From Pontiella desulfatans (lineage in GTDB: Bacteria > Verrucomicrobiota > Kiritimatiellia > Kiritimatiellales > Pontiellaceae): a stretch of DNA of 64,000 bases. Shown here in pieces: positions 1 to 64,000 of this stretch. The stretch is from assembly GCF_900890425.1 (NCBI RefSeq), contig NZ_CAAHFG010000004.1, positions 726,330 through 790,329 of the forward strand, in the 5' to 3' direction. A program made the translations under genes and the position numbers. The notes beneath the pieces were generated by a model. That model was given only the letters and a program-made list of their open reading frames with translations. It was not told the origin of the DNA and ran no database searches. Numbering within the stretch: position 1 is the stretch's first letter; each line of letters begins with the position of its first letter.

Positions 1-679
1 CTTTTGTGGAATCGACGACTGTGGCAGGAACAATCAATTCCGGCACTATCGGGTCAACCTTATCTTCAACAGTGCCTGTCAATGTGATGGCCGAAGGTTT
101 GGGCCATCCGGCGTCGTTGTTATCGCTGGATACGCCGGCCCAGAACCATTCGTTCTTCACGTCTGCCATGCAGATCCGAAACTCGAGATTGCCCGTAACC
201 GTATCGAAGGCGGTTCCGCTGACATCGATGCTCGCAGAAATGTATGTTCCGCCAATAAGATCTGTGCCGGATGCGACCGGATTGGCAAAACTGTCGATAC
301 TGGAGTAGATCGCCCAGTCAGGCGTGTTTTCGGGGTCGGCTTGAACGGAAAAAAACATATCCAGTGTGGCGAGGTTAAGTTGCTTTTCTGGATCAATGCC
401 TATGTTGAACGTTATGTATTCGCCGGAGGCAAGGGCGGAAGCCGGAGTCGGCTGAGTCCATCCCTGTGGGACGAAACGCTGATTGACTATGTTTGCGCTG
501 AGTTCCGCCGATGCAGTGAGATCGCTGGTGGTCAGGTATGTGACTCCGGGCGCGGAGTTGGAGACCGAGGTTGCGCCCGGGGGAGTGGCCACGGTTCCGT
601 AGTCAACCAGTATTTCTGCGGAGGCAGCGGCAGCTGTGAAAAGGCTTGCAACCAGAGCGATGGTGTAGATTGATTTCAT
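1..679 (-). CDS. Secreted protein, 3' part outside window
   Basis: Minus-strand frame opening at ATG 679 behind a clear AGGAA ribosome site and still open at base 1, so about 226 residues are visible and the C-terminus is missing. It begins with a signal peptide (MKSIYTIALVASLF, cleavage near SAE). The visible part is a paralogue of the first ~200 residues of the esterase at 7887-9563: both share SGEY/NGEY..TF, DWA.YSS.D.F, ASGTD, WAG.S.D and GWPKPSA.TL.GTV in the same order, so this is a mobile beta-rich accessory module. In the esterase the module precedes a catalytic domain; here the sequence ends just after it, so an enzyme domain may lie outside the window. It starts 25 bases after the 705-1622 gene and is probably in the same operon. 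Function is not known. Confidence 0.75.
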   Translation of the reverse strand, partial: MKSIYTIALVASLFTAAAASAEILVDYGTVATPPGATSVSNSAPGVTYLTTSDLTASAELSANIVNQRFVPQGWTQPTPASALASGEYITFNIGIDPEKQLNLATLDMFFSVQADPENTPDWAIYSSIDSFANPVASGTDLIGGTYISASIDVSGTAFDTVTGNLEFRICMADVKNEWFWAGVSSDNNDAGWPKPSAITLTGTVEDKVDPIVPELIVPATVVDSTK

Positions 680-704
680 GGCAGTTTCCTTGTGATTAAA
701 TGGG

Positions 705-1622
705 TTATCTCAGGTCGAGGCCGAAGGTCTTCGTTGCGCCTTCCCCCTGGACATAGAAGACATAGTCGCCACTGGTCTGGTCTGAATAGGTGAGGTTGGT
801 CACCACGAACGGGCCATAGGGATTATCGGAGTGGGGTTCATCCGTCCAGGGGCCGCTGGCAGCGTTTTGGGTGCTGATGGGGTATAGGTTTTGCGGGGCA
901 CCCGGGGCATCGGTGGTCGTTACGATGAGTTCATATACCTGAATGGTTTGAACGCCTGATTCGACAATTATGAGATTCGTTGGTGGTTCGGGATCCGGGT
1001 CTACAGGGGTTGAGGGAGTAACCCATTCATCGCTGACCGTAAAGTTGGTAATGGAGGCGGCACCGCCCGCCGAATTGTATTCCTGTTCCACCAGAATTTT
1101 ATCCACGGTGAAGGAAACAACCAGATTGCTCACGGTCACATCGGCCGTGCCTTCTGTTGCGTTGGTTGCGTTCGCCCCGATGAAGATTTCGGCGAAGCCT
1201 TTGTTCCATGCGTCGTTGGATAGCTTGATGACAAAGTCGAGGTCGCCGCCAGCCAAGGGCGTGAGATTGATCTGGGTTCCGGCAGCACCGACCCAGTAGC
1301 CCCAGTTTGCATTACCCCGCTGGTTCCCGAGCGAGACCACGTTACCGTCGAGACCGACTCCATCGTCGTCAATTAAGGAAATCTTGAAGCCGGCTTGCCA
1401 CAAAGCATAGTTGGCCTGGATGGTTCCGGCATAATAGGTTCCAACGGTTCCGACGTCTGCGCTGTTTGGGTTGGTGAATATCCCGACACCGGAAAGATCG
1501 TTGGTCATGGAGACTGAAGCGTCGATCGTATACTCCCCGTTAATGGCAGGGATGTTATAGAGGGGGGCTGCTGTAACCTCTGCAACAACGAGCATAAAGG
1601 CAAATGCGACTATAGTTTTCAT
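705..1622 (-). CDS. Secreted PEP-CTERM-like paralogue with C-terminal accessory module
   Basis: About 305 residues. I start it at ATG 1622 (MKTIVAFAFMLVV, a signal peptide) because an AGGAG site lies 9 bases upstream; the longer frame to 1688 runs through a putative operator. Residues 20-200 match the PEP-CTERM protein at 1724-2407 along their length (NIPAINGEY, GVGIFTNPN.ADVGTV, GNQRG..NWGYWVG, SN.AWNKG..EIF.GANAT, EGTAD.T). Unlike it, this copy has no PEP-CTERM tail; a linker and an ~75-residue domain (PISTQN, W, DNPYGPFVVTNLTYSD, FGLDLR) follow, matching the C-terminus of the 2620-4083 enzyme. I infer an exported carbohydrate-binding or surface role. A CTAAA-N4-TTTAG site lies 41 bases upstream. 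Confidence 0.7.
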   Translation of the reverse strand: MKTIVAFAFMLVVAEVTAAPLYNIPAINGEYTIDASVSMTNDLSGVGIFTNPNSADVGTVGTYYAGTIQANYALWQAGFKISLIDDDGVGLDGNVVSLGNQRGNANWGYWVGAAGTQINLTPLAGGDLDFVIKLSNDAWNKGFAEIFIGANATNATEGTADVTVSNLVVSFTVDKILVEQEYNSAGGAASITNFTVSDEWVTPSTPVDPDPEPPTNLIIVESGVQTIQVYELIVTTTDAPGAPQNLYPISTQNAASGPWTDEPHSDNPYGPFVVTNLTYSDQTSGDYVFYVQGEGATKTFGLDLR

Positions 1623-1662
1623 GGTAAAATTCTCCTGTTTCAACTTAGTGGATCCTTTGTAG

Positions 1663-1676
1663 CTAAATAAGTTTAG
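1663..1676. promoter_or_regulatory. Putative operator CTAAATAAGTTTAG
   Basis: Perfect inverted repeat CTAAA-TAAG-TTTAG upstream of the 705-1622 gene. The surrounding bases AGCTAAATAAGTTTAGTCT are nearly identical to the site at 2467-2480, and further copies lie at 2592, 11166 and 11232, all in front of carbohydrate-locus genes. No cognate regulator is in the window. Confidence 0.65.
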
Positions 1677-1683
1677 TCTGGCG

Positions 1684-1712
1684 ATCAAAAAAAGCGCCCG
1701 ATCTCCGGGCGC
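1684..1712 (-). terminator. Intrinsic terminator of the PEP-CTERM gene
   Basis: GCGCCCG (1694-1700), loop ATCTC, CGGGCGC (1706-1712); reading the minus strand the hairpin is followed by seven T. It lies 12 bases after the stop of 1724-2407 and separates it from the next minus-strand gene. Confidence 0.85.
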
Positions 1713-1723
1713 AGGTCAAATGA

Positions 1724-2407
1724 TTAAACCATGAAGATTCTGCGGATGAACAGGATTCCACCACCGAACAGCCCGATCATACCCATGGTGGCCGGTTCCG
1801 GGATGGCCACCCATTCATCACCGACAGCGAAATTGGAAACCGTGGCGGTGTTGCCACTTCCGCTATTATAGTTGATGTCCACGGCAATGGATGAGATGCC
1901 GGAAATTACGAGGTCGTTGAGCGTAATATCCGCCGTTCCTTCCGAAGCGGCGGTTGCATTTGCACCGAAGAATATTTCGACGGTTCCTTTGTTCCATGCC
2001 TCGTTGGAGACTTTGATTTGGTAGTCCAGGTCGCCAGCTGCAACGGTTTGAGACAAATCTACCTGGTTGCCGGCTGTTCCTACCCAGTAGCCCCAGTTGT
2101 TATCGCCTCGCTGGTTCCCGATGGATATTACATTCGCATTTCCACTATTCAGAAGCTGCAGTTTAAAGCCTGCCTGCCAGGATGCCGGGTTGTAACCTGC
2201 GCTGATCGTGCCGGTATAATACCTTGCAACGGTACCGATATCCGCCGTGTTCGGATTGGTGAAAATTCCGACTCCACTTAGTGCAGAGGGTGTATTGCCT
2301 GTGGCATCGAGAGCGTATGTCCCATTGATTGCCGGGGTGTTATGGATAATTGTGGCCGATGCAATGGAAGCCGCCATTGCCGAAACGAGGATTAGTTTAC
2401 CTTTCAT
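1724..2407 (-). CDS. PEP-CTERM sorted secreted protein
   Basis: 227 residues with signal peptide (MKGKLILVSAMAASIASA) and a textbook PEP-CTERM tail: IPEPAT, a glycine-rich hydrophobic stretch (MGMIGLFGGGILF), then basic RR and the end. Such tails are recognised by an exosortase that cleaves at the PEP motif and hands the protein to the cell surface or matrix; the exosortase is not in this window. The body is a beta-rich domain shared with 705-1622. A GGAG ribosome site precedes ATG 2407, an operator-like palindrome lies 60 bases upstream and an intrinsic terminator follows. Substrate or partner unknown; context suggests polysaccharide binding. Confidence 0.85.
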   Translation of the reverse strand: MKGKLILVSAMAASIASATIIHNTPAINGTYALDATGNTPSALSGVGIFTNPNTADIGTVARYYTGTISAGYNPASWQAGFKLQLLNSGNANVISIGNQRGDNNWGYWVGTAGNQVDLSQTVAAGDLDYQIKVSNEAWNKGTVEIFFGANATAASEGTADITLNDLVISGISSIAVDINYNSGSGNTATVSNFAVGDEWVAIPEPATMGMIGLFGGGILFIRRIFMV

Positions 2408-2466
2408 ATATTTGCTCCGCCCTTGGTTGAAATCGTGAAATACATCGAGTTCTGCTAGTTGTATAG

Positions 2467-2480
2467 CTAAACAGGTTTAG
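2467..2480. promoter_or_regulatory. Putative operator CTAAACAGGTTTAG
   Basis: Perfect palindromic arms CTAAAC/GTTTAG in the 212-base divergent region between the PEP-CTERM gene (minus) and the 2620 enzyme gene (plus). Same extended context (AGCTAAA...TTTAGTCT) as the site at 1663. Confidence 0.65.
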
Positions 2481-2591
2481 TCTTTCCAGAAAAAAGCGGA
2501 ACTATTTAGCTCCCATGCGAATAGGGCATGGGTTGAAAGGTATCCCGAAATAAGAAGAACCATTAATAGACCAAGTTGAATCTTGTCTTTG

Positions 2592-2605
2592 CTATATATA
2601 TTTAG
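2592..2605 (+). promoter_or_regulatory. Putative operator/promoter of the 2620 gene
   Basis: CTATA-TATA-TTTAG is a one-mismatch copy of the CTAAA-N4-TTTAG palindrome and lies 14 bases before ATG 2620. A -35-like TTGAAT (2576-2581) and a -10-like TATATT (2597-2602) overlap it with 15-base spacing, so a bound protein would cover the promoter. The promoter call is tentative. Confidence 0.45.
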
Positions 2606-2619
2606 CATGGTGCGGGGCA

Positions 2620-4083
2620 ATGAACAGAACCTGTCCCATTTCAAGAAGGGTTGCGCTTGCCATCACAATGCTGAGCCTTGTTGCCGGCGCCGTTGCCCGC
2701 ATGCCGATCGGTTCCAACTTCTGGAACATCAGCTGGCACCAATGGAACGATGTTTTTGCCAATGGCTGGAACAACGTGAGCGGCGATAATCCCTGGAACC
2801 CGCAGTTCCTCACGGAGACCGACTTCTACAAAGTGCTGCGTTTCATGGACTGGGATGAGATCAATAATTCCACCCGCGTCAACTTTTCCGAGCGCACGCT
2901 CAAGAGCGCATCATCGCAGAACCCGGTCGCCTACGAATGGATGATCGACCTTTGCAACCGCAACCGCGCCGATCTCTGGCTCTGCATCCCGCACCAGGCC
3001 ACGCTCGACTATTCCCTGCAGCTTGCCCGCCTCGTGAAGTACGGCAGCAATGCCTCCGGCGTATCCTACACCTCGGCGCAGGCCGATCCCGACAACCCGC
3101 CGCTCGATGCGCAGCTGAAGGTCTACGTTGAATATTCCAACGAAACCTGGAACGGCGGATTCTCCCAAAACCCCTATTGCAGAACCATGGGCGTTGCACT
3201 TGGGCTTCCCGGGCAGAATGGGCAGCCGGTCAATGAATACTATCAGGGCTGGGCATACCACGTCTACCAGGGCATCCGCCACTTCGAACAGTTCGAGTCC
3301 GTTTTCGGCGCCAACAGCACCCGCGTGATCAAGACGCTGGCGGGGCAGGCCGGCAACGCAACCGTGGCCGAACACCATCTCTACTGCCTGACCAACTCCC
3401 TGTGCAATCCGAACGGCGTGTCCGTCGATGCCTACGCCATCGCTCCCTATTTCGGGAAGGATGTCGATGGCAACGACGCCGATGCCCTCGATCAACTGCG
3501 GGACGACATCACCAACGTTGCGCAACGTTGCGCCGCCCACGCCCAACTGCTCGAAGGCTCCGGTATTGAACTCATCTGCTACGAAGGCGGGCAGCACGTC
3601 ACCTCCGGCTCCTACGTCGTCAACCAGGATCCCGAAATGCATTCCATCTACACCGACTATCTCGAAGCCATCGACGACTATGTCTCCGGCGCGTTCGCCC
3701 ACTATGTGCACGTCGGCAGCGCCGGCCTCCAACACAGCTGGGGGGCCATGGAATACACGGGGCAGCCGGTAACCAACGCCCCCAAATATCACGCGCTCGT
3801 CGATTACTACAGCAGCGGCATCCAGATTATTTCGAACGCCGTCATGCAAACCCTGCCCGTCTTCAAAATGACCGTCCACCCCGGCACCAACCAGACGTCG
3901 GCCTTGCACCCGGTCTCCACCACTAATCTCGTCGATGGAAGCTGGACGGCTGTTGAACACGCCGACAATCCCTACGGTGCCTACACCATCACCAACCTAA
4001 GCCATTCCGTCTCCGATGAAGCCGGCTATACCATCTACCTCAAGGTTGAGGAAGATACCGAACTCTTCGGGGTTGCGAAGTAG
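2620..4083 (+). CDS. Secreted glycoside-hydrolase-like protein (clan A-like)
   Basis: 487 residues. The N-terminus (MNRTCPISRRVALAITMLSL) is a signal peptide. The catalytic-type region has SNETWN with a Glu near residue 175 and CYEGGQ with a Glu near residue 322, the spacing and context expected for acid/base and nucleophile of clan GH-A TIM-barrel retaining hydrolases; the same pair (GNETWN, TYEGG) occurs in the large protein at 4147-7875. I cannot name the family. The last ~75 residues (VST.N, DNPYGAYTITNL, FGVAK) are the accessory module also seen at the end of 705-1622. It is convergent with 4147-7875 and preceded by an operator-like palindrome. Likely an extracellular or periplasmic polysaccharide-degrading enzyme. 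Confidence 0.75.
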   Translation: MNRTCPISRRVALAITMLSLVAGAVARMPIGSNFWNISWHQWNDVFANGWNNVSGDNPWNPQFLTETDFYKVLRFMDWDEINNSTRVNFSERTLKSASSQNPVAYEWMIDLCNRNRADLWLCIPHQATLDYSLQLARLVKYGSNASGVSYTSAQADPDNPPLDAQLKVYVEYSNETWNGGFSQNPYCRTMGVALGLPGQNGQPVNEYYQGWAYHVYQGIRHFEQFESVFGANSTRVIKTLAGQAGNATVAEHHLYCLTNSLCNPNGVSVDAYAIAPYFGKDVDGNDADALDQLRDDITNVAQRCAAHAQLLEGSGIELICYEGGQHVTSGSYVVNQDPEMHSIYTDYLEAIDDYVSGAFAHYVHVGSAGLQHSWGAMEYTGQPVTNAPKYHALVDYYSSGIQIISNAVMQTLPVFKMTVHPGTNQTSALHPVSTTNLVDGSWTAVEHADNPYGAYTITNLSHSVSDEAGYTIYLKVEEDTELFGVAK

Positions 4084-4139
4084 CACGGATATCCGATCCG
4101 TGTTCCGTTCTTCCGGGATACTCGCATCGGATATGCGAG
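4084..4139. repeat. Two hairpins with complementary loops between convergent genes
   Basis: CACGGAT-ATCCG-ATCCGTG (4084-4102) and CTCGCAT-CGGAT-ATGCGAG (4121-4139). Both have 7-bp stems and 5-base loops, and the loops are exact complements of each other. They fill the space between two convergent stop codons and may act as bidirectional transcript ends, although there is no T tract. Confidence 0.55.
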
Positions 4140-4146
4140 CTACTCC

Positions 4147-7100
4147 TCAATTCGCCATCCGCCCCGTCACGACGAGGTCGGAGCCTTCGAGCTTGCCGAT
4201 GCCGCGGGGATCCTTGCCCCAGAGGTAGAGGCGGAATTCGACGGGCTCCTTCAGCTTTTGCAGCTCCTTGATGCCGCTGAGGTCGGCGATGGCCGGAACG
4301 CCCTGGCCGGAGTGAAAGGTGTGCCCCTTGATTTCGTCATGGGGTTGGATGTCAATTTCGCGGAAGCGGCCGCCGATGCTGTAGCGCAGCTCGAATTCCA
4401 GGGGTTCTTTGCCGAAGTTCCAGAGACCGATCTTCAGCTGGTCGAGCGCGAGCGCCATGTTTTTGCGCGGCTGAATCGTAAAGCCGATGTATTCTTTTTC
4501 ATCGGCCTCGGTGGTTTCCTTCCAGAACTCCTTAGGCATGGCGGCGAGGCCGTCGTTGTTATAGTAGGGATTATCGGTTGGCAGAAATCCTTCGCCGAAG
4601 GAGAGCACGGGTTTTTCGATGGCGCCCATGAAGCGGGTGGCCGCCAGGGTTTCCGCTTTCGGGAGCCAGACGTCGGTTTTTTCCAAGGGTTGGAAATCCC
4701 ATGAGGCGACGGGAATCTGTTTGCCTTCGGGCACGGTGTATTCCACCACGGCGCTCTGCCGTCCGCACTTGAGCGCAACGCTGCCGCTGCCGCTCATGTT
4801 GTCGACCGCTACATCGTAGACCGTGCCGTAGCTTCCTGGTACCGGCTCAACCGACGCCGTGCGGTTGGCGCCCGATGTGCCCGCCACCTGAAGCTCCTGC
4901 AAGTTGCCGCTCGGTAGCGCCACGCGGAAGCGGATCGGATCGGCCTGCGTCTTGGCGACCTGTCCGGGGGCAAGGTTTACGAAGGTCGCATCATCTCTCC
5001 ACTTGAGCCATTCGACATCCTCAAAGACGTAGAGGAAGGTCGAGGCGGGCGGCAGGCCGCGCGCATCCGCGCCGGTCGTTTCGTTTACAGATAAGTTGGG
5101 GGAATAGGTTTTGGCATCAAGTTCAATGCGTTCGACCTTCACTTTGTCGGAATCGAGGTTGTGGTCGGCCGGCATGCCGGTGGTGCGGTAGAGCGTGATG
5201 CCTTTTGCCGAGCGGAAGGGGAGCTGGATCTGAACGGGGCTGAAGCCGTCGCTGTCGGTCTCCGGGTAGCCGTCGACCTTGCGCGAGAGCACAAACAGGT
5301 TGCAGCGGTTGCCGTCTTTGGTGGCATAGGCCGAAACCAGCGGATCGGTCAGCGACTGCACCATCAGGAAGTCGCCGGTTCCCTCGTTGTTGAAGAGCGA
5401 GAGCAGCTTCCACGAGGGATAGGCCTGCCCGCCGTTTTCCATGCGCGCGTGGCTCGTCCAATAGTTGCGGTTGCGCTCGAACGTGAAAAAGTTCTGCAGC
5501 TTGAATCCGAGCAATCCTTGCGCGAGGAAGGCGTCGAGCGTGGCGGTTCCGGCGGCGAGCGATTTCATCGTCTGCGCTTCCTGTTCGACCTGCTCCATCG
5601 TCATGTCCACGCCGTTGAGTCCATTTATGTTGTAGCCGGGGCCACCTTCGTAGGTGCCGAGCGCGGCTTTAACGCCGGCGGCTTTCATCGAGGAGTTGAG
5701 TGTGAGCGCGCGCGGGATGGACGCGCGCTCGGCAATTCCCAGCGCGTCGGAATAACCCTTCGGCCCCGGTTTGGCGGGCGGGGCGCCCTCGTCCCATCCG
5801 CCGTTGTACGCGGCAATCAGCACATGCTCCGAGCTGGGGCTGAAGCGTGCCGCCGCCTGGCCGTAGCCGTTGGTGTCGGTTTGCGATGCCCAGCCGCCCA
5901 GCACAAACTCAAACTTCTCTTCCGCTGTTTTCGACCAGTGCGGGCTGCTGCGGAAGAGGTCGATCACATATTCCTGGAAGAGGCCGTAGACTTCGCCGTT
6001 GATATATTTCCGCCCTGAGGCTTCGTCAACCAGGGTGACGCCGTTGAAGATCCATGGCTTGAAAATCGGGTTCCATGTTTCGTTGCCGACCTCGAAAATG
6101 ATGCGCTCAAATTCATCGAGATAAGGTGCGGCCTGACCCTGCTGATGGCGTTTGAAAGCCCATGGTTTGGCATCGGCGGAATCCTTGGCGGGATCGAACG
6201 GGGCGCACATATATTCCACGAAGCCCTGCCACTCGGTTTCATCCATGCACATTTCAATCTGCAGCCATGGATCCAGCCCGGCCTTTTTCATGATGGCCAG
6301 CTGGTTGGGCAGGGTGTTGAAGCTGTTGGCCTTTTTTCCGCGCCATTCAATGCCGCCCGCCGGATTGGTGAAGCCGTCCATGCTGTAGCCGTGCTCGGTT
6401 TTGATGTGCGCGTGGGAGCGGAAGGCCGACATGCCCGATTCACGGAGCGCTTCGTAGTCCTCCGCCGGATAGTCCATGAAAGCCGTGCCTTTTTCATAGA
6501 CGCGCCAGTTATCGATCCAAATCGTTCCGGGGCCATTGAAGGCCAGCGCCATCAGGCCGACGCCCGCCGCTTCGTCGCCCTGCAGTTTTTCCGCCACGCG
6601 GAATTCGCCGGTATGTTTTTTCCAATCATTGGAAAGCGGATATTCCAGCGGTTGGAAACTATCCTCCAGCGGCCCATCTAAACGGAAGGTCGCCGACGGC
6701 TTTGCGAGGCCGTCATGCTTTGCCCAGAATTCGACCACGTATGTCTTTTCGGGGTCGAGCACGGGATACCAGTTTTGCTTCAGGCCGGCATGGTTGTGTT
6801 TGCGCAGCGCCAGCTCCTCGGAATCCTCCACCTCGATGCGGACGCAGGTGCGGCCGGAGTGTTTCAGCTCCTCGGGCGCGTCGGCGCTGTGCGGCTCCAG
6901 TTTCCAACGGCGGGTCGGCGTATCCTTGAAGTAGGGCTGTTTGATCTGTTCCGGGATGGCGTCGAGCACGCGGTTGCTCATCATCTTGTCGCGGTCAAAC
7001 TCAAGGATTTCGTGGTCAACGAAAATCAAATCGTCGGTCTTGATGTGCTGGGCCGGATCCGCCGGGGAGGTTTCGAGGTAGATATGGTTGCCGCGGTGCG

Positions 7101-7875
7101 TGGCCGGGTTGTAGTCGGTCTTGGCAATCTGGTAGCCGATAAGGTTTGGATCGGAGACAGCATCCCACTTCATGCGGATTTCGCCGGTGGCCGGATTGAG
7201 CTGCGCGCGGAAGTTGGACGGGGCGCCCGGAACGGTTGCGCCGACCGGCTTCCAGGGGATGCGCTGGGGAGCAATGCGGTTTTGCGGTGTTGTTGGCGTT
7301 GAAGGATAATCTTCCGGAATTTGGATGCGAACGGCGTTCGATACAGGTGAACGGTTGCCGTCCTTGTTGACTGCCACAACGGCGAACCAGGCATCGCATC
7401 CCTTGCGCGACCATTCGGCGATATGGGTCGAAGCCTGGGTGGCGGAGGGGGCTACCAGCTTTCCGGCATAAAGGCCTTCGACCCCGTAGTTCCAGTCTTC
7501 GACCACATATTCCTTCACACGGTCTTCGCGCACCTTCATGAGCTTGCCGTTGCGCACGCGGTAGATGCGCACCTTCGCGCCGTCATAAAACCCCGTGTGC
7601 TTCGAGTCGTAGTAGCTCATGATGTTGCGGTCGATCCGGATATCGTTCGGCGAGTCCGCCAGCGCGTGCCATTTGGTGCGTAGCGAGATCGGCTCAAAGT
7701 TGCCGCACTTGAGCAGGGCATTCACGGGGCCTTCCGCCACGGTGAAGGTGTAGGCGCCCGGATTTTCCGCCACCACCATCGGCAGCACCCGGAACCGCGC
7801 TTCCGAGGTGGTTTCTGCAATGCACGTCGTTGCCAGCACACCCGCAAGTGCGCCGGCCGAATACCATTTGCTCAT
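4147..7875 (-). CDS. Large multidomain secreted glycoside hydrolase-like protein
   Basis: 1242 residues, signal peptide MSKWYSAGALAGVLATTCIA, strong AGGAG site before ATG 7875. Apparent order: N-terminal beta domains (~25-200), a fibronectin-III-like segment (~218-255, PGAPSNF...IRMKWDAVSDPNLIGYQI), a CBM4/CenC-like sheet (~325-462, ending in GTIWIDNWRVYEKG), a clan-A-like catalytic region (~465-900) with FEVGNETWN (Glu ~599) and GTYEGG (Glu ~743), and C-terminal beta domains. The Glu pair and its context match the protein at 2620-4083. It follows the esterase gene by 11 bases and is the last gene of the symporter-esterase-hydrolase operon, so it probably cuts the same polysaccharide outside the cytoplasm. 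The family assignment is open. Confidence 0.75.
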   Translation of the reverse strand: MSKWYSAGALAGVLATTCIAETTSEARFRVLPMVVAENPGAYTFTVAEGPVNALLKCGNFEPISLRTKWHALADSPNDIRIDRNIMSYYDSKHTGFYDGAKVRIYRVRNGKLMKVREDRVKEYVVEDWNYGVEGLYAGKLVAPSATQASTHIAEWSRKGCDAWFAVVAVNKDGNRSPVSNAVRIQIPEDYPSTPTTPQNRIAPQRIPWKPVGATVPGAPSNFRAQLNPATGEIRMKWDAVSDPNLIGYQIAKTDYNPATHRGNHIYLETSPADPAQHIKTDDLIFVDHEILEFDRDKMMSNRVLDAIPEQIKQPYFKDTPTRRWKLEPHSADAPEELKHSGRTCVRIEVEDSEELALRKHNHAGLKQNWYPVLDPEKTYVVEFWAKHDGLAKPSATFRLDGPLEDSFQPLEYPLSNDWKKHTGEFRVAEKLQGDEAAGVGLMALAFNGPGTIWIDNWRVYEKGTAFMDYPAEDYEALRESGMSAFRSHAHIKTEHGYSMDGFTNPAGGIEWRGKKANSFNTLPNQLAIMKKAGLDPWLQIEMCMDETEWQGFVEYMCAPFDPAKDSADAKPWAFKRHQQGQAAPYLDEFERIIFEVGNETWNPIFKPWIFNGVTLVDEASGRKYINGEVYGLFQEYVIDLFRSSPHWSKTAEEKFEFVLGGWASQTDTNGYGQAAARFSPSSEHVLIAAYNGGWDEGAPPAKPGPKGYSDALGIAERASIPRALTLNSSMKAAGVKAALGTYEGGPGYNINGLNGVDMTMEQVEQEAQTMKSLAAGTATLDAFLAQGLLGFKLQNFFTFERNRNYWTSHARMENGGQAYPSWKLLSLFNNEGTGDFLMVQSLTDPLVSAYATKDGNRCNLFVLSRKVDGYPETDSDGFSPVQIQLPFRSAKGITLYRTTGMPADHNLDSDKVKVERIELDAKTYSPNLSVNETTGADARGLPPASTFLYVFEDVEWLKWRDDATFVNLAPGQVAKTQADPIRFRVALPSGNLQELQVAGTSGANRTASVEPVPGSYGTVYDVAVDNMSGSGSVALKCGRQSAVVEYTVPEGKQIPVASWDFQPLEKTDVWLPKAETLAATRFMGAIEKPVLSFGEGFLPTDNPYYNNDGLAAMPKEFWKETTEADEKEYIGFTIQPRKNMALALDQLKIGLWNFGKEPLEFELRYSIGGRFREIDIQPHDEIKGHTFHSGQGVPAIADLSGIKELQKLKEPVEFRLYLWGKDPRGIGKLEGSDLVVTGRMAN

Positions 7876-7886
7876 GCAAAACTCCT

Positions 7887-9563
7887 TTAGGGCTGGTGGG
7901 TTTTCACCTTGTAGAATCCAGCCGATTCCACGCTGTGAACCGTATCGGTGTAGATGTCCGTTGGGAAGGCCAGGTTGGAGGCAATGCAGCTGAACGGATC
8001 TTCCGCAAGGTCGCCCGTCCAGTAGACATCGAACACCCAGTTCGACTTGGCTGTCCAGCCGATGATGCCGGCGGAAACAATGGTAAGGTCAATTTCGGGC
8101 GCAACGACGTTGAGGAACGGTGCGGCCAGGCGGTTGCCGAACGTGATCTGCCCTTCGCCGTCGAAGTGCCAGGCATCGGTCATGGGGAGATCGTCCGTAT
8201 CAACCCACGTGGTATCGGCAAAAGCGGTTTGCGCGGCGCGGATGTCGGCCAGCTGCTGGCTGTACCAAATGGGGCCGCGTAACTGGGTGTCGGAAATATA
8301 GTCGCCCTGGGTGTAACCGCTGCGGTCGACGCCGGTGGGGCGGATGACGGAGGGGTCGAGCTGGAAGCTGGTGCGACCCAATACAATCGGAAGGTCGGGA
8401 GTGCCCAGTTTGGTGCGGACTTCCGCGAAGAGGTTGGTGGTATTATTGATGTAGGCCGCGTTGCCCTTGAGCGTGCCGTTGGAGTCGTCTTCGCCCTGCA
8501 TCCAGAGGAAGCCGCTCCATTCATAGCTGTCGATGTCGCCGGCGGTAACCTGCGCATTCAGACGTGCCTCGATATCGTCGATCCGATCCATCAGCGCGAG
8601 GTAGCCCACGTGCTCGCCCCATTGGCCGGCAACGGCACCAGGAGCCCAGTAGGCGGATGATGTTCCGCCTTTGAACACTTTTACGATGGCGATGCGGTTG
8701 GAAATGAACGAGCCCTGAATGGCGGTTGCAAACGACATTTCGGGCCCGAAGGTTCCGCCCGCGACTTCCAGCTGTCCCCAGTCGGTGGCGGCGGTGCCGT
8801 TGGTGATGGCGGGCACGGAGGCTTCGTCGTACCAGATGGTTGACCGGGCATCGACCAGCGAAGGATCGGTGAGGTCGGCCGCATGGCCGTGGCCTTCCAT
8901 ATTGGACTGGCCGGCCATCAGGAACACCTTCACATGTTTCGGGTCTTCGCCGCCGGGGCCTGCAAGATCCACGGTGCCGTGGAGCGTTGCGGCGGACGGC
9001 TTTGGCCAGCCCACAAAATTGCCATCGGTCGAGAGCCCCGCCCAAACCCATTGGTTCACACCGCCGAAGGCCACGCGGAACTCAAGCGGAGCGGTTATGG
9101 CGTCAAAGGCCGGCGCGCTTAGATCAACGTTTGCCGTTGTGTAAATGATGGTTGGGATATCCGTGCCCGATGCGAGTGCGGTTGTGAAGTTGTCCGCGCT
9201 GCTGTACACCGCCCAGTCGGTATTTCCATCCTGAACGGAGAAGACAAGATCGAGCGAGTCGAGATCGAGCTTGTAGCCGCTGTCGGGCGTTACGGTGAAG
9301 GACATATATTCGCCATTGGCGAGGGCGGCGGCGGGGGTGGCTTGCGTCCAGTCCACGGCAACGAAGCGGTTGGCCACCTTGTTGTTGTTTGCCGAGGTCA
9401 TGGTGAGGTCGCTGGCGGTCATGTTTGCCGCACCGGCGGTGTCGGAAACGGAGGACGATCCAACAACAGTCGCTCCTTCGGTGTCGTAGCGGGTCAGGGT
9501 GTCGGCCTGGGTGGTGGAGAGGGCAAGCAGTCCGGCGAAGAGGGTTTGTATTATTTTTTTCAT
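7887..9563 (-). CDS. Secreted SASA-domain carbohydrate acetylesterase with N-terminal accessory module
   Basis: 558 residues. Signal peptide (MKKIIQTLFAGLLALSTTQA), then a ~180-residue beta-rich module shared with the gene at 1-679, then from ~210 a SGNH-type SASA domain: AGQSNMEGHG carries the nucleophile (Ser ~220), FKGGTSSA and WMQGEDD the oxyanion/Gln-Gly-Glu block, and DAWHFDGEGQ the catalytic His region. SASA/CE6-type enzymes remove O-acetyl groups from sialate or plant and algal polysaccharides. The C-terminal ~50 residues are beta-rich. Its ATG overlaps the symporter stop by four bases (ATGA), so the two are translationally coupled, and 4147-7875 follows 11 bases later. The natural substrate is inferred to be an acetylated sugar polymer. 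Confidence 0.85.
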   Translation of the reverse strand: MKKIIQTLFAGLLALSTTQADTLTRYDTEGATVVGSSSVSDTAGAANMTASDLTMTSANNNKVANRFVAVDWTQATPAAALANGEYMSFTVTPDSGYKLDLDSLDLVFSVQDGNTDWAVYSSADNFTTALASGTDIPTIIYTTANVDLSAPAFDAITAPLEFRVAFGGVNQWVWAGLSTDGNFVGWPKPSAATLHGTVDLAGPGGEDPKHVKVFLMAGQSNMEGHGHAADLTDPSLVDARSTIWYDEASVPAITNGTAATDWGQLEVAGGTFGPEMSFATAIQGSFISNRIAIVKVFKGGTSSAYWAPGAVAGQWGEHVGYLALMDRIDDIEARLNAQVTAGDIDSYEWSGFLWMQGEDDSNGTLKGNAAYINNTTNLFAEVRTKLGTPDLPIVLGRTSFQLDPSVIRPTGVDRSGYTQGDYISDTQLRGPIWYSQQLADIRAAQTAFADTTWVDTDDLPMTDAWHFDGEGQITFGNRLAAPFLNVVAPEIDLTIVSAGIIGWTAKSNWVFDVYWTGDLAEDPFSCIASNLAFPTDIYTDTVHSVESAGFYKVKTHQP

Positions 9564-11149
9564 GATGCGGTTCCTTCGGTTTTACGTTTGGCAAGTTCAG
9601 CTTTTATCTCCTGCATGCGCGCGGCGGTGAGGGGATAGTTGTGGAGTACAAGCAGGGCGGTGGAGAGCATGACGGCGGGGACGATGCTGTAGAGAATGCG
9701 CATCCAGAGGAAAACACCGTCCGCCTGGGCCGTTCCTGCTTCGGCATTGAAGCCGGTGGCAACGAGCACCGCGCCGGCTGCAATGAACTGCAGCGAGCCC
9801 ATGCCCTTCATCATAAAGGCCATCACCGCGCCGAACATGCCTTCGCGGCGGGTGCCGGTGGCCAGCTCGTCCACGTCGGTGACGTCGGCCATGAGGGTGC
9901 TGAGCACGGTGTAGACGCTGGAGATGCCAAGCGAAAAGAAGAAGGGCAGGATGTATTGGTATTCGGGATGGTCGGGATTGATGGCGTACCATTTGAGGGC
10001 GGAACCGATGATCATCAGCACGATGGCGGCGCGCAGGGCGTTGTGTTTCCCGACCTTTTTGCACATCCAGGTAATGAGCGGGATGGCGGCGAATCCGAGC
10101 GCCCAGCCGAGCGTGCCGATTTTTCCGGTCATGGCGGCACCGCCGAGTTTGTCGCCGTCGAACACATAGTAGATGTTCAGGAAGATGCCGAGCTGCATGA
10201 AGATGCCGATGGAAAACTGGAAGATCAGGTAGAGTACCAGGATTTTCAGGAAGTGGACATTCCTGAGCGTGAGACCGATGGATTTGAAGATTCCGATATG
10301 GTTTGCATCCGTCCGCTTCGGAGGTGCCGCGTGGGTACGTTCCTTCGAGAAGCGGAAAAGCAGCACGGTGGTCAGAGCCATGATGCCGGCGGCGATCATG
10401 GAGAAGGCCGTGATGCCCCGGATCGCGTTGGCGAAGAAGGGCAGCATGCAGAACGGCAGGATCCATGGGTTGATCAGCCCGGCAATCTGCTGGAACGCCG
10501 CGCGCCAGGCAACCACCTGCGTGCGGCCGTGGTAGGAGGGGGAAAGCTCGATGCCGAGCGCATAGTAGGGCACCGAAAAAACAGTCTGTGCGGTGGCCAG
10601 CAGCAGGGTGGCGAAGATCATATAGAGGATGACCGTGCGCTCGGCTTCGGTACTTTCCCCGAAGGCGCCGAAGCCTTCGGCCGTCTTTGTCCAGACCGAT
10701 TTGCGACCGGCCTGTTTCGGCGCGGGTTTTTCTGCTGCCGGCTTTTCAGTTTCGACCGGTTGTTCGGCGGCCACCTGTTCGATGACGGGTTCCGGCTTTT
10801 CGTTCGGTTCGATCTGGATGTCGCCCGTCGGCAGGAAGAGCCAGATCAGCATGAAAATGACCGACATGGAGAGGCCGCCGCCGAGAATGAACGGGCGCCG
10901 ACGGCCGCGCTTGCTTTTGGCATTGTCGGAAATGTAGGCCATCACCGGATCGGTCACGCCGTCCCATAGCGTTTTGAGGGCAATAATCAGGCCGACGAGC
11001 AGGGGGTTGATATGGAGCGCAATGATCAGGATCGGGGAAACGATATAGAAGAAGTTCATGCAAAGCTGGTTGCCCAGCCCGCCGACTCCATAGCAGATGA
11101 CCTCTTTGCGGGGGGCGTCCTGCTGCTCGATTTTGGTCTCTTCAGTCAT
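9560..11149 (-). CDS. GPH-family sugar:cation symporter (MFS superfamily)
   Basis: About 529 residues from ATG 11149 (MTEETKIEQQD); the longer frame to 11284 would cross the promoter and operators. The N-terminal motif (GLGNQL, then ALKTLWDGVTDPVMAYISDNAKSK with RGRRRPFI) is the family signature of MelB-like glycoside-pentoside-hexuronide:cation symporters in the inner membrane, with about 12 membrane spans. Unusual is an insert of about 50 residues rich in Pro, Glu, Lys and Ala between helices (EPNEKPEPVIEQ to AGRKSVWTK). It is the first gene of the minus-strand operon and imports the oligosaccharide that the divergent GH130/sulfatase pair would then process. Confidence 0.9.
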   Translation of the reverse strand: MTEETKIEQQDAPRKEVICYGVGGLGNQLCMNFFYIVSPILIIALHINPLLVGLIIALKTLWDGVTDPVMAYISDNAKSKRGRRRPFILGGGLSMSVIFMLIWLFLPTGDIQIEPNEKPEPVIEQVAAEQPVETEKPAAEKPAPKQAGRKSVWTKTAEGFGAFGESTEAERTVILYMIFATLLLATAQTVFSVPYYALGIELSPSYHGRTQVVAWRAAFQQIAGLINPWILPFCMLPFFANAIRGITAFSMIAAGIMALTTVLLFRFSKERTHAAPPKRTDANHIGIFKSIGLTLRNVHFLKILVLYLIFQFSIGIFMQLGIFLNIYYVFDGDKLGGAAMTGKIGTLGWALGFAAIPLITWMCKKVGKHNALRAAIVLMIIGSALKWYAINPDHPEYQYILPFFFSLGISSVYTVLSTLMADVTDVDELATGTRREGMFGAVMAFMMKGMGSLQFIAAGAVLVATGFNAEAGTAQADGVFLWMRILYSIVPAVMLSTALLVLHNYPLTAARMQEIKAELAKRKTEGTAS

Positions 11150-11165
11150 GCATAATCCGAATTTG

Positions 11166-11179
11166 CTAAAATAGTTTAA
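11166..11179. promoter_or_regulatory. Putative operator upstream of the symporter operon
   Basis: CTAAA-ATAG-TTTAA, one mismatch from the palindrome CTAAA-N4-TTTAG. It lies 16 bases before the symporter start and just downstream of its likely promoter, a repressor-type position. Confidence 0.5.
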
Positions 11180-11187
11180 CTTGACTA

Positions 11188-11216
11188 TGTGTACGGTCTG
11201 GATATGGTCATTGCAA
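11188..11216 (-). promoter_or_regulatory. Likely promoter of the symporter-esterase-hydrolase operon
   Basis: On the minus strand: -35 TTGCAA (11216-11211), 17-base spacer, -10 TACACA (11193-11188). Weak match, but spacing is ideal and it sits between the two operator copies. Confidence 0.4.
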
Positions 11217-11231
11217 GCTAATTTAAACGAA

Positions 11232-11274
11232 CTAAACAAATTTAGTTGAACAATGCGCCGTTTCGGCCTACAAC
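11232..11274 (+). promoter_or_regulatory. Operator and promoter of the GH130-sulfatase operon
   Basis: Perfect operator CTAAA-CAAA-TTTAG at 11232-11245, immediately followed by -35 TTGAAC (11246-11251), 17 bases, and -10 TACAAC (11269-11274), 30 bases before ATG 11304. The operator abuts the -35 box. Confidence 0.5.
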
Positions 11275-11303
11275 GTTTATTCAATCGCTAGACAGGAATA
11301 TTT

Positions 11304-12500
11304 ATGGATCTATTCAATCTGCCATTCGAGGAAAAACGGGCTCTCTTGAAGGCCGGGCACAAGAAGCTGCTTTCATGTCCGAACCGCTTGGACGATTCAT
11401 TTTATAACGGCATCTACCAACGCTTTAAAAACCCGGTGCTGACCCGCAACCATGTTCCGCTGGAGTGGCGCTACGATCTCAACCCCGAAACCAACCCGTT
11501 CCTGATGGAGCGGCTCGGCATTAACTGCGTATTCAATGCGGGCGCCATCGAGCACGAGGGGAAAATCCTGGTCGTCACCCGTACCGAAGGCAACGACCGC
11601 AAATCATTTTTTGCCATCGCCGAGAGCGACAGCGGGATCGATGGCTTCCGTTTCCGGGACGAGCCGGTCGACCTGCCGGAAACCGATGTGCCCGATACCA
11701 ACGTCTATGACATGCGGTTGGTGAAGCACGAAGACGGTTGGGTCTACGGCCTCTTCTGCACCGAGCGCAAGGATCCCGCCGCTCCGGCGCACGATACCTC
11801 GTCGGCCGTGGCCATGTGCGGGCTGGTGCGTACGCGCGATCTGAAAACATGGGAACGGCTGCCCGATCTCGTTTCGGAATCGCCGCAGCAGCGCAACGTG
11901 GTGCTGCACCCCGAATTCATCGATGGAAAATATGCGCTCTATACCCGTCCGCAGGACGGTTTCATTGAAACCGGTTCCGGCGGCGGCATCGGCTGGGCGT
12001 TGTGCGACTCCATGGAAAATGCGGTCATCGGCACCGAGAAGGTGATTGAAGAACGCGTCTACCATACGATCAAGGAATCGAAGAACGGCCAGGGGCCGGC
12101 TCCGCTGAAAACGGCCGCAGGCTGGCTGCACCTTGCGCACGGTGTACGCAACACCGCCGCCGGCCTGCGCTATGTCCTCTACCTGTTCATGACCGCGCCC
12201 GACGATCCATCCCGCGTCATCCACCGCCCGGGTGGGCATTTCATCGCGCCGCTCGGAGTCGAGCGCGTTGGCGATGTTTCCAACGTGGTTTTTTCCAATG
12301 GTTGGATCCTGCGCGATAACGGCGAGGTGCTGATTTACTATGCGTCGAGCGATACCCGCCTGCATGTGGCCGCTTCAACCATCGACCGGCTCGTTGACTA
12401 TTGCATCAACACGCCGGAGGATCCGCTGACCACGCGCGGCTGTCTGGAGCAGCGGCAGGCACTGATCCGCCGCAACCGGGCGGGAGGGTTCTGTGAATAG
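11304..12500 (+). CDS. GH130-family beta-mannoside phosphorylase/hydrolase
   Basis: 398 residues, no signal peptide, so cytoplasmic. [10 protein letters not shown], then [20 protein letters not shown] and [13 protein letters not shown] are the five-bladed propeller motifs of GH130 enzymes, which phosphorolyse or hydrolyse beta-mannosidic links (for example 4-O-beta-D-mannosyl-D-glucose). Length fits the family. An AGGA ribosome site precedes ATG 11304; the sulfatase start overlaps its end by 8 bases, so the two are co-translated. It is divergent from the symporter operon and shares its operators, so it most likely degrades the imported oligosaccharide. Whether it is a phosphorylase or a hydrolase cannot be decided by eye. 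Confidence 0.85.
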
Positions 12501-13986
12501 GCGGGCGAAAAATCTGATCATCCTGCATTCCGATGAGCTGCGCGCCGACGCGCTCGGCTTCATGGGCAACCCCGATTGCAAAACGCCGAACCTCGACCGC
12601 TTTGCCCAACGCTCCACGGTATTCAACCGGCATTTTTCCGTCTCGGCCAAGTGCGTGCCCAGCCGGTGCGCCATGATGACCGGGCGCTACGCCCACGCCG
12701 ACGGCATCCGCACGGTCAACGAAACCAACCTGCTGCCGCCCAACCGCCCGAACCTGTTGCGCCGCCTTTCGCTGGCAGGCTATGAGACGGCGGTGTTCGG
12801 CATCAACCATGTCTGGGAAAACTTTTACGGCGACAATAATAGGAAGAGCTCCGGCGTCGTTGATTACCAGTCGTTCGAGCCCAACGATTTCAAGCCGCTG
12901 CTTTCCAAATCCTGGAAGGTGCAGCAGCCGACCGAAGAGAGCCGGTCGATCACCGTGAACGGCGGGGCGGTCAACCTCGAGGTCTACCGCCGCACCAAGC
13001 CGCTTGAATACTTTTGCGACGACAACCGCGCCGAGCAGGCCGTCCATTACCTGGAAAATGTACGCGACCGATCCAGGCCGTTTTTCATGCAGCTCAACAT
13101 CAGCGCACCGCATCCGCTTTACGAAGTGGAGGAGCCGTATTTTTCGATGTACGATCGCGAGGCCATCAAGGCCTACCCGCATGAACTGCCGGAGAACCCG
13201 CCGCTGTGCATCGAGAAGATGCGCGAGATCCGTGCCGGCAAGCATGCCTCCGAAGCCGACTTCCGGCAGATCCAGGCCGTCTACTACGGCATGGTTACCA
13301 AGGTTGATGAGCTGATGGGGCGCGTGCTGGACGTAATCGAAAAGCAGGGCCTGCTCGATGATACCGTTGTTGTGTTTACCTCCGACCACGGCGACTTTGC
13401 CGGGCAATACGGTCTGCCTGAAAAATGGGATACGGCGATGCAGGACTGCCTGCTGCACGTTCCGTTCGTCATGCATGTTCCGGGCATGGAAGAGGGCCGG
13501 CGCATTGAAAGCATGAGCGAGCACGTCGATTTTACACCGACCGTGCTGGAGCTGTTGGGGCTGGACGGCGACTGGAATATCCAGGGCGAATCGCTGCTGC
13601 CGATCATCGCCGGCGAGAAGCGCAAAGAGGCGGTCTTTGCCGACGGCGGCCATGAGGCGCCGATGCGCGAACGGTTCAACGTGCCGCTGACCGAGGCGCA
13701 CGACGGCATCGAACGTCCGGCCACACAGGGCAAGCAGGAAACCTATTCCAAATATCCCGACACCATGGCGCGCACCCGCATGATCCGCACCGACCGTTGG
13801 AAGCTCATCATGCGCGAGACCAACGACTCCGAGCTCTACGATCTCGAAAACGATCCCGACGAACTTTCCAACCTCTGGAACCGGCCCGGCCTCGAAGCTG
13901 TCTCTCACGACCTGCTCGTGAAACTCCTGCGCTGGAGCATCCGCACCGCCCCCGAGGGCCGCTACCAGGAAGACGTCGGCGCCTAA
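12493..13986 (+). CDS. S1-family sulfatase without signal peptide
   Basis: 497 residues from GTG 12493 with a GGGAGG site. Type I formylglycine sulfatase of the alkaline-phosphatase superfamily: metal-site Asp in [13 protein letters not shown], maturation motif C-x-P-S-R at Cys54 ([15 protein letters not shown]), and second metal block [13 protein letters not shown] near residue 300. The Cys is oxidised to formylglycine by a maturase not in this window. The N-terminus ([11 protein letters not shown]) is no export signal, so the enzyme appears cytoplasmic, unlike most polysaccharide sulfatases. It is coupled to GH130 and followed by a terminator; together they suggest import of sulfated oligosaccharides and desulfation inside the cell. 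Confidence 0.9.
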
Positions 13987-14006
13987 CCCACTTCCGCGGT
14001 ATAAAA

Positions 14007-14042
14007 CAAAAGCCCGCAACCGATCAAGGTGGCGGGCTTTTT
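14007..14042. terminator. Bidirectional intrinsic terminator
   Basis: AAAAGCCCGC (14008-14017) pairs with GCGGGCTTTT (14032-14041) and is flanked by A and T tracts, so it works in both directions: for the sulfatase operon (plus) and for the gene at 14066-14641 (minus). Confidence 0.85.
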
Positions 14043-14065
14043 CGTGTTGCGTGGTTCGGGGGAAC

Positions 14066-14641
14066 CTATTCGGCGGGATTCTTGGGTTGTTTCTTTTTCT
14101 TGGGAGCGTCTTTTTTCGGCTCCTTCTTCTGCTCGGCCTTTTTCTTCTTGTCGGCTTCGATCCTGGCCTTTTTCTTTTCCGCCTCAAGCTTGGCTTTCAC
14201 TTCGCGGTCGCGTTCCGCCTTGTGGCGTTGCATCAAATCCGCATACCGCTCCCGCTGGGTCTCGATCAATTTCTGGCGTTCCATGTGGTGTTTCTCGGCT
14301 AGCTTTTGGTGTTCCATTTGGCTTTGCTCCACCATGAGCTGGCTCTGCATCTGCTGGCGTTCAGGGGTGGAGAGCTTTCCGTCGCGGTCGAAATCGAAGC
14401 GGCGCAGCATTTCCCGCTGGTTCTTTTCGGCGGCGGCCTTGCGCTTGGCACGTTCCTGCTGTTCGCGTTTTTCACACTTTTCGCAAACGGATTTCCCGGC
14501 ATGTTCCTTTTTCGCATGCTCTTTCTTGTTGGGTGCGTCCTTCTTCCCTTTCCCGTCCTTGTCGCCATAGGCGGTTGGGATGGTTCCGGCGAATGCCGTG
14601 AGCAGGGCGGTTGCCACGATGGTTTTGCATACTTTGTTCAT
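14066..14641 (-). CDS. Exported highly charged EF-hand protein
   Basis: 191 residues from ATG 14641, preceded by a strong AGGAGA site. Signal peptide MNKVCKTIVATALLTAFAGT, a Lys-rich linker with one CxxC (VCEKCEK), a single EF-hand-like loop DFDRDGKLSTPE at ~83-94, then about 90 residues of Lys/Glu/Gln-rich probable single helix or coiled coil ending in a lysine-rich tail. Single secreted EF-hand proteins of this kind are frequent in PVC bacteria but have no assigned function. It is a lone gene between the sulfatase terminator and the ExbB-like operon. Confidence 0.75.
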   Translation of the reverse strand: MNKVCKTIVATALLTAFAGTIPTAYGDKDGKGKKDAPNKKEHAKKEHAGKSVCEKCEKREQQERAKRKAAAEKNQREMLRRFDFDRDGKLSTPERQQMQSQLMVEQSQMEHQKLAEKHHMERQKLIETQRERYADLMQRHKAERDREVKAKLEAEKKKARIEADKKKKAEQKKEPKKDAPKKKKQPKNPAE

Positions 14642-14843
14642 AGGGTCTCTCCTTGGTTGACTGTGTCTATACAACGTCCAGGCGCCCGGGGTGTTGGACA
14701 CGGCCGGCCGGCGCTTTCAGATCTTAACAAATATTGGATTTATCATGGCAACAAGGATTCATTCTGCCATAGTGCGCGGCATTGTCGTAGTGTGGCGGCG
14801 TGTGGCGCGGCATGGCTCACGCCTGTAGAAGAGAGGTTGATAC

Positions 14844-16454
14844 ATGGCGAAGAAGAACGTTTCCCCGATCATGACGTGGACTTTCTGGAGCATCCTGGTG
14901 CTCGCGGCTTTCCTGCTGATTACCTGGGATCACTTTGTTGAGGCATTCACGCTGGACTCGAGCAAGATCACATGGCTGATCATGGGCTTCTTCATCTATG
15001 GTTTCGGCTCCTCCTTCTTTGTGGCGCTCTATCTCCAGTCGGAATTCAAGGCCCTGCTGGCGATGGACGATGCGCAGCACATTGGCGATGCCAATTCATC
15101 CGATGTCGCCGCCATGTTCGATTCCGCCATGGAGCGCATCCGCCGCAGCGAGCGCATCGAGGTGCGCACCCTGGTTTCGGCCTATGGCGCCAAGATCAAG
15201 GCCAGGGTCGACAACATCCATGTGGTGGCCAGCATGCTCATCACCATCGGCCTGCTCGGCACCGTGGTTGGGTTGATCATGACCGTCAACGGCCTCGACC
15301 AGGTGCTGCAATCCAATAGTGCCGATTTCGCCACCATGAAGATGGGGCTAACCGATACGGTTTCCGGCATGGGCACCGCCTTCTACACCACCTTCATCGG
15401 CGCCCTGCTCGGCGGCGTGGTCTTGAAGGTGCTCGGTTCCGAAATGCGCAAGTCGGGCCTGAAACTCGTGGCCGACACCCTCGCGTTCAGCGAACTGTTC
15501 ATTTCCCCGCAATTTGCCAGGAAGGCCTCGGAATCGCTGGTTGAAATGGAGGCGCGCATCTCCACCCTCGGCGAACAGCTGGGCAAACTGGGAACCAGCC
15601 TCGGCAGCACCATCGAAACGCTCGATTCCAAGCAGGCCACCCTGGCCGAGGGGCTGGGCAATCTGGTTGAGACGGTCGACAAGACCAGCCGGCAGGCCAA
15701 CGAAAGAACCGAGGCCCTCGTGGCCACCGTGGCCAGCTCCATCGAAGAGACCTCCCGCCGGGCCGACGAACGCCTCTCCACCATCACCACCGCCCTCGCG
15801 GAATCCAGCGCGAACAACGCCGAGAGCACCCATGCCCTGATCACCGCCATCGCAGAATCCGTCGAAGGCACATCGCGCCGCGCCGACGAGCGGCTCGGCA
15901 CCATCTCCACCACGGTCGGCGGCGCGATCGAGCAGAGCGCGCGCCACGCCGCCGAACAGCTGGAAACCATCGTCGGCTCCGTCCAGGAAAACTTGGCCGC
16001 CTCCACCGGCCGGATGGCCGGGCAAGTCAAGGAGCTGGTCGAGGCCAGCAAAAGCACGGTCGAGGAAACCAGCCGGCTCGCCGACGAACGCGCCACCGCT
16101 ACCGCCGAGCGCATCGGCGCGATGGTCGATACGGCAAACCAGCAGGCCGACGAGCGGATCAAACTGCTCGCGGAAACCGTTGGAAAGAACGCCGACGAAG
16201 CCAACCGGCTTGCCGACGAACGCCTCCAATCACTATTGAGCTCCATCCGCGCCACTCACGAGGAGGCCGACAAACAAATGGCGGGCTTCGTGGAGAACGT
16301 CGAAAAAGCGGTCGAAAAAACCCGGCAAGATGCCGAGCAGCGCCTCAATGCCAAGGCCGCCGATCTGGCCAACAAGTTGAACGAAGCCGCAACCATGCTC
16401 TCCGGACTGGTGGCCGCCACCGCGGAAGAGCCCAAGGAAGCCAAAGGGGAATAG
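14844..16454 (+). CDS. MotA/TolQ/ExbB-like proton channel with long 22-residue-repeat tail
   Basis: 536 residues. Hydrophobic segments near 11-27, 43-64, 125-149 and 176-197; the channel core has ITIGLLGTVVGLI and SGMGTAFYTTFIGALLGG, the conserved pore helices of MotA/TolQ/ExbB. From ~225 to the end it is a long soluble helix. Residues 281 to ~520 are ten units, nine of 22 residues with one 18-residue unit inserted, with consensus TSRxADERLxxI...EE (TSRRADERL, ANQQADERI, ANRLADERL), i.e. pairs of hendecads, a coiled-coil type. Ordinary TolQ/ExbB proteins (~230 residues) lack such a tail; the ZorA motor of Zorya defence and some gliding motors have long tails. The ExbD-like gene follows after 4 bases, so this is the stator of an ion-driven envelope complex of unknown purpose. 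Confidence 0.8.
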   Translation: MAKKNVSPIMTWTFWSILVLAAFLLITWDHFVEAFTLDSSKITWLIMGFFIYGFGSSFFVALYLQSEFKALLAMDDAQHIGDANSSDVAAMFDSAMERIRRSERIEVRTLVSAYGAKIKARVDNIHVVASMLITIGLLGTVVGLIMTVNGLDQVLQSNSADFATMKMGLTDTVSGMGTAFYTTFIGALLGGVVLKVLGSEMRKSGLKLVADTLAFSELFISPQFARKASESLVEMEARISTLGEQLGKLGTSLGSTIETLDSKQATLAEGLGNLVETVDKTSRQANERTEALVATVASSIEETSRRADERLSTITTALAESSANNAESTHALITAIAESVEGTSRRADERLGTISTTVGGAIEQSARHAAEQLETIVGSVQENLAASTGRMAGQVKELVEASKSTVEETSRLADERATATAERIGAMVDTANQQADERIKLLAETVGKNADEANRLADERLQSLLSSIRATHEEADKQMAGFVENVEKAVEKTRQDAEQRLNAKAADLANKLNEAATMLSGLVAATAEEPKEAKGE

Positions 16455-16458
16455 GGTC

Positions 16459-17673
16459 GTGATCGACGAGTTCTCAGACGAACAGGAGGACGGCTCCATT
16501 TTCGAGTCGTTTTCGGATATTGCGCTTTGCACGCTGGCCGTGGCGTTGCTGCTGGTGACCTTGCTGGCCATCAGCATTACGCAGAACGTCAACGTACAGA
16601 TCAACCGCAGCAAGTTCAGTGGCGGCGTGATGCGCCCCTCGCTGCACCTCGAGTGCACCGTGCCCGACTTCGGCCAAACGACCACCGAGTCGCTGGCGGT
16701 CGAACGCATCCTGTTTGCCGGCAAGCCCTACGTGGCGGTGCACCTCTTCAGCCCTTCGCTGGCGCTGATTGCCACCGATGTGCGCGAAGGGGGCACCGTT
16801 GCCCTCGGCGAAGACCAGACCTTTGCCCTGCAGCAGGACCTTTCGCTATACCAATTCATGCAGCTCGCGCCCGGCATCGAGCCGGGATCGTTCGAGGCCG
16901 ACGGCCAGGAAACGGCGCTGCTGCTGCCCTCCATCCTCGACAAGCAGATGGTCTACGAGCCGAGCAAGGACAAGGGCTACCGGGTCAATGCCGACCGCTA
17001 CCTGACCAAGCAGTTGCTCGCCTCCCTCTGGCCCGTCTACCGCAAGCCCACGTTCGCGATGCGCCGGCCGGAGGAATACAGCAAGGCCCGCACCCGCGTC
17101 TTCGTGGAAACCCAAACCATCGACCGCGGCGAAGGAAGGGAGGACCACTATGTGGTGATCGGTCATTCCGCCTACAAGCTGCCCGATGCCCTCGACGATG
17201 GATCGCTGGCCTGGCTCGGCGGCTTTTCATCCGGCCTGACCGAAATTGTGTTCCTGGGCGAAACCTGGAGCAACGCCGACCGCCGGACCAACAAGCGCAT
17301 CGAGTTTTTCGAGGCCGAAGGATTCCGCGCGGCCGCGGATGCCTACCGCGACTATGCGTTCCCGACCATCGGAACCCCGGAGCTGACGGCGGTCTACGCC
17401 AAGCTCATCGAGGCCGGCTATTCCCGGGAACGCGCGGAGCAGCGTTCCCGCTATGCCATGGCCCAGCTCAAGGTTTCCGAAGCACTGCTCGCCGGCGAGC
17501 TCGAGGCCGCGCCCGGCGAACTCTATCCGCCCCTGCTCGCCCATCCCAATGCCTGGAAATCCTATGTTGAACATTTCGAGAAAGAACAACCCGATCCGCC
17601 AAAATGGTTCTATCGGGAATTCCTCGACCGGCTCGGCTTCGACCGGATGGCCATCGAAGCCACGATCCAGTAG
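16459..17673 (+). CDS. ExbD/TolR-like partner with large periplasmic domain
   Basis: 404 residues from GTG 16459. A short acidic N-terminus (IDEFSDEQEDGS) is followed by one membrane segment, FSDIALCTLAVALLLVTLLA; its Asp just inside the membrane is where TolR, ExbD and MotB carry the proton-binding Asp. The ~350-residue periplasmic part is much larger than in ExbD (~140 total), and I recognise no OmpA peptidoglycan-binding motif. It is 4 bases after the channel gene, fitting a 5:2-type channel/rod complex. The 3' end runs into an 11-G tract at the stop codon. Confidence 0.7.
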   Translation: MIDEFSDEQEDGSIFESFSDIALCTLAVALLLVTLLAISITQNVNVQINRSKFSGGVMRPSLHLECTVPDFGQTTTESLAVERILFAGKPYVAVHLFSPSLALIATDVREGGTVALGEDQTFALQQDLSLYQFMQLAPGIEPGSFEADGQETALLLPSILDKQMVYEPSKDKGYRVNADRYLTKQLLASLWPVYRKPTFAMRRPEEYSKARTRVFVETQTIDRGEGREDHYVVIGHSAYKLPDALDDGSLAWLGGFSSGLTEIVFLGETWSNADRRTNKRIEFFEAEGFRAAADAYRDYAFPTIGTPELTAVYAKLIEAGYSRERAEQRSRYAMAQLKVSEALLAGELEAAPGELYPPLLAHPNAWKSYVEHFEKEQPDPPKWFYREFLDRLGFDRMAIEATIQ

Positions 17674-17683
17674 GGGGGGGGGG
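17673..17683 (+). repeat. Homopolymer tract of 11 G at a gene junction
   Basis: Starts with the last base of the ExbD-like stop codon TAG and runs into the GGGAGG ribosome site of the PEGA gene. Such tracts slip during replication; here slippage would change only the stop-to-SD distance, not a reading frame. Confidence 0.9.
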
Positions 17684-17691
17684 AGGTTTTT

Positions 17692-18843
17692 ATGAAAGAA
17701 AAAACATGGAATGGCTTGGTTCGCGGCGCACTGCTGCTGGCATTGCTGGGGACGTTCGGTTGCACGTCGTTCGTGCTCACCTCAACCCCGAGCGCCACGA
17801 TCTACGAAGATGGCCAAAAGATCGGGCAGACCCCCTATAGCTTCAACCTGATGTCGGGCTACCGCGCCTTCACCCTGAAACGGTACGGCTATGTGGAGGA
17901 GGAGTTCACCGTAACCTCGCTCGACCCGAAGACGCTCCACTTCGACCTCCAGTGGGTGGGCCGAACGCGCATCGACTCGCGCCCCCCCGGGGCCCAACTG
18001 CTCCGCAAGGAGGATGGCGAAATCCTGGGCACTACGCCCTGCGGCCTCCACCTGGCGAGCGGCGAGCGCGTGGTGGTTCAGCTGAAGGGCTACGAGACCG
18101 TCGAGCGCGACCTGGTGCCGAACGAAACCTATATGGTTGAGCTCAAGCCCACCTCCGGATACAAATCGGCCTACTACAAGGATATCATGTTTGTCTCCGA
18201 TCAGGGGTCGGTCTCCATCTACGACCGCGTTGCGGGCGAGCGCATCGGCGTGACGCCAGCCCGGCTCAATGTCGAGGCCGGCGCGGCCTTGGAATACCGG
18301 CTGCCCGGGTTCCGTTCAAAGTATGCGCTGGTCAGCCGCAATGCGCCGCACCGCATCGTGATCGAGCTGGAGCCGCTCACGCAGGTTACCATCTCGGGGC
18401 CCGCCGGGGCACAGGTCTACCGGGCCGGCGGCATCGAAAAGCTCGGCGAAGTGCCCTATACCGTCCAGGTTGATGGCGATGCCTTGTTCGAAGTCAAAAA
18501 ACAAGGATGCTACGACCGGTCGGTGGCGGTGTCGGCAGACTCCCCTTCGCGGCTCTTGGTCGACCTCGAAGAGGTTCCATACAAGACGATTGTCACCGAT
18601 CCGCCGGGGGCGGATGTCTACCGGCTGGGCGGGCTCGAAAAGCTGGGAACGTCCCCCTTCACGACCGTGATTGACGGCGAGCGCGTCTTCGAGATCAAGA
18701 AAAAGGGCTACCGCCCCTACGTGATCGGCATGGGCCCCAGCTCGCCCCAACAGTTGAGTGTGCCGTTGTCCCAAGTCCCGCGCGACGACCCCGACGCCGC
18801 CGCCATCGGGACGATCGACAGCGATGTGGTCGAATCCTTCTAG
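17692..18843 (+). CDS. PEGA-repeat lipoprotein
   Basis: 383 residues. Lipoprotein signal: hydrophobic run ending LLGTFGC with Cys ~24. The mature part has about five tandem PEGA units (~70 residues each), small beta domains typical of envelope proteins: STPSATIYEDGQKIGQTPY, SRPPGAQLLRKEDGEILGTTP, GSVSIYDRVAGERIGVTP, GPAGAQVYRAGGIEKLGEVP and DPPGADVYRLGGLEKLGTSP. The last two units are close duplicates. It is in the ExbB-like operon and could be the outer-membrane or cell-wall end of the complex, replacing the TonB/Pal-type partner; that role is inferred from position. Confidence 0.8.
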   Translation: MKEKTWNGLVRGALLLALLGTFGCTSFVLTSTPSATIYEDGQKIGQTPYSFNLMSGYRAFTLKRYGYVEEEFTVTSLDPKTLHFDLQWVGRTRIDSRPPGAQLLRKEDGEILGTTPCGLHLASGERVVVQLKGYETVERDLVPNETYMVELKPTSGYKSAYYKDIMFVSDQGSVSIYDRVAGERIGVTPARLNVEAGAALEYRLPGFRSKYALVSRNAPHRIVIELEPLTQVTISGPAGAQVYRAGGIEKLGEVPYTVQVDGDALFEVKKQGCYDRSVAVSADSPSRLLVDLEEVPYKTIVTDPPGADVYRLGGLEKLGTSPFTTVIDGERVFEIKKKGYRPYVIGMGPSSPQQLSVPLSQVPRDDPDAAAIGTIDSDVVESF

Positions 18844-18858
18844 CTCCGGAAAGGTGGC

Positions 18859-19935
18859 ATGAAACGAACGATTGGAATGGTACTTATCGGCCTCGCCCTT
18901 ATTGTACAGGCCTCACCGCGCACTTGGACGAGTCTGGATGGGAAGACCGCCGAGGCCGAGTTCCAGGCGCTCGAAGGCGGAACCTTGGTGCTCGACCGAA
19001 ACGGCAAGGCCATCCGGGTTCCGCTCGAAACCTTTTGCGAGGAAGACCAGGCCTTTGTCCACAAGCACCTGGAGGACCTGAAGGCCGCGCAGGCGAAGCT
19101 CGCGCAGGAAAAGCGCGACCGGATGAAGGCGTTGCTCGGGCTCCGTTCCGGCGCACCCATCACCGAGCGCCGCTGGGCGGATTGGAAGGACTATTACTCC
19201 GAATCATCCTGCGGGAAAAAGGTGCTCGATTTCTTCAAGAACGAAGCCAGTATTGTCGATGTGCGGGATCAGGGCGTGTTCGTTTCGCCCGAGCATGCGG
19301 TGCGCCCGCCGGACTATCGCCCGACCATGTTCGCCTATTGCCCGGAGGAATACACCGGCGAGGAAAAACTCGGCGTCTACATCCATATTTCACCCGGCAA
19401 CAAAGGCGTTTCCCCCAAACCCGGCTATCAGGCCATGATGGACAAGCATCGTCTGGTCTATGCTTCGCCCAATGGCGCCGGCAACAAGGAATCGGATATG
19501 CGCCGCTGCGCGCTGGCCCTCGATACGCTTGCGCAGTTGCGGAAGGATTTCAACATCGACGAACGGCGCGTCTACATCGGCGGCACCAGCGGCGGCGGTG
19601 CGGAATCAACCATCGCCACGTTCCTTTATCCCGGGGATTTCCGTGCGGCGTTCAACTCGGTGCGCAGCTTTTCGCTGACCTCCTCCACCTGCTTGCCGTT
19701 TGCCGACGAAGGCGACATCGACGATGTCCAGGACCATGGACAACCCTATGCCTTCATCAGCGGACCCGGCGACTTCAACTATAAATACATGCCGCGCACC
19801 GTACAGAGTTTCGAGGAGCACGACTTCGTTGTGCGCTTCTTCGATATTCCGGACATGAAGCACCAGATGGCATCGCCCGAAACGTTCGACCAGGTCATCC
19901 GCTGGGTCGAGGCCAATAATCCCAGGCTAAAATGA
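18859..19935 (+). CDS. Secreted SHD1-domain protein with alpha/beta-hydrolase esterase domain
   Basis: 358 residues. Signal peptide MKRTIGMVLIGLALIVQAS; then an SHD1 (SLA1 homology domain 1)-like segment at ~20-68 (RTWTSLDGKTAEAEF, TLVLDRNGKAIRVPLETF), a fold common in exported PVC proteins; then an esterase-type domain with nucleophile elbow GGTSGGGAES (Ser ~237) and a late His in DMKHQMAS, resembling PHB-depolymerase/feruloyl-esterase folds. The next gene begins inside its stop (ATGA), so it belongs to the ExbB-like operon. Substrate unknown. Confidence 0.7.
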   Translation: MKRTIGMVLIGLALIVQASPRTWTSLDGKTAEAEFQALEGGTLVLDRNGKAIRVPLETFCEEDQAFVHKHLEDLKAAQAKLAQEKRDRMKALLGLRSGAPITERRWADWKDYYSESSCGKKVLDFFKNEASIVDVRDQGVFVSPEHAVRPPDYRPTMFAYCPEEYTGEEKLGVYIHISPGNKGVSPKPGYQAMMDKHRLVYASPNGAGNKESDMRRCALALDTLAQLRKDFNIDERRVYIGGTSGGGAESTIATFLYPGDFRAAFNSVRSFSLTSSTCLPFADEGDIDDVQDHGQPYAFISGPGDFNYKYMPRTVQSFEEHDFVVRFFDIPDMKHQMASPETFDQVIRWVEANNPRLK

Positions 19936-20573
19936 AACGACCCCATCTTTTCATCCTGCTGGCGGCCATCGCCGCCTCGGTGGCGGCCGCCAACGACTTT
20001 TTCGGAATCCCGATCCTGGCCGAACCAAAGGATGACATCAACGCGATCATCCAAAACCTGATCAAGGGGGAGTCCGAAAAAGCATCGCTCCACTTGAGGC
20101 ATCTGGGCAAGACCGCACCCCAGCTCGCCAAGAAGATTAAGCTTTCCGGTCTCACCATCCCGTGTGCCGACTGCTCCGCCGAAAAAAAACCGGAGTGCGA
20201 AGCGTGCAATGGAAAAGCCCAACGGCTCGATCCCCACTCGCTGCGCTACCTGCAATACAAGTTCGATACCGCCATCGAGGGGCATCTGCCCGTGGAAAAA
20301 GCCTGGGCCGGCTCCATCGCCGCCTTCAATCTACGCAAGAAGCAGGTGCCGGAGCGGGGAATATTCCAGGGGCGGATCATAGAGATCGGGCAGGTTGCCT
20401 TTGTGATCAAAGGCGAGGATGGTGAAATCTTCAATCTCATGGGATGCGTCACCAATGGCGCCCGCGTGGGGCAACCCTATATGGGCTACTACTGGCCCAT
20501 GCCCCAATGCCCGCACACCTACCAGGGCAGGAAGATCAAGTCGTACACCCTCAACCTTTGGTGGGACTACTGA
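19932..20573 (+). CDS. Secreted protein with zinc-knuckle-like CxxC pairs
   Basis: 213 residues, signal peptide MKRPHLFILLAAIAASVAAA. Central PCADCS...CEACNG gives two CxxC pairs ~10 residues apart as in DnaJ-type zinc fingers or a redox site. The C-terminal ~75 residues (GIFQGRIIEIGQVAFVIKGEDGE) look like a beta-rich OB/SH3-type fold. It overlaps the esterase gene by four bases and is the last gene of the ExbB-like operon. No family recognised. Confidence 0.65.
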   Translation: MKRPHLFILLAAIAASVAAANDFFGIPILAEPKDDINAIIQNLIKGESEKASLHLRHLGKTAPQLAKKIKLSGLTIPCADCSAEKKPECEACNGKAQRLDPHSLRYLQYKFDTAIEGHLPVEKAWAGSIAAFNLRKKQVPERGIFQGRIIEIGQVAFVIKGEDGEIFNLMGCVTNGARVGQPYMGYYWPMPQCPHTYQGRKIKSYTLNLWWDY

Positions 20574-20660
20574 TCCCCGTTCCAGACGGGATGGCCCAGA
20601 GCAAAGGGAAAGGGGGAATTGGAACAACAGTCAGGAACCGACGTTCCCCTGGGGATTAAT

Positions 20661-20682
20661 TTCACACATTTAAAGGTGTGAA
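20661..20682. promoter_or_regulatory. Palindrome (one mismatch) of the TTTAAAGGTGTG family
   Basis: CACACATTTAAAGGTGTG core flanked by TT and AA; differs by one base from the 18-bp palindrome CACACCTTTAAAGGTGTG. Partner of the perfect copy 65 bp away; the same paired arrangement precedes the winged-helix gene at 37666. Confidence 0.6.
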
Positions 20683-20726
20683 ATGTAATAAAAGTCACAT
20701 TTTAGAGGCATTTATTGAATATTAAT

Positions 20727-20746
20727 TCACACCTTTAAAGGTGTGA
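20727..20746. promoter_or_regulatory. Perfect palindrome CACACCTTTAAAGGTGTG
   Basis: 20-bp perfect palindrome (core 20728-20745 flanked by T and A) in the 223-base gap between convergent genes. Centre-to-centre distance to the 20661 site is 65 bp with AT-rich sequence between. No convincing gene starts behind it; a 24-codon frame from GTG 20743 overlaps the folE 3' end. Confidence 0.6.
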
Positions 20747-20796
20747 GCACAAGAGTCTGTATAGATCTTGAGGCGGATGTTCTTGCCGAAGGGGGG

Positions 20797-21339
20797 CTAT
20801 TTCCCGATGAGTTTTAGGAATTCGTTGCGGGTGGAGGATTCGCTGCGGAAGCTGCCGAGCATGGCGGAGGTGACCATGCAGGAGTTTTGCTTCTCGACCC
20901 CGCGCATCATCATGCAGAGGTGCTGTGCCTCGATGACCACGCCGACGCCTTCGGGGGCGACGGTGTCCATCAGGGTGGTGGCCACTTGGTTGGTGAGGCG
21001 TTCCTGAATCTGGAGGCGACGGGCGAAATGGTCGACGATGCGCGCGAGCTTGCTGACGCCGAGCACCTTGCCTTCGGGGATGTAGCCGATGTGGCATTTG
21101 CCGAAGAAGGGCAGCATGTGGTGCTCGCACAGGCTATAGAGTTCGATGTCCTTGACGATGATCATGTGGTTGTCTTCCACGGTGAAGATGGCGTCGTTGA
21201 TGACATCTTCGAGCTTTTGGCGGTAGCCTTTGGTGAGGAATTCCATGGCCTTGGCCGCGCGGTTAGGGGTGTCGAGCAAGCCTTCGCGTTGCGGGTCTTC
21301 GCCGATTTTGGTCAAGAGGTCTTTGTATAGGTTGTTCAT
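20797..21339 (-). CDS. folE: GTP cyclohydrolase I
   Basis: 180 residues from ATG 21339 (GGAG site), a typical length. Converts GTP to 7,8-dihydroneopterin triphosphate at the head of tetrahydrofolate/pterin synthesis. Family motifs: [15 protein letters not shown] (zinc Cys and His), [29 protein letters not shown] and [10 protein letters not shown] with the second zinc Cys. The frame remains open far upstream across cstA in another frame, but that extension is a shadow. It follows cstA by 80 bases with a heptamer repeat between; cotranscription is possible. Confidence 0.97.
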
Positions 21340-21395
21340 GGGGAGCTCCGTTACGTACTGCGTTTTACCTATGCCGAACGTACGTAGTTCTGGAA

Positions 21396-21416
21396 GCAAT
21401 ACGCAATACGCAATAC
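21396..21416. repeat. Three tandem copies of heptamer GCAATAC
   Basis: Exact 7-bp tandem repeat followed by GCAC, ending at the cstA stop codon. A degenerate array of the same family (TACGNAN units) lies before gcvPB at 35095-35122. Confidence 0.9.
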
Positions 21417-21419
21417 GCA

Positions 21420-23114
21420 CTATTTTAGCTTCAGCCGCACAAGCACAATGATGCCTTCGGCTACCATCCAGGCCTGAAGGAGGCTGATGATGGCACCGAT
21501 GCCGAAGAGGAGCCATTGGGCGTTGGCATGGAAGTCGACGAGGTTGATCTTCATGGCCCAGGCGGTCATGGCGATCATGAAGACCATGGGGATTGCGGTG
21601 AAGATGACGGGCACTTTTTTCTTGGCGAGCCATACGGTGATGACGAGCAGGGCGAGGCCGCCAAGCAGCTGGTTGACGGCGCCGAAGAGCGGCCAGAGGG
21701 CGAGCGCACCTTTGCCGTCGCCCCCGCTGGAGAAGGCGAGCAGGAGGGCGGTGGACACGGCGATGAAGGTGGCGGGGTGTTTCTTGCCGAGGGCGGGGAC
21801 GTTGCAGCTGTTGGCGATTTCCGAGACGATATAGCGCTGGAGGCGGGTGGCGGTGTCGAGCGTGGTGGCGGCGAACGAGGCGACGAAGACGCCCATGAGG
21901 GTGAGCACCACTTCCTTGGGAAGCCCAAGCCCTGAAACCATGTTGGCGGCGCCGGTGACGAAGGCGGCGATCTTGGCGCCGAGCCCCTTGGCGGTGGCCC
22001 AGCTGGCGTATTGCTGGTTGAAGGCTTCGACGCCGGTGTAGAGCGTGCCGTCTTTTTCGAGGCCCAGCCCAATGCCGGCGCCGCAGGCGATGATGACAAT
22101 GACGGCGAGCATGCCTTCGAGCAGCATGCCGCCGTAGCCGATGGGCTGCGCGCTGGTTTCGAGGTCGCATTGCTTGGAGGAGGTGCCGGATGAGACGAGG
22201 CAGTGGAAGCCGGAGATGGCGCCGCAGGCGACGGTGATGAAGAGGATCGGGATCAGGTTGGGTGCGCCTTCGGCCCCGAGGTTGGCGACGGGGGCGACCA
22301 TCGGCGGATGCGTGACGACGATGCCGAGCAGCAGCAGCGCCATGGCGATGCAGAGTTGGAAGGCATTGATGTAGTCGCGCGGCTGGAGCAGGACGGTGAC
22401 GGGCAGGGTGGAGGCGACGTAGGCATAGATGAGCAATAGGATTACCCAGATCCCGACATCGCTCAGAAACCCGAGTTCGGGGAGTTTCACGGGCAGGTAT
22501 GCGCCGAGCATGATGGTGGCATACATGAGCACCGTGGCGATGATCCCGAACGTGATGTGCGATTTTCCTTTCTTGTAGACCATGAAGCCGAGCCAGATGG
22601 CGATGGGGAGCTGCAGCCAGACGGGGATCACCGATTCGGGGAAGATGCTGAAGACGGCGGCGATCACCACGCCGAAGATGGCCACGACCAGCCAGAGCGC
22701 GAAAAAGATGATCAGCATGAAGAGCGATTTGACGCGGGGGTTGACGATGTCGCCGGCGATGTCGCCGATGGTGCGTCCTTCGTGGCGCAGGGAAATCATC
22801 ATGGAGCCAAAATCGTGGACAGCTCCCATGAGGATGGAGCCGACGAGGATCCAGACCAGCGCTGGCGCCCAGCCCCAGATAATGGCGATGGCCGGGCCGA
22901 CGATGGGGCCGGTTCCGGCGATGGAGGTGAAGTGGTGGCCGAACAGGACGGTTTTGTCGGTGGCGACGAAATCGATCCCGTCGTGGTGGGTTTCGCTCGG
23001 GCATTTGGCGTTGGGATCGACCTTGAAGATTTTCCGGGCGAGGAAGCGGCCGTAGGTGTGGTAGGCCACGATGTAGAGGACGGCGGCGAGAGCGGCGAGG
23101 ATCAACGAGTTCAT
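21420..23114 (-). CDS. cstA: Carbon-starvation protein CstA family transporter
   Basis: 564 residues from ATG 23114 ([19 protein letters not shown]). Inner-membrane transporter of the CstA/BtsT family (pyruvate or peptide uptake). Signature regions: [44 protein letters not shown] and [13 protein letters not shown]; about 15 membrane spans. The longer frame to 23582 has no support. It lies 46 bases downstream of the four-gene sensor-kinase cluster on the same strand. In E. coli the relative BtsT is controlled by a pyruvate-sensing kinase system, so a sensor/transport link is plausible here. Confidence 0.93.
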
Positions 23115-23160
23115 GGCGAAGGTTTTAAGGGTTGGGCCGCCGGGATGGAAGTTTTTTATG

Positions 23161-24162
23161 TTAAGCGGACTTCTTTGGGATTTTGCATTCGACCCGGGTG
23201 TTTTTTTCGTTGGTCGAGTTGATGGCGAAGGTGGCGCCGATCTTGGATGCCCTGTAGTGCATGATTGGCAGCCCCATGCCATTGCTTTCGCCGGCGTTGA
23301 AGGGGGTTCCGTTGTTTTCGATGTAGAGCGTTGTGGCATCGGGGTCCTGCTCGACGCCGATTTCGATGCGCGATGGTTTCGCGTGGCGTATGGCGTTTGA
23401 AACGGCTTCATGGACGATTTGGCAAAGGTGATGGTTCTTCCCTTCTTCAACCTCCGTCCAGTTTTCGGGTGAAACCAGTTCCACTTCGACCTGTGAAAGG
23501 TCGGCGAGCTGGTTGACGAGGGTTCGGATGAAGTACTCAAGCCCTGCCTCGCTGGCGGTGTCGGGCAGCGCATGTTTTTCAAGCGTTTCGAGATTGGAGA
23601 TGCAATCTTCGACCACCGCGCCGATGTGCCCTGCTTGCCCCGCTTGGTTGTGGCCGGTGGTTTCGAGATGTTCGGTTAACAGCAGGCTGATGCTGCGCAT
23701 GGCCCGGAGCTCGGCGAGCGGGGTTTCCAGCAAGGACTCGAGAATGTCGGAATATTCCCGTTTTTCGGTTTCCATTAAATGGTGGGTTAATTCCTGGAGC
23801 TCGCTTGTGCGTTCCTTCACGAGATCCTCCAGCGAGTTGTTGAGCAGGAGGTAGCGGTCGCGCGTGGTTTTCAGCAGGGCGGCGCTGTGCCCGAAGATGA
23901 GCTGGGAGCCGAGGCCGAAGGGGTTGATGGTTTCGAAGAGGATGGTTCCTCCGTCGGTGTGGTAGAGGAGCACGGCAAAGTGGTAGGGGATGGTTAGGGC
24001 AACGGTGGAGATCACCCCCTGGTGCCGGCCCAGCCAGCCGGCTAGCATCGCGAGTGGAATGGAGGCGAGAAACACGGTGATACTCAACGCAGGGAAGAGG
24101 AAAAAGCTGAACCCGATATAGGCCAGCCAGGCTCCCAACAGAATGGCTTGGCTTTTCTTCAT
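23161..24162 (-). CDS. Sensor kinase paralogue with ATP-binding boxes but no phospho-acceptor His
   Basis: 333 residues, last of four overlapping paralogues. N-terminal membrane region (several hydrophobic segments up to ~65), helical linker ~95-130, DHp-like region, HATPase domain. At the position of the acceptor His (ELHDG in the sisters) it has ILESL, i.e. Glu142. The ATP-binding part is the well-kept one: N-box HEAVSNAIRHAKPSRI with the Mg-binding Asn and G-box NGMGLPIMHYRASKIG as in NarX/DesK-type kinases; the D-box reads ENNGTP, Asn instead of Asp. It probably supplies kinase activity to its sisters. ATG 24162 overlaps the previous stop (ATGA). Confidence 0.8.
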   Translation of the reverse strand: MKKSQAILLGAWLAYIGFSFFLFPALSITVFLASIPLAMLAGWLGRHQGVISTVALTIPYHFAVLLYHTDGGTILFETINPFGLGSQLIFGHSAALLKTTRDRYLLLNNSLEDLVKERTSELQELTHHLMETEKREYSDILESLLETPLAELRAMRSISLLLTEHLETTGHNQAGQAGHIGAVVEDCISNLETLEKHALPDTASEAGLEYFIRTLVNQLADLSQVEVELVSPENWTEVEEGKNHHLCQIVHEAVSNAIRHAKPSRIEIGVEQDPDATTLYIENNGTPFNAGESNGMGLPIMHYRASKIGATFAINSTNEKNTRVECKIPKKSA

Positions 24163-25166
24163 GCCGCCAGGGTCCTTTCGGGGTGCGGGGCTTCGAAGAC
24201 GAGGCTCTCGGTTTTGGGGCTGGTGTGCATGATTTCCATGGTGCCTTGGATCTGAAGGAGGCGATAGTCAATAAGCCGCCCTTGTGTTGAATCCGCCATC
24301 TGCCGCGCAATCGACGTTCCATTGTAGCTGATTGAAAGGGTAATGGAGGATGGGGTGGTGTCAATGCCGATGTAGATGGTCTTGCTTTGCGTCTGGTTGA
24401 GTATGAGGAGCAGGGCGTCTTGGCAAATCCGGAAACACTGCAATGCGGTCTCGTGGGAGACCTCGGGTTCGCAGAAGGATGCAACCGTGATGCGGACTCC
24501 CCTCAAATCCTCGAAACCTGCCGCCAGTTCGCGCAGGGCGGGAAGCAGACCGACCTCCGGGATCTGAACGGGGAAGAGGGAGCGGGCCGCCCGGCGGACG
24601 AGGTTGTGGGTTGTTTGGGCCCGGTTGCTCAGGGCCCGCGCCATTTCGGCACATGGGCAGTGTTCCGAGCAGAGTTGTTCGGCGAGGGATGCAACATAGA
24701 GCTGGATGCCGGTGAGTTGCTGGCCAATCCCGTCGTGGAGCTCCTGCCCAACCAGGGTCCGCATGCTTTCCGAGTGTTCCAGGAGTTTCCGCGCAACGGC
24801 CGATAGCTCCAGGTTTCTTTTGCTGACGGTTTGGTCGAGGCGCTCATTGGCCTCTTTGAAGGCTTCCAGGTTTTGCCTAAGGGTTCCGATGAATAGGACG
24901 GCAACGATATATATGGCGACTCCCGGCAGTTTGGCCATGGGATAGCGGGCGAGGTCGGCATGGATTCCGCTCAAGAGGAGGGCGTTGAAGAAGAGGGCGG
25001 GGATAATCAGCAGGAGCCCGCGCGTGCGTCCATAGAGCCATGCGCCGGTTCCCAGGAGCGGTATGGTTGGTATGAACGTGTTCTCGTGCCAGACCGGGAA
25101 CATCGTGAAGGAAAAGGCAAAGAAGAAAAGCCATGCCAGGCAATAGGGCAGGGTTGTTGAACTCAT
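24159..25166 (-). CDS. Sensor kinase paralogue with His box, degenerate ATP-binding domain
   Basis: 335 residues. Hydrophobic N-terminus (~5-105), linker coiled coil, HisKA_3-like box GQELHDGIGQQLTGIQLY with His ~144, then an HATPase-like domain that has lost key residues: N-box RICQDALLLILNQ has Leu where Asn is needed, the D-box is SYNGTS, and the G-box is replaced by GRLIDYRLLQIQG. So it can probably be phosphorylated but not bind ATP normally. A Cys cluster (CSEHCPC) at ~165-171 is not in the sisters. Overlaps both neighbours by four bases. Confidence 0.8.
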   Translation of the reverse strand: MSSTTLPYCLAWLFFFAFSFTMFPVWHENTFIPTIPLLGTGAWLYGRTRGLLLIIPALFFNALLLSGIHADLARYPMAKLPGVAIYIVAVLFIGTLRQNLEAFKEANERLDQTVSKRNLELSAVARKLLEHSESMRTLVGQELHDGIGQQLTGIQLYVASLAEQLCSEHCPCAEMARALSNRAQTTHNLVRRAARSLFPVQIPEVGLLPALRELAAGFEDLRGVRITVASFCEPEVSHETALQCFRICQDALLLILNQTQSKTIYIGIDTTPSSITLSISYNGTSIARQMADSTQGRLIDYRLLQIQGTMEIMHTSPKTESLVFEAPHPERTLAA

Positions 25167-26170
25167 GCGGCCATCCCCCCCGGCGTTTTGGGAATTGCGA
25201 TATTCAGCGTTTGGATCTGGTTGTCGCCGGTTAGGATTTCGATGGAGCCATTCACCTGCATCAGCCGGTAGTTGATCAACCGGGCTTCGTTCGAGCCGTC
25301 CCGGATGGCCGCGGCGGGGTTTCCATCGTGCTCGACCGAGAGTTGGAGTGCGGAGGGGAGCACCGAGACCCCGATGCCGATCCGCTGGGCGTGGGACCGG
25401 TCGATGACGAGCAACGCGGTTTCCTGGCAGATGCGGAAGAGTTGAAGGGCCGTGGCCGGGGGGATCGAGCTGATGTCGCCTTGGGTATTGATGCCCACTT
25501 CAATATTCTTGATAACGCGCAGGCAGGAGGCCAGCTCGTCGAGGGCCGGGCGGAGGCCGACTTCCCGGATCTGCATCGGGTATAGAGTACGGCAGGCATG
25601 GCGGATCTTGTTGTGGACGATTCGTGAGCGGGTGGTGAGTGAATAGGCCAGCGATGCGCCGACGTTTTGTTCCGCGGCCAAGCGGTCCGCCAGCGAGGTG
25701 GCGTAGAGCTGGATGCCCGTGAGCTGCTGCCCAATGCCGTCGTGCAGCTCCTGTCCGCGGGAGATTCTGAGGGTTTCCAGGTGTTCGATCAGTTTTTGGG
25801 TGAGGTTGTCTAGTTCCCGGGTGCGTTCCAGGACGGCAAGGTCGAGCCGGGTGTTGACCGCGCGGATGGACTCCAGGCTATCCTTGAGCGTCCCGACGAG
25901 GGCGATCGCGGAGAGGTGGATGACCGTACCGATGACTCGGTCGGTGTAATAGATGTATTCATCCGCAAAATATTCGAACAAGGCGATTTGGTGAATGAGC
26001 ATGGGCAGCAAAAGCCACAGGCCGGTCGACCGGCCGAAAAGCCAGCTTCCAACCCCCGTGAATAGGATGGCAGGGAAGCCCACGTTGCTGTTGAAGCGGG
26101 GAAACAGTACGAACGTTGCCACGGCGTAGAGGGCCCAGGCGACGATGAAGAGGATCGTTCGTGCCTTCAT
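25163..26170 (-). CDS. Sensor kinase paralogue with His box, degenerate ATP-binding domain
   Basis: 335 residues from ATG 26170 (MKARTILFIVAWALYAV); the frame extends to 26434, but that would overlap the upstream sister by 260 bases and lacks homology. Several N-terminal membrane spans, linker helix, box GQELHDGIGQQLTGIQLY (His kept), then RICQETALLVIDRSHA with Leu in place of the N-box Asn, EHDGNP at the D-box and ARLINYRLMQVNG at the G-box. Very close to the 26167-27177 copy, indicating recent duplication. Confidence 0.82.
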   Translation of the reverse strand: MKARTILFIVAWALYAVATFVLFPRFNSNVGFPAILFTGVGSWLFGRSTGLWLLLPMLIHQIALFEYFADEYIYYTDRVIGTVIHLSAIALVGTLKDSLESIRAVNTRLDLAVLERTRELDNLTQKLIEHLETLRISRGQELHDGIGQQLTGIQLYATSLADRLAAEQNVGASLAYSLTTRSRIVHNKIRHACRTLYPMQIREVGLRPALDELASCLRVIKNIEVGINTQGDISSIPPATALQLFRICQETALLVIDRSHAQRIGIGVSVLPSALQLSVEHDGNPAAAIRDGSNEARLINYRLMQVNGSIEILTGDNQIQTLNIAIPKTPGGMAA

Positions 26171-27177
26171 CCCGCGGTCTCTTCCAGGGTTTTGGGGATC
26201 GAAACCTTCAGGGATTCGAGCCGTTCGCCTTCGCGCCGGGATTCCATGCTTCCATGGATCTGTGCCACCCGGTAGTCGATCAACCTCGCTTCCGTCGAGT
26301 TGGCCAGTGTGTCGGCGGTAGGAATTCCGTCGTGCACGACCGCGAGTTCGAACGAGGAGGGGAACGATGCAACCTTGATGCTGATCCGTTTTGCGCGGGA
26401 TCGGCTGATCACCAGCAAGGCGGTTTCCTGGCAAATCCGGTAGAGCTGGAGGGCGGTTGAGGCAGGGACGGAGTCCACGTCGCCTACGGTTTCGGCCGAC
26501 GCCTCGACGTTTTGATTGAGCCGTAGGCAGGAGGCCAGCTCATCGAGTGCCGGGCGGAGTCCAACTTTCCGGATCTGCATCGGGTAGACGGTGCGGCTGG
26601 CATGGCGGATCTTGTTGTGGATGATCCTGGAGCGGGTGGTGAGCGAATAGGCCAGCGATGCGCCGCCGTTTTGTTCTGCGGCCAGCTGGTCGGCCAGCGA
26701 GGTGGCGTAGAGCTGGATGCCCGTGAGCTGCTGCCCAATGCCATCGTGCAGTTCCTGTCCCCGGGAGATGCGGGCCGTTTCCAAGTGCTCGATGATTCTC
26801 TGGGTTAGGCGGCCGAGCTCCTCGGTACGCACCAGAACGGCTTTGTCCAGCCGTTCATTGGCCTCCTTGATGCCGTCGAGGTTGTTGCGTAGCGTCCCGC
26901 TTAAGCCCACCAGCGTGATGTAGAGAAAAGGCCCCACCGCGCGTTCTTCGAAATGGGCATAGTCGGCGGCGAAGGTTTGGTAGAGCAGGAATTGATGGGC
27001 GAGGGCCACAAAGCCGATGCAAAAGCCAACCGTCCGGCCAAACAACCAGCCCCCTAGCCCCAGCAGGATTACCGAGGGAATCAAAACGTTGGTATTTAGG
27101 TATGGAAATAGGCCGAACGTAAAAACAATGTACGCTATCCAGGCGATGGTATAGAGAATGGTTGTCCGATGGCGCAT
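26167..27177 (-). CDS. Sensor kinase paralogue with His box, degenerate ATP-binding domain (first of four)
   Basis: About 336 residues from ATG 27177 (MRHRTTILYTIAWIAYI), chosen because the sisters start at the matching residue; ATG 27198 would add seven. Membrane region to ~110, helical linker, His box GQELHDGIGQQLTGIQLY, then RICQETALLVISRSRA (N-box Asn replaced by Leu), VHDGIP, and ARLIDYRVAQIHG. It opens the cluster of four genes joined by ATGA overlaps and is divergent from gcvT. No response regulator is in the window. Confidence 0.8.
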   Translation of the reverse strand: MRHRTTILYTIAWIAYIVFTFGLFPYLNTNVLIPSVILLGLGGWLFGRTVGFCIGFVALAHQFLLYQTFAADYAHFEERAVGPFLYITLVGLSGTLRNNLDGIKEANERLDKAVLVRTEELGRLTQRIIEHLETARISRGQELHDGIGQQLTGIQLYATSLADQLAAEQNGGASLAYSLTTRSRIIHNKIRHASRTVYPMQIRKVGLRPALDELASCLRLNQNVEASAETVGDVDSVPASTALQLYRICQETALLVISRSRAKRISIKVASFPSSFELAVVHDGIPTADTLANSTEARLIDYRVAQIHGSMESRREGERLESLKVSIPKTLEETAG

Positions 27178-27183
27178 TCGACT

Positions 27184-27286
27184 GCCGCAATTCCTCATTT
27201 TTTGCCGCTCACTTTATTACGCTTAGTTCCATATGGGAAGAATTTCGTCGGACTTCCGCTAATAAGACGAAATTCCAATTGCGGCA
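27184..27286. promoter_or_regulatory. Nested inverted repeats in the kinase/gcvT divergent region
   Basis: Outer arms GCCGCAATT (27184-27192) and AATTGCGGC (27278-27286); inner arms GAATTTCGTC (27240-27249) and GACGAAATTC (27266-27275). All pairs are perfect. The outer left arm lies just in front of the kinase ATG at 27177. No glycine-riboswitch features are evident. Confidence 0.45.
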
Positions 27287-27316
27287 GGCAGGGCGTTTTC
27301 GTAAGGTGCGCGAATC

Positions 27317-28393
27317 ATGAATAAAACTCCGCTGCACACGCAGCATCAAGAGCTTGGCGCACGCATGGGCGAATTTGGCGGTTGGGATATGCCGATCCAA
27401 TATGCGGGCATTCTCGATGAACACACCCAGACCCGCACAAAGGCTTCCGTTTTCGATATTTGCCACATGGGCGAGTTCGAACTCCGCGGCCCAACCGCCC
27501 AGGCGGATCTCGAAAACCTGCTCACCTGCAACATCCGCTCGCTGGCCGTCGGGCAGGTGCGCTACGGCTTCATGCTCGACGACGATGGCGGAACCATCGA
27601 CGACCTCACCGTCTACCGCATGGATGCCGACCGCTACATGCTCGTCGTCAATGCCGGCACCGCCGAAAAGGATGCCGCCTGGATTAAAAGCCGCATTTGC
27701 GAAACCACCTCCTTTTCCGACCTCTCGGCCGCCCTCGCCAAACTCGATGTGCAGGGGCCGAAATCCCGCGATGTGCTTGAAGATGTGCTCGGATGCCCGT
27801 TGCCCGACCTCGGCTATTTCCGGTTCAACGAACTCGAGTCCTGCATCCTCAGCCGCACCGGCTACACCGGCGAATGGGGCTATGAAATCTACCTGCCCAA
27901 CGCCGCCGCCGGCCCCTTGTGGGAAAAGCTGGTTGCCCACGGCCTTTGCGAACCCGGCGGCCTGGGCGCGCGCGACACGCTCCGCCTCGAAATGGGCTAT
28001 TCCCTTTACGGCCACGAACTCTCCGCCGCCCGCTCCCCCGCCGTCACCTCGCGCGGAATGTTCATCGACATGGAGAAGGATTTCATCGGCAAGCAAAACG
28101 TCGCCGCCGACCTCGACGATCCCGAAGTCCTGCTGGTCGGGCTCAAATTCGATTCCAAACGCGCGGCCCGGGAGCACGACAAGATCTACTACGAAGACAT
28201 CGAAATCGGCGAGGTCACCAGCGGCTCCGTTGCCCCCAGCCTCGGTGTTGCCGTCGCCATGGCCTTCGTCGAACCCGAATTCGCGGATTATGGCCGCACC
28301 CTCGAAGTCCAGATCCGCAACAAGCGCTTCCCCGCCGAAGTCGTCGATCTCCCGTTCTATAAAGAAGGAACAGCAAGAAAGTTGAACCACTAG
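27317..28393 (+). CDS. gcvT: Glycine cleavage system T protein (aminomethyltransferase)
   Basis: 358 residues. Transfers the methylene group from aminomethylated lipoyl-H protein to tetrahydrofolate, releasing ammonia. Motifs: TPLHTQHQELGARMGEFGGWDMPIQY at the start, VFDICHMGEFEL, SRTGYTGEWGYEIY and GLGARDTLRLEMGYSLYGHEL, all diagnostic of GcvT. The last codons (AAC CAC TAG) lie inside a 75-bp dispersed repeat that fills the gap to gcvPA. gcvH, usually next, is missing. Confidence 0.96.
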   Translation: MNKTPLHTQHQELGARMGEFGGWDMPIQYAGILDEHTQTRTKASVFDICHMGEFELRGPTAQADLENLLTCNIRSLAVGQVRYGFMLDDDGGTIDDLTVYRMDADRYMLVVNAGTAEKDAAWIKSRICETTSFSDLSAALAKLDVQGPKSRDVLEDVLGCPLPDLGYFRFNELESCILSRTGYTGEWGYEIYLPNAAAGPLWEKLVAHGLCEPGGLGARDTLRLEMGYSLYGHELSAARSPAVTSRGMFIDMEKDFIGKQNVAADLDDPEVLLVGLKFDSKRAAREHDKIYYEDIEIGEVTSGSVAPSLGVAVAMAFVEPEFADYGRTLEVQIRNKRFPAEVVDLPFYKEGTARKLNH

Positions 28394-28459
28394 TCTGCAC
28401 TAATTTGCACTAATCGCATTCCTGCGGGAATTAGTGGGGATTAGTGTTAATTAGTGGTT
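28385..28459. repeat. Dispersed ~75-bp inverted-repeat element (copy 1)
   Basis: Begins AACCACTAG, ends TTAGTGGTT, and contains several ACTAAT / ATTAGT boxes with a CCTGCGGG centre. It supplies the gcvT stop codon and fills the gap where gcvH is expected. A second copy is at 56168-56237. Confidence 0.85.
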
Positions 28460-28477
28460 GGAAAAGGTAGCTGAGAA

Positions 28478-29824
28478 ATGAAAAAGACACCGTTTTGCGC
28501 AACGAGCGAGCAGGATCAGGACGCGATGTTCCAGGCACTGGGCATTGCCGACTTCGATGAGCTTTTCGCCGCGATCCCCGACCACCTGCGCTCCGCCGAG
28601 CTGGATATCCCCGAAGGCCTCTCCGAAATGGAGATGATGCAGCATATCCGCAAGATCGCCCGCAAAAACTCCACCAACCTCGTCAACTTTTGCGGTGCCG
28701 GCTTCTACGACCACTACATTCCGGCGGCGGTCAACGCCCTCTCCAGCCGCGGCGAATTCTACACCGCCTATACCCCCTACCAGCCCGAGGCCTCCCAAGG
28801 CACCTTGCAGGCCGCGTTCGAATACCAGACCGCCATCTGCCGCCTCACCGACATGGAGGTCGCCAATGCTTCGCTGTTCGATGGCGGCACCGCGCTGATC
28901 GAAGGCATCATGATGGCCCTGCGCCAAACCCAGCGCAACAAGGTGCTCGTCGACGAAGGCGTCAGCCCCATCTACCGCAAGATGCTCCGCTGCTACACCC
29001 AGAACCTGTCGGTCGACTACCAGGAGATCCCGCTCTCCAAAAACGGCGTCGCCGACCGCGCGGCGCACATCGGCGCGCTCGACGATTCCGTCGGCGCCGT
29101 CGTCCTGCAAAACCCCAACTTTTTCGGCTGCCTCGACAACCTCGCCGAGCTCATCGAAAAGATCCACGAAGTCAAGGCGCTGGCCATCATGTCGGTTTAT
29201 CCGGTCGCGCTTTCGCACGTCGAAACACCCGGCGCCATGGGCGCCGACATCGTGACCGGGGAAGGGCAAAGCCTTGGCCTGCCGCTCAACTTCGGCGGCC
29301 CCTACCTCGGTTTCATGGCCACCAAAAAGAAATATGTGCGCAAGATGCCCGGCCGCATCGTCGGCGAAACCGAGGATGCCCAAGGGCGCCGCGGCTATGT
29401 GCTCACCCTCCAGGCCCGCGAGCAGCACATCCGACGCGAAAAGGCCACCTCCAACATTTGCTCCAACGTCCAGCTCTGCGCGCTGCGCGCCATCATCTAT
29501 CTCTCGCTCGTCGGCCGCGAAGGCTTCCTCGAAGTCGGCCGCGAGTGCATGGACCGCGCCTCATACGCCTACCACAAGCTCACCGCCATCAAAGGCGTCG
29601 AACCCGCCTTCAACCGCCGCTTCTTCAACGAATTCGCCGTGCGCCTGCCCAAGGACGCCTCCGAAGTCGTCAGCGCCCTCGTCGACCAGGGCATCGCCGC
29701 CGGCTTCCCCGTCGGGCGGTATTACAAAGGGATGGAAAACGTCCTGCTGCTCGCCTTCACCGAAAAGCGCACCAAAGAGGAGATCGACATCCTCGTCGCC
29801 AAACTCGAAAGCGCCCTATCGTAG
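28478..29824 (+). CDS. gcvPA: Glycine dehydrogenase (decarboxylating) subunit 1
   Basis: 448 residues, the usual length of the N-terminal half of split P protein. With GcvPB it decarboxylates glycine and loads the aminomethyl group onto lipoyl-H protein. Motifs: FCGAGFYDHYIPAAVNAL, FYTAYTPYQPEASQGTLQ, NASLFDGGTALIEGIMMA and TREQHIRREKATSNICSNV (here ARE...). The PLP lysine is in the partner subunit, encoded 5.3 kb downstream beyond an accessory island; the two halves are normally adjacent. Confidence 0.96.
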   Translation: MKKTPFCATSEQDQDAMFQALGIADFDELFAAIPDHLRSAELDIPEGLSEMEMMQHIRKIARKNSTNLVNFCGAGFYDHYIPAAVNALSSRGEFYTAYTPYQPEASQGTLQAAFEYQTAICRLTDMEVANASLFDGGTALIEGIMMALRQTQRNKVLVDEGVSPIYRKMLRCYTQNLSVDYQEIPLSKNGVADRAAHIGALDDSVGAVVLQNPNFFGCLDNLAELIEKIHEVKALAIMSVYPVALSHVETPGAMGADIVTGEGQSLGLPLNFGGPYLGFMATKKKYVRKMPGRIVGETEDAQGRRGYVLTLQAREQHIRREKATSNICSNVQLCALRAIIYLSLVGREGFLEVGRECMDRASYAYHKLTAIKGVEPAFNRRFFNEFAVRLPKDASEVVSALVDQGIAAGFPVGRYYKGMENVLLLAFTEKRTKEEIDILVAKLESALS

Positions 29825-30133
29825 ACGAAGCTTCCAGCTTCGTTGCGGTTGAACGGGAATTCATGGCCACGAAAAAGCACAAGAGGCACGAAGACGAGGA
29901 ATTGAACTGTGGAGGGCGAGGCTCTGTCCGAGCCGCGGGCAACCGGGAACGGTTTTGAGGAAAGCGTAGAAGCGACGCCCTCGTCGCTTGCCGCACGCAA
30001 GGAACGCGACGAGGGCGTCGCGTCTACAGTTGGGTGGGAATGGATTTGGTATGAGGGAAGGAGCAATGGAGGGCGACGCTTCGGCGGAGCCATCAGGTCA
30101 TGAAAGGGCACGGCGTCCGAAAGGATTGGGAAA
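29825..30133. other. Intergenic region left of the accessory island
   Basis: 309 bases without a convincing gene. Contains short repeats: GAAGCTTCCAGCTTC (29827-29841), a CCACGAAAAAGCAC...CACGAAG motif related to the repeat at 61594-61659, a GGCGAGGCTCTGTCCGAGCC hairpin, and the 16-bp inverted repeat at 29972-30021. It looks like a repeat-rich junction between gcvPA and foreign genes. Confidence 0.5.
29967..30026. repeat. Inverted-repeat element, 21-bp arms
   Basis: GCGACGCCCTCGTCGC (29972-29987) and GCGACGAGGGCGTCGC (30006-30021) are perfect complements, extended by GTAGA/TCTAC on the outside. The 18-base centre contains CGCACGCAAGG. A REP/MITE-like hairpin. Confidence 0.75.
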
Positions 30134-30982
30134 ATGAACAAACCTGCAACAAAAGAGATTTCAGTGCATTCATTGGCAGAGTTCGTGAAGCATGTATGCG
30201 ATGTCGAATCAGACTGGAATGGCAATGATTGGAAAATCTGTTGGTTTCGGGGTTGTGGGACAAACCATAGCTTGTTGCCTAGCCAATATCGGCCGGGATA
30301 CAAAAATGATGTTCATGATGAAGAATCAACTTTTCTGGAGTTTAAGCAACAGGCTAGGGGATTTCTGGATAGAGAGCTGAATGACTGGGAAATGTATTTT
30401 CTAATGCAGCATTATGGCGTTCCAACACGGTTGCTGGATTGGACAAGTAATTGCTTGGTTGCCCTCTTTTTCGCTCTCTTGACCAATGAAAAGGATGGTG
30501 ATCCTTGTGTGTGGATGTTAAATCCATTTCTTTTCAATCATCATAATGCGCCTATCCAAGAACCTTATATTATGGTTCCACCAAATTCAGTGAATGAAAG
30601 GTATTCCGAGAAAGGGCAAAGGCAATCCCTACATTGGATAAACCATCTACATCCTTTGAGGTTTAATCAAAAACAAGATTCCAATGGAAAAGACAGAAAT
30701 ATAGAGCGTCCTATTGCGATCAGTCCACCTTTGTTGGATCGTCGAGTTGTTGCTCAAAGCTCGTTCTTTACACTGCATGGGGGCCTTGAAAGGTCTATAG
30801 ATGAGAATTGTATGGATTGTGATGAGTCTTCACATGTTAATTTTATCCGCAAGTTTGTGCTTTCTGTCGATAGGGAAGTCATGCTCAGGCAGTTGACTTG
30901 CTTCGGAATCACTCGGCAACGCGTATATCCTGATTTGGATGGGCTGGGGCGCGAGCTAAGGCATCGGTTGATGGATATATAA
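30134..30982 (+). CDS. FRG-domain protein
   Basis: 282 residues, cytoplasmic. The N-terminal half is an FRG domain: CWFRG (the Phe-Arg-Gly name motif, ~37-41), then LPSQYRPG, FLEFKQQAR and the very conserved LMQHYGVPTRLLDWTSN (~96-112) followed by ALFFAL. FRG proteins are often found in phage-defence and mobile regions; their biochemistry is poorly known. Codon use is clearly AT-richer than in the flanking gcv genes, indicating transfer. Its stop TAA is immediately followed by the ATG of the Sel1/protease gene, so the two form a module inserted between gcvPA and gcvPB. Confidence 0.85.
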   Translation: MNKPATKEISVHSLAEFVKHVCDVESDWNGNDWKICWFRGCGTNHSLLPSQYRPGYKNDVHDEESTFLEFKQQARGFLDRELNDWEMYFLMQHYGVPTRLLDWTSNCLVALFFALLTNEKDGDPCVWMLNPFLFNHHNAPIQEPYIMVPPNSVNERYSEKGQRQSLHWINHLHPLRFNQKQDSNGKDRNIERPIAISPPLLDRRVVAQSSFFTLHGGLERSIDENCMDCDESSHVNFIRKFVLSVDREVMLRQLTCFGITRQRVYPDLDGLGRELRHRLMDI

Positions 30983-31597
30983 ATGGAGCGAATGATGAAA
31001 AGCTTTGTTCTTGTTTGTTCTTTCGCTTGGAGCACTTTTTCGGTGCAGGCGGTCGGGCAATTTACTACTGCTATGGAGCATTTTGAAAAGAAAGAATATC
31101 AAAAGGCTGAACTTATATTTAGGCAGGAGGCAACAAGCGATAATGTTGCTGCATATTATTATCTAGGTAAATGTTGTTCCGAAAGTGATCGTCTAGAGGA
31201 AGCTGTGAAATGGTATCAAAAGGGGGCAGAACTCAAGGATCCTGCGGCTCAAAATGGATTGGCGTGGTGTTATCAGAATGGATTGGGGGTGTATGTTGAC
31301 CTTTCTGAAGCAATTAGACTGTACCGTCTCTCTGCGGAGCAGGATTTCCCAAAGGCAATGTCTAACCTTGGTTATTGCTACTCGAATGGAATAGGAGTTA
31401 AGGAAGATCATAAAATTGGTTTCGAATGGTTTAGTAAAGCTGCGGAAAAACACAATCCATATGCAGAATATGCTATCGGTTTTGCATATTTTTATGGACT
31501 AGGTGTGGAGGAAAATCGGGAGAAATGCGCTTAACCCCGATTTTCGGACCACCGGCTTAAGTGGAACCTGCGTCCTCAACATGGTACAAAAGGACGC

Positions 31598-31882
31598 ATG
31601 GAAATGGGAAGAAAACGAAGAACATTCACGGACAAGTTCAAGGCCAAGGTGGCGATTGAGGCCATCAAGGGCGTGAAGACATTGGCGGAGCTGGCATCGG
31701 AATATCAGGTCCATCCGAACCAGATTTCGGATTGGAAGAAGCAGTTGCTTTCGAATGCGCCGGATCTTTTTGCATCGGGGAAAAAGAAGCAGGCTCAAAC
31801 GGAAGAAGAGCTTACGGCTCCACTTTACGAAGAGATCGGGCGTCTGAAGATGGACGTGAAGTGGCTCGAAAAAAAGCTATGA
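31598..31882 (+). CDS. IS3-family transposase OrfA
   Basis: 94 residues. N-terminal helix-turn-helix (RRTFTDKFKAKVAIEAIKG, LAELASEYQVHPNQISDWK) that binds the IS ends, then a leucine-zipper-like helix (EEIGRLKMDVKWLEKKL). The 3' end has GAA AAA AAG; a -1 shift on A AAA AAG would fuse it to OrfB, the usual way IS3 elements make the active OrfAB transposase. Confidence 0.93.
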   Translation: MEMGRKRRTFTDKFKAKVAIEAIKGVKTLAELASEYQVHPNQISDWKKQLLSNAPDLFASGKKKQAQTEEELTAPLYEEIGRLKMDVKWLEKKL

Positions 31883-32724
31883 GCCTGCCGCTTTCAACGC
31901 GCCGCAGCTGGGTGGAGCCCGGCACCGATTATTCGGTTCGGCGGCAGTGTAGGCTCGCAGGCGTCCCCAGATCGGGCTTCTACTACGACCCCGCCCCGGA
32001 AACGCCGGAGAACCTGCTTCTGATGCGTTTGATCGACGAGCAGTATCTCCGGCATCCGGAGTTCGGCTATCCACGCATGACGGACTGGTTGCGTGATCAA
32101 GACTATGATGTCAATCACAAGCGGGTCGCCCGCCTCATGCAGCTGATGGGGATTCAGGCCATCACGCCCGGTCCGCACACGAGCAAGCCCGCCCCGAGGC
32201 ACAAGATCTACCCTTATTTGCTGCGCAATGTGGACATCGAACGGGTGAACCAGGTTTGGAGTACGGACATCACCTACATCCCGATGCGGCATGGATACAT
32301 GTACCTGACCGCCGTAATCGACTGGTACAGCCGCTATGTGCTCGCCTGGGAGCTCTCAAGCACCATGGAGAGCACGTTCTGCGTTGATGCGCTGGAGCGT
32401 GCGCTGACGCAGGGGAATCCGGAGATATTCAACACCGACCAAGGAAGCCAGTTCACCTCGAACGCCTTCACCGGTGTCCTGTTAAACGAGAACATCACCA
32501 TCAGCATGGACGGGCGAGGCCGGGCGTTGGACAACGTATTCATCGAACGACTGTGGTGGTCGGTGAAGTATGAGAAAATCTATCCCGCATGCTATGCCGA
32601 CGGGCATGCGTTGCATCGGGGCCTTGACAGCTATTTTAAATATTACAACCACGAGAGGAAGCACAGCGCTCTGGACAAACGCACCCCCGCCGAGGTATTC
32701 ATGGAAGGAGCAGTCAGAACATGA
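31879..32724 (+). CDS. IS3-family transposase OrfB (DDE integrase core)
   Basis: 281 residues from ATG 31879, overlapping OrfA by ATGA. HTH_21-like segment (HPEFGYPRMTDWL) followed by the rve core with the DDE triad: Asp in STDITYIPMRHG, Asp in NTDQGSQFTS, Glu in NVFIERLWWSVKYEKIY. Ends with the RKHSALDKRTPAEVF tail typical of the family. All catalytic residues are present, so the element may be active. Confidence 0.93.
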   Translation: MSLPLSTRRSWVEPGTDYSVRRQCRLAGVPRSGFYYDPAPETPENLLLMRLIDEQYLRHPEFGYPRMTDWLRDQDYDVNHKRVARLMQLMGIQAITPGPHTSKPAPRHKIYPYLLRNVDIERVNQVWSTDITYIPMRHGYMYLTAVIDWYSRYVLAWELSSTMESTFCVDALERALTQGNPEIFNTDQGSQFTSNAFTGVLLNENITISMDGRGRALDNVFIERLWWSVKYEKIYPACYADGHALHRGLDSYFKYYNHERKHSALDKRTPAEVFMEGAVRT

Positions 32725-34537
32725 TCGCAAGTGATGCCGTCGCTGCGCTCCGCCCTCGGCCCTCCGGGCCGCCCCTTCGGGGACGGGCTCCGCTCCGCGA
32801 CGGCATCATGGAAGGGCGGCTCGTTGGCCGCCAGAACACGGAACAGGGAACCGCAGGTTCCACCTTAAGTTCACCGATCCGTGGTTTAAGATTGGGGGTA
32901 GGCGCAAAAGCATTTTTTTGGTATGAAAAGGCTGCGGCACAAAATTATGCCCAAGGACAGTATGGGTTGAGTGACTGTTATCTTTACGGTTATGGAGTTG
33001 AACAAAATTTAGCCGAAGGAGCAAGATTGCTACGCCTTTCTGCTGAGCAGGAGTTTGCTGAGGCGGAGGCGTCACTTGGTCATGCACTTTATTACGGAAA
33101 CTTCGGTTTTAATAAAAATCCTGAAGAGGCTGTAAAATGGTTTTTATCTGCCGCCGACAAAGGAAATGCGGAAGCTTGCGATTGGTTGAGTACGGCATAT
33201 CGAGAAGGGCTAGGGATTGAGCAAAATGTTCAAAAATCGCATGAGTGGCTTATAAAAGCGTTGGAACTGGAACCTGAACGTCCATCTCTCGCATATGATT
33301 TAGTCATGTACAGGATGCTGGCGGGGGATTACGAGTTAAGTGTGCCGGAGTTAACGTTTAAGCTACATAAACATTTTGCTGAGGTTGAATGTAAAGATTA
33401 TGCCCAATTTCACCTCGCTTATTGTTATTTGGCTGGCAAGGGAGTAACACAAAACCATCCCGAAGCAGCACGGTGGTTTCAGAAAGCGGCAGATCAAGGG
33501 ATTGCGGCTGCTCAGTTTAATCTTGGGCTTATGTCTTCTAAAGGAGGGGGACTCGTTAAGAATGAGCGTGATGCGGTAAAGTGGTATCGGTTGGCGGCGG
33601 AGCAGGGACATGTGGATGCACAGCTTAACTTAGGAGTATATTATTGGGATGGCAAAGGTGTACTTGAAGACTATGTTGAAGCCTATGCTTGGCTTGCTCT
33701 AGCCTCGATGAATGGCAGTTCTTTGGCTCAGAATAATAAAGAAATCTTGGGTCAGAAATTAAGCTTCTCTCAGATTGCTGCCGGACAGCAACGTGCAAAA
33801 GAACTTCAGGCTCTCATTGAACGGAAAAAAGCGATTGCTGAATCAGAATCGGACAAGCCTATTGAATCCGACATTGCCCCATCCGGTTTTGGCAGTGGCT
33901 TATTTGTCAAAGGTGGATATGTCCTGACCTGCTGGCATGTGGTGGAAGATGCGGAGCGGATTTCGGTTTCGCTGGAAGGTAAAGACCATCTTGCCTCGGT
34001 TGTTCAAAAGGATGCGGCCAACGATATTGCGGTTTTGAAGGTGGGTGATGTTTCCGGTGGAGCTGCATTAAATCTTACCGACGATGCGAAGCTGGGGGAA
34101 AAGGTATTTACGCTCGGTTATCCTCATCCGGATCTCCAAGGTTCGGACGTTAAATTCACAACGGGTTCGATCAGCAGTCTGACGGGAGTAGGAAACAGTC
34201 CGCTCTATTTCCAAATCAGCGCACCGTTGCAGTCGGGAAATTCCGGCAGTCCGCTTTTTGATGAAAAGGGAAATTTGGTTGGCATTGTCGCCGCCAAGCT
34301 CGATTCGTTAGCAACCCTTGCCCTGACGGGTGACCTTCCGCAAAACGTGAACTATGCCATCAAGGCTGACTATCTCGAACCACTGCTGAAAACTGTTCCG
34401 GGATTGGAAATCGAAAAAGAGAAAACCAAGGATGTGAACCTGTTGGAACTTATCGAGGAACTGAAGCAATCGGTTGTGATGATCAAGGTGTATTAGATGT
34501 TTAGGGCATTTCAGTTCATGAATTGGCATCCGGCTTT

Positions 34538-34658
34538 GCGTGGAGCAGGCGGGCCGCCTGCGATACGGTTGCCGTACCGCCCGAATCTTGCGGACTCCGC
34601 CGCCGCCACGATGGCGGCGATGCAAGTTGTACCGCAGGCGGCTCGCCTGCCCGTGCGC
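34538..34658. repeat. MITE/REPIN-like inverted-repeat element
   Basis: Left arm 34538-34570 (contains GCAGGCGGGCCGCCTGCG) and right arm 34626-34658 (contains CGCAGGCGGCTCGCCTGC) are imperfect complements about 33 bp long, each itself palindromic. The GC-rich centre has GCCGCCGCCACGATGGCGGC. It replaces the 5' part of the zeta-toxin remnant. Confidence 0.65.
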
Positions 34659-34907
34659 AAAGGAAACCATCGCGTTCAGCAGCGTGTGGAGTCCGGCGGA
34701 CACGATATTCCCGCCGCTGCCATCGCCCGACGTTACACCCGTACCGTATCCAATTTTCTAAATGTGTTTATCCCGCTGTGCGACGCGACTTTCTGCTATG
34801 ACAACTCGGCTCCGATTCCGATTTTGGCTTTTGAGCAACAAGATGAAGAGAGATTCGTTGTCGATCGGGAGCGGTATGAAACAATTTTAAGGAGTATCGA
34901 TGAATAA
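34659..34907 (+). pseudogene. C-terminal remnant of a zeta-toxin-like kinase
   Basis: About 80 residues in the frame ending at 34907: RVESGGHDIPAAAIARRY, TRTVSNFLNVFIPLCD, YDNS and a C-terminal VVDRERYETILRSI. This is the end of zeta-toxin/AAA_33-type nucleotide kinases (GGHxIP..I.RRF.R...NF...Y.PL.D......DNS). The P-loop part is absent; upstream lies an inverted-repeat element with no kinase sequence before it, so the gene is truncated. The open frame extends to 34497 but that part is repeat-encoded. Confidence 0.7.
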
Positions 34908-35091
34908 ACAAAAACCAAGCAAACAGGCGGAGGAAGCTCGTGTATGCATGGGAAAGGCCGTGCACGATGAGTTGGTAAAAAAAGCGAAGCTCGGGCAGGA
35001 TGTCATCATCAACCGCAATGGCGAACCATACAAGATTCCAGCGGCGGAAGCCCTGCGCATCCAGGAAGAATCTCCCGAGTACAACGCCTAG
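34900..35091 (+). CDS. Small protein paired with the zeta-toxin remnant
   Basis: 63 residues, AAGGAG site 5 bases before ATG 34900, overlapping the toxin remnant by 8 bases. The sequence (GKAVHDELVKKAKLGQDVIINRNGEPYKI) resembles small partner proteins encoded next to chromosomal zeta-like kinases (pattern AV...L..H...G..v...R.Gk...i). An antitoxin-type role is a guess; with the kinase truncated it may be an orphan. Confidence 0.6.
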   Translation: MNKQKPSKQAEEARVCMGKAVHDELVKKAKLGQDVIINRNGEPYKIPAAEALRIQEESPEYNA

Positions 35092-35094
35092 CTA

Positions 35095-35122
35095 TACGAA
35101 TTACGCAATACGGAGTACGAAC
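35095..35122. repeat. Degenerate heptamer array TACGNAN before gcvPB
   Basis: Four 7-bp units: TACGAAT, TACGCAA, TACGGAG, TACGAAC. The third unit supplies the GGAG that serves as the gcvPB ribosome site, 8 bases before ATG 35124. Confidence 0.7.
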
Positions 35123-35123
35123 C

Positions 35124-36572
35124 ATGAAACTGATCTATGAAAAATCATCGCCGGGGCGTCCCGGGGTGCAAATGTCCTCGATCAAAATTACGGCAAACGA
35201 GGAGATCCCCTCCAACTATCTGCGGAGCAAGCCGGCCGAGCTACCGGAGGTTTCGGAGGCCGAGGTGGTGCGCCACTTCACGGCGCTCTCCCGCCTGAAC
35301 TTTTCGGTCGACACCCATTTTTATCCGCTGGGTTCGTGCACGATGAAATACAACCCGAAGGCGTGCGAGGCGGCGGCCAACCTACCGGAGTTGACCGAGG
35401 TGCATCCGCTCTGGCCGCAGCTGCGCGGCGGGGGACTGCTGACCCAGGGGTCGCTGGCCATCCTGTACAACACGGAACGCCTGCTCTCGGAGGCGACCGG
35501 CCTGGCCGAGTTCACGCTCCAGCCCATGGCCGGCGCGCATGGCGAGCTGACCGGCGTGATGATGATGGCCGCCTACCACAAGGATCGTGGCAACCCGGAA
35601 AAGGATCACATCATCATTCCCGACTCGGCACACGGAACCAATCCGGCCAGCGCCCAGGTGGCGGGCTACAAGGTGGTGACGGTGCCGTCCGATGAAAACG
35701 GCGTGATGGATTTCGACCTCTTCATGGCGGCCCTCAACGAAAAGACCGCCGGTGTGATGCTCACCAGCCCGAACACGCTCGGCGTGTTCAATCCGCGCAT
35801 CAAGGACATCTGCGATGCCGTGCACGAGGTGGATGGGCTGATGTATTACGACGGCGCCAACTTCAACGCCATCATGGGGCGCTACAAGCCTGGCGACATG
35901 GGCTTCGACATCTGCCACCTCAACCTGCACAAGTCGTTCGCAACGCCCCATGGCGGGGGCGGCCCCGGTGCCGGCCCGGTCGGGGTGGTGGAAAAGCTGC
36001 GCCCGTTCCTGCCGATCTCCCGCGTCGAGAAAACCAAGGACGGCACCTATGCGCTGAACTACGACGAGCCCAAGAGCATCGGCTACATCGCCCCGTTCTA
36101 CGGCAACTTTGGCATCATTGCCCGCGCCTATGCCTATATCCTGTCGCTCGGCCGCGACGGCATGCTGGGCACCAGCAACCGCGCCGTGCTCAACGCCAAC
36201 TATCTGCAGGAAAAGCTCCGCCCGTTGTTCGGCGTCGAATACAAAGGCCGCTGCATGCACGAGTTTGTCTTTTCCGGCGAAGTCCTCAAGCAATACGGCC
36301 TGCATACCCTCGACCTCGCCAAGGGGATGATCGACCGCGGCATCCATCCGCCGACCGTCTATTTCCCTCTCAACGTTCCCGAGGCCATCATGGTGGAGCC
36401 GACCGAAAGCGAAGACCGCGATACGCTCGATCATTTCGTTGAAGTGATGGAGGAATTGTTCGAATTGGCAAAAACCAACCCCGAACAACTGCACCAAGCT
36501 CCGGTTTCCACCCCGGTTGGCCGGTTGGACGAGGTTAAAGCCGCCCGCGATATGCGCTTAAGTTATACGTGA
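35124..36572 (+). CDS. gcvPB: Glycine dehydrogenase (decarboxylating) subunit 2
   Basis: 482 residues, full length for the C-terminal half of split P protein. PLP-binding Lys in HLNLHKSFATPHGGGGPG; other motifs FYPLGSCTMKYNPKACE, QPMAGAHGELTGVMM, PDSAHGTNPASA and MHEFVFSG. It forms an alpha2beta2 complex with GcvPA, from which it is separated by the accessory island, so it now probably depends on a promoter inside or at the end of the island. Confidence 0.96.
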   Translation: MKLIYEKSSPGRPGVQMSSIKITANEEIPSNYLRSKPAELPEVSEAEVVRHFTALSRLNFSVDTHFYPLGSCTMKYNPKACEAAANLPELTEVHPLWPQLRGGGLLTQGSLAILYNTERLLSEATGLAEFTLQPMAGAHGELTGVMMMAAYHKDRGNPEKDHIIIPDSAHGTNPASAQVAGYKVVTVPSDENGVMDFDLFMAALNEKTAGVMLTSPNTLGVFNPRIKDICDAVHEVDGLMYYDGANFNAIMGRYKPGDMGFDICHLNLHKSFATPHGGGGPGAGPVGVVEKLRPFLPISRVEKTKDGTYALNYDEPKSIGYIAPFYGNFGIIARAYAYILSLGRDGMLGTSNRAVLNANYLQEKLRPLFGVEYKGRCMHEFVFSGEVLKQYGLHTLDLAKGMIDRGIHPPTVYFPLNVPEAIMVEPTESEDRDTLDHFVEVMEELFELAKTNPEQLHQAPVSTPVGRLDEVKAARDMRLSYT

Positions 36573-36665
36573 CAAACCTGATTCAAATGGTACTATTTTG
36601 AACGTTATTCGATCGGTATGGTCGTTAACCTCAGTTGGAAACAATAAACCTATAGGAGTCCCAAC

Positions 36666-36875
36666 ATGAAGAGAATGATGAGTATTGCCGCAATTGCGTT
36701 GATGATGGCCGGAACCGCTGCCTATGCCTGCGACAGCTGTGGCTGTTCCGCAAAAAAGGCAGATAAGAAAGCCGAATGTTCCGCCTGCACCAAAGGCAAG
36801 CAAGCCGATGCCAAGAAATGCGGCGCCGATTGCAAAAAGGCCTGCTGCGCCAAATCCGAGTGCGCTAAAAAGTAA
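36666..36875 (+). CDS. Small exported Cys/Lys-rich protein
   Basis: 69 residues. Signal peptide MKRMMSIAAIALMMAGTAAYA, then a mature part of ~48 residues with 11 Cys (CDSCGCS, CSACTKG, CGADCKKACCAKSEC) and many Lys. The spacing suggests metal binding or a disulfide-rich peptide. Related in style to the product at 61776-62021. Single gene with its own intrinsic terminator. Function unknown. Confidence 0.75.
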   Translation: MKRMMSIAAIALMMAGTAAYACDSCGCSAKKADKKAECSACTKGKQADAKKCGADCKKACCAKSECAKK

Positions 36876-36896
36876 ACCGAAATTCGGTTTATCTGC

Positions 36897-36926
36897 AAAA
36901 GCCTCTCCGTTTGGAGGGGCTTTTTT
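36897..36926 (+). terminator. Intrinsic terminator
   Basis: AAAAGCCTCTCC, loop GTTT, GGAGGGGCTTTTTT; 9-bp stem with one G-U pair and a six-T run, 22 bases after the Cys-rich peptide gene. Confidence 0.9.
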
Positions 36927-36981
36927 GCGTATCGATTCTGTCGCCTTGCGCGTATGCCATACTTCCGCTTAAGTGGTCCCT

Positions 36982-37563
36982 ATGCAAAAGGAAGTGCTTA
37001 AAAACAGATATTACGCCTTTCGCCATGGCGAGAGCCTGGCAAACGTGGAAGGGATCATCGTGAGTGATCCTGCCGTTGGAACCCTCAAGTATGGCCTTTC
37101 CGAGACGGGGCGGCGGCAGGTGCGCGAAAGCATTGGGAAGGCCGATGAATTCGATGACCAAACCTTGGTGGTTTCCTCCGACTTCAAGCGCACCGCCGAA
37201 ACGGCCGAGATTGTCCGCGAAGTCCTGGGCGCCGCGCCGGTCGTGTTCGACACGCGGTTGCGCGAACGTTTTTTCGGAGGATGGGAAGGCGCCTCGCATG
37301 AAAACTATTCACAGGCCTGGAAAAAGGACGCCTACGATCCGGACCAGGTTTTCAACGGTGCGGAAAGCACCCGTTCGGTAAGGGAGCGCATGTGGGCGGT
37401 TGTCGAGGCGCTGGAGAAGGCCCATTCCAACCGTAAAATCATATTGGTCTCGCATGGCGATCCGTTGATGTTGCTGAACACGGCCTTCGAAGGAATGGAT
37501 GCGCGGCGGCATCGCTCCCTTCCCTACTTCAAGACCGCCGGTTGGCGGCTGCTCAACCCATGA
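36982..37563 (+). CDS. Histidine phosphatase (phosphoglycerate-mutase-like)
   Basis: About 193 residues. Catalytic RHG motif FRHGES near the N-terminus, RLRERFFGGWEG (acid Glu region) and late ILVSHGDPLM with the second His. Family members act as broad phosphatases or sugar-phosphate mutases; the substrate cannot be told. Start chosen at ATG 36982; GTG 36973 is possible and adds three residues. Stands alone between a terminator and the palindromes of the next gene. Confidence 0.88.
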   Translation: MQKEVLKNRYYAFRHGESLANVEGIIVSDPAVGTLKYGLSETGRRQVRESIGKADEFDDQTLVVSSDFKRTAETAEIVREVLGAAPVVFDTRLRERFFGGWEGASHENYSQAWKKDAYDPDQVFNGAESTRSVRERMWAVVEALEKAHSNRKIILVSHGDPLMLLNTAFEGMDARRHRSLPYFKTAGWRLLNP

Positions 37564-37577
37564 GTCGATCTCAGATC

Positions 37578-37599
37578 TTCAAACCTTTAAAGGTTTGAA
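37578..37599. promoter_or_regulatory. Palindromic operator (AAACCTTTAAAGGTTT core)
   Basis: Perfect 22-bp palindrome, variant of the CACACCTTTAAAGGTGTG family (A/T instead of C/G at two symmetric positions). First of a pair; the second centre lies 64 bp away, with AT-rich promoter-like sequence between. Confidence 0.7.
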
Positions 37600-37643
37600 A
37601 TATATAAAGAAAATACTGACGTTTATCGCAATATACTGATATA

Positions 37644-37661
37644 CACACCTTTAAAGGTGTG
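37644..37661. promoter_or_regulatory. Palindromic operator CACACCTTTAAAGGTGTG
   Basis: Perfect 18-bp palindrome ending 4 bases before ATG 37666, so its right arm (AAGGTGTGAAG) also forms the ribosome-site region. Binding here would block both transcription and initiation; autoregulation is likely. Confidence 0.7.
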
Positions 37662-37665
37662 AAGT

Positions 37666-38235
37666 ATGGCGGAATTACATCCAACGTTGTGGAGAACGTG
37701 CAGGGTCATCGCCAGTGAAACGCGTCTGCGGTTGCTTTGGTTGCTGTTTCGGTTTGGCGAAGTGTCGGTTGGCGAATTGGCCGCCTTGGTTTCCTTAAGC
37801 CAGCCGAACGCCAGTATTCAACTTCGGGCGCTTCAGTCCAGGGGATTGATTTGCTCCTGCAGGGATGGGCGCTTTGTTCGCTACTTTGCAGAGGCGAACC
37901 TTGCCGTGGAACATGCCTCGGATTTGCTTGAAGGATTGAGGTGTTGCCATGCGGATGGGATTTCGTTCGCGGCAATCATTAAAGATTCAACGGCATTCAC
38001 CCATTCACGGCGCATTGACATTGTGCGTGCGCTTGCGCTGGAGAATGGCGGTATGCCGTTTGCTCGCTTGTCGGTTGTTGCACAGGTTCCTCCTGCATCG
38101 CTTTTACGGCATTTGAACAAGTTGGTTGATCGCAGGTGCGCAAAGATTCGCGGCGAAACGGTGTTGCCGGGAGAGCCGAAAAGTGATTTCGGGAGGTTGT
38201 TGCTACACATTGCCTGCGATGGTGTCAGCCTTTGA
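37666..38235 (+). CDS. Tandem winged-helix transcriptional regulator (ArsR-like)
   Basis: 189 residues. Two winged-helix units in one chain: ~15-72 (SETRLRLLWLLFRFGEVSVGELAALVSLSQPNAS then LRALQSRGLI and a FVRYF wing) and ~112-165 (RRIDIVRALALENGGMPFARLSVVAQVPPASLLRHLNKL). The first resembles ArsR repressors, but without the typical Cys metal site; a lone CC at ~98 occurs between units. A single-chain pseudo-dimer suits the palindromes directly upstream, so it probably represses itself. The 3' end overlaps the convergent phosphatase gene by 11 bases. Confidence 0.8.
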   Translation: MAELHPTLWRTCRVIASETRLRLLWLLFRFGEVSVGELAALVSLSQPNASIQLRALQSRGLICSCRDGRFVRYFAEANLAVEHASDLLEGLRCCHADGISFAAIIKDSTAFTHSRRIDIVRALALENGGMPFARLSVVAQVPPASLLRHLNKLVDRRCAKIRGETVLPGEPKSDFGRLLLHIACDGVSL

Positions 38236-39679
38236 TTTTGAGGGCCAGCATCGTCATGTCGTCGGACTGACGATTGTCGCCGGTGAAACCGAGCACTTCG
38301 GTGTGGATGTTTTCGAGGAGATCCGGCGCAGAGGCATTGGCCATCCTTTCCACGGCTTTGATCAGGTTTTCCGTTCCCCATTCGTCGCCGGCGCTGTTCA
38401 TGGCTTCGGTTACGCCGTCGGTATAGCTGACCACCAGGTCGCCGGGCAGCAGGGAAATGTTGTGTGTTTCGATCACAGCCCCAAACGTTTGGTTATCCAC
38501 GAGTCCGATCGCGATGCCGGAGGTTTCGACCTGTATGGCCTTGGGCTCGCCGCTGCGGATGATGATGGGCGCTTCGTGCCCGGCGCGGGCGTAGCTGAGT
38601 TGGTGGGTGTCGAGGTTGAGGACCATGTAGAGCATGCTGATGAACATGTCGTCGGCCAGGTTGCTGCTTAGTGTTTGGTTGAGGGAGCATAGCATGCTGG
38701 AGGGATCGTAGACATTCTCGGCGTTGATGCGCAGTACGCTGCGGCAGACGGCCATCATGAGGGCGCCGCCGATTCCCTTGCCGCTGACATCGGCGATGGC
38801 CAGGCCGATGTGCTTGTCGTCGATGTTGATGAAGTCGTAGTAGTCGCCGCCGATATCCATTGCCGGATGGTTGAATGCGGCCAATTCGACGGAGGGTAGG
38901 GCGGGTAGCTCCTGGGGCAGGAGGGAGTGCTGGATCTGCTGGGCAATCTGCATGCCGCGGTCGAGCTCCCGTTTTTCCTCGAGGGTTTCCTGCAGGCCGG
39001 CGTAGTGGATCGGAACGGAAGCCTGTGCCGCTAGCGCCTGCGCCAGGTTGAGGTCGGAAAGGGCGAATTGCTCGCCGTTGGTTCGGTTGACCAGCGTCAT
39101 GACGCCGATGGTGTGGTTTCCGAACCGCATGGGTACGATAAGCAAGGTGCGGATGCGCAGGAACCCGACCGGGAGTTGCGGGACGCGGGAATCCATCTCG
39201 GCATCCTCCACCAGGATTGAGTTACCGAGGACAGCGGCTTCCCCGATCAGGCCCTTTCCAAGGGCTAGCGGGGTTTGCTGGACTAGTTTTTCGAGGTGGA
39301 GGGTGGCATCCTGGTCGAGATCGAGATGCTCGATGTTGACTTCGAAGGGGGGTGGAAAAACGCCGGAGATGGAGCGTGCTTCGAGCCGTGAGGTTTTGGT
39401 GTTGACCAGATGGACGGCGCCGGCGCTGGCTTTGCAGGTGCGCACGGCGTAGTGGAGAACGCGGGCAAGCAGGCTGGTCATGTCCACGCTGTCGGAGTCG
39501 GCGAAAACCTCTCCAACGTTATGCACGAAGCCGAGCGCGGCCTCTTTTTCCTGTAGCAGAATGTCGCGTTCGCGGCGCAACTTGATTCGACGGCGATAGC
39601 TGATGTAGAGCAAGGCACCGAAAATCGACGGGAGCAACAGGTCGAGAAAGATGGTTAACCAGAGTAGAAAACCATGCAT
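38225..39679 (-). CDS. GAF-SpoIIE (RsbU-like) serine phosphatase, membrane-anchored
   Basis: 484 residues from ATG 39679. One N-terminal membrane segment (LLWLTIFLDLLLPSIFGALLYISY), a coiled-coil linker, a GAF domain (~50-220), then a PP2C-type SpoIIE phosphatase: AMDIGGDYYDFINI and IADVSGKGIGGALMM carry the Mn-binding Asp residues, with SYTDGVTEAMN and QSDDMTMLAL at the end. Such enzymes dephosphorylate STAS-domain anti-anti-sigma factors. The STAS gene lies just upstream, 8 bases away, as expected for a partner-switch pair; an anti-sigma kinase is not seen here. Confidence 0.92.
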   Translation of the reverse strand: MHGFLLWLTIFLDLLLPSIFGALLYISYRRRIKLRRERDILLQEKEAALGFVHNVGEVFADSDSVDMTSLLARVLHYAVRTCKASAGAVHLVNTKTSRLEARSISGVFPPPFEVNIEHLDLDQDATLHLEKLVQQTPLALGKGLIGEAAVLGNSILVEDAEMDSRVPQLPVGFLRIRTLLIVPMRFGNHTIGVMTLVNRTNGEQFALSDLNLAQALAAQASVPIHYAGLQETLEEKRELDRGMQIAQQIQHSLLPQELPALPSVELAAFNHPAMDIGGDYYDFINIDDKHIGLAIADVSGKGIGGALMMAVCRSVLRINAENVYDPSSMLCSLNQTLSSNLADDMFISMLYMVLNLDTHQLSYARAGHEAPIIIRSGEPKAIQVETSGIAIGLVDNQTFGAVIETHNISLLPGDLVVSYTDGVTEAMNSAGDEWGTENLIKAVERMANASAPDLLENIHTEVLGFTGDNRQSDDMTMLALKIKG

Positions 39680-39687
39680 GGGTTCGC

Positions 39688-40224
39688 CTACTCGTGGCTG
39701 AGGTTGCGGACATCGTCCTGGAGGAATTCGAGGACGGACTTGAATTTGTTGAAGTTGTCGGGATTGATGTCGACGAGTGTTTCGTGGGCTTCGAGTGTGG
39801 TTTTGGCGGATTCGAGCTTGTTGGCAAAGTCGGGTTCGAGGGTCTGGGCTCCGGTGGCTTCGTGGGTCATCACGGCGCGCTCTTCGGAGGTGGCCGACAT
39901 GGAGAAGTCCACCACGCGATCGACCCCGAGCGTAACGAGAAGCTTCTTGTTCTTGTCGGATAGGTTGATGAGCTTGAAGCTGTAGTCCGGCTTGCTTTTG
40001 ATGAGGCACGCCAGCCCGGCCACGACGCCCATGAACGTGCTGTCCATTCCGGTGCAGTCCGACATATCGATCCAGATGCGGCTGGCCGTTTTTTGGTCGA
40101 TGACCTGGTGGATGAACTGCTTCATAGGCGGGCTGACCTTGAAAGACCCTCGTCCTTCAACGCGAATGACCGCAGTCTGGTCAATATATGCCGCCGTTAG
40201 GTTGTCGTTGTTGCCCGAACCCAT
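39688..40224 (-). CDS. STAS-domain anti-sigma-factor antagonist with C-terminal extension
   Basis: 178 residues from ATG 40224. Residues ~10-110 are a STAS fold: IRVEGRGSFKVSPPMKQFI, then the phosphoserine-type site MSDCTGMDSTFMGVVAGL (Ser in DST) and DRVVDFS. The ~65-residue extension (KLESAKTTLEAHETLVD, KFKSVLEFLQDDVRNL) is helical. It is transcribed with the RsbU-like phosphatase, its probable activator. The longer frame to 40380 lacks a ribosome site. Confidence 0.9.
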   Translation of the reverse strand: MGSGNNDNLTAAYIDQTAVIRVEGRGSFKVSPPMKQFIHQVIDQKTASRIWIDMSDCTGMDSTFMGVVAGLACLIKSKPDYSFKLINLSDKNKKLLVTLGVDRVVDFSMSATSEERAVMTHEATGAQTLEPDFANKLESAKTTLEAHETLVDINPDNFNKFKSVLEFLQDDVRNLSHE

Positions 40225-40324
40225 TATTTCTTGAACCCCTCGAGATTTCTCCGAACCGCCTTGGATAGTAGCACCGCCCGAATTGAGTTCAACGTGAATA
40301 GTTAGGAAAAAGCAGGGGAATGCC

Positions 40325-41002
40325 CTATTGCGCAGGTTGGACGATGACCACGCATTCGCCCTTGACGGTACGGCCTTCATAGCGGGCGAGGATTTCCGCC
40401 GGGCGGCCCGTTGAGAGCTCTTCGAACTTCTTGGTCAGTTCGCGGCCGACAAACACGGTTCGGTCGCTACCGAGGTGTTGTTCGATCTCGCCGAGCAGCT
40501 TAAGCATGCGGTAGGGCGATTCGTAGAAGACCACCGGGAGGTCGGCTTCCTTCCATTTTTCCAGATCCCGTTTGCGTCCGCCGCTTTTGTGGGGCAGGAA
40601 GCCGGCAAAGATGAATCCCTTTTCACCGAAGCCACTGAGTGCCACGGCGGTCGTGACCGCCGCCGGGCCCGGCACCGAGGTGATCGGTATGCCGGCTTCG
40701 TGGCAGAGGAGGACAACCCGCGAGCCTGGGTCGGAAATGCACGGCATGCCGGAATCGGTGACCATGGCCACCGCCTGCCCCTGCTGGATGCGGTCGATGA
40801 TCTGTTCCGCCCGCTGTTTTTCGTTGAACTTGTGGCAGCTCATCAGGTGGGTGTTGATTTCATAGCGCTCCGTCAGCCGCCGCGTATGGCGGGTGTCCTC
40901 GGCCACGATCAGGTCGGCTTCCCTCAGGGTTTCCAGCGCCCGGAAGGAGAGATCGCCCAGGTTCCCGATCGGTGTGCCGACAATGTATAGTCCTGAATCC
41001 AT
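40325..41002 (-). CDS. rsmI: 16S rRNA (cytidine(1402)-2'-O)-methyltransferase
   Basis: 225 residues from ATG 41002. SAM-dependent tetrapyrrole-methylase-fold enzyme that 2'-O-methylates C1402 of 16S rRNA. Motifs: LYIVGTPIGNLGDLSFRAL, EDTRHTRRL, VTDSGMPCISDPGSRVV, SVPGPAAVTTAVALSGF and FYESPYR. Slightly shorter than E. coli RsmI, lacking the extra C-terminal part. Single gene. Confidence 0.95.
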   Translation of the reverse strand: MDSGLYIVGTPIGNLGDLSFRALETLREADLIVAEDTRHTRRLTERYEINTHLMSCHKFNEKQRAEQIIDRIQQGQAVAMVTDSGMPCISDPGSRVVLLCHEAGIPITSVPGPAAVTTAVALSGFGEKGFIFAGFLPHKSGGRKRDLEKWKEADLPVVFYESPYRMLKLLGEIEQHLGSDRTVFVGRELTKKFEELSTGRPAEILARYEGRTVKGECVVIVQPAQ

Positions 41003-41094
41003 GGCGCGGACAGTAGGGGATTGTTCCGGTACCGCCAACCTGAATCGTTGCGAACAGGCTTGCAAGGGCCTTTCTTTGCCGACACCATTTCCCG

Positions 41095-42396
41095 ATGCTT
41101 TCCGACCAACAGAGAAAAAGGGCGTTCAACATCATTATCGTGACCCAATGCCTGGGCATGCTAACTTCGGCGTTTTTCCAGAATGGGTTTTTTCTGAACT
41201 ATTTCACCAAGCTCGGCATCTCCAGCGCGGCCATCGCGTTCCTGTTTGCGCTTCCTCCCCTGGTGGGTGCGTTCCTGATGCTGCCCTTTGCCTTTCTCGC
41301 CGACCGGAAAGGAATCATGAAGCAGGCGCTGGCCGGGCAGGTGATGGTGGTGGGAAGCATGTTGCTGATGATGGGCGCGGGTTGGGGGAATGCCCGGTGG
41401 GCCATGGGGCTCGTCGTAGCCGCGATTTTGCTCTTTTCATTGGGGGGCAGCATGCAGGGTGCGAGCTGGTTCGCGCTTTTGAACCCGATCGTCCCCAAGG
41501 AGATCCGCGGTCGTTTTTTCGGGCGGCTGCGCGTCACGTTCCAGATGGTGACCATCCTGTTTTCGCTGTTGATCACCCGGGCACTGGGGATCTCCGATGC
41601 CATGGTCACGTTCCAAATCGTTATCGGGTTTGTACTCGTGGCGCATGTGATCCGTTATTTCACCTATGCCCGGATCCCGGAGTTGGAAAAGGCGCACTCC
41701 AATGGCCGGGCGCGGCATTCGTTCCGGCAGGCGCTCGCCTCCGTGTTGCAGGTTCCCGGCTTTGGCCAGTTCAACAGCTATATCCTGCTCATTACGCTGT
41801 TCACCGCCGGCGTGCCCATCGTCTTCGGCCTGATGCAGAAGGATGTCTTTGGCTTTACGCCCGCACAGATCACGCTGATGGGCACCCTGTTCCTGGCGGG
41901 GAGCGTGGCCGGCAACTTGCTCGGCGGTTGGCTGGTGGATCGCGTCGGGACGCGGATCGTGTTCCTGATCTCCCATGTTTCCTATGCGGTCGTCATTCTC
42001 GGCATGCTGGCGCGCCATTGGATGCCGTGGCCGCTGGTGGTGCACGTGGGATTGTGCGCGTTCCTCTTCAATATGCTGGAGGCAACAAAGGGCATCGCCG
42101 TCACGTCCGAGATGCTGGGGCTGATCCCTTCCGCCAACAAATCGCTCTCCACGGCCGTCAGCATGACGCTCTTCAGTTTCGGGGTGGCGGCATCCGGCAT
42201 GTTTGTGTCGCGCTCCATCAGCTGGAACATCCTCTCGCCGCAATGGCACATGCTGGGCCGCGAATTCACGGCATACGACTCCCTCCTGCTTGGCTTTGCC
42301 ACCATGATCCTGCTGATGCTCGCCTCCATTGGCCTCGTGCCGAAAATCGTGAAAAAGGCGCAATTGATGCCCGGTAGCGGATATCCCCGCATTTGA
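41095..42396 (+). CDS. MFS permease
   Basis: 433 residues with about 12 membrane spans in two halves; the A-loop motif is FLADRKGIMKQ after helix 2 and its second-half counterpart is GGWLVDRVGTRIVFL. No GPH signature, so it is unrelated in family to the symporter at 9560-11149. Divergent from rsmI with a 92-base gap. No substrate can be named. Confidence 0.85.
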   Translation: MLSDQQRKRAFNIIIVTQCLGMLTSAFFQNGFFLNYFTKLGISSAAIAFLFALPPLVGAFLMLPFAFLADRKGIMKQALAGQVMVVGSMLLMMGAGWGNARWAMGLVVAAILLFSLGGSMQGASWFALLNPIVPKEIRGRFFGRLRVTFQMVTILFSLLITRALGISDAMVTFQIVIGFVLVAHVIRYFTYARIPELEKAHSNGRARHSFRQALASVLQVPGFGQFNSYILLITLFTAGVPIVFGLMQKDVFGFTPAQITLMGTLFLAGSVAGNLLGGWLVDRVGTRIVFLISHVSYAVVILGMLARHWMPWPLVVHVGLCAFLFNMLEATKGIAVTSEMLGLIPSANKSLSTAVSMTLFSFGVAASGMFVSRSISWNILSPQWHMLGREFTAYDSLLLGFATMILLMLASIGLVPKIVKKAQLMPGSGYPRI

Positions 42397-42459
42397 TCCA
42401 GGAAAATGTTGCTAAATCGCCCGCGCGGGGTTATATAGTCCTCTGAGAGGTAAAGGGTT

Positions 42460-42693
42460 ATGAAAAGACATGGCATAGATGAAGAAGTCATTGTCCACCC
42501 GGTTGACGGAATGCAACTTTCCGAAGGCTACATCCGCGGGGATGAGGCCACCTGCTTCAAGGGCTGCCTGCCCGGTATGGAGCCGGAAGCGGGCGACACG
42601 CTCGACGAAGTGCTCGCTCGGCTAGAACGGAAAGCCAAGGCTTTCTATGGCGATGATGTGATTGTGGAAATCGCTCCGCACGCTGTTGCCTAA
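42460..42693 (+). CDS. Small acidic protein of unknown function
   Basis: 77 residues, AGAGGTAAAGGG ribosome-site region before ATG 42460. MKRHGIDEEVIVHPVDGMQLSEG, a CFKGC pair in the middle and a C-terminal helix/strand (LDEVLARLERKAKAFYGDDVIVEI). No family recognised; codon use is like the neighbours. Confidence 0.65.
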   Translation: MKRHGIDEEVIVHPVDGMQLSEGYIRGDEATCFKGCLPGMEPEAGDTLDEVLARLERKAKAFYGDDVIVEIAPHAVA

Positions 42694-42842
42694 GTTCCGC
42701 AACCATTCGAGATGACACGTTCGCAGCGCGGTGTTACCGCGCCGGAGCATTCCTGCACACTTTTAAAATTCGCGTTTATTTGCATTCATGCGCGATTCCA
42801 ATCCATGGTAATGCTTTTCACGGTTGAAAAAGGAATCTTTGA

Positions 42843-43925
42843 ATGACGCTTGAGGAATTTGGCTACAGTGCATGGTTTTCTGAACAGATCGATCCGGAGA
42901 CGGAAGCGGATCTGGCCGTCGCGCGCGTCACGGCCATCCACAAGGGCGAATGCGAGGTCTCCAACGGAGAAGAGACCAACGCCGCCAAAATGACCGGCCG
43001 GATGCGCCATCAGGCCACGTCCAAGCTCGACTATCCCACCGTTGGCGACTGGGTGCTGGTGAAGGATTTCGAAGACGAGGAGCGCATTGCCCGGATAACC
43101 CGCGTGCTCGGGCGCCAGTCGGAGCTCAAGCGCAAGAGCTCCGGACGCACCACCCGCTACCAGCTGATCGCCGCCAACATCGACACCGCCTTCATTATGC
43201 AAACCCTCGGGCCGGGCTATAACCTCAAGCGGCTCGAGCGCTATTTGGTGATGGTTAACGAAAGCGGCATCGAACCGGTTGTGCTGTTGAGCAAGACCGA
43301 CCTGCTCAAGCCGGAGGAGCTTGCGGTCAAGATGGCCGAGGTCGAGGAACGCATGCCCGGCATCCGGGTATTGCCGTTCAGCAATGTCGACCAGGCTGGC
43401 CTGGAAGAGGTCACCGCGCTCTTTGAACCGGAAAAAACCTACTGCGTCATCGGCACCTCCGGCGTTGGGAAAACCACCTTGCTCAACAGCATTCTCGGGG
43501 AAGAGGATTTCCTGTTCACGCTGCCCGTCCGCGAATCCGATGGCAAGGGTGTGCACTCGACCACCTGGCGGGAGCTCATCACGCTCGGCAACGGCGCGCA
43601 CGTCGTCGATACCCCCGGCATGCGCGAGCTCGGCAACCTGGATGTGAACGACGGAATCGAGGAAACCTTCGACGACATCATGGCGCTCGCGGGAGCCTGC
43701 AAGTTCAACGACTGTTCCCATGTACAAACCAAGGGGTGCGCCGTCATCGCCGCCGTCGAGCGCGGCGAGGTATCCGAGGCGCGATACAACAACTATGTGC
43801 GCCTCATGAAAGAGGCCGCCTTCCACGAACAGTCGGCGCTCGACAAGCGCGACCACGACAAGAAACTCAGCCGCTTCTACCGCTCGGTCATGGTCGAAAA
43901 GAAAAAGAATTCGGGAAAGTATTGA
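42843..43925 (+). CDS. rsgA: Ribosome small-subunit-dependent GTPase A
   Basis: 360 residues, AGGAA site. N-terminal OB domain (~30-100), circularly permuted GTPase with G4 (LLSKTDLL) before G1 (GTSGVGKTTLLNSI) and G3 (DTPGMRELG), then the zinc domain with CKFNDCSHVQTKGCAV. RsgA is a GTP-dependent late assembly factor of the 30S subunit. The thioesterase gene follows without gap. Confidence 0.95.
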   Translation: MTLEEFGYSAWFSEQIDPETEADLAVARVTAIHKGECEVSNGEETNAAKMTGRMRHQATSKLDYPTVGDWVLVKDFEDEERIARITRVLGRQSELKRKSSGRTTRYQLIAANIDTAFIMQTLGPGYNLKRLERYLVMVNESGIEPVVLLSKTDLLKPEELAVKMAEVEERMPGIRVLPFSNVDQAGLEEVTALFEPEKTYCVIGTSGVGKTTLLNSILGEEDFLFTLPVRESDGKGVHSTTWRELITLGNGAHVVDTPGMRELGNLDVNDGIEETFDDIMALAGACKFNDCSHVQTKGCAVIAAVERGEVSEARYNNYVRLMKEAAFHEQSALDKRDHDKKLSRFYRSVMVEKKKNSGKY

Positions 43926-44342
43926 GTGGAGATGGAATATGTATTCGAAACGCAAATGATGGTGCGCGACTACGAGTGCGACCTGCAAGGCATCGTCAAC
44001 AACGCCGTCTACCAAAACTATCTCGAACACGCCCGCCACGAATTCCTCCATTCCGTCGGCATCGATTTCGCCCAGCTCTGCGCCGACGGCATCGATGCCG
44101 TCGTGACCCGGATCGGGATCGACTACAAGTTCCCGCTCCGTCCTCGCGATGCCTTCGTCGTTAAGGTCGGCATGCACAAGCAAGGCAGGGTTCGCTTCGT
44201 CTTCGATCAGGCGATCTACCGCACATCCGACGAAAAGCTGATCATCGAGGCCCAGGTGACGGGCGTCCTCACCCGCAAGGGCCGCCCCATCGCCCCCGAT
44301 CTGTTCGATGCGGTTTTCGCGGCCAAAGGCTGGGAATTCTAA
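43926..44342 (+). CDS. Acyl-CoA thioesterase, 4HBT/YbgC family
   Basis: 138 residues from GTG 43926, or 136 from ATG 43932. Hot-dog fold with the family motif RDYECDLQGIVNNAVYQNYLEHARHEFL, where the Asp of DLQGIVNN is the usual catalytic residue. Hydrolyses acyl-CoAs or thioesters. Starts directly after the rsgA stop, so probably cotranscribed. Confidence 0.88.
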   Translation: MEMEYVFETQMMVRDYECDLQGIVNNAVYQNYLEHARHEFLHSVGIDFAQLCADGIDAVVTRIGIDYKFPLRPRDAFVVKVGMHKQGRVRFVFDQAIYRTSDEKLIIEAQVTGVLTRKGRPIAPDLFDAVFAAKGWEF

Positions 44343-44511
44343 CGGGATTACCCGCATTTGGAAACCCGTAGCCCCGACCCGCATTAATTCGGCCAAATTG
44401 CCTGAATTGCTTGTTGAACGCCTATTTAGACGCGCTGAGGGGTTGACTTGAATCGACTCCCTAGGCAAATTACCCCGCTATTTTATCTGAACCCCATATC
44501 GAGGTTTTTTT

Positions 44512-47500
44512 ATGAACGAAAAAACGACCCCTTATAAGGAAGAGAAGCTGAACATGTTCGGGATGCCCGAAGGGCAGGGCATGTACCGCGCAGACTACGA
44601 GCACACCAGCTGCGGAATCGGCTTCGTCGCCAACCTGAAAGGCCGCAAAAAACACGCGGTCATCACCGATGCCTTGGACATGCTCGAGCGCATGGAGCAC
44701 CGTGGCGGCACCGGCTTCGACATCAAGTCGGGCGACGGCGCCGGCATCCTGTTCCAGATCCCCCACGAACTTTTCATGGAAGAGTGCCCGAAGCAGGGCA
44801 TCAAGCTCCCCGCATTCGGTGAATACGGCGTTGGCATGACCTTCTTCCCGAAGGACGAGCGCCAGCAGGCCGAGTGCAAGGACATCATCGAACGCAACCT
44901 CAAAAAAACGGAACTGCCCTTGCTCGGCTACCGCATCGTGCCGGTCGACAACTCCGATCTCGGTCGCGATTCCGCCGAGACCGAGCCCAGCGTCCAGCAG
45001 ATCTTCATCGGCAAGCCCGAGGGCATGTCCGCCGAGGAATTCGACCGCAAGTTGTTCGTTTTCCGCAAATACACCGAGCGCGTGGCCAACGAAACCGTGG
45101 CCGGCATCAGCCCGGCCGGACTCAACATTATTTCCTGCTCCTACAAGACCATCAACTACAAGGGGCAGCTCGTCACCGCCCAGGTGCCGCGCTACTTCCT
45201 CGACCTGCAGAACGAGTCCGCCGTCTCCGCGATCGCCCTCGTGCACTCGCGCTTCTCCACCAACACCTTCCCCTCGTGGAAGCTCGCGCAGCCCTTCCGC
45301 TACATCGCGCACAACGGCGAAATCAACACCAACAAGGGCAACATCAACTGGATGCGCGCTCGCGAAATCCTGCTCGAATGCACCGCCTTTTCGAAGGAAG
45401 AGCTCGAGATGATCTTCCCGATCTGCGACGTCAAGGCATCCGACTCCGCCAACCTCGACATGGCCATCGAAATGCTCGTGCTTTCCGGCCGTTCCCTGCC
45501 GCATGTGCTGATGATGCTCATTCCGGAAGCCTGGCAGAACGACAAGGACATGGACCCCGCCAAGCGCGCGTTCTACGAATTCTATTCCGCCATGATGGAG
45601 CCGTGGGACGGCCCCGCCTCCGTCTGTTTCACCGACGGCGTGCTCGTTGGCGCCACCCTCGACCGCAACGGCCTGCGCCCCTCGCGCTACTGCGTGACCG
45701 ACGACGACATGCTGATCATGGCCTCCGAAACCGGCTGCATCGACGTGGACCACACCAAGGTGAAAATCCGCGGCCGCCTCCAGCCCGGCAAGATGTTCGT
45801 GGCCGACCTCGAGCAGGGCCGCATCATCTCCGACGAGGAGCTCAAGGCCGACCTTTGCTCGCGCCAGCCCTACCAGAACTGGATCAACCAGACCATGGTG
45901 CACCTCAAGGAGCTGCCGTCGCCCGCCGACTTCGAACTCAAGACGCCCGATGCGCAGACGCTGTTCAAGCGCCAGCAGACCTACGGGTTCTCCTACGAGG
46001 ACATCAAGGAAATCATCCAGCCGATGGCCACCGGCGGCAAGGAGCCGCTCGGCTCCATGGGCGCCGACAATCCGCTCGCGGTGCTTTCCGACCGTCCCGT
46101 CCAGCTGTCGCACTATTTCAAGCAGCTCTTCGCGCAGGTCACCAACCCGCCGATCGACCCGATCCGCGAACGCATCGTGATGGACCTGCGCACCTATGTC
46201 GGCGGGTTCAAGAACATCCTGACCGAGTCGCCGGAACACTGCCGCCGGATCGCGATCCCGCAGCCCGTGCTGACCAACGAGGATCTCGCCAAGCTCATCC
46301 ACGTCGATACGAACCACTTCCAGACCAAGCGCCTGGATATCGTGTTCCCGGCCAACGGGAAACCCGGCGTGCTCGAGCATACCCTCGACCGCGTCTGCCG
46401 CTATGCCGAAGACGCGATCGATGAAGGCTACTCCATCATCCTGCTTTCCGACTTCGCCTGCGATTCCGACCACGCGCCGATCCCCTCCGTGCTGGCCGCC
46501 GCCGCGGTCCACCACTACCTCATCCGCGCCGGTAAGCGCGGCAAGGCCGACCTCATCCTCGAAGTCGGCGATGTGCGCGAAGTGCACCACTTCGCCACCG
46601 TGCTCGGCTTCGGCGCTTCGGCCATCAACCCCTACATGGCGCTCGATACCATCCGCAACATGGAGAAGGAAGACCTGCTCAACGGCCTCGGTTCCGATGT
46701 GGCCATCCAGAACTACATCAAGTCCATCAATGGCGGCCTGCTGAAGATTTTCTCCAAGATGGGCATCTCGACCCTCGCCTCCTACCAGGGCGCGCAGATT
46801 TTCGAGATCGTCGGCATCAACTCCGCCGTGGTGGAAAAATACTTCACCGGAACCGTCAGCCGCATCGAAGGCCTCAGCCTCGACGACATTGCGAAGGAAA
46901 CCCTGCTCAAGCACCGCAAGGGGTTCCCGACCCGCGGCGGCGCGCAGAAGGTGCTCGACCCAGGCGGCGACTATTTCTGGCGCAAGGACGGCGAACGCCA
47001 CCTGTTCAACCCGACCACCATTCGCCTGCTGCAGGAATGCACGCGCGACAACGACTACGCCAAGTATAAGGAATACTGCAAAACGGTCGACGACCAGAAC
47101 GAAGCGGCCTTCACGCTGCGCGGCCTCATGGACTTCAATTCCGACCGACCGTCCATTTCGCTCGACGAAGTCGAACCCGCGAAAAACATCCTGAAGCGTT
47201 TCGCCACCGGCGCGATGTCGTTCGGTTCCATCTCCTGGGAAGCGCATACCACGCTGGCCATCGCGATGAACCGCATCGGTTCCCGCTCCAACTCCGGCGA
47301 AGGCGGCGAAGATCCGGTGCGCTACCACAAGCTGCCGAACGGCGACGACATGTGCTCCGCCACCAAGCAGATTGCCTCCGGACGTTTCGGCGTGAACAGC
47401 TACTACCTCTCCAAGGCCTCCGAACTGCAGATCAAGATGGCGCAGGGCGCGAAGCCGGGCGAGGGCGGCCACCTTCCGGGCCACAAGGTGAACGGCTGGA

Positions 47501-49149
47501 TCGGCCGCACCCGCGGTTCCACCCCGGGCGTGGGCCTCATCTCCCCGCCGCCGCACCACGACATCTATTCGATCGAAGACCTGGCGCAGCTGATCTACGA
47601 CCTGAAGAACTCCAATCGCGATGCCCGGGTCAACGTCAAGCTCGTCTCTGAGGCGGGCGTCGGCACCGTTGCCGCGGGGGTCTGCAAGGCGAAGGCCGAT
47701 GCCGTGCTGATTGCCGGCTACGACGGCGGAACGGGCGCATCGCCGCTCAGCTCCATCAAGCACGCCGGCCTGCCGTGGGAGCTCGGCCTTTCCGAAACCC
47801 ACCAGACGCTGGTCCGCAACCGCCTGCGCAACCGCATCGTGGTTCAGGCCGACGGCCAGATGAAAACCTCGCGCGACCTCGCCATTGCCACCCTGCTTGG
47901 CGCGGAAGAGTGGGGCGTGGCAACGGCCGCACTCGTGGTGCAGGGCTGCATCATGATGCGCAAGTGCCACTCCAACACCTGCCCGGTCGGCATTGCCACC
48001 CAGCGCGGCGAGCTGCGCGAAAAGTTCGATGGCAACCCGGACCACGTGGTCAACTTCTTCGAGTTCCTCGTCGATGGCCTCCGCGAAATCATGGCCGAGC
48101 TCGGCTTCAAGACCATCGACGAAATGGTCGGGCAGTCGCAGTGCCTGAAGTTCCGCGACAACATCGACCACTGGAAATACAAGAACCTCGACCTCTCGCC
48201 GATCCTCCACAAGGAAACCATCGGCGCGGACGAGGGCGGCACGTTCCATAGCAAGGACCAGAACCACATGCTCGAAAGCGTGATCGACTGGAAACTGATC
48301 GATGCCGCCAAGGCCGCCATCGAAAACGGCGAAAAGGTTTCGGCGGAGTTCGACGTCATCAATACCGACCGCGCGGTCGGAACGATCCTTTCGAACGAGC
48401 TGACCAAGGCCACCGAAGGCAAAGGCCTGCCGGACGGAACCATCCAGTTCAAGCTCACCGGTTCCATCGGCCAGTCCATGGGCGCATTCATGTGCAACGG
48501 CATCGAGCTCGAACTCGAAGGCGATGCCAACGACTATGTCGGCAAGGGTCTCTCCGGCGGCCACCTCGCGATCTATCCGAGCAAGGGCGCCCAGTTCGTG
48601 GCCGAAAACAACATCCTCGTCGGCAACGTTTGCTTCTACGGCGCGACCGGCGGCAAGGCCTACATCCGCGGCGTGGCGGGCGAGCGCTTCTGCGTGCGCA
48701 ACTCCGGGGCGGAAGTGGTGGTTGAAGGCATCGGCGACCACGGTTGCGAATACATGACCGGCGGCAAGGCGACCATCCTCGGCAAGACCGGCCGCAACTT
48801 CGGCGCGGGCATGTCGGGCGGCATCGCCTTTGTGTACGACGCGGACGGCGACTTTGCCGAGAAGTGCAACATGGAAATGATCGAACTCGAAAAGGTCCAC
48901 GCCAAAAAGGACATCGCCGACCTCAAGTCGATGGTCGAAACCCACCAGCTCAAGACCGGATCCACCGTTGCGGCCGGCCTGCTGGAAAAGTGGGACGAGT
49001 CGCTCGCCAAGTTCGTGAAGGTGATTCCGACCGACTACAAGCGCATGCTCAGCTATATCGAGCAGGCGCGCGATACCGGCGAGTTTGAAACCGAAGAACA
49101 GATAATCGATGCGGCGTTCGATATGCACATCGCGGCCCTCAACGCCTAA
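44512..49149 (+). CDS. gltB: Glutamate synthase large (alpha) subunit
   Basis: 1545 residues, full length. Makes glutamate from glutamine and 2-oxoglutarate. A 33-residue propeptide precedes the glutaminase nucleophile Cys34 (HTSCGIGFVANLKG); class II amidotransferase to ~430, central domain, FMN/2-oxoglutarate synthase domain (SNSGEGGEDPVRY, PGEGGHLPGHKV, GYDGGTGASP), 3Fe-4S Cys in MRKCHSNTCPVGIATQ, and C-terminal GXGXG helix (~1270 on). GAGG ribosome site 7 bases before ATG. The 169-base leader has a TTGACT box at about 44444. gltD follows after 23 bases. Confidence 0.97.
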   Translation: MNEKTTPYKEEKLNMFGMPEGQGMYRADYEHTSCGIGFVANLKGRKKHAVITDALDMLERMEHRGGTGFDIKSGDGAGILFQIPHELFMEECPKQGIKLPAFGEYGVGMTFFPKDERQQAECKDIIERNLKKTELPLLGYRIVPVDNSDLGRDSAETEPSVQQIFIGKPEGMSAEEFDRKLFVFRKYTERVANETVAGISPAGLNIISCSYKTINYKGQLVTAQVPRYFLDLQNESAVSAIALVHSRFSTNTFPSWKLAQPFRYIAHNGEINTNKGNINWMRAREILLECTAFSKEELEMIFPICDVKASDSANLDMAIEMLVLSGRSLPHVLMMLIPEAWQNDKDMDPAKRAFYEFYSAMMEPWDGPASVCFTDGVLVGATLDRNGLRPSRYCVTDDDMLIMASETGCIDVDHTKVKIRGRLQPGKMFVADLEQGRIISDEELKADLCSRQPYQNWINQTMVHLKELPSPADFELKTPDAQTLFKRQQTYGFSYEDIKEIIQPMATGGKEPLGSMGADNPLAVLSDRPVQLSHYFKQLFAQVTNPPIDPIRERIVMDLRTYVGGFKNILTESPEHCRRIAIPQPVLTNEDLAKLIHVDTNHFQTKRLDIVFPANGKPGVLEHTLDRVCRYAEDAIDEGYSIILLSDFACDSDHAPIPSVLAAAAVHHYLIRAGKRGKADLILEVGDVREVHHFATVLGFGASAINPYMALDTIRNMEKEDLLNGLGSDVAIQNYIKSINGGLLKIFSKMGISTLASYQGAQIFEIVGINSAVVEKYFTGTVSRIEGLSLDDIAKETLLKHRKGFPTRGGAQKVLDPGGDYFWRKDGERHLFNPTTIRLLQECTRDNDYAKYKEYCKTVDDQNEAAFTLRGLMDFNSDRPSISLDEVEPAKNILKRFATGAMSFGSISWEAHTTLAIAMNRIGSRSNSGEGGEDPVRYHKLPNGDDMCSATKQIASGRFGVNSYYLSKASELQIKMAQGAKPGEGGHLPGHKVNGWIGRTRGSTPGVGLISPPPHHDIYSIEDLAQLIYDLKNSNRDARVNVKLVSEAGVGTVAAGVCKAKADAVLIAGYDGGTGASPLSSIKHAGLPWELGLSETHQTLVRNRLRNRIVVQADGQMKTSRDLAIATLLGAEEWGVATAALVVQGCIMMRKCHSNTCPVGIATQRGELREKFDGNPDHVVNFFEFLVDGLREIMAELGFKTIDEMVGQSQCLKFRDNIDHWKYKNLDLSPILHKETIGADEGGTFHSKDQNHMLESVIDWKLIDAAKAAIENGEKVSAEFDVINTDRAVGTILSNELTKATEGKGLPDGTIQFKLTGSIGQSMGAFMCNGIELELEGDANDYVGKGLSGGHLAIYPSKGAQFVAENNILVGNVCFYGATGGKAYIRGVAGERFCVRNSGAEVVVEGIGDHGCEYMTGGKATILGKTGRNFGAGMSGGIAFVYDADGDFAEKCNMEMIELEKVHAKKDIADLKSMVETHQLKTGSTVAAGLLEKWDESLAKFVKVIPTDYKRMLSYIEQARDTGEFETEEQIIDAAFDMHIAALNA

Positions 49150-49172
49150 TGGATTGGTAAGGAGATTTAGTC

Positions 49173-50645
<1,473 letters not shown>

Positions 50646-50667
50646 ACGGTCTTCAGCCGAATACGAC

Positions 50668-50704
50668 AAACCCGGAGCCTCCGCAAGGAACTCCGGGTTT
50701 TTGT
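50668..50704 (+). terminator. Intrinsic terminator of gltBD
   Basis: AAACCCGGAG (50668-50677) pairs with CTCCGGGTTT (50691-50700), followed by TTG TTTT. Confidence 0.9.
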
Positions 50705-50740
50705 TTTCAATGATTGAGCGAGTGCATATGCTCGGAATCC

Positions 50741-51619
50741 ATGAGCGGTGCGGATTTCAAGAAGAGCATGTCGCAGAAGCTGCGGATGGAGGGGCGCGAC
50801 TATTCGAGTTCGGGGTGGTATTTCGTAACGCTGGGTGCCGACTACCACAGGAAGCTCTTCGGCGAGGTTGTGGGCAGCGAAATGCAACCGAATGCGCTGG
50901 GACAACTGGTGGAAAGGTGCTGGCTGGAAATCCCGCAACATTATGCCCACGTAGAGTTGGGTGCATGGCAGCTGATGCCGAACCATTTTCATGGGATTGT
51001 GCGGATTGTCCGTTCTGGCGAGGCTGGTTTGGGCGAGGTGCTGAACCTGTTCAAGGGTTCGGTCACGCGGGAGGCGCGAAAATCCGGAATAGTAGGCTCT
51101 CGCCATGGCGAGAAAGCACGGGTCTGGGCACCGAACTATTACGACGTGATTTGTTTTCGGGATGAGGAGTTGGAGATTCGCGAGCGGTATGTTCGCGCCA
51201 ACCCGGTGCGCTGGGCGCTGAGGAGTGTTCCGGTGGGGCGAATCAAGCGGAGCCGCTTCAAGGGGAATGTGGAATTGCTCAAGGCGCAGCAGCGCCGCGC
51301 TTTGCGTGTTTCGCGCAAGGCGAGCGAAGCTCAGGTTGAGGCTTTAAAGAAGGAATTGGCGGGCTTCGATGGAGTGGTGTGCAGCACCTTCTTTTCGCCT
51401 GGGGAGAAGGTTTGCTTGAAGGTTTTGCTGAAAGGCCGGGCGCGGATTGTGTGGATTGTGCCGATGGCCATGCCCGAGAAGATTCCGACCCAATGGGCGG
51501 AGGCTTTTTGGGAAGGGCGGGCACTTTGGCTTTCAGCCTTTCCCGACGAACAGACCGAGGCGACGCGCGATAGCTGCGATGCCGCCAATCGATGGATCGA
51601 GCAGTTTTGTGGGCAATGA
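50741..51619 (+). CDS. REP-associated tyrosine transposase (RAYT, Y1_Tnp) with C-terminal extension
   Basis: 292 residues from ATG 50741 (TTG 50714 is the alternative). Y1 HUH domain: SSGWYFVTLGADYH, the HUH motif MPNHFHGIVRIV (~77-88) and the tyrosine region APNYYDVICF. RAYTs nick single-stranded REP hairpins and spread them. After ~165 a further ~125-residue domain (GVVCSTFFSPGEKV, RARIVWIVPMAMPEKIPTQW) follows, not part of the minimal ~150-residue RAYT; it includes conserved-looking FSPGEK and Trp residues. A 16-bp palindrome lies inside the gene. Confidence 0.85.
   Translation: MSGADFKKSMSQKLRMEGRDYSSSGWYFVTLGADYHRKLFGEVVGSEMQPNALGQLVERCWLEIPQHYAHVELGAWQLMPNHFHGIVRIVRSGEAGLGEVLNLFKGSVTREARKSGIVGSRHGEKARVWAPNYYDVICFRDEELEIRERYVRANPVRWALRSVPVGRIKRSRFKGNVELLKAQQRRALRVSRKASEAQVEALKKELAGFDGVVCSTFFSPGEKVCLKVLLKGRARIVWIVPMAMPEKIPTQWAEAFWEGRALWLSAFPDEQTEATRDSCDAANRWIEQFCGQ
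51098..51113. repeat. 16-bp palindrome inside the RAYT gene
   Basis: TCTCGCCATGGCGAGA within the codons for VGSRHGEKA. An 18-base match to the surrounding sequence occurs in reverse orientation near 37020-37040. Possibly a REP hairpin used by the transposase. Confidence 0.45.
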
Positions 51620-51623
51620 TTGT

Positions 51624-51908
51624 TTACGGATCGTTGGCGTGGAGGTCTTCCTCGGCGGTGACCGCCACCCTAATGGCGCGGAGCTCGGCCTCGATGAGCT
51701 GGTCGATGGTGGTGTTGGGGCATTGGCCCAGCAGGGTGGATAGGTCCTCGGTCTTTTCGAAGATGGTTTCCGGATGGCCGGAACCGGGCGCGGTGCGGCG
51801 AACCTCGAAGCGGTATTCGTTTTGCGCGCCGTCGCTGGCGGTCACGAACAGGTGATGGTCGATGCCCTGGTGCAGGAAGCGCTCCTCGGCGATAATGTGT
51901 CCTCTCAT
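51624..51908 (-). CDS. Small protein of unknown function
   Basis: 94 residues with a strong GGAGG site 5 bases before ATG 51908. MRGHIIAEERFLHQGIDHHLFVTASDG, YRFEVRRTAPG, then acidic helices ending EDLHAN. Compact alpha/beta protein; no family recognised. Convergent with the RAYT gene, divergent from the aldolase. Confidence 0.7.
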   Translation of the reverse strand: MRGHIIAEERFLHQGIDHHLFVTASDGAQNEYRFEVRRTAPGSGHPETIFEKTEDLSTLLGQCPNTTIDQLIEAELRAIRVAVTAEEDLHANDP

Positions 51909-52000
51909 GATAACCTCCGTTGATGCAGGAAGTGTACTCCGCTTGGCAAAGGTTGGAAAGTTGGTTTTCCAATCTTCGGGAAACCGCTACGTTCTTCCCC

Positions 52001-52792
52001 ATGAGCGATGAATTAAAGGGTTTGATTGTGCCGGTGCTGACGCCGTTCGATGATTCGGGGGCGATTGACGAGGATGCCTTTGTCCGGCATCTGGGGTTTT
52101 TGGAACAGCACGATGTGAAACGGATCATGGTGAACGGGACGACGGCGGAGTTCCATTCGCTGTTGCCTGAAGAACGGAAACGGTTGCTGGTGCTGGCGCG
52201 GAAGCACTTCCCCGGGCTGATCGTGCTCCATGCCGGGGGACTGGGGCTGGAACAAAACCGGATCGAGGTGCAATGGGCGAACGAGCTCGGGGCGGATGCC
52301 GTGGTGGTGCTCCCGCCGATCTATCCGGCGGGATTGCCCGAGGAAGGTCTCGTTGAATATTTCAAGGCGCTGGAGGCCGGGGCCGAGGTTCCGTTCATCC
52401 TCTATAACTTCCCGAAGCATGCGGGCAACGCCATCACTCCGGAAGTCCTGAAGGCGGTTCCGCACTTCGCCATCAAGGATTCCGCGCAGAATTTTGAACT
52501 GATGGAGCACACGCCGCGCTATTTTGTTGGCTCCAGCACCAACATCTACGAGCCGATCCAGCAGGGCGCGGCGGGTTTCGTGGCCGCAACGGCGAACGTC
52601 CGGCCGGAACTCTATGCCGCCATGGAAATGCTGGTGGTTGCCGCCAAGGTGGAGGAGGCCGCCGTGATGCAGCAGGAGATCAAGGCCTACAGTGCGCCGT
52701 TCAGCGCAGGCGGCGTGGCCGCGCTCAAGCAGGCGCTGGCAAGAAAGCTGGATGGGTATCCAACCCAAGTGCGCATCCCGCTTAAGGGCTGA
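52001..52792 (+). CDS. Dihydrodipicolinate synthase / N-acetylneuraminate lyase family aldolase
   Basis: 263 residues from ATG 52001 (MSDELKGLIVPVLTPFDD); the frame to 51920 is longer, but the family start matches here. TIM-barrel class I aldolase: VPVLTPFDDSGAID, VNGTTAEFHSLLPEER (GTTGE-type loop), Tyr in ILYNFP and Schiff-base Lys in FAIKDSAQN. Family members are DapA, NanA or KDG aldolases. It is shorter than DapA (~290) and there are no lysine genes nearby, so a sugar-acid aldolase is as likely. Confidence 0.85.
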   Translation: MSDELKGLIVPVLTPFDDSGAIDEDAFVRHLGFLEQHDVKRIMVNGTTAEFHSLLPEERKRLLVLARKHFPGLIVLHAGGLGLEQNRIEVQWANELGADAVVVLPPIYPAGLPEEGLVEYFKALEAGAEVPFILYNFPKHAGNAITPEVLKAVPHFAIKDSAQNFELMEHTPRYFVGSSTNIYEPIQQGAAGFVAATANVRPELYAAMEMLVVAAKVEEAAVMQQEIKAYSAPFSAGGVAALKQALARKLDGYPTQVRIPLKG

Positions 52793-52849
52793 TTTACAGG
52801 ATGATTAGGATTCATAGTCCTCTTATCCCTGGTCTTGTTAAACGGGGTT

Positions 52850-53614
52850 CTACATCCCGAAGTTCGGGATCCAGTTTTGGATGATCTTCCGGCTGGTGCC
52901 GTCTTTTTCCCATTTGGCCAGCTGGGCATTGACATCGTCCAGCAACGCCATGTTGTGGCGGCCAACCGCCCAGGCGATCGGTTCGACGTTGAACACTTCC
53001 TGGAATGAGACGAGCAGGCGCTCGTTGACTGCGGATTGCCACCAGACCATGGGGGCCCCGCCCACGAACATGTCGGTTTCCTGGTTGATCAGCCCCTCCA
53101 CGGCCTTCACCGAGGTGTCGTAGCCGACCAGTTCGCCGCGGGTGAAGCGTTGCCGGCAGAAGAATTCGCCGGTGGTGTTCTTGACGTAGCCGATACGCCG
53201 GCTCTGGTTGCGGATGGTGCTGCCAACCAGGCCGGAGGGATCAAAGTTGTTGCGGCGGAACATGGCGCTGAGGCCGGACTGCAAATAGGGGGTGCTGAAG
53301 TTAACGCGTATGCTGCGGGCGCCGGTAATCGTCATGTTCGACATGATGATGTCGGTTTTGTTTTGTTCCAGATCATCGATCTGCTGGTCCCAGGGAACCT
53401 CGACGAACACGACCTTGCGGTTCAGGGCCTGCCCCAGCTTTTGGGCAAAATCGGCTTCGATCCCCATGATCTGCCCGTTCTGCTTGAAGATCATCGGTTG
53501 CGAGCGGGGCGAGACGCCGACGCGCAGGATGGATGGATCGGGCTCGACGGTGCTCGTGGTTTGGCAACCGGCCAGCAAGGCGGCGATGGAAAAGAGAAAT
53601 GCAATACGCTTCAT
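52850..53614 (-). CDS. Solute-binding lipoprotein, SBP_bac_3 family
   Basis: 254 residues from ATG 53614 behind GGAGG. Lipobox LLAGC (Cys ~17). Type-II periplasmic binding fold: LRVGVSPRSQPMIF, GIEADFAQKLGQAL, DLEQNKTDIIMSNMTIT, R..NFSTPYLQSG, IGYVKNTTGEFF and DMFVGGAPMVWW. Such proteins bind amino acids or act as lytic-transglycosylase/sensor domains. No ABC permease or ATPase is adjacent, so its partner is unknown. Confidence 0.85.
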   Translation of the reverse strand: MKRIAFLFSIAALLAGCQTTSTVEPDPSILRVGVSPRSQPMIFKQNGQIMGIEADFAQKLGQALNRKVVFVEVPWDQQIDDLEQNKTDIIMSNMTITGARSIRVNFSTPYLQSGLSAMFRRNNFDPSGLVGSTIRNQSRRIGYVKNTTGEFFCRQRFTRGELVGYDTSVKAVEGLINQETDMFVGGAPMVWWQSAVNERLLVSFQEVFNVEPIAWAVGRHNMALLDDVNAQLAKWEKDGTSRKIIQNWIPNFGM

Positions 53615-53675
53615 GAATAACCTCCGTAGATTTCGGGAGAGTATCCCAACCCATCCGACGCTTTGCAAGCGTCCG

Positions 53676-54974
53676 CTAAAAACTATATCGCACACCAAGG
53701 TTGACGTTGCTGTTGTAGCGGAACTGGCCGAAGAAGGTGTGGTCGTCCTCGCCGATGAACCAGTTGCCGTTGGCGGAGACCGTCCAGTGGTCGTTCACCT
53801 TGTAGGAGGCGACCGGGCGGAAATAGGCGTCGTTGTCGGACGGCGAATAAAAGGTGAAGAGGCCCAGCATCAGGTTCTGGTTCATCAGCATCTGGGTCAG
53901 GCGCAGGGTCAGCACATGCCGGAACTCGTCGCGGGCGGTGGCGGTTGTGCCGAACATTCCGTTGTAGTTCTGTTCGTAGCCGTCGTGGTCCATCATCCAT
54001 TCGAGATAATATTGCATCCCCGCCGTCAAATCCTTGGCCACTTCGCGTTCGTAGCCCATCAGGAAGCGGAACTCGTCGTTCGGTACGCTTTGCGTGGCCG
54101 AGGAGTCCTCCCGCGAGTCGTAGTAGCCCAGCTCCAGGTTGGCGAGGCCGCTACCAAGCGAGCCGCGCACACTGCCGCCATAGGCATTCATGCGCGGGAA
54201 ATAGGCGTTGCCGGTCGCGAAGTTTGCGCCCATCGGGCTTTTCCAATAGCCGTGGTAGGCATACAGCGCGGCTTCATAGCTGAGCAACGGACGGTAGAAC
54301 CGGCCGGAGATTTCGTGGTCCTTGAACCACTCGTCGCGTTGCCCGGCATCGATGACCGCGTTCTGTCCGGCAATGCTTTGCAAGCCGGGGTTCCAGTAGG
54401 AGACGCGGGAGCCGTCGATGTAGCGGTCGGCATCCATGCGCGGCATGTAGGCCACGTCGAAGCTGCCAATGGCCGGGAAGAAGCTGGCGAAGAGGGCGTC
54501 CGAAGGCGCCTTCAGGTATTCTTCGTCGCGCCCCAGCAGGAACGAGTTCCAATCCTTGGGGAACAAGTCGTTGATGAACAGCAGGTCGCCCGTTCCCCAC
54601 GTCAGGATCTGCCGACCGATCTTTACATCCGACCAGTCGACCGGCGTGAACAGCAGGTTGAGTTCGCGCAGGTCGAAAAACCCTTTTCCGGTGTTCAGGT
54701 CGAGGTCGTCCTGGTCGGTGGCGAGGTCGTCATAGACCAAATCGCCGCGCGCATTGAATTCGCCCCAGTCGAAGTAGGTCTTCGAATCGAGCTGCAGGCG
54801 CAGCTCGGTCAGGCTGCGGTCGTCCTCATAGGGATCGTTCTGCGTGCGCACCCCCGCGCGCCCATCCACAAAGCCGTGGAGCTCCGTATCGAGGGCGAAG
54901 GTTGGTGTTGCCAACGCGATGGTGAGGAAGAGAAGCGGGATGCTTGATGCTTGATGCTTGATGCTTGGTTTCAT
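53676..54974 (-). CDS. Outer-membrane beta-barrel protein (DUF1302-like), repeat-encoded start
   Basis: 432 residues. Odd N-terminus: residues 3-12 (PSIKHQASSI) are encoded by four tandem GATGCTT heptamers (minus-strand AAGCATC), followed by a hydrophobic signal core (LLFLTIALATPTFA). The mature part alternates strands, with the conserved DVKIGRQILTWGTGDLLFINDLFPKDW block, and ends GVRYSF with the C-terminal Phe of outer-membrane proteins. Families like this accompany RND/MMPL exporters and LolA-like proteins, as here. ATG 54974 overlaps the four-helix-bundle stop (ATGA). Confidence 0.75.
   Translation of the reverse strand: MKPSIKHQASSIPLLFLTIALATPTFALDTELHGFVDGRAGVRTQNDPYEDDRSLTELRLQLDSKTYFDWGEFNARGDLVYDDLATDQDDLDLNTGKGFFDLRELNLLFTPVDWSDVKIGRQILTWGTGDLLFINDLFPKDWNSFLLGRDEEYLKAPSDALFASFFPAIGSFDVAYMPRMDADRYIDGSRVSYWNPGLQSIAGQNAVIDAGQRDEWFKDHEISGRFYRPLLSYEAALYAYHGYWKSPMGANFATGNAYFPRMNAYGGSVRGSLGSGLANLELGYYDSREDSSATQSVPNDEFRFLMGYEREVAKDLTAGMQYYLEWMMDHDGYEQNYNGMFGTTATARDEFRHVLTLRLTQMLMNQNLMLGLFTFYSPSDNDAYFRPVASYKVNDHWTVSANGNWFIGEDDHTFFGQFRYNSNVNLGVRYSF
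54939..54966. repeat. Four tandem copies of heptamer GATGCTT
   Basis: 28 bp, exact, inside the 5' coding region of the beta-barrel gene. Seven is not a multiple of three, so each unit gained or lost shifts the frame. An inverted, degenerate array is at 55345-55365 on the other side of the four-helix gene. Confidence 0.92.
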
Positions 54975-55324
54975 TTCAACGTGCTCCTGATGAATGCATT
55001 TAGCTTCGGGCCGAGTTCATCGATGATGGCCTTGTACGCGTTCACGTTTTCCTTGGCAATGAGATTTCGGCGGGATGCTTTGCGCAACCAACATTTGGTT
55101 TCCTCGAACGATCCTCGGGAATACCGATAAAAGTTGGCTTTGTCCTTGGATGAGTAGCGGCCATAGCCTTCCGCGAGATTGGCCGCGATGCTATCAGCGG
55201 AACGTATGACTTGGTATCCGACAGTGCGTTGGGCTTTCTCGCTCCAGTGGTCGAAATCATCCCAAACCATGTCGGAAAGTTCCTCGGCGAGTCGATAAAC
55301 ATCCAGTTCGTAAACTTCGCGCAT
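54971..55324 (-). CDS. Four-helix-bundle protein (S23 / 23S-rRNA-IVS-like family)
   Basis: 117 residues. REVYELDVYRLAEELSDMVWDD, VIRSADSIAANLAEGYGRYSSKDKANFYRYSRGSFEETKCWLRKA are hallmarks of the S23/avd-like four-helix bundle family, found in rRNA intervening sequences, diversity-generating retroelements and as lone genes. No reverse transcriptase or template repeats were seen. It sits between the LolA-like and beta-barrel genes, bounded on both sides by inverted heptamer arrays, as if it entered this operon as a cassette. Confidence 0.88.
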   Translation of the reverse strand: MREVYELDVYRLAEELSDMVWDDFDHWSEKAQRTVGYQVIRSADSIAANLAEGYGRYSSKDKANFYRYSRGSFEETKCWLRKASRRNLIAKENVNAYKAIIDELGPKLNAFIRSTLK

Positions 55325-55344
55325 TCTTCTCTCCTGTTCCTGCC

Positions 55345-55365
55345 AAGCATCAAGTATCCAGTATC
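55345..55365. repeat. Degenerate heptamer array AAGCATC/AAGTATC/CAGTATC
   Basis: Three 7-bp units, the inverted counterpart of the GATGCTT array at 54939-54966 (CCAAGCATCAAG is shared on opposite strands). Its last base begins the stop codon of the LolA-like gene. Confidence 0.7.
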
Positions 55366-56147
55366 TATCTCGTCACTTCGCGGGGCGGCCGGCGGAGGAA
55401 GCGCTCGGTGAAGATATTTTCCTTGAGGCCGATATCGTACTGGATGTTCTTGAAGGTGTTGACGGTGGAGCCTCCGGAGTTGAGATCCTTCACGACGGAT
55501 TCGGTGACGGTCGGGAAACCTTGGATGGTTTCAACCTTGGTGGCCTCGACGGTGCGGTAGTGCTTGCCGTTCTTGTCGAAGTATTCCGCATGGCGCGGAA
55601 GGAAGGTCTCCTTGTCGATCTTCACGATATAGTGGGAAAACTCAACGCTGCCCGCATCCTTCGGCGTATTCTTGATGACATACTGCGTGGCGGTGGTTTC
55701 GACCAGTTCGTGGTTGTCTTCCTTCAGGTTGCGGCCGGAGACGTCCTCGTAGACAAAGTCGGAGCCAACGAACGAGGTGCGTTTGTCGCCCGGGGCGATT
55801 TCGCGCTTGAGGTTGAGCGCGGGCAGCCACATCCAGCGCGAGTCGTTCTTGCCTTCGGCGGTTTCCTTCCAAACCAGGAAGACCTGCTTGTAGAGGTCGG
55901 CGGGTTTCTTGAAGTAGACGTAGAATTTTTGGTTCCCGCCCTCGGTGTTCATGCGCAACAGCGAAAACTCGCGCGTGCGTTCGGAGCCGGACTTATCGAT
56001 GATCTTCATCTCAACTTCGGCGCTTCCGTCGTTGCCGGCATAATACGCGGCATCGTTCGCCTTCGTTACGATTTCATCAACACTCAGTTCGGCATAGACA
56101 CTCGATGCGATTGCTACTGTTGCTATTGCTGTGATCAACTTTTTCAT
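55365..56147 (-). CDS. LolA-like outer-membrane lipoprotein-sorting protein
   Basis: 260 residues, signal peptide MKKLITAIATVAIASSVYA. LolA_like/YdhH-type half-barrel: VDEIVTKANDAAYYAG, AEVEMKIIDKSGSERTREFSLLR, FLVWKETAEGKNDSRWMWLPAL, FVGSDFVYEDVSGRNL. In many proteobacteria this family is encoded beside MMPL/RND exporters and is thought to carry a hydrophobic cargo across the periplasm. The stop codon lies in a heptamer array. The RND gene is upstream, separated by a dispersed repeat. Confidence 0.9.
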   Translation of the reverse strand: MKKLITAIATVAIASSVYAELSVDEIVTKANDAAYYAGNDGSAEVEMKIIDKSGSERTREFSLLRMNTEGGNQKFYVYFKKPADLYKQVFLVWKETAEGKNDSRWMWLPALNLKREIAPGDKRTSFVGSDFVYEDVSGRNLKEDNHELVETTATQYVIKNTPKDAGSVEFSHYIVKIDKETFLPRHAEYFDKNGKHYRTVEATKVETIQGFPTVTESVVKDLNSGGSTVNTFKNIQYDIGLKENIFTERFLRRPPREVTR

Positions 56148-56167
56148 TGTTCTGTCTCCTATTCTCT

Positions 56168-56237
56168 AACCACTAATCTTCATTAATTGGCACTAATCGG
56201 ATTCTTGATTAGTGAAGATTAGTGTGAATTAGTGGTT
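56168..56237. repeat. Dispersed ~70-bp inverted-repeat element (copy 2)
   Basis: Starts AACCACTAAT, ends TTAGTGGTT, with internal ACTAATCGG and GATTAGTG boxes; same design as 28385-28459. It encodes the last residues and stop of the RND gene (TTNSH, TAA). Confidence 0.85.
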
Positions 56238-59173
56238 TCGTTGTTTTTAAATAACCATTTCTGAAGCCCGGTGATGAGGGCGGCGAGGATGAAGAGGGTG
56301 GCGATCCACGACACCGCCATGATGGTGGCGAGGAAAAAGCCGACCGTCTTGTAGGGCACCAGCGGCGCAAACAGCAGCGGCGTGAAGCCGATCGAGATAA
56401 TGATCGCGTTGCGGCTGATCGCCATCGCGGGTTCCTGGAACATGTGCCAGACCGCGTCCTTCCAGCTGCCGAACTTCCGGGTCAGTTCGCGCGACCGTTC
56501 GAGGAAGTGGATCGCGAAGTCGACGCTGAGGCCCAGCGTCAGCGACGAGAGGACGGCCACGGGCATGTCGTAGTCCTTGCCCGCCCAGCCGATCAGTCCG
56601 TAGATGAAGGTGATGGTCACGGTCAGCGGGATCATGGCCAGCAAGCCGAACAGGAAGGAGCGGAACAGCACCATCATCATGATCAGCACCACGACAAAGG
56701 AGCTGAGCAGCGCATTCATCATGCCGGCCACCATCTTATCCTGCCAGACGACGTTGAGGTAGGTCAGTCCCGCCCAGCCCACATGGAGTTCGGCCGGCGC
56801 CGGGTTGTCGGCCATCCAGGCCTCGATCTGCCCGACGACCGCCACCATGTCGGTGTTGTCGCCGCTCTTGAGCTGGATCCAGACGTTGACCTCGTTGTAG
56901 TCCTTCGTGATGAGATGGAAGAGGCTGTCCTTCTTCTTCATGCCTTCGAGCTGGGCAAAGACCTGGCCAACGGCGGACGGGTTCGGCGGAATGGTGTTGA
57001 ACTCCGCGTTGCGGTCGGCGGGGGCCTCGGGGATATAGTTGAGTTCAAAGTTGGCCTTCTTGAGCGAATCGACGGCGGAGCTGGATTTTCCAATGCCCGG
57101 GATGGTCGACATGAACGCCTGAAGACGCTCGACATAGGTCAGCATTTCCGGGCGCTTGAAGGCCGGCGCGGCGGAATCGGCACGCGCTTCGAAAAGGAAA
57201 TCCTCGAACGAGAGCGCCGCATAGCCATCGATGATGTCGAGCGACTTGTTCTGCAGCTCTTCCCCCGCCAGCGACTCGAACGGCTTCATGCGTTCCGCGA
57301 AAACCTTGCGGGTGGCTTCGTCGCCGATGTTGGCGGTGGCGGCGGTTAGCTTGGCATAGGTCAGTCCCTCGGGGTCGAGATAGTTGATCTCGTCGCCGAG
57401 CGCGTTCCATGCGCCGGAAACCTGTTCGTCCAATCCCTGAGCGGTTTCAACGAGATCGACGAAGCAGCGTTCGATGTCGGCATTCTTCAGCGCCTGGAAC
57501 TTGGCGTTGGTGTCGTCGAGGATCGCGAGGAAGGTGGCCGAGGCATCCGGCAGGGTGTCGCCGAAGCGCTCGATGGCGGCATCGCGCATCATCTCGATGC
57601 GCTCGGCGCACGTCAGCGTCATGATCTGCGCGGGTTTGAGCGTGAGGTAGGCGGTGTAGGTTCCGCCGAAGTGGTCGTTCAGCACGCGGTCGGCCACGCG
57701 GATGCGGTGGTTCGCCGTGAACCATTTCACCGGATTGTCGTTCACCTTGATCTTCGAAATGCCCACCACGGAGACCGCAAGTACGGCCATCGTGAGGGCG
57801 AGGGTCAGCTTCCAGCGTTTGTACGAAACCTGCCCCAGGCGGCCGAGCGTCCGGCCGAGCAGGCCATGGTGGTCTTCGGCTTCCACCGGCTTCAATTGGT
57901 CGAGGGTTTTCTTGGGGACAAACAACATGATGTAGGCGGGCACGAACGTCATCGTCAGCAGCCAGGCGAGGGCAACGCCAAAGGCAACGTGCAAGCCGAA
58001 CACCTTCACCGGCGGAATCGGCGTGGTCGCCAGCGAGGCAAACCCCGCGATGGTCGTTAGCGACGTGTAGAGCATCGGCATGAAGAGGTGCCCGACCACA
58101 TGCTTGATGGTCTTCGCCTTGTCGCGGAACTGGTGGTAGGAGTCGAAGAACTCGGAGAGGATGTGCACCGAGTCGGCCACCGAGATCGGCATCAGGAAGA
58201 TGGCAATCATGGAACTCATGATGTGTACGTCGAAGCCGAGCCCGATCAGCAGGCCCATCGTGGCCACCACGCTGACGATCGCCACGAGCATGGGCGCAAT
58301 AATGAGCGAGAAGCGGCGGAAGAAAAAGAGCAGCAGCAGGAAGATCGCCAGTCCGGCCAGCGGGGCGGAGGTGGCCATCTGCACCAGCATCTCGACGCCG
58401 AACGTATCCTGGGCAACGGGCTGGCCCGTAATGTAGACCTGGTCGGCTTCATCCCAATCGGCCGTCAGGTTTTCAATGAGGTTGGCGACATTGTACGAAA
58501 AGGTTTTTTCCGTGATCGGGATGTAGAGCGCAATCGCCTTTCCGTCTTCGGAGACCAACGTGCCCTTGTAGAGCGGGTTGTTCATGGCATCGGTCTTGAT
58601 GGCGAGCGCCTGCTCGCGGGTGGTGGGCGCTTCTTCCATCAGGTATTCGATGGCCAGCTGCCCGCGGTCGGCCTGCTTAATGTTGTCGACCACGCTGGGG
58701 CTGATGATTTCCGGCGCGATGATCGCGGAGGAACCGTCTTCGGCAAATAGGCGGTTGACATCGTTGCCGAACACCTTGGCGAGCCCGCGTTCCCATGCGC
58801 TGTCGGATTCGAGCGCCGGGGCATAGGGCTGTCCACCGCGCATCACTTCCGGTTTGCCGTCGGCGTTTTGGTGCAGGCTGATCAGCTCGTGGGTGAGGGC
58901 GTCGATCTTGCCGAGCGTCCCGACGTTGAAGATGCCGTCCTCGTGCTCTTCGTTGACGATGCCCACGATGACGAAGTCGTAGAGGTTGTAGCGCGCCTTC
59001 ACCTCGTTGTGGAAAACGCGGATATATTCATCCTCGGCCAGCATGTTTTCGGGATCGTTATCAAACGAGACCTTCGGGAACTGTGCGCCGAAGAAAACGG
59101 TGATGGCCAAGGCAACGACCATGATGATCCAGGGGAATCGAACACTGAAAGTGGTCATTTTCAAACGTTTCAT
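56219..59173 (-). CDS. RND-superfamily exporter, MMPL/HpnN type
   Basis: 984 residues with 12 predicted spans in two halves, each with one N-terminal helix, a large periplasmic domain (~45-265 and ~475-790) and a five-helix bundle. Typical sequences: FDNDPENMLAEDEYIRVFH, MPISVADSVHILSEFFD and the second-half counterpart LTLGLSVDFAIHFLERSREL, whose Asp is the proton-relay type. These pumps move lipids or hydrophobic compounds to the envelope. With the LolA-like protein and beta-barrel it suggests a three-part route to the outer membrane. The C-terminal residues are encoded by a repeat element. Confidence 0.9.
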   Translation of the reverse strand: MKRLKMTTFSVRFPWIIMVVALAITVFFGAQFPKVSFDNDPENMLAEDEYIRVFHNEVKARYNLYDFVIVGIVNEEHEDGIFNVGTLGKIDALTHELISLHQNADGKPEVMRGGQPYAPALESDSAWERGLAKVFGNDVNRLFAEDGSSAIIAPEIISPSVVDNIKQADRGQLAIEYLMEEAPTTREQALAIKTDAMNNPLYKGTLVSEDGKAIALYIPITEKTFSYNVANLIENLTADWDEADQVYITGQPVAQDTFGVEMLVQMATSAPLAGLAIFLLLLFFFRRFSLIIAPMLVAIVSVVATMGLLIGLGFDVHIMSSMIAIFLMPISVADSVHILSEFFDSYHQFRDKAKTIKHVVGHLFMPMLYTSLTTIAGFASLATTPIPPVKVFGLHVAFGVALAWLLTMTFVPAYIMLFVPKKTLDQLKPVEAEDHHGLLGRTLGRLGQVSYKRWKLTLALTMAVLAVSVVGISKIKVNDNPVKWFTANHRIRVADRVLNDHFGGTYTAYLTLKPAQIMTLTCAERIEMMRDAAIERFGDTLPDASATFLAILDDTNAKFQALKNADIERCFVDLVETAQGLDEQVSGAWNALGDEINYLDPEGLTYAKLTAATANIGDEATRKVFAERMKPFESLAGEELQNKSLDIIDGYAALSFEDFLFEARADSAAPAFKRPEMLTYVERLQAFMSTIPGIGKSSSAVDSLKKANFELNYIPEAPADRNAEFNTIPPNPSAVGQVFAQLEGMKKKDSLFHLITKDYNEVNVWIQLKSGDNTDMVAVVGQIEAWMADNPAPAELHVGWAGLTYLNVVWQDKMVAGMMNALLSSFVVVLIMMMVLFRSFLFGLLAMIPLTVTITFIYGLIGWAGKDYDMPVAVLSSLTLGLSVDFAIHFLERSRELTRKFGSWKDAVWHMFQEPAMAISRNAIIISIGFTPLLFAPLVPYKTVGFFLATIMAVSWIATLFILAALITGLQKWLFKNNETTNSH

Positions 59174-59241
59174 TCTTCTACCTCTCGGTTGGTTTGGCCG
59201 CTGAAATCGGAAAAACCTTATAAAGCAACCGGTATTAATGT

Positions 59242-59568
59242 CTATTCATTTCTTTCGCAACAATTGCAAAGGCAGTTGAGCAGGGCGATCGGGCGCGCAT
59301 CGGCAATCGAATACCAAACCTCCTTGCCGCGCCGTTCGGCTTTCACCAAGCCAACCCGCCGCATCTGGTTCAGGTGCTGCGAGGTCGCCGCCTGCGCAAT
59401 GTCCAGATGCTCGGTGATCGCGTGCACCGAGAGCTCGCCCATCGAGTTCAGCGCATCCACGATGCGCAGCCGCGCCGGGTGCGCCAGCAGCCGCAGCATA
59501 TCCGCCGCCTGCCCCACAAATTCCGGCGCCATCTTGTCCAGTGCGCATTCTGTCTGTTTCGTTGCCAT
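59242..59568 (-). CDS. ArsR-family transcriptional repressor
   Basis: 108 residues from ATG 59568 (MATKQTECALDKM). Winged helix: LLAHPARLRIVDALNSMGELSVHAITEHLDIAQAATSQHLNQMRRVGLVKAERRGKEVWYSI. A C-terminal CLCNCCERN could bind a metal or sense thiols, and Cys8 could assist. It lies just upstream of the RND operon on the same strand, so probably controls it. An inverted repeat overlaps the region before its start. Confidence 0.9.
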   Translation of the reverse strand: MATKQTECALDKMAPEFVGQAADMLRLLAHPARLRIVDALNSMGELSVHAITEHLDIAQAATSQHLNQMRRVGLVKAERRGKEVWYSIADARPIALLNCLCNCCERNE

Positions 59569-59576
59569 GGGGATTA

Positions 59577-59600
59577 ACATATGCAGATATTCAAATATGT
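59577..59600. promoter_or_regulatory. Putative ArsR operator ACATAT-N12-ATATGT
   Basis: Inverted repeat directly before ATG 59568, covering the alternative ATG at 59580. The 6-12-6 form is typical of ArsR/SmtB boxes; autoregulation likely. Confidence 0.5.
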
Positions 59601-59787
59601 CAATAGATTAAAATATAAAAACTTTCTAATGTGTCGCTGGCGAGCTGAAACGATGGTTGAGGATATCCTTCGTAAGCGTTTTTTTTGCAATCCATGGTTT
59701 TGTAACTGTTTTTTTAGCGGCATAATTGATTATTTGCTGAAGCAGACGTTTCAATGTGACCTGCAATCACGGAAAAGTGTATGGCTT

Positions 59788-60318
59788 ATGAAAGATGAAC
59801 GGACAGACCAGGAGCTGGTGGCAGTTTGCCTGGATGGAAACAGGGACGCCTTTGCGGAACTGGTCTGCCGTCATCAGGACTCGGTCTACGGTTTGGCCGT
59901 GGGCATGACGCGCAACCATGAGGACGCGGCGGATATGGCGCAGGAAGCTTTCATCAGGGCCTATGCAAAGCTGGAACAGTACAATCCGGACTATTCCTTC
60001 AAGTCGTGGCTGTTGCGCATCTGCGCCAACCAGACGAAGAACCTGTTCCGAAAGCGGATGCGACGGAGACGGGTGGAGGAAAACTATCTAAAGGAAGAGA
60101 CCGTTGCCGGGGATGCCGCACCGCCCGACTACCAGCCGTTGGAGGAGGCGCTGGCGCAGCTGCCGCCCAAACTGTGCGCGCCGTTGCGGCTGAAGTTCAT
60201 GGAAGGGATGGCCTACGAGGAAATCAGTTCGATCCTGGGCATCGGGGTCAGCGCGGCCAAGATGCGCGTCATGCGGGCACGGAAGCAGTTGGCGGAGATG
60301 TTGAACCATGGAAAATAA
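59788..60318 (+). CDS. ECF-type RNA polymerase sigma factor
   Basis: 176 residues from ATG 59788 (MKDERTDQELVAVCLDG); the longer frame is unlikely. Region 2: FAELVCRHQDSVYGLAVGMTRNHEDAADMAQEAFIRAYAKL, with the FKSWLLRICANQTKNLFRK block; region 4: LPPKLCAPLRLKFMEGMAYEEISSILGIGVSAAKMRVMRARKQL. It directs transcription of an unknown regulon. The following gene starts 11 bases before its end, the usual place of the anti-sigma factor. Confidence 0.92.
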   Translation: MKDERTDQELVAVCLDGNRDAFAELVCRHQDSVYGLAVGMTRNHEDAADMAQEAFIRAYAKLEQYNPDYSFKSWLLRICANQTKNLFRKRMRRRRVEENYLKEETVAGDAAPPDYQPLEEALAQLPPKLCAPLRLKFMEGMAYEEISSILGIGVSAAKMRVMRARKQLAEMLNHGK

Positions 60319-60814
60319 AGATCCCATCGCAGAGCAGTTGAAGCAGCACCGGACGCAGGCCCCGGAAGGCTTTGCCGACCAGGTGATGGCCGCGCTGCCG
60401 CAATGGCGCAAGACGCAACCGCGCGGCTGGTGGCCCTCGAACGGGCGCTGGATTGCGCCCGCATTGTCCGGCGCGGTGGCCACCGTGCTCATTCTCCTTG
60501 CCATGGGCCGTTTCCAGCCCGCCAAAATCCAGGGGCGCGTCGGCTTCCATTTCGAACTCCACGCCCCCGGCGCCGACAAGGTCGAGCTGCTCGGCACCTT
60601 CAACAACTGGAAGATGGGCGACATTGTGCTCAACGGGCCCGATGCCTCCGGCCATTGGACGGCGAGCGTCGAGCTGCCGGAGGGCCGGCACGAATATATT
60701 TTCCTGGTCGATGGCGAGCGCTGGGTGGCCGACCCCAAGGGGGCGACCCACCGCCCCGATGGCTTTGGCCGGGTAAACACCGTGATCAACTATTATGAGG
60801 ACGACAATGCATAG
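60308..60814 (+). CDS. Membrane protein with CBM48/AMPK-type glycogen-binding domain, in anti-sigma position
   Basis: 168 residues. Cytoplasmic N-terminus ~1-45 (PEGFADQVMAALPQW), one membrane span ~50-66 (APALSGAVATVLILLAM), then an outside E-set domain at ~78-160: VELLGTFNNWKMGDIVLNG, HWTASVELPEGRHEYIFLVDGERWVADP, which is the CBM48/AMPK glycogen-binding fold. No zinc HxxxCxxC anti-sigma motif is seen, but gene order, overlap with the sigma factor and topology fit an anti-sigma factor that senses a glucan outside the membrane. Confidence 0.78.
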   Translation: MENKDPIAEQLKQHRTQAPEGFADQVMAALPQWRKTQPRGWWPSNGRWIAPALSGAVATVLILLAMGRFQPAKIQGRVGFHFELHAPGADKVELLGTFNNWKMGDIVLNGPDASGHWTASVELPEGRHEYIFLVDGERWVADPKGATHRPDGFGRVNTVINYYEDDNA

Positions 60815-61496
60815 GTGGATCGTTTTCAGTCTACTGCTTTGCGACCTGGCCTGGGCGAGTCCCGTCGAGGCTCCTTCGAAAAACTGGCAGGATCTTCGCG
60901 AGAAAAACCTGCGCATGGGCTTTACGGAGGAGCGGGTCGGCCGGGCCATCGCCGCCTGCCGTTCCGCCGGCCTGAAGGTGGCCGAAGCCGAAGACCTCTT
61001 CTGCCCGGTCTATGCCGCCCACGACGAAGAACTGCCTTCCGACTGCATTTTCCTTAAGATCGAGGAGGGGCTCGCCAAGCATGTTGCCTGGAAAGAAGTC
61101 CACGGTGCCGCCGACCGGCGCCTGGCCTGCATGCGGCAGGCCGACCAATTGATTATGGCCGCGCGGAACCACCGCGGCGGGCAGCACGCCCATCTTGTCA
61201 TGCACACCTGCATGGCGCTGGAAAGCGGGCTTCCCGCCGACGCGCTTGAACAAACCTTTTCCCGGCCCGGCCGCTTCCGCTACGGCCGCCTCATCCATGT
61301 GGTCGAGGCCGGCGAAGCGCTCAAGCTCGCCGGCTTCGCCAACCCGCAGATTGTCCACATCATGAACGATTGCCTCGATCGCGACCTCTCCGGCGCGGAG
61401 GTCTTCCGCGTCGTCGATCTCCTCCAGGCCGGGCTCCGCGAAGGCAAGGATTTCGAAACCATCCACGCCACCCTCTGGGCCTCCGCCGACAAGTAG
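60807..61496 (+). CDS. Exported protein of unknown function in the sigma operon
   Basis: 229 residues from ATG 60807 (GAGG site; ATG 60795 is the alternative). Signal peptide MHRWIVFSLLLCDLAWA. The rest is helical: EERVGRAIAACRSAGLKVAEAEDLFCPVYAAHDEELP and two repeat-like halves (GRAIAA..., GEALKLAGFANPQIVHIMNDCL) with few Cys. No family recognised. Overlaps the CBM48 gene by 8 bases, so it belongs to the sigma operon and may be its sensor or output. Confidence 0.7.
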   Translation: MHRWIVFSLLLCDLAWASPVEAPSKNWQDLREKNLRMGFTEERVGRAIAACRSAGLKVAEAEDLFCPVYAAHDEELPSDCIFLKIEEGLAKHVAWKEVHGAADRRLACMRQADQLIMAARNHRGGQHAHLVMHTCMALESGLPADALEQTFSRPGRFRYGRLIHVVEAGEALKLAGFANPQIVHIMNDCLDRDLSGAEVFRVVDLLQAGLREGKDFETIHATLWASADK

Positions 61497-61593
61497 CCGG
61501 GTTCCACCCCGCCGCCCCGCCCTTACTCCATTACGACATTTCACGCATTAACCACTTTCACATAGGAACAGGTATCTTCCTTGCAGGGATATC

Positions 61594-61659
61594 AACCACG
61601 AAGGCACGAAGTACACAAAGTTCGGACTGTAGCTTTGAGTTCTTCGTGTCTTTGTGGTT
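61594..61659. repeat. Inverted repeat AACCACGAAGGCACGAAG type
   Basis: AACCACGAAGGCACGAAG (61594-61611) and CTTCGTGTCTTTGTGGTT (61642-61659) pair at 16 of 18 positions. Such CACGAAG repeats are widely dispersed in environmental bacteria; a partial copy is at about 29862-29895. Confidence 0.8.
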
Positions 61660-61775
61660 AGCGCCTTTGGAATTCGTGAGGGGAACATTCAATCCCCTTC
61701 CTTTGGTTGTGACGAATCGGCGTGGCCGGGTGTACTGCTTCCATAACCAATAAACACCAACCAAGGAGCAAGGTT

Positions 61776-62021
61776 ATGAAGCTGAAATACATCATCGCAC
61801 TCGCCGCATGCATCACCCTTACAACCGCAATGGTCGAAGCCAAGGGCAACGGCACCTGCAACGGGAAAGCCGCCCAGGAATGCGCCAAGGATTGCGACCA
61901 GGTTTGCGGCGAAGCATGCACCTGCGATCAAAAGAAAGCGGATTGCACACAAGACTGCGCCAAGGACTGCGAGAAGAAGCAGCAGCGCAAAAAGGCCGGC
62001 AAGGGGTCTTGCGGCGCCTAA
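61776..62021 (+). CDS. Small exported Cys-rich protein
   Basis: 81 residues from ATG 61776 (AAGGAG site). Signal peptide MKLKYIIALAACITLTTAMVEA, then a mature part with 10 Cys in CxxxC/CxC spacing (CNGKAAQECAKDCDQVCGEACTCDQKKADC, a few residues later CAKDC) and a Lys tail. Similar in style to 36666-36875. The two DUF2202 genes follow on the same strand. Function unknown; metal binding is a guess. Confidence 0.78.
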   Translation: MKLKYIIALAACITLTTAMVEAKGNGTCNGKAAQECAKDCDQVCGEACTCDQKKADCTQDCAKDCEKKQQRKKAGKGSCGA

Positions 62022-62086
62022 TGGGTCCACCGGGAAAAACCGCAGGGCCATAGTGCCCTGCGTCAACCTTAACTAAGGAACATGCC

Positions 62087-62731
62087 ATGAAACCGCAAAC
62101 CACCCTCGTTTTAGTCCTCCTCCTGTCGGCTTCGTTTTCCGGAGCGAAACAAAACCGGCATCGCCACGGGAGGCAGGCGGACGCCTGTGGCCAAGGGTGC
62201 GCGGCAACACCGGCCGTGAAGGCGGATGCGAAGTTGACGGAAGCCGATGCCAGGCATCTGCTCTATCTGCGCGAGGAGGAAAAACTCGCGCGCGATGTCT
62301 ACAACGCCATGGCCAAGCTCTACGACCAGCGCGTGTTCACCAACATTCCGCGCGCGGAGCAGCACCACATGGATGCCGTTCTAGGGTTGTTGACCGCGTA
62401 CGGGCTGGAAGACCCTGTGAAAGAAAAAGCAGGCGCGTTCAGCGACGCCGAACTGCAAAAGCTTTTCGACGCCTTGGTTGAGCGCGGGTCAATCTCGCGC
62501 ATGGATGCCTATCTCGTTGGCGCGTTGATCGAGGAGGTTGACATCCTCGACCTCCAAGAGGCCATCGGGCAGACGCAGAACGAAAACATTCGCTCCGTGC
62601 TCGAAGCGCTGGAAGGCGGATCGAAAAGGCATTTGAACGCCTTCGTTCGAAACTATGAATCCGTCTCCGGGAAAACCTATGCGGCGCAAAAGATGCCGCA
62701 GGCGGAGGTCGATGCCATCCTCGGGAAATAG
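62087..62731 (+). CDS. DUF2202 ferritin-like exported protein
   Basis: 214 residues, signal peptide MKPQTTLVLVLLLSASFSGA. DUF2202 core: LREEEKLARDVYNAMAKLYD, VFTNIPRAEQHHMDAV, LLTAYGLEDPV, LVERGSISRMDAYLVGALIEEVDI, LEGGSKRHLNAFVRNY. The E..K..D, E.HH, EE.D and H pattern over four helices resembles ferritin-like metal sites. No activity is known. Paralogue of 62884-63501, 150 bases downstream. Confidence 0.9.
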   Translation: MKPQTTLVLVLLLSASFSGAKQNRHRHGRQADACGQGCAATPAVKADAKLTEADARHLLYLREEEKLARDVYNAMAKLYDQRVFTNIPRAEQHHMDAVLGLLTAYGLEDPVKEKAGAFSDAELQKLFDALVERGSISRMDAYLVGALIEEVDILDLQEAIGQTQNENIRSVLEALEGGSKRHLNAFVRNYESVSGKTYAAQKMPQAEVDAILGK

Positions 62732-62800
62732 CTGGGCGTCAGCGCCCGACGCCGCGCAGTTGCGGATGGGCGATGCCGCCCATCCGGGGGCGCGAAGTTC
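62732..62800. repeat. GC-rich hairpins between the DUF2202 genes
   Basis: GGCGTC-AGCGCCC-GACGCC and GATGGGCG-ATGC-CGCCCATC in tandem, with CCGGGGGCGCG after. May be REP-like elements or a transcript end; no T tract. Confidence 0.5.
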
Positions 62801-62883
62801 CCCAAACCCCAGTGAATTGCGCTTGGCACACCCCGTGCGTTAGCACCGTGTTGGAACCGTCGAGAATTGTTAGGAGAATCACC

Positions 62884-63501
62884 ATGAACAGAAGCACATT
62901 ATTGGCAATTATCGTGGGCAGCATGATTACGGGTTGGATGCTCGAACCCGTGGTTGCCGCAAAGGGAAAAGGCAAAGGGGGCGGCGGCACGGTGCCAGCC
63001 CTTACCGAGGCGGAGGCCGACGACCTGCTGTTCATGCGCGAGGAGGAAAAGCTCGCACGCGATGTATACCTTACCTTCTACACCCTGTGGGGCACGCAGG
63101 TGTTCGACAACATTTCCCAGTCGGAACAGCGGCATACGGATTCGGTGCTGGCTTTGATTCAAAAGTATGGCCTCGTCGATCCCGTTGGAGACAATGGCAT
63201 AGGAGAGTTCGAAAACGAGGAGCTCCAGCACCTGTATGACGACCTGGTCGCCATTGGCGGGCAGTCGGAGCTCGAAGCCCTTTACGTGGGCGCCCTGATC
63301 GAGGAAGTCGATATCGAGGATATCTGGCTGGCCATGGAACGCACCGACAAGAGCGACATCGACAATGTCTATGCCAACCTGCTGGCCGGATCGGAAAACC
63401 ATCTGGTGGCCTTCGTGGGCAACATCGAAAACCATATCGAAGGGTTGTACGAAGCACAGTACATCTCGCAGGAAGAAGTCGACGTCATTCTTGGACGCTG
63501 A
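62884..63501 (+). CDS. DUF2202 ferritin-like exported protein (second copy)
   Basis: 205 residues from ATG 62884 (TTAGGAGAATC site); the longer frame to 62773 is repeat sequence. Signal peptide MNRSTLLAIIVGSMITGW. Core: MREEEKLARDVYLTFYTLWG, VFDNISQSEQRHTDSV, LIQKYGLVDPVGDN, LYVGALIEEVDIEDIWLAM, GSENHLVAFVGNIE. In this copy one His of the E-H-H block is Arg (EQRH versus EQHH). Probably arose by duplication of the neighbour. Confidence 0.9.
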   Translation: MNRSTLLAIIVGSMITGWMLEPVVAAKGKGKGGGGTVPALTEAEADDLLFMREEEKLARDVYLTFYTLWGTQVFDNISQSEQRHTDSVLALIQKYGLVDPVGDNGIGEFENEELQHLYDDLVAIGGQSELEALYVGALIEEVDIEDIWLAMERTDKSDIDNVYANLLAGSENHLVAFVGNIENHIEGLYEAQYISQEEVDVILGR

Positions 63502-63531
63502 CCGGAAATTTAAAAGAGGAGGTTCCAGCCA

Positions 63532-63873
63532 TTGTTGATTCTCCTTTCAATGGCTGGCTTTTTTATCGTTATGAAACCGCTCATGTACAGGCACCGTCCG
63601 GCTTTCCCCGCACTTGTGGGCGCGGTCGTCTCACTGCTCGGCGGGATATTTTGTTTCGGCATGATCTATGTGCGGGTGAAGAGCGGGGAGATCGGCGAGG
63701 AAAAGCTGAAGGCCCTCATTTTCATTTCGGTGGCCACCTCGCTCATCTTTTTGGTTGCCGCATTCGGGCGCTATCAATTCACCCATCTTTGGATGAAGCC
63801 GCGCCCCAACAAGAAACCTGCGCCGCGCCATCGGAGAAGGCCGCGCAGGTTCAACGATGCGGAGAAGTTTTAA
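63532..63873 (+). CDS. Small two-span membrane protein
   Basis: 113 residues from TTG 63532, preceded at good distance by GAGGAGG; ATG 63550 is the alternative. Two or three hydrophobic segments (MLILLSMAGFFIV, FPALVGAVVSLLGGIFCFGMIYV, ALIFISVATSLIFLVAAF) and a basic C-terminal tail (RHRRRPRRF). No family recognised. Confidence 0.65.
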   Translation: MLILLSMAGFFIVMKPLMYRHRPAFPALVGAVVSLLGGIFCFGMIYVRVKSGEIGEEKLKALIFISVATSLIFLVAAFGRYQFTHLWMKPRPNKKPAPRHRRRPRRFNDAEKF

Positions 63874-63953
63874 AAGGCACCGATCCGCATGTGACCTTCG
63901 GGCGGCGGGCGGTGTAGGTAACCATAGAACAGGTCTATTAACAGGGGCATACG

Positions 63954-64000
63954 ATGAATCTATCCAGGCGACGATTTCTAGAATACTGCGGCGTTGCCGC
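63954..64000 (+). CDS. Start of a Tat-exported protein (cut by window end)
   Basis: 16 residues visible from ATG 63954 (AGGGG site): NLSRRRFLEYCGVAA carries the twin-arginine motif SRRRFL before a hydrophobic start. Gene runs beyond base 64000; the enzyme type is unknown. Confidence 0.65.
   Translation, partial: MNLSRRRFLEYCGVA

Follow-up and report, generated by a model that had tools for sequence, protein, structure and literature searches.

Histidine kinases usually act as homodimers of two complete chains. In Rhodobacter sphaeroides, neither CheA3 nor CheA4 autophosphorylates alone, and the ATP domain of CheA4 phosphorylates CheA3, which also has phosphatase activity (PMC3591291). Split, bifunctional kinases can in theory yield switch-like responses, and 1556 of the 42417 HisKA proteins in SMART have no recognised ATPase domain (PMC3591291). 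The Hik36/Hik43-Rre6 system of Synechocystis contains a kinase function spread over two proteins together with one regulator (PMC7656254). The kinases Rv0600c and Rv0601c of Mycobacterium tuberculosis both cooperate with TcrA (PMC9274095). The FasB/FasC-FasA system of group A Streptococcus comprises two neighbouring sensor kinases for which heterodimerisation has been proposed, together with phosphorylation of His246 of FasC, termed a pseudokinase, by the kinase domain of FasB (PMC12675982). Phosphorylation in trans has also been described in engineered DesK heterodimers (PMC8301901).

A cluster of four genes (A, B, C and D) in Pontiella desulfatans probably encodes, to judge from its sequence, a conserved histidine kinase of the HisKA_3 (NarX/DesK) class that requires two different subunits and in which D would phosphorylate A, B or C in trans. 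The cluster lies on the minus strand of the window, the whole 64,000-nucleotide stretch analysed, on contig C4 of the 8.66-Mb genome. The genes A (26167..27177), B (25163..26170) and C (24159..25166) encode acceptor-type subunits of 336, 335 and 335 aa, respectively; an alternative, longer start of A at 27198 is possible. Gene A encodes a membrane part, a DHp domain with His144 and a degenerate CA domain, and B is its sister. Gene C is located immediately upstream of D (23161..24162), which encodes the catalytic-type subunit of 333 aa. Each junction of the tandem reads ATGA, as the sequence-only reading had noted. A cstA-like transporter gene (21420..23114, minus strand) follows 46 bases past D, probably shares its transcript and is regarded as a non-essential part. 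The divergent neighbour gcvT (27317..28393, plus strand) serves as the constant marker of synteny. For a sensor domain in the membrane part of A-D, Pfam gave no match above its cut-off; the cstA-like neighbour hints that the signal sensed through this part concerns pyruvate or carbon supply, but 8 of 20 loci gave no cstA match.

The H-box (LHDGIGQQLTG) is retained in all three acceptor-type proteins A, B and C, with the acceptor His at His144 (codon 26746..26748), His143 (25742..25744) and His144 (24735..24737), respectively, all on the minus strand. The N-box Asn is replaced by Leu in all three (Leu255, Leu254 and Leu254). Both features had been read correctly from the sequence at the outset, as had the retained ATP-binding motifs of D described below; of the G-box, taken to be lost from A, B and C, the second element is indeed gone from all three, but the first has left a DG remnant in A and B. 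D retains EAVSNAIRHA with the N-box Asn256 (23395..23397, minus strand) and NGMG with Gly295 and Gly297, its G1 and G2 boxes running from Asn283 to Gly297 (23272..23316, minus strand). A HisKA_3 DHp domain with the phospho-acceptor His is present in A, B and C and not in D. In Pfam, A, B and C match HisKA_3 only and D matches HATPase_c only. No protein of the cluster carries the HATPase_c N-box and G-boxes together with an acceptor His; the set is complete only as a pair, so that at sequence level the acceptor and ATP-binding functions are placed on separate proteins, as in a split kinase.

The residue of D at the acceptor position is not the Glu that had been proposed to replace the His. The alignment is gapless from the conserved RT..EL..LT stretch through the end of the H-box, and the His column of D is therefore Leu145 (23728..23730, minus strand); Glu146 occupies the next (Asp) column and Glu142 lies three residues upstream. 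Among the 20 D-type sequences the acceptor column holds Leu, Ile, Cys or Tyr and never Glu, which makes a phospho-mimic unlikely. The following column holds Glu in six, Asp in four, Lys in four and other residues in the rest, so an acid is not conserved there either. The suggestion that Glu142 acts as a phospho-mimic is rejected on the register and on these sequences. In the superposition of D on DesK, an offset in residue range would bring Glu146 near His188, but the column of Glu146 is the one in which no acid is conserved.

A protein search gave Pontiella sulfatireligans and other Pontiellaceae and Kiritimatiellales as relatives; several of the genomes compared are incomplete. D was found in 20 of 29 family genomes, the window's own included and one (G014) counted from fragments at contig ends only, with orthologues 24-47% identical. 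An acceptor-type gene is located immediately upstream of D in 18 of the 19 fetched D loci; in G014 the two types are on separate contig fragments. In the alignment columns, the acceptor His is present in all 28 A/B/C-type proteins and in none of 20 D-types, and the Gln of the DxxxQ motif in 27/27 and 1/20, respectively. The N-box Asn is present in 20/20 D-types compared with 2/26 A/B/C-types (G016 and G020, both without the G2 motif). The G1 Asn, the G1 Gly and both Gly of G2 (GxG) are found in 20/20 D-types, whereas no acceptor-type contains the G2 motif. The invariant Asn in the G1 box of D-types stands where intact kinases of the genus carry Asp; Asn at this position also occurs in some otherwise intact relatives. 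Scans of the members against Pfam gave HisKA_3 matches in 26/26 acceptor-types and one weak match in 19 catalytic-types, and HATPase_c matches in 19/19 catalytic-types and five weak matches in 26 acceptor-types. The sequence-only reading had set absence of the pattern from every related genome as a ground for refutation; the complementary pattern was instead found in 20 diverged genomes, and because of this recurrence it is beyond chance.

The two types are also constrained in different domains. Mean pairwise identity of the DHp domain is 0.44 in acceptor-types versus 0.26 in D-types, and that of the CA domain 0.26 versus 0.40. In a control family of complete HisKA_3 kinases, mostly from the same genomes, both domains are conserved (DHp 0.81, CA 0.61). 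The DHp domain of D has lost the polar acceptor and active-site residues, and its hydrophobic pattern is in register with that of the acceptor-types (r 0.68; best shifted register 0.275), as would be expected of a module that dimerises but has no acceptor chemistry. Values of dN/dS between orthologues are 0.09-0.33, and pairwise values between within-genome duplicates are higher (0.41-0.43). Because of the crossover in constraint, the DHp register and the dN/dS of orthologues, both types appear to be functional and specialised. Their evolutionary distances are correlated after control genes are taken into account (partial r 0.79); this correlation and the retained DHp register are consistent with physical association of the two types. 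The AlphaFold models of A and D (mean pLDDT 86 and 82, respectively) resemble DesK and the CA domain of VraS. The CA domain of D superposes on that of VraS with a Z of 19.6 and an rmsd of 2.2 over 131 residues at 32% identity, and for the CA domain of A the same fold is still predicted at 16% identity. The proposal that acceptor and ATP roles are divided among the paralogues, with D as the catalytic one, is strongly supported by genus-wide conservation, this domain-wise crossover and synteny.

A class-wide search detected full-length D only in this genus; matches outside it span the DHp-CA part only, and those inspected are complete kinases. In a tree from a quick search with moderate support, the acceptor and catalytic types cluster together, separately from the complete kinases (SH-aLRT 92), and the acceptor-types form one group within the tree (support 81). 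The simplest account would be a single duplication, with reciprocal loss, that predates the divergence of the sampled lineages: the gene of an ancestral homodimeric membrane kinase would have given rise to tandem copies, each of which shed what its sister retained. The ancestral arrangement comprises one gene of each type (1+1), not 3+1. The 3+1 arrangement claimed earlier is present in the window's species but is special to it, most relatives being 1+1; likewise, one catalytic subunit serving three sensors is a derived state of this lineage, and the conserved unit is one acceptor and one catalytic subunit. Later re-duplications of the acceptor gene appear to have produced A and B in this lineage and extra copies in G019, G020, G002 and G011; D is single-copy in every genome. 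Remnants of additional acceptor-type genes that retain only transmembrane segments are found at locus L064, 7657-8073 (G002) and upstream of position 7079 of locus L066 (G021), so acceptor-type copies have been lost as well as gained. A separate open frame at L246, 955-1530 (G024) encodes a protein of at most 192 aa that is similar to the membrane part at the N-terminus of the kinases and has no kinase domains.

Of the 20 loci, 18 have a divergent gcvT next to the pair, 16 have folE in the vicinity and 12 contain a cstA match; in the 8 loci where no such match was found, some are cut by contig ends. No adjacent regulator was recognised among the recurring neighbours of the 20 loci, and no Rfam element was found near the operon at the gathering threshold. 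Between gcvT and the first acceptor gene, the intergenic DNA contains a CCGCAAyyGGAATTTGATCTTATTAG-like block (about 27240-27280 in the window) that recurs in most of 17 genomes and could be a promoter or operator.

The host genome encodes 26 other HisKA_3 proteins, most of which lie in large open frames and have a NarL-type regulator gene close by. An orphan NarL-type regulator, unlinked to the kinase pair, is encoded on contig C1 of the same genome (4344328-4344984; 219 aa). Orthologues of 59-75% identity in 22 relatives bring the number of genomes that have it, the window's own included, to 23. It occurs in 20/20 genomes with the pair and also in G003, where an acceptor gene beside gcvT is cut by the contig end, and in G009 and G024, which are 85% and 59% complete, respectively; it is absent from six genomes with neither pair member. 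G018 (93% complete) has no HisKA_3 protein other than the acceptor subunit and no full NarL-type regulator other than the orphan. In G007, G015, G023 and G026, the sole other HisKA_3 kinase adjoins its own regulator. By elimination, the orphan is thus the best candidate in several small relatives, and it is likely to be the output of the pair, a pairing to which co-occurrence and elimination point without amounting to proof. The match in presence and absence may largely reflect shared ancestry, and the correlation of regulator and pair distances after control genes is weak (0.24-0.34).

The proposed mechanism builds on this division of motifs: A, B and C retain the phospho-acceptor His and the phosphatase motif DxxxQ and have a degenerate ATP pocket, and D retains its ATP pocket and a hydrophobic core in the dimerisation helices but has no acceptor. 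D would use the DHp bundle to pair with A, B or C, and its CA domain would phosphorylate the His of the partner in trans. In a C:D dimer with DesK-like geometry, the ATP site of D would lie at the His of C, and C would take the transfer and phosphatase roles. The phosphorylated acceptor subunit would hand phosphate to, and remove it from, the single orphan regulator. In the window's species, A, B and C would be alternative acceptor/sensor subunits with D as their common catalytic partner. On balance, the system may well be a natural obligate heteromeric sensor kinase whose single catalytic subunit works with any of several interchangeable acceptor/sensor subunits, the latter expanding independently across species, so that reciprocal degeneration of a homodimer has given rise to combinatorial signalling.

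Transfer between the two types could also occur without a mixed dimer, if D homodimers phosphorylated acceptor homodimers intermolecularly. CheA4 phosphorylates a CheA3 that is without a dimerisation domain (PMC3591291), which provides a precedent; the in-register DHp core of D speaks against separate homodimers, as does the action in trans of the HisKA_3 relative DesK within a mixed dimer (PMC8301901), and this arrangement is considered unlikely. It is quite improbable that D is an allosteric, pseudokinase-like regulator and that A-C are phosphorylated by other intact kinases and act as phosphotransfer or phosphatase proteins. Such a role would fit the retention of DxxxQ in the acceptor subunits, the large number of further HisKA_3 proteins in the window genome and the known pseudo-sensor kinases that modulate partners, such as a ChrS variant (PMC9491836). 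However, every tested ATP-site position is conserved in 20/20 D-types and CA is the conserved domain of D, which would be needless for pure allostery, and in G018, with its single HisKA_3 protein, no other kinase of that class is available to phosphorylate the acceptor.

Independent decay of tandem kinase copies would account for the truncated extra copies in G002 and G021 and for the raised dN/dS of within-genome duplicates. The same reciprocal pattern is nevertheless repeated in 20 genomes, orthologues are under purifying selection and type-appropriate motifs are kept in every sequence; decay is contradicted by the comparative motif, dN/dS and domain-identity data and is hardly credible. The two-subunit kinase with phosphorylation in trans is the preferred explanation; the invariant G1 Asn of D-types, the N-box Asn of two acceptor-types, the weak distance correlation of the regulator and the incompleteness of several genomes count against it.

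The Pontiella paralogues appear to be mutually dependent, and their sequences appear to record clearly a duplication and the complementary losses that came after it. They offer a natural system, replicated over many species, for trans phosphorylation and for the loss of autonomy by paralogues, and a shared catalytic subunit raises the question of whether a cell adds sensors cheaply in this way. The phosphatase motif that switch-like behaviour would require is kept in the acceptor subunits.

The HisKA_3 kinases DesK, VraS and NarX share the DHp and CA fold of the Pontiella proteins, but each natural protein carries both the acceptor and the ATP pocket, unlike A-D. Rv0600c and Rv0601c presumably represent a kinase whose ATP and acceptor domains lie on separate proteins through gene fission and not through reciprocal loss between full-length paralogues. 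FasB presumably belongs to another, AgrC-like, kinase class. The Fas kinases are likewise neighbours, but FasB, unlike D, still has candidate acceptor His residues, the regulator FasA is within the fas locus whereas the Pontiella candidate is unlinked, and the passages considered describe no amplification of one subunit, unlike that of the Pontiella acceptors (PMC12675982). CheA3 and CheA4 are likewise split, but whole domains rather than motifs are missing, the acceptor is a P1 domain and the proteins serve chemotaxis in a cytoplasmic cluster (PMC3591291). Hik36 and Hik43 resemble the Pontiella pair in their division of function and differ in that a single CheA homologue is divided between two genes far apart in the genome, without full-length paralogues (PMC7656254). 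A literature search for adjacent complementary kinases returned nothing further. Split kinases are therefore already known, and what is new here is the reciprocal loss in full-length HisKA_3 paralogues, its genus-wide occurrence and its repeated one-sided expansion.
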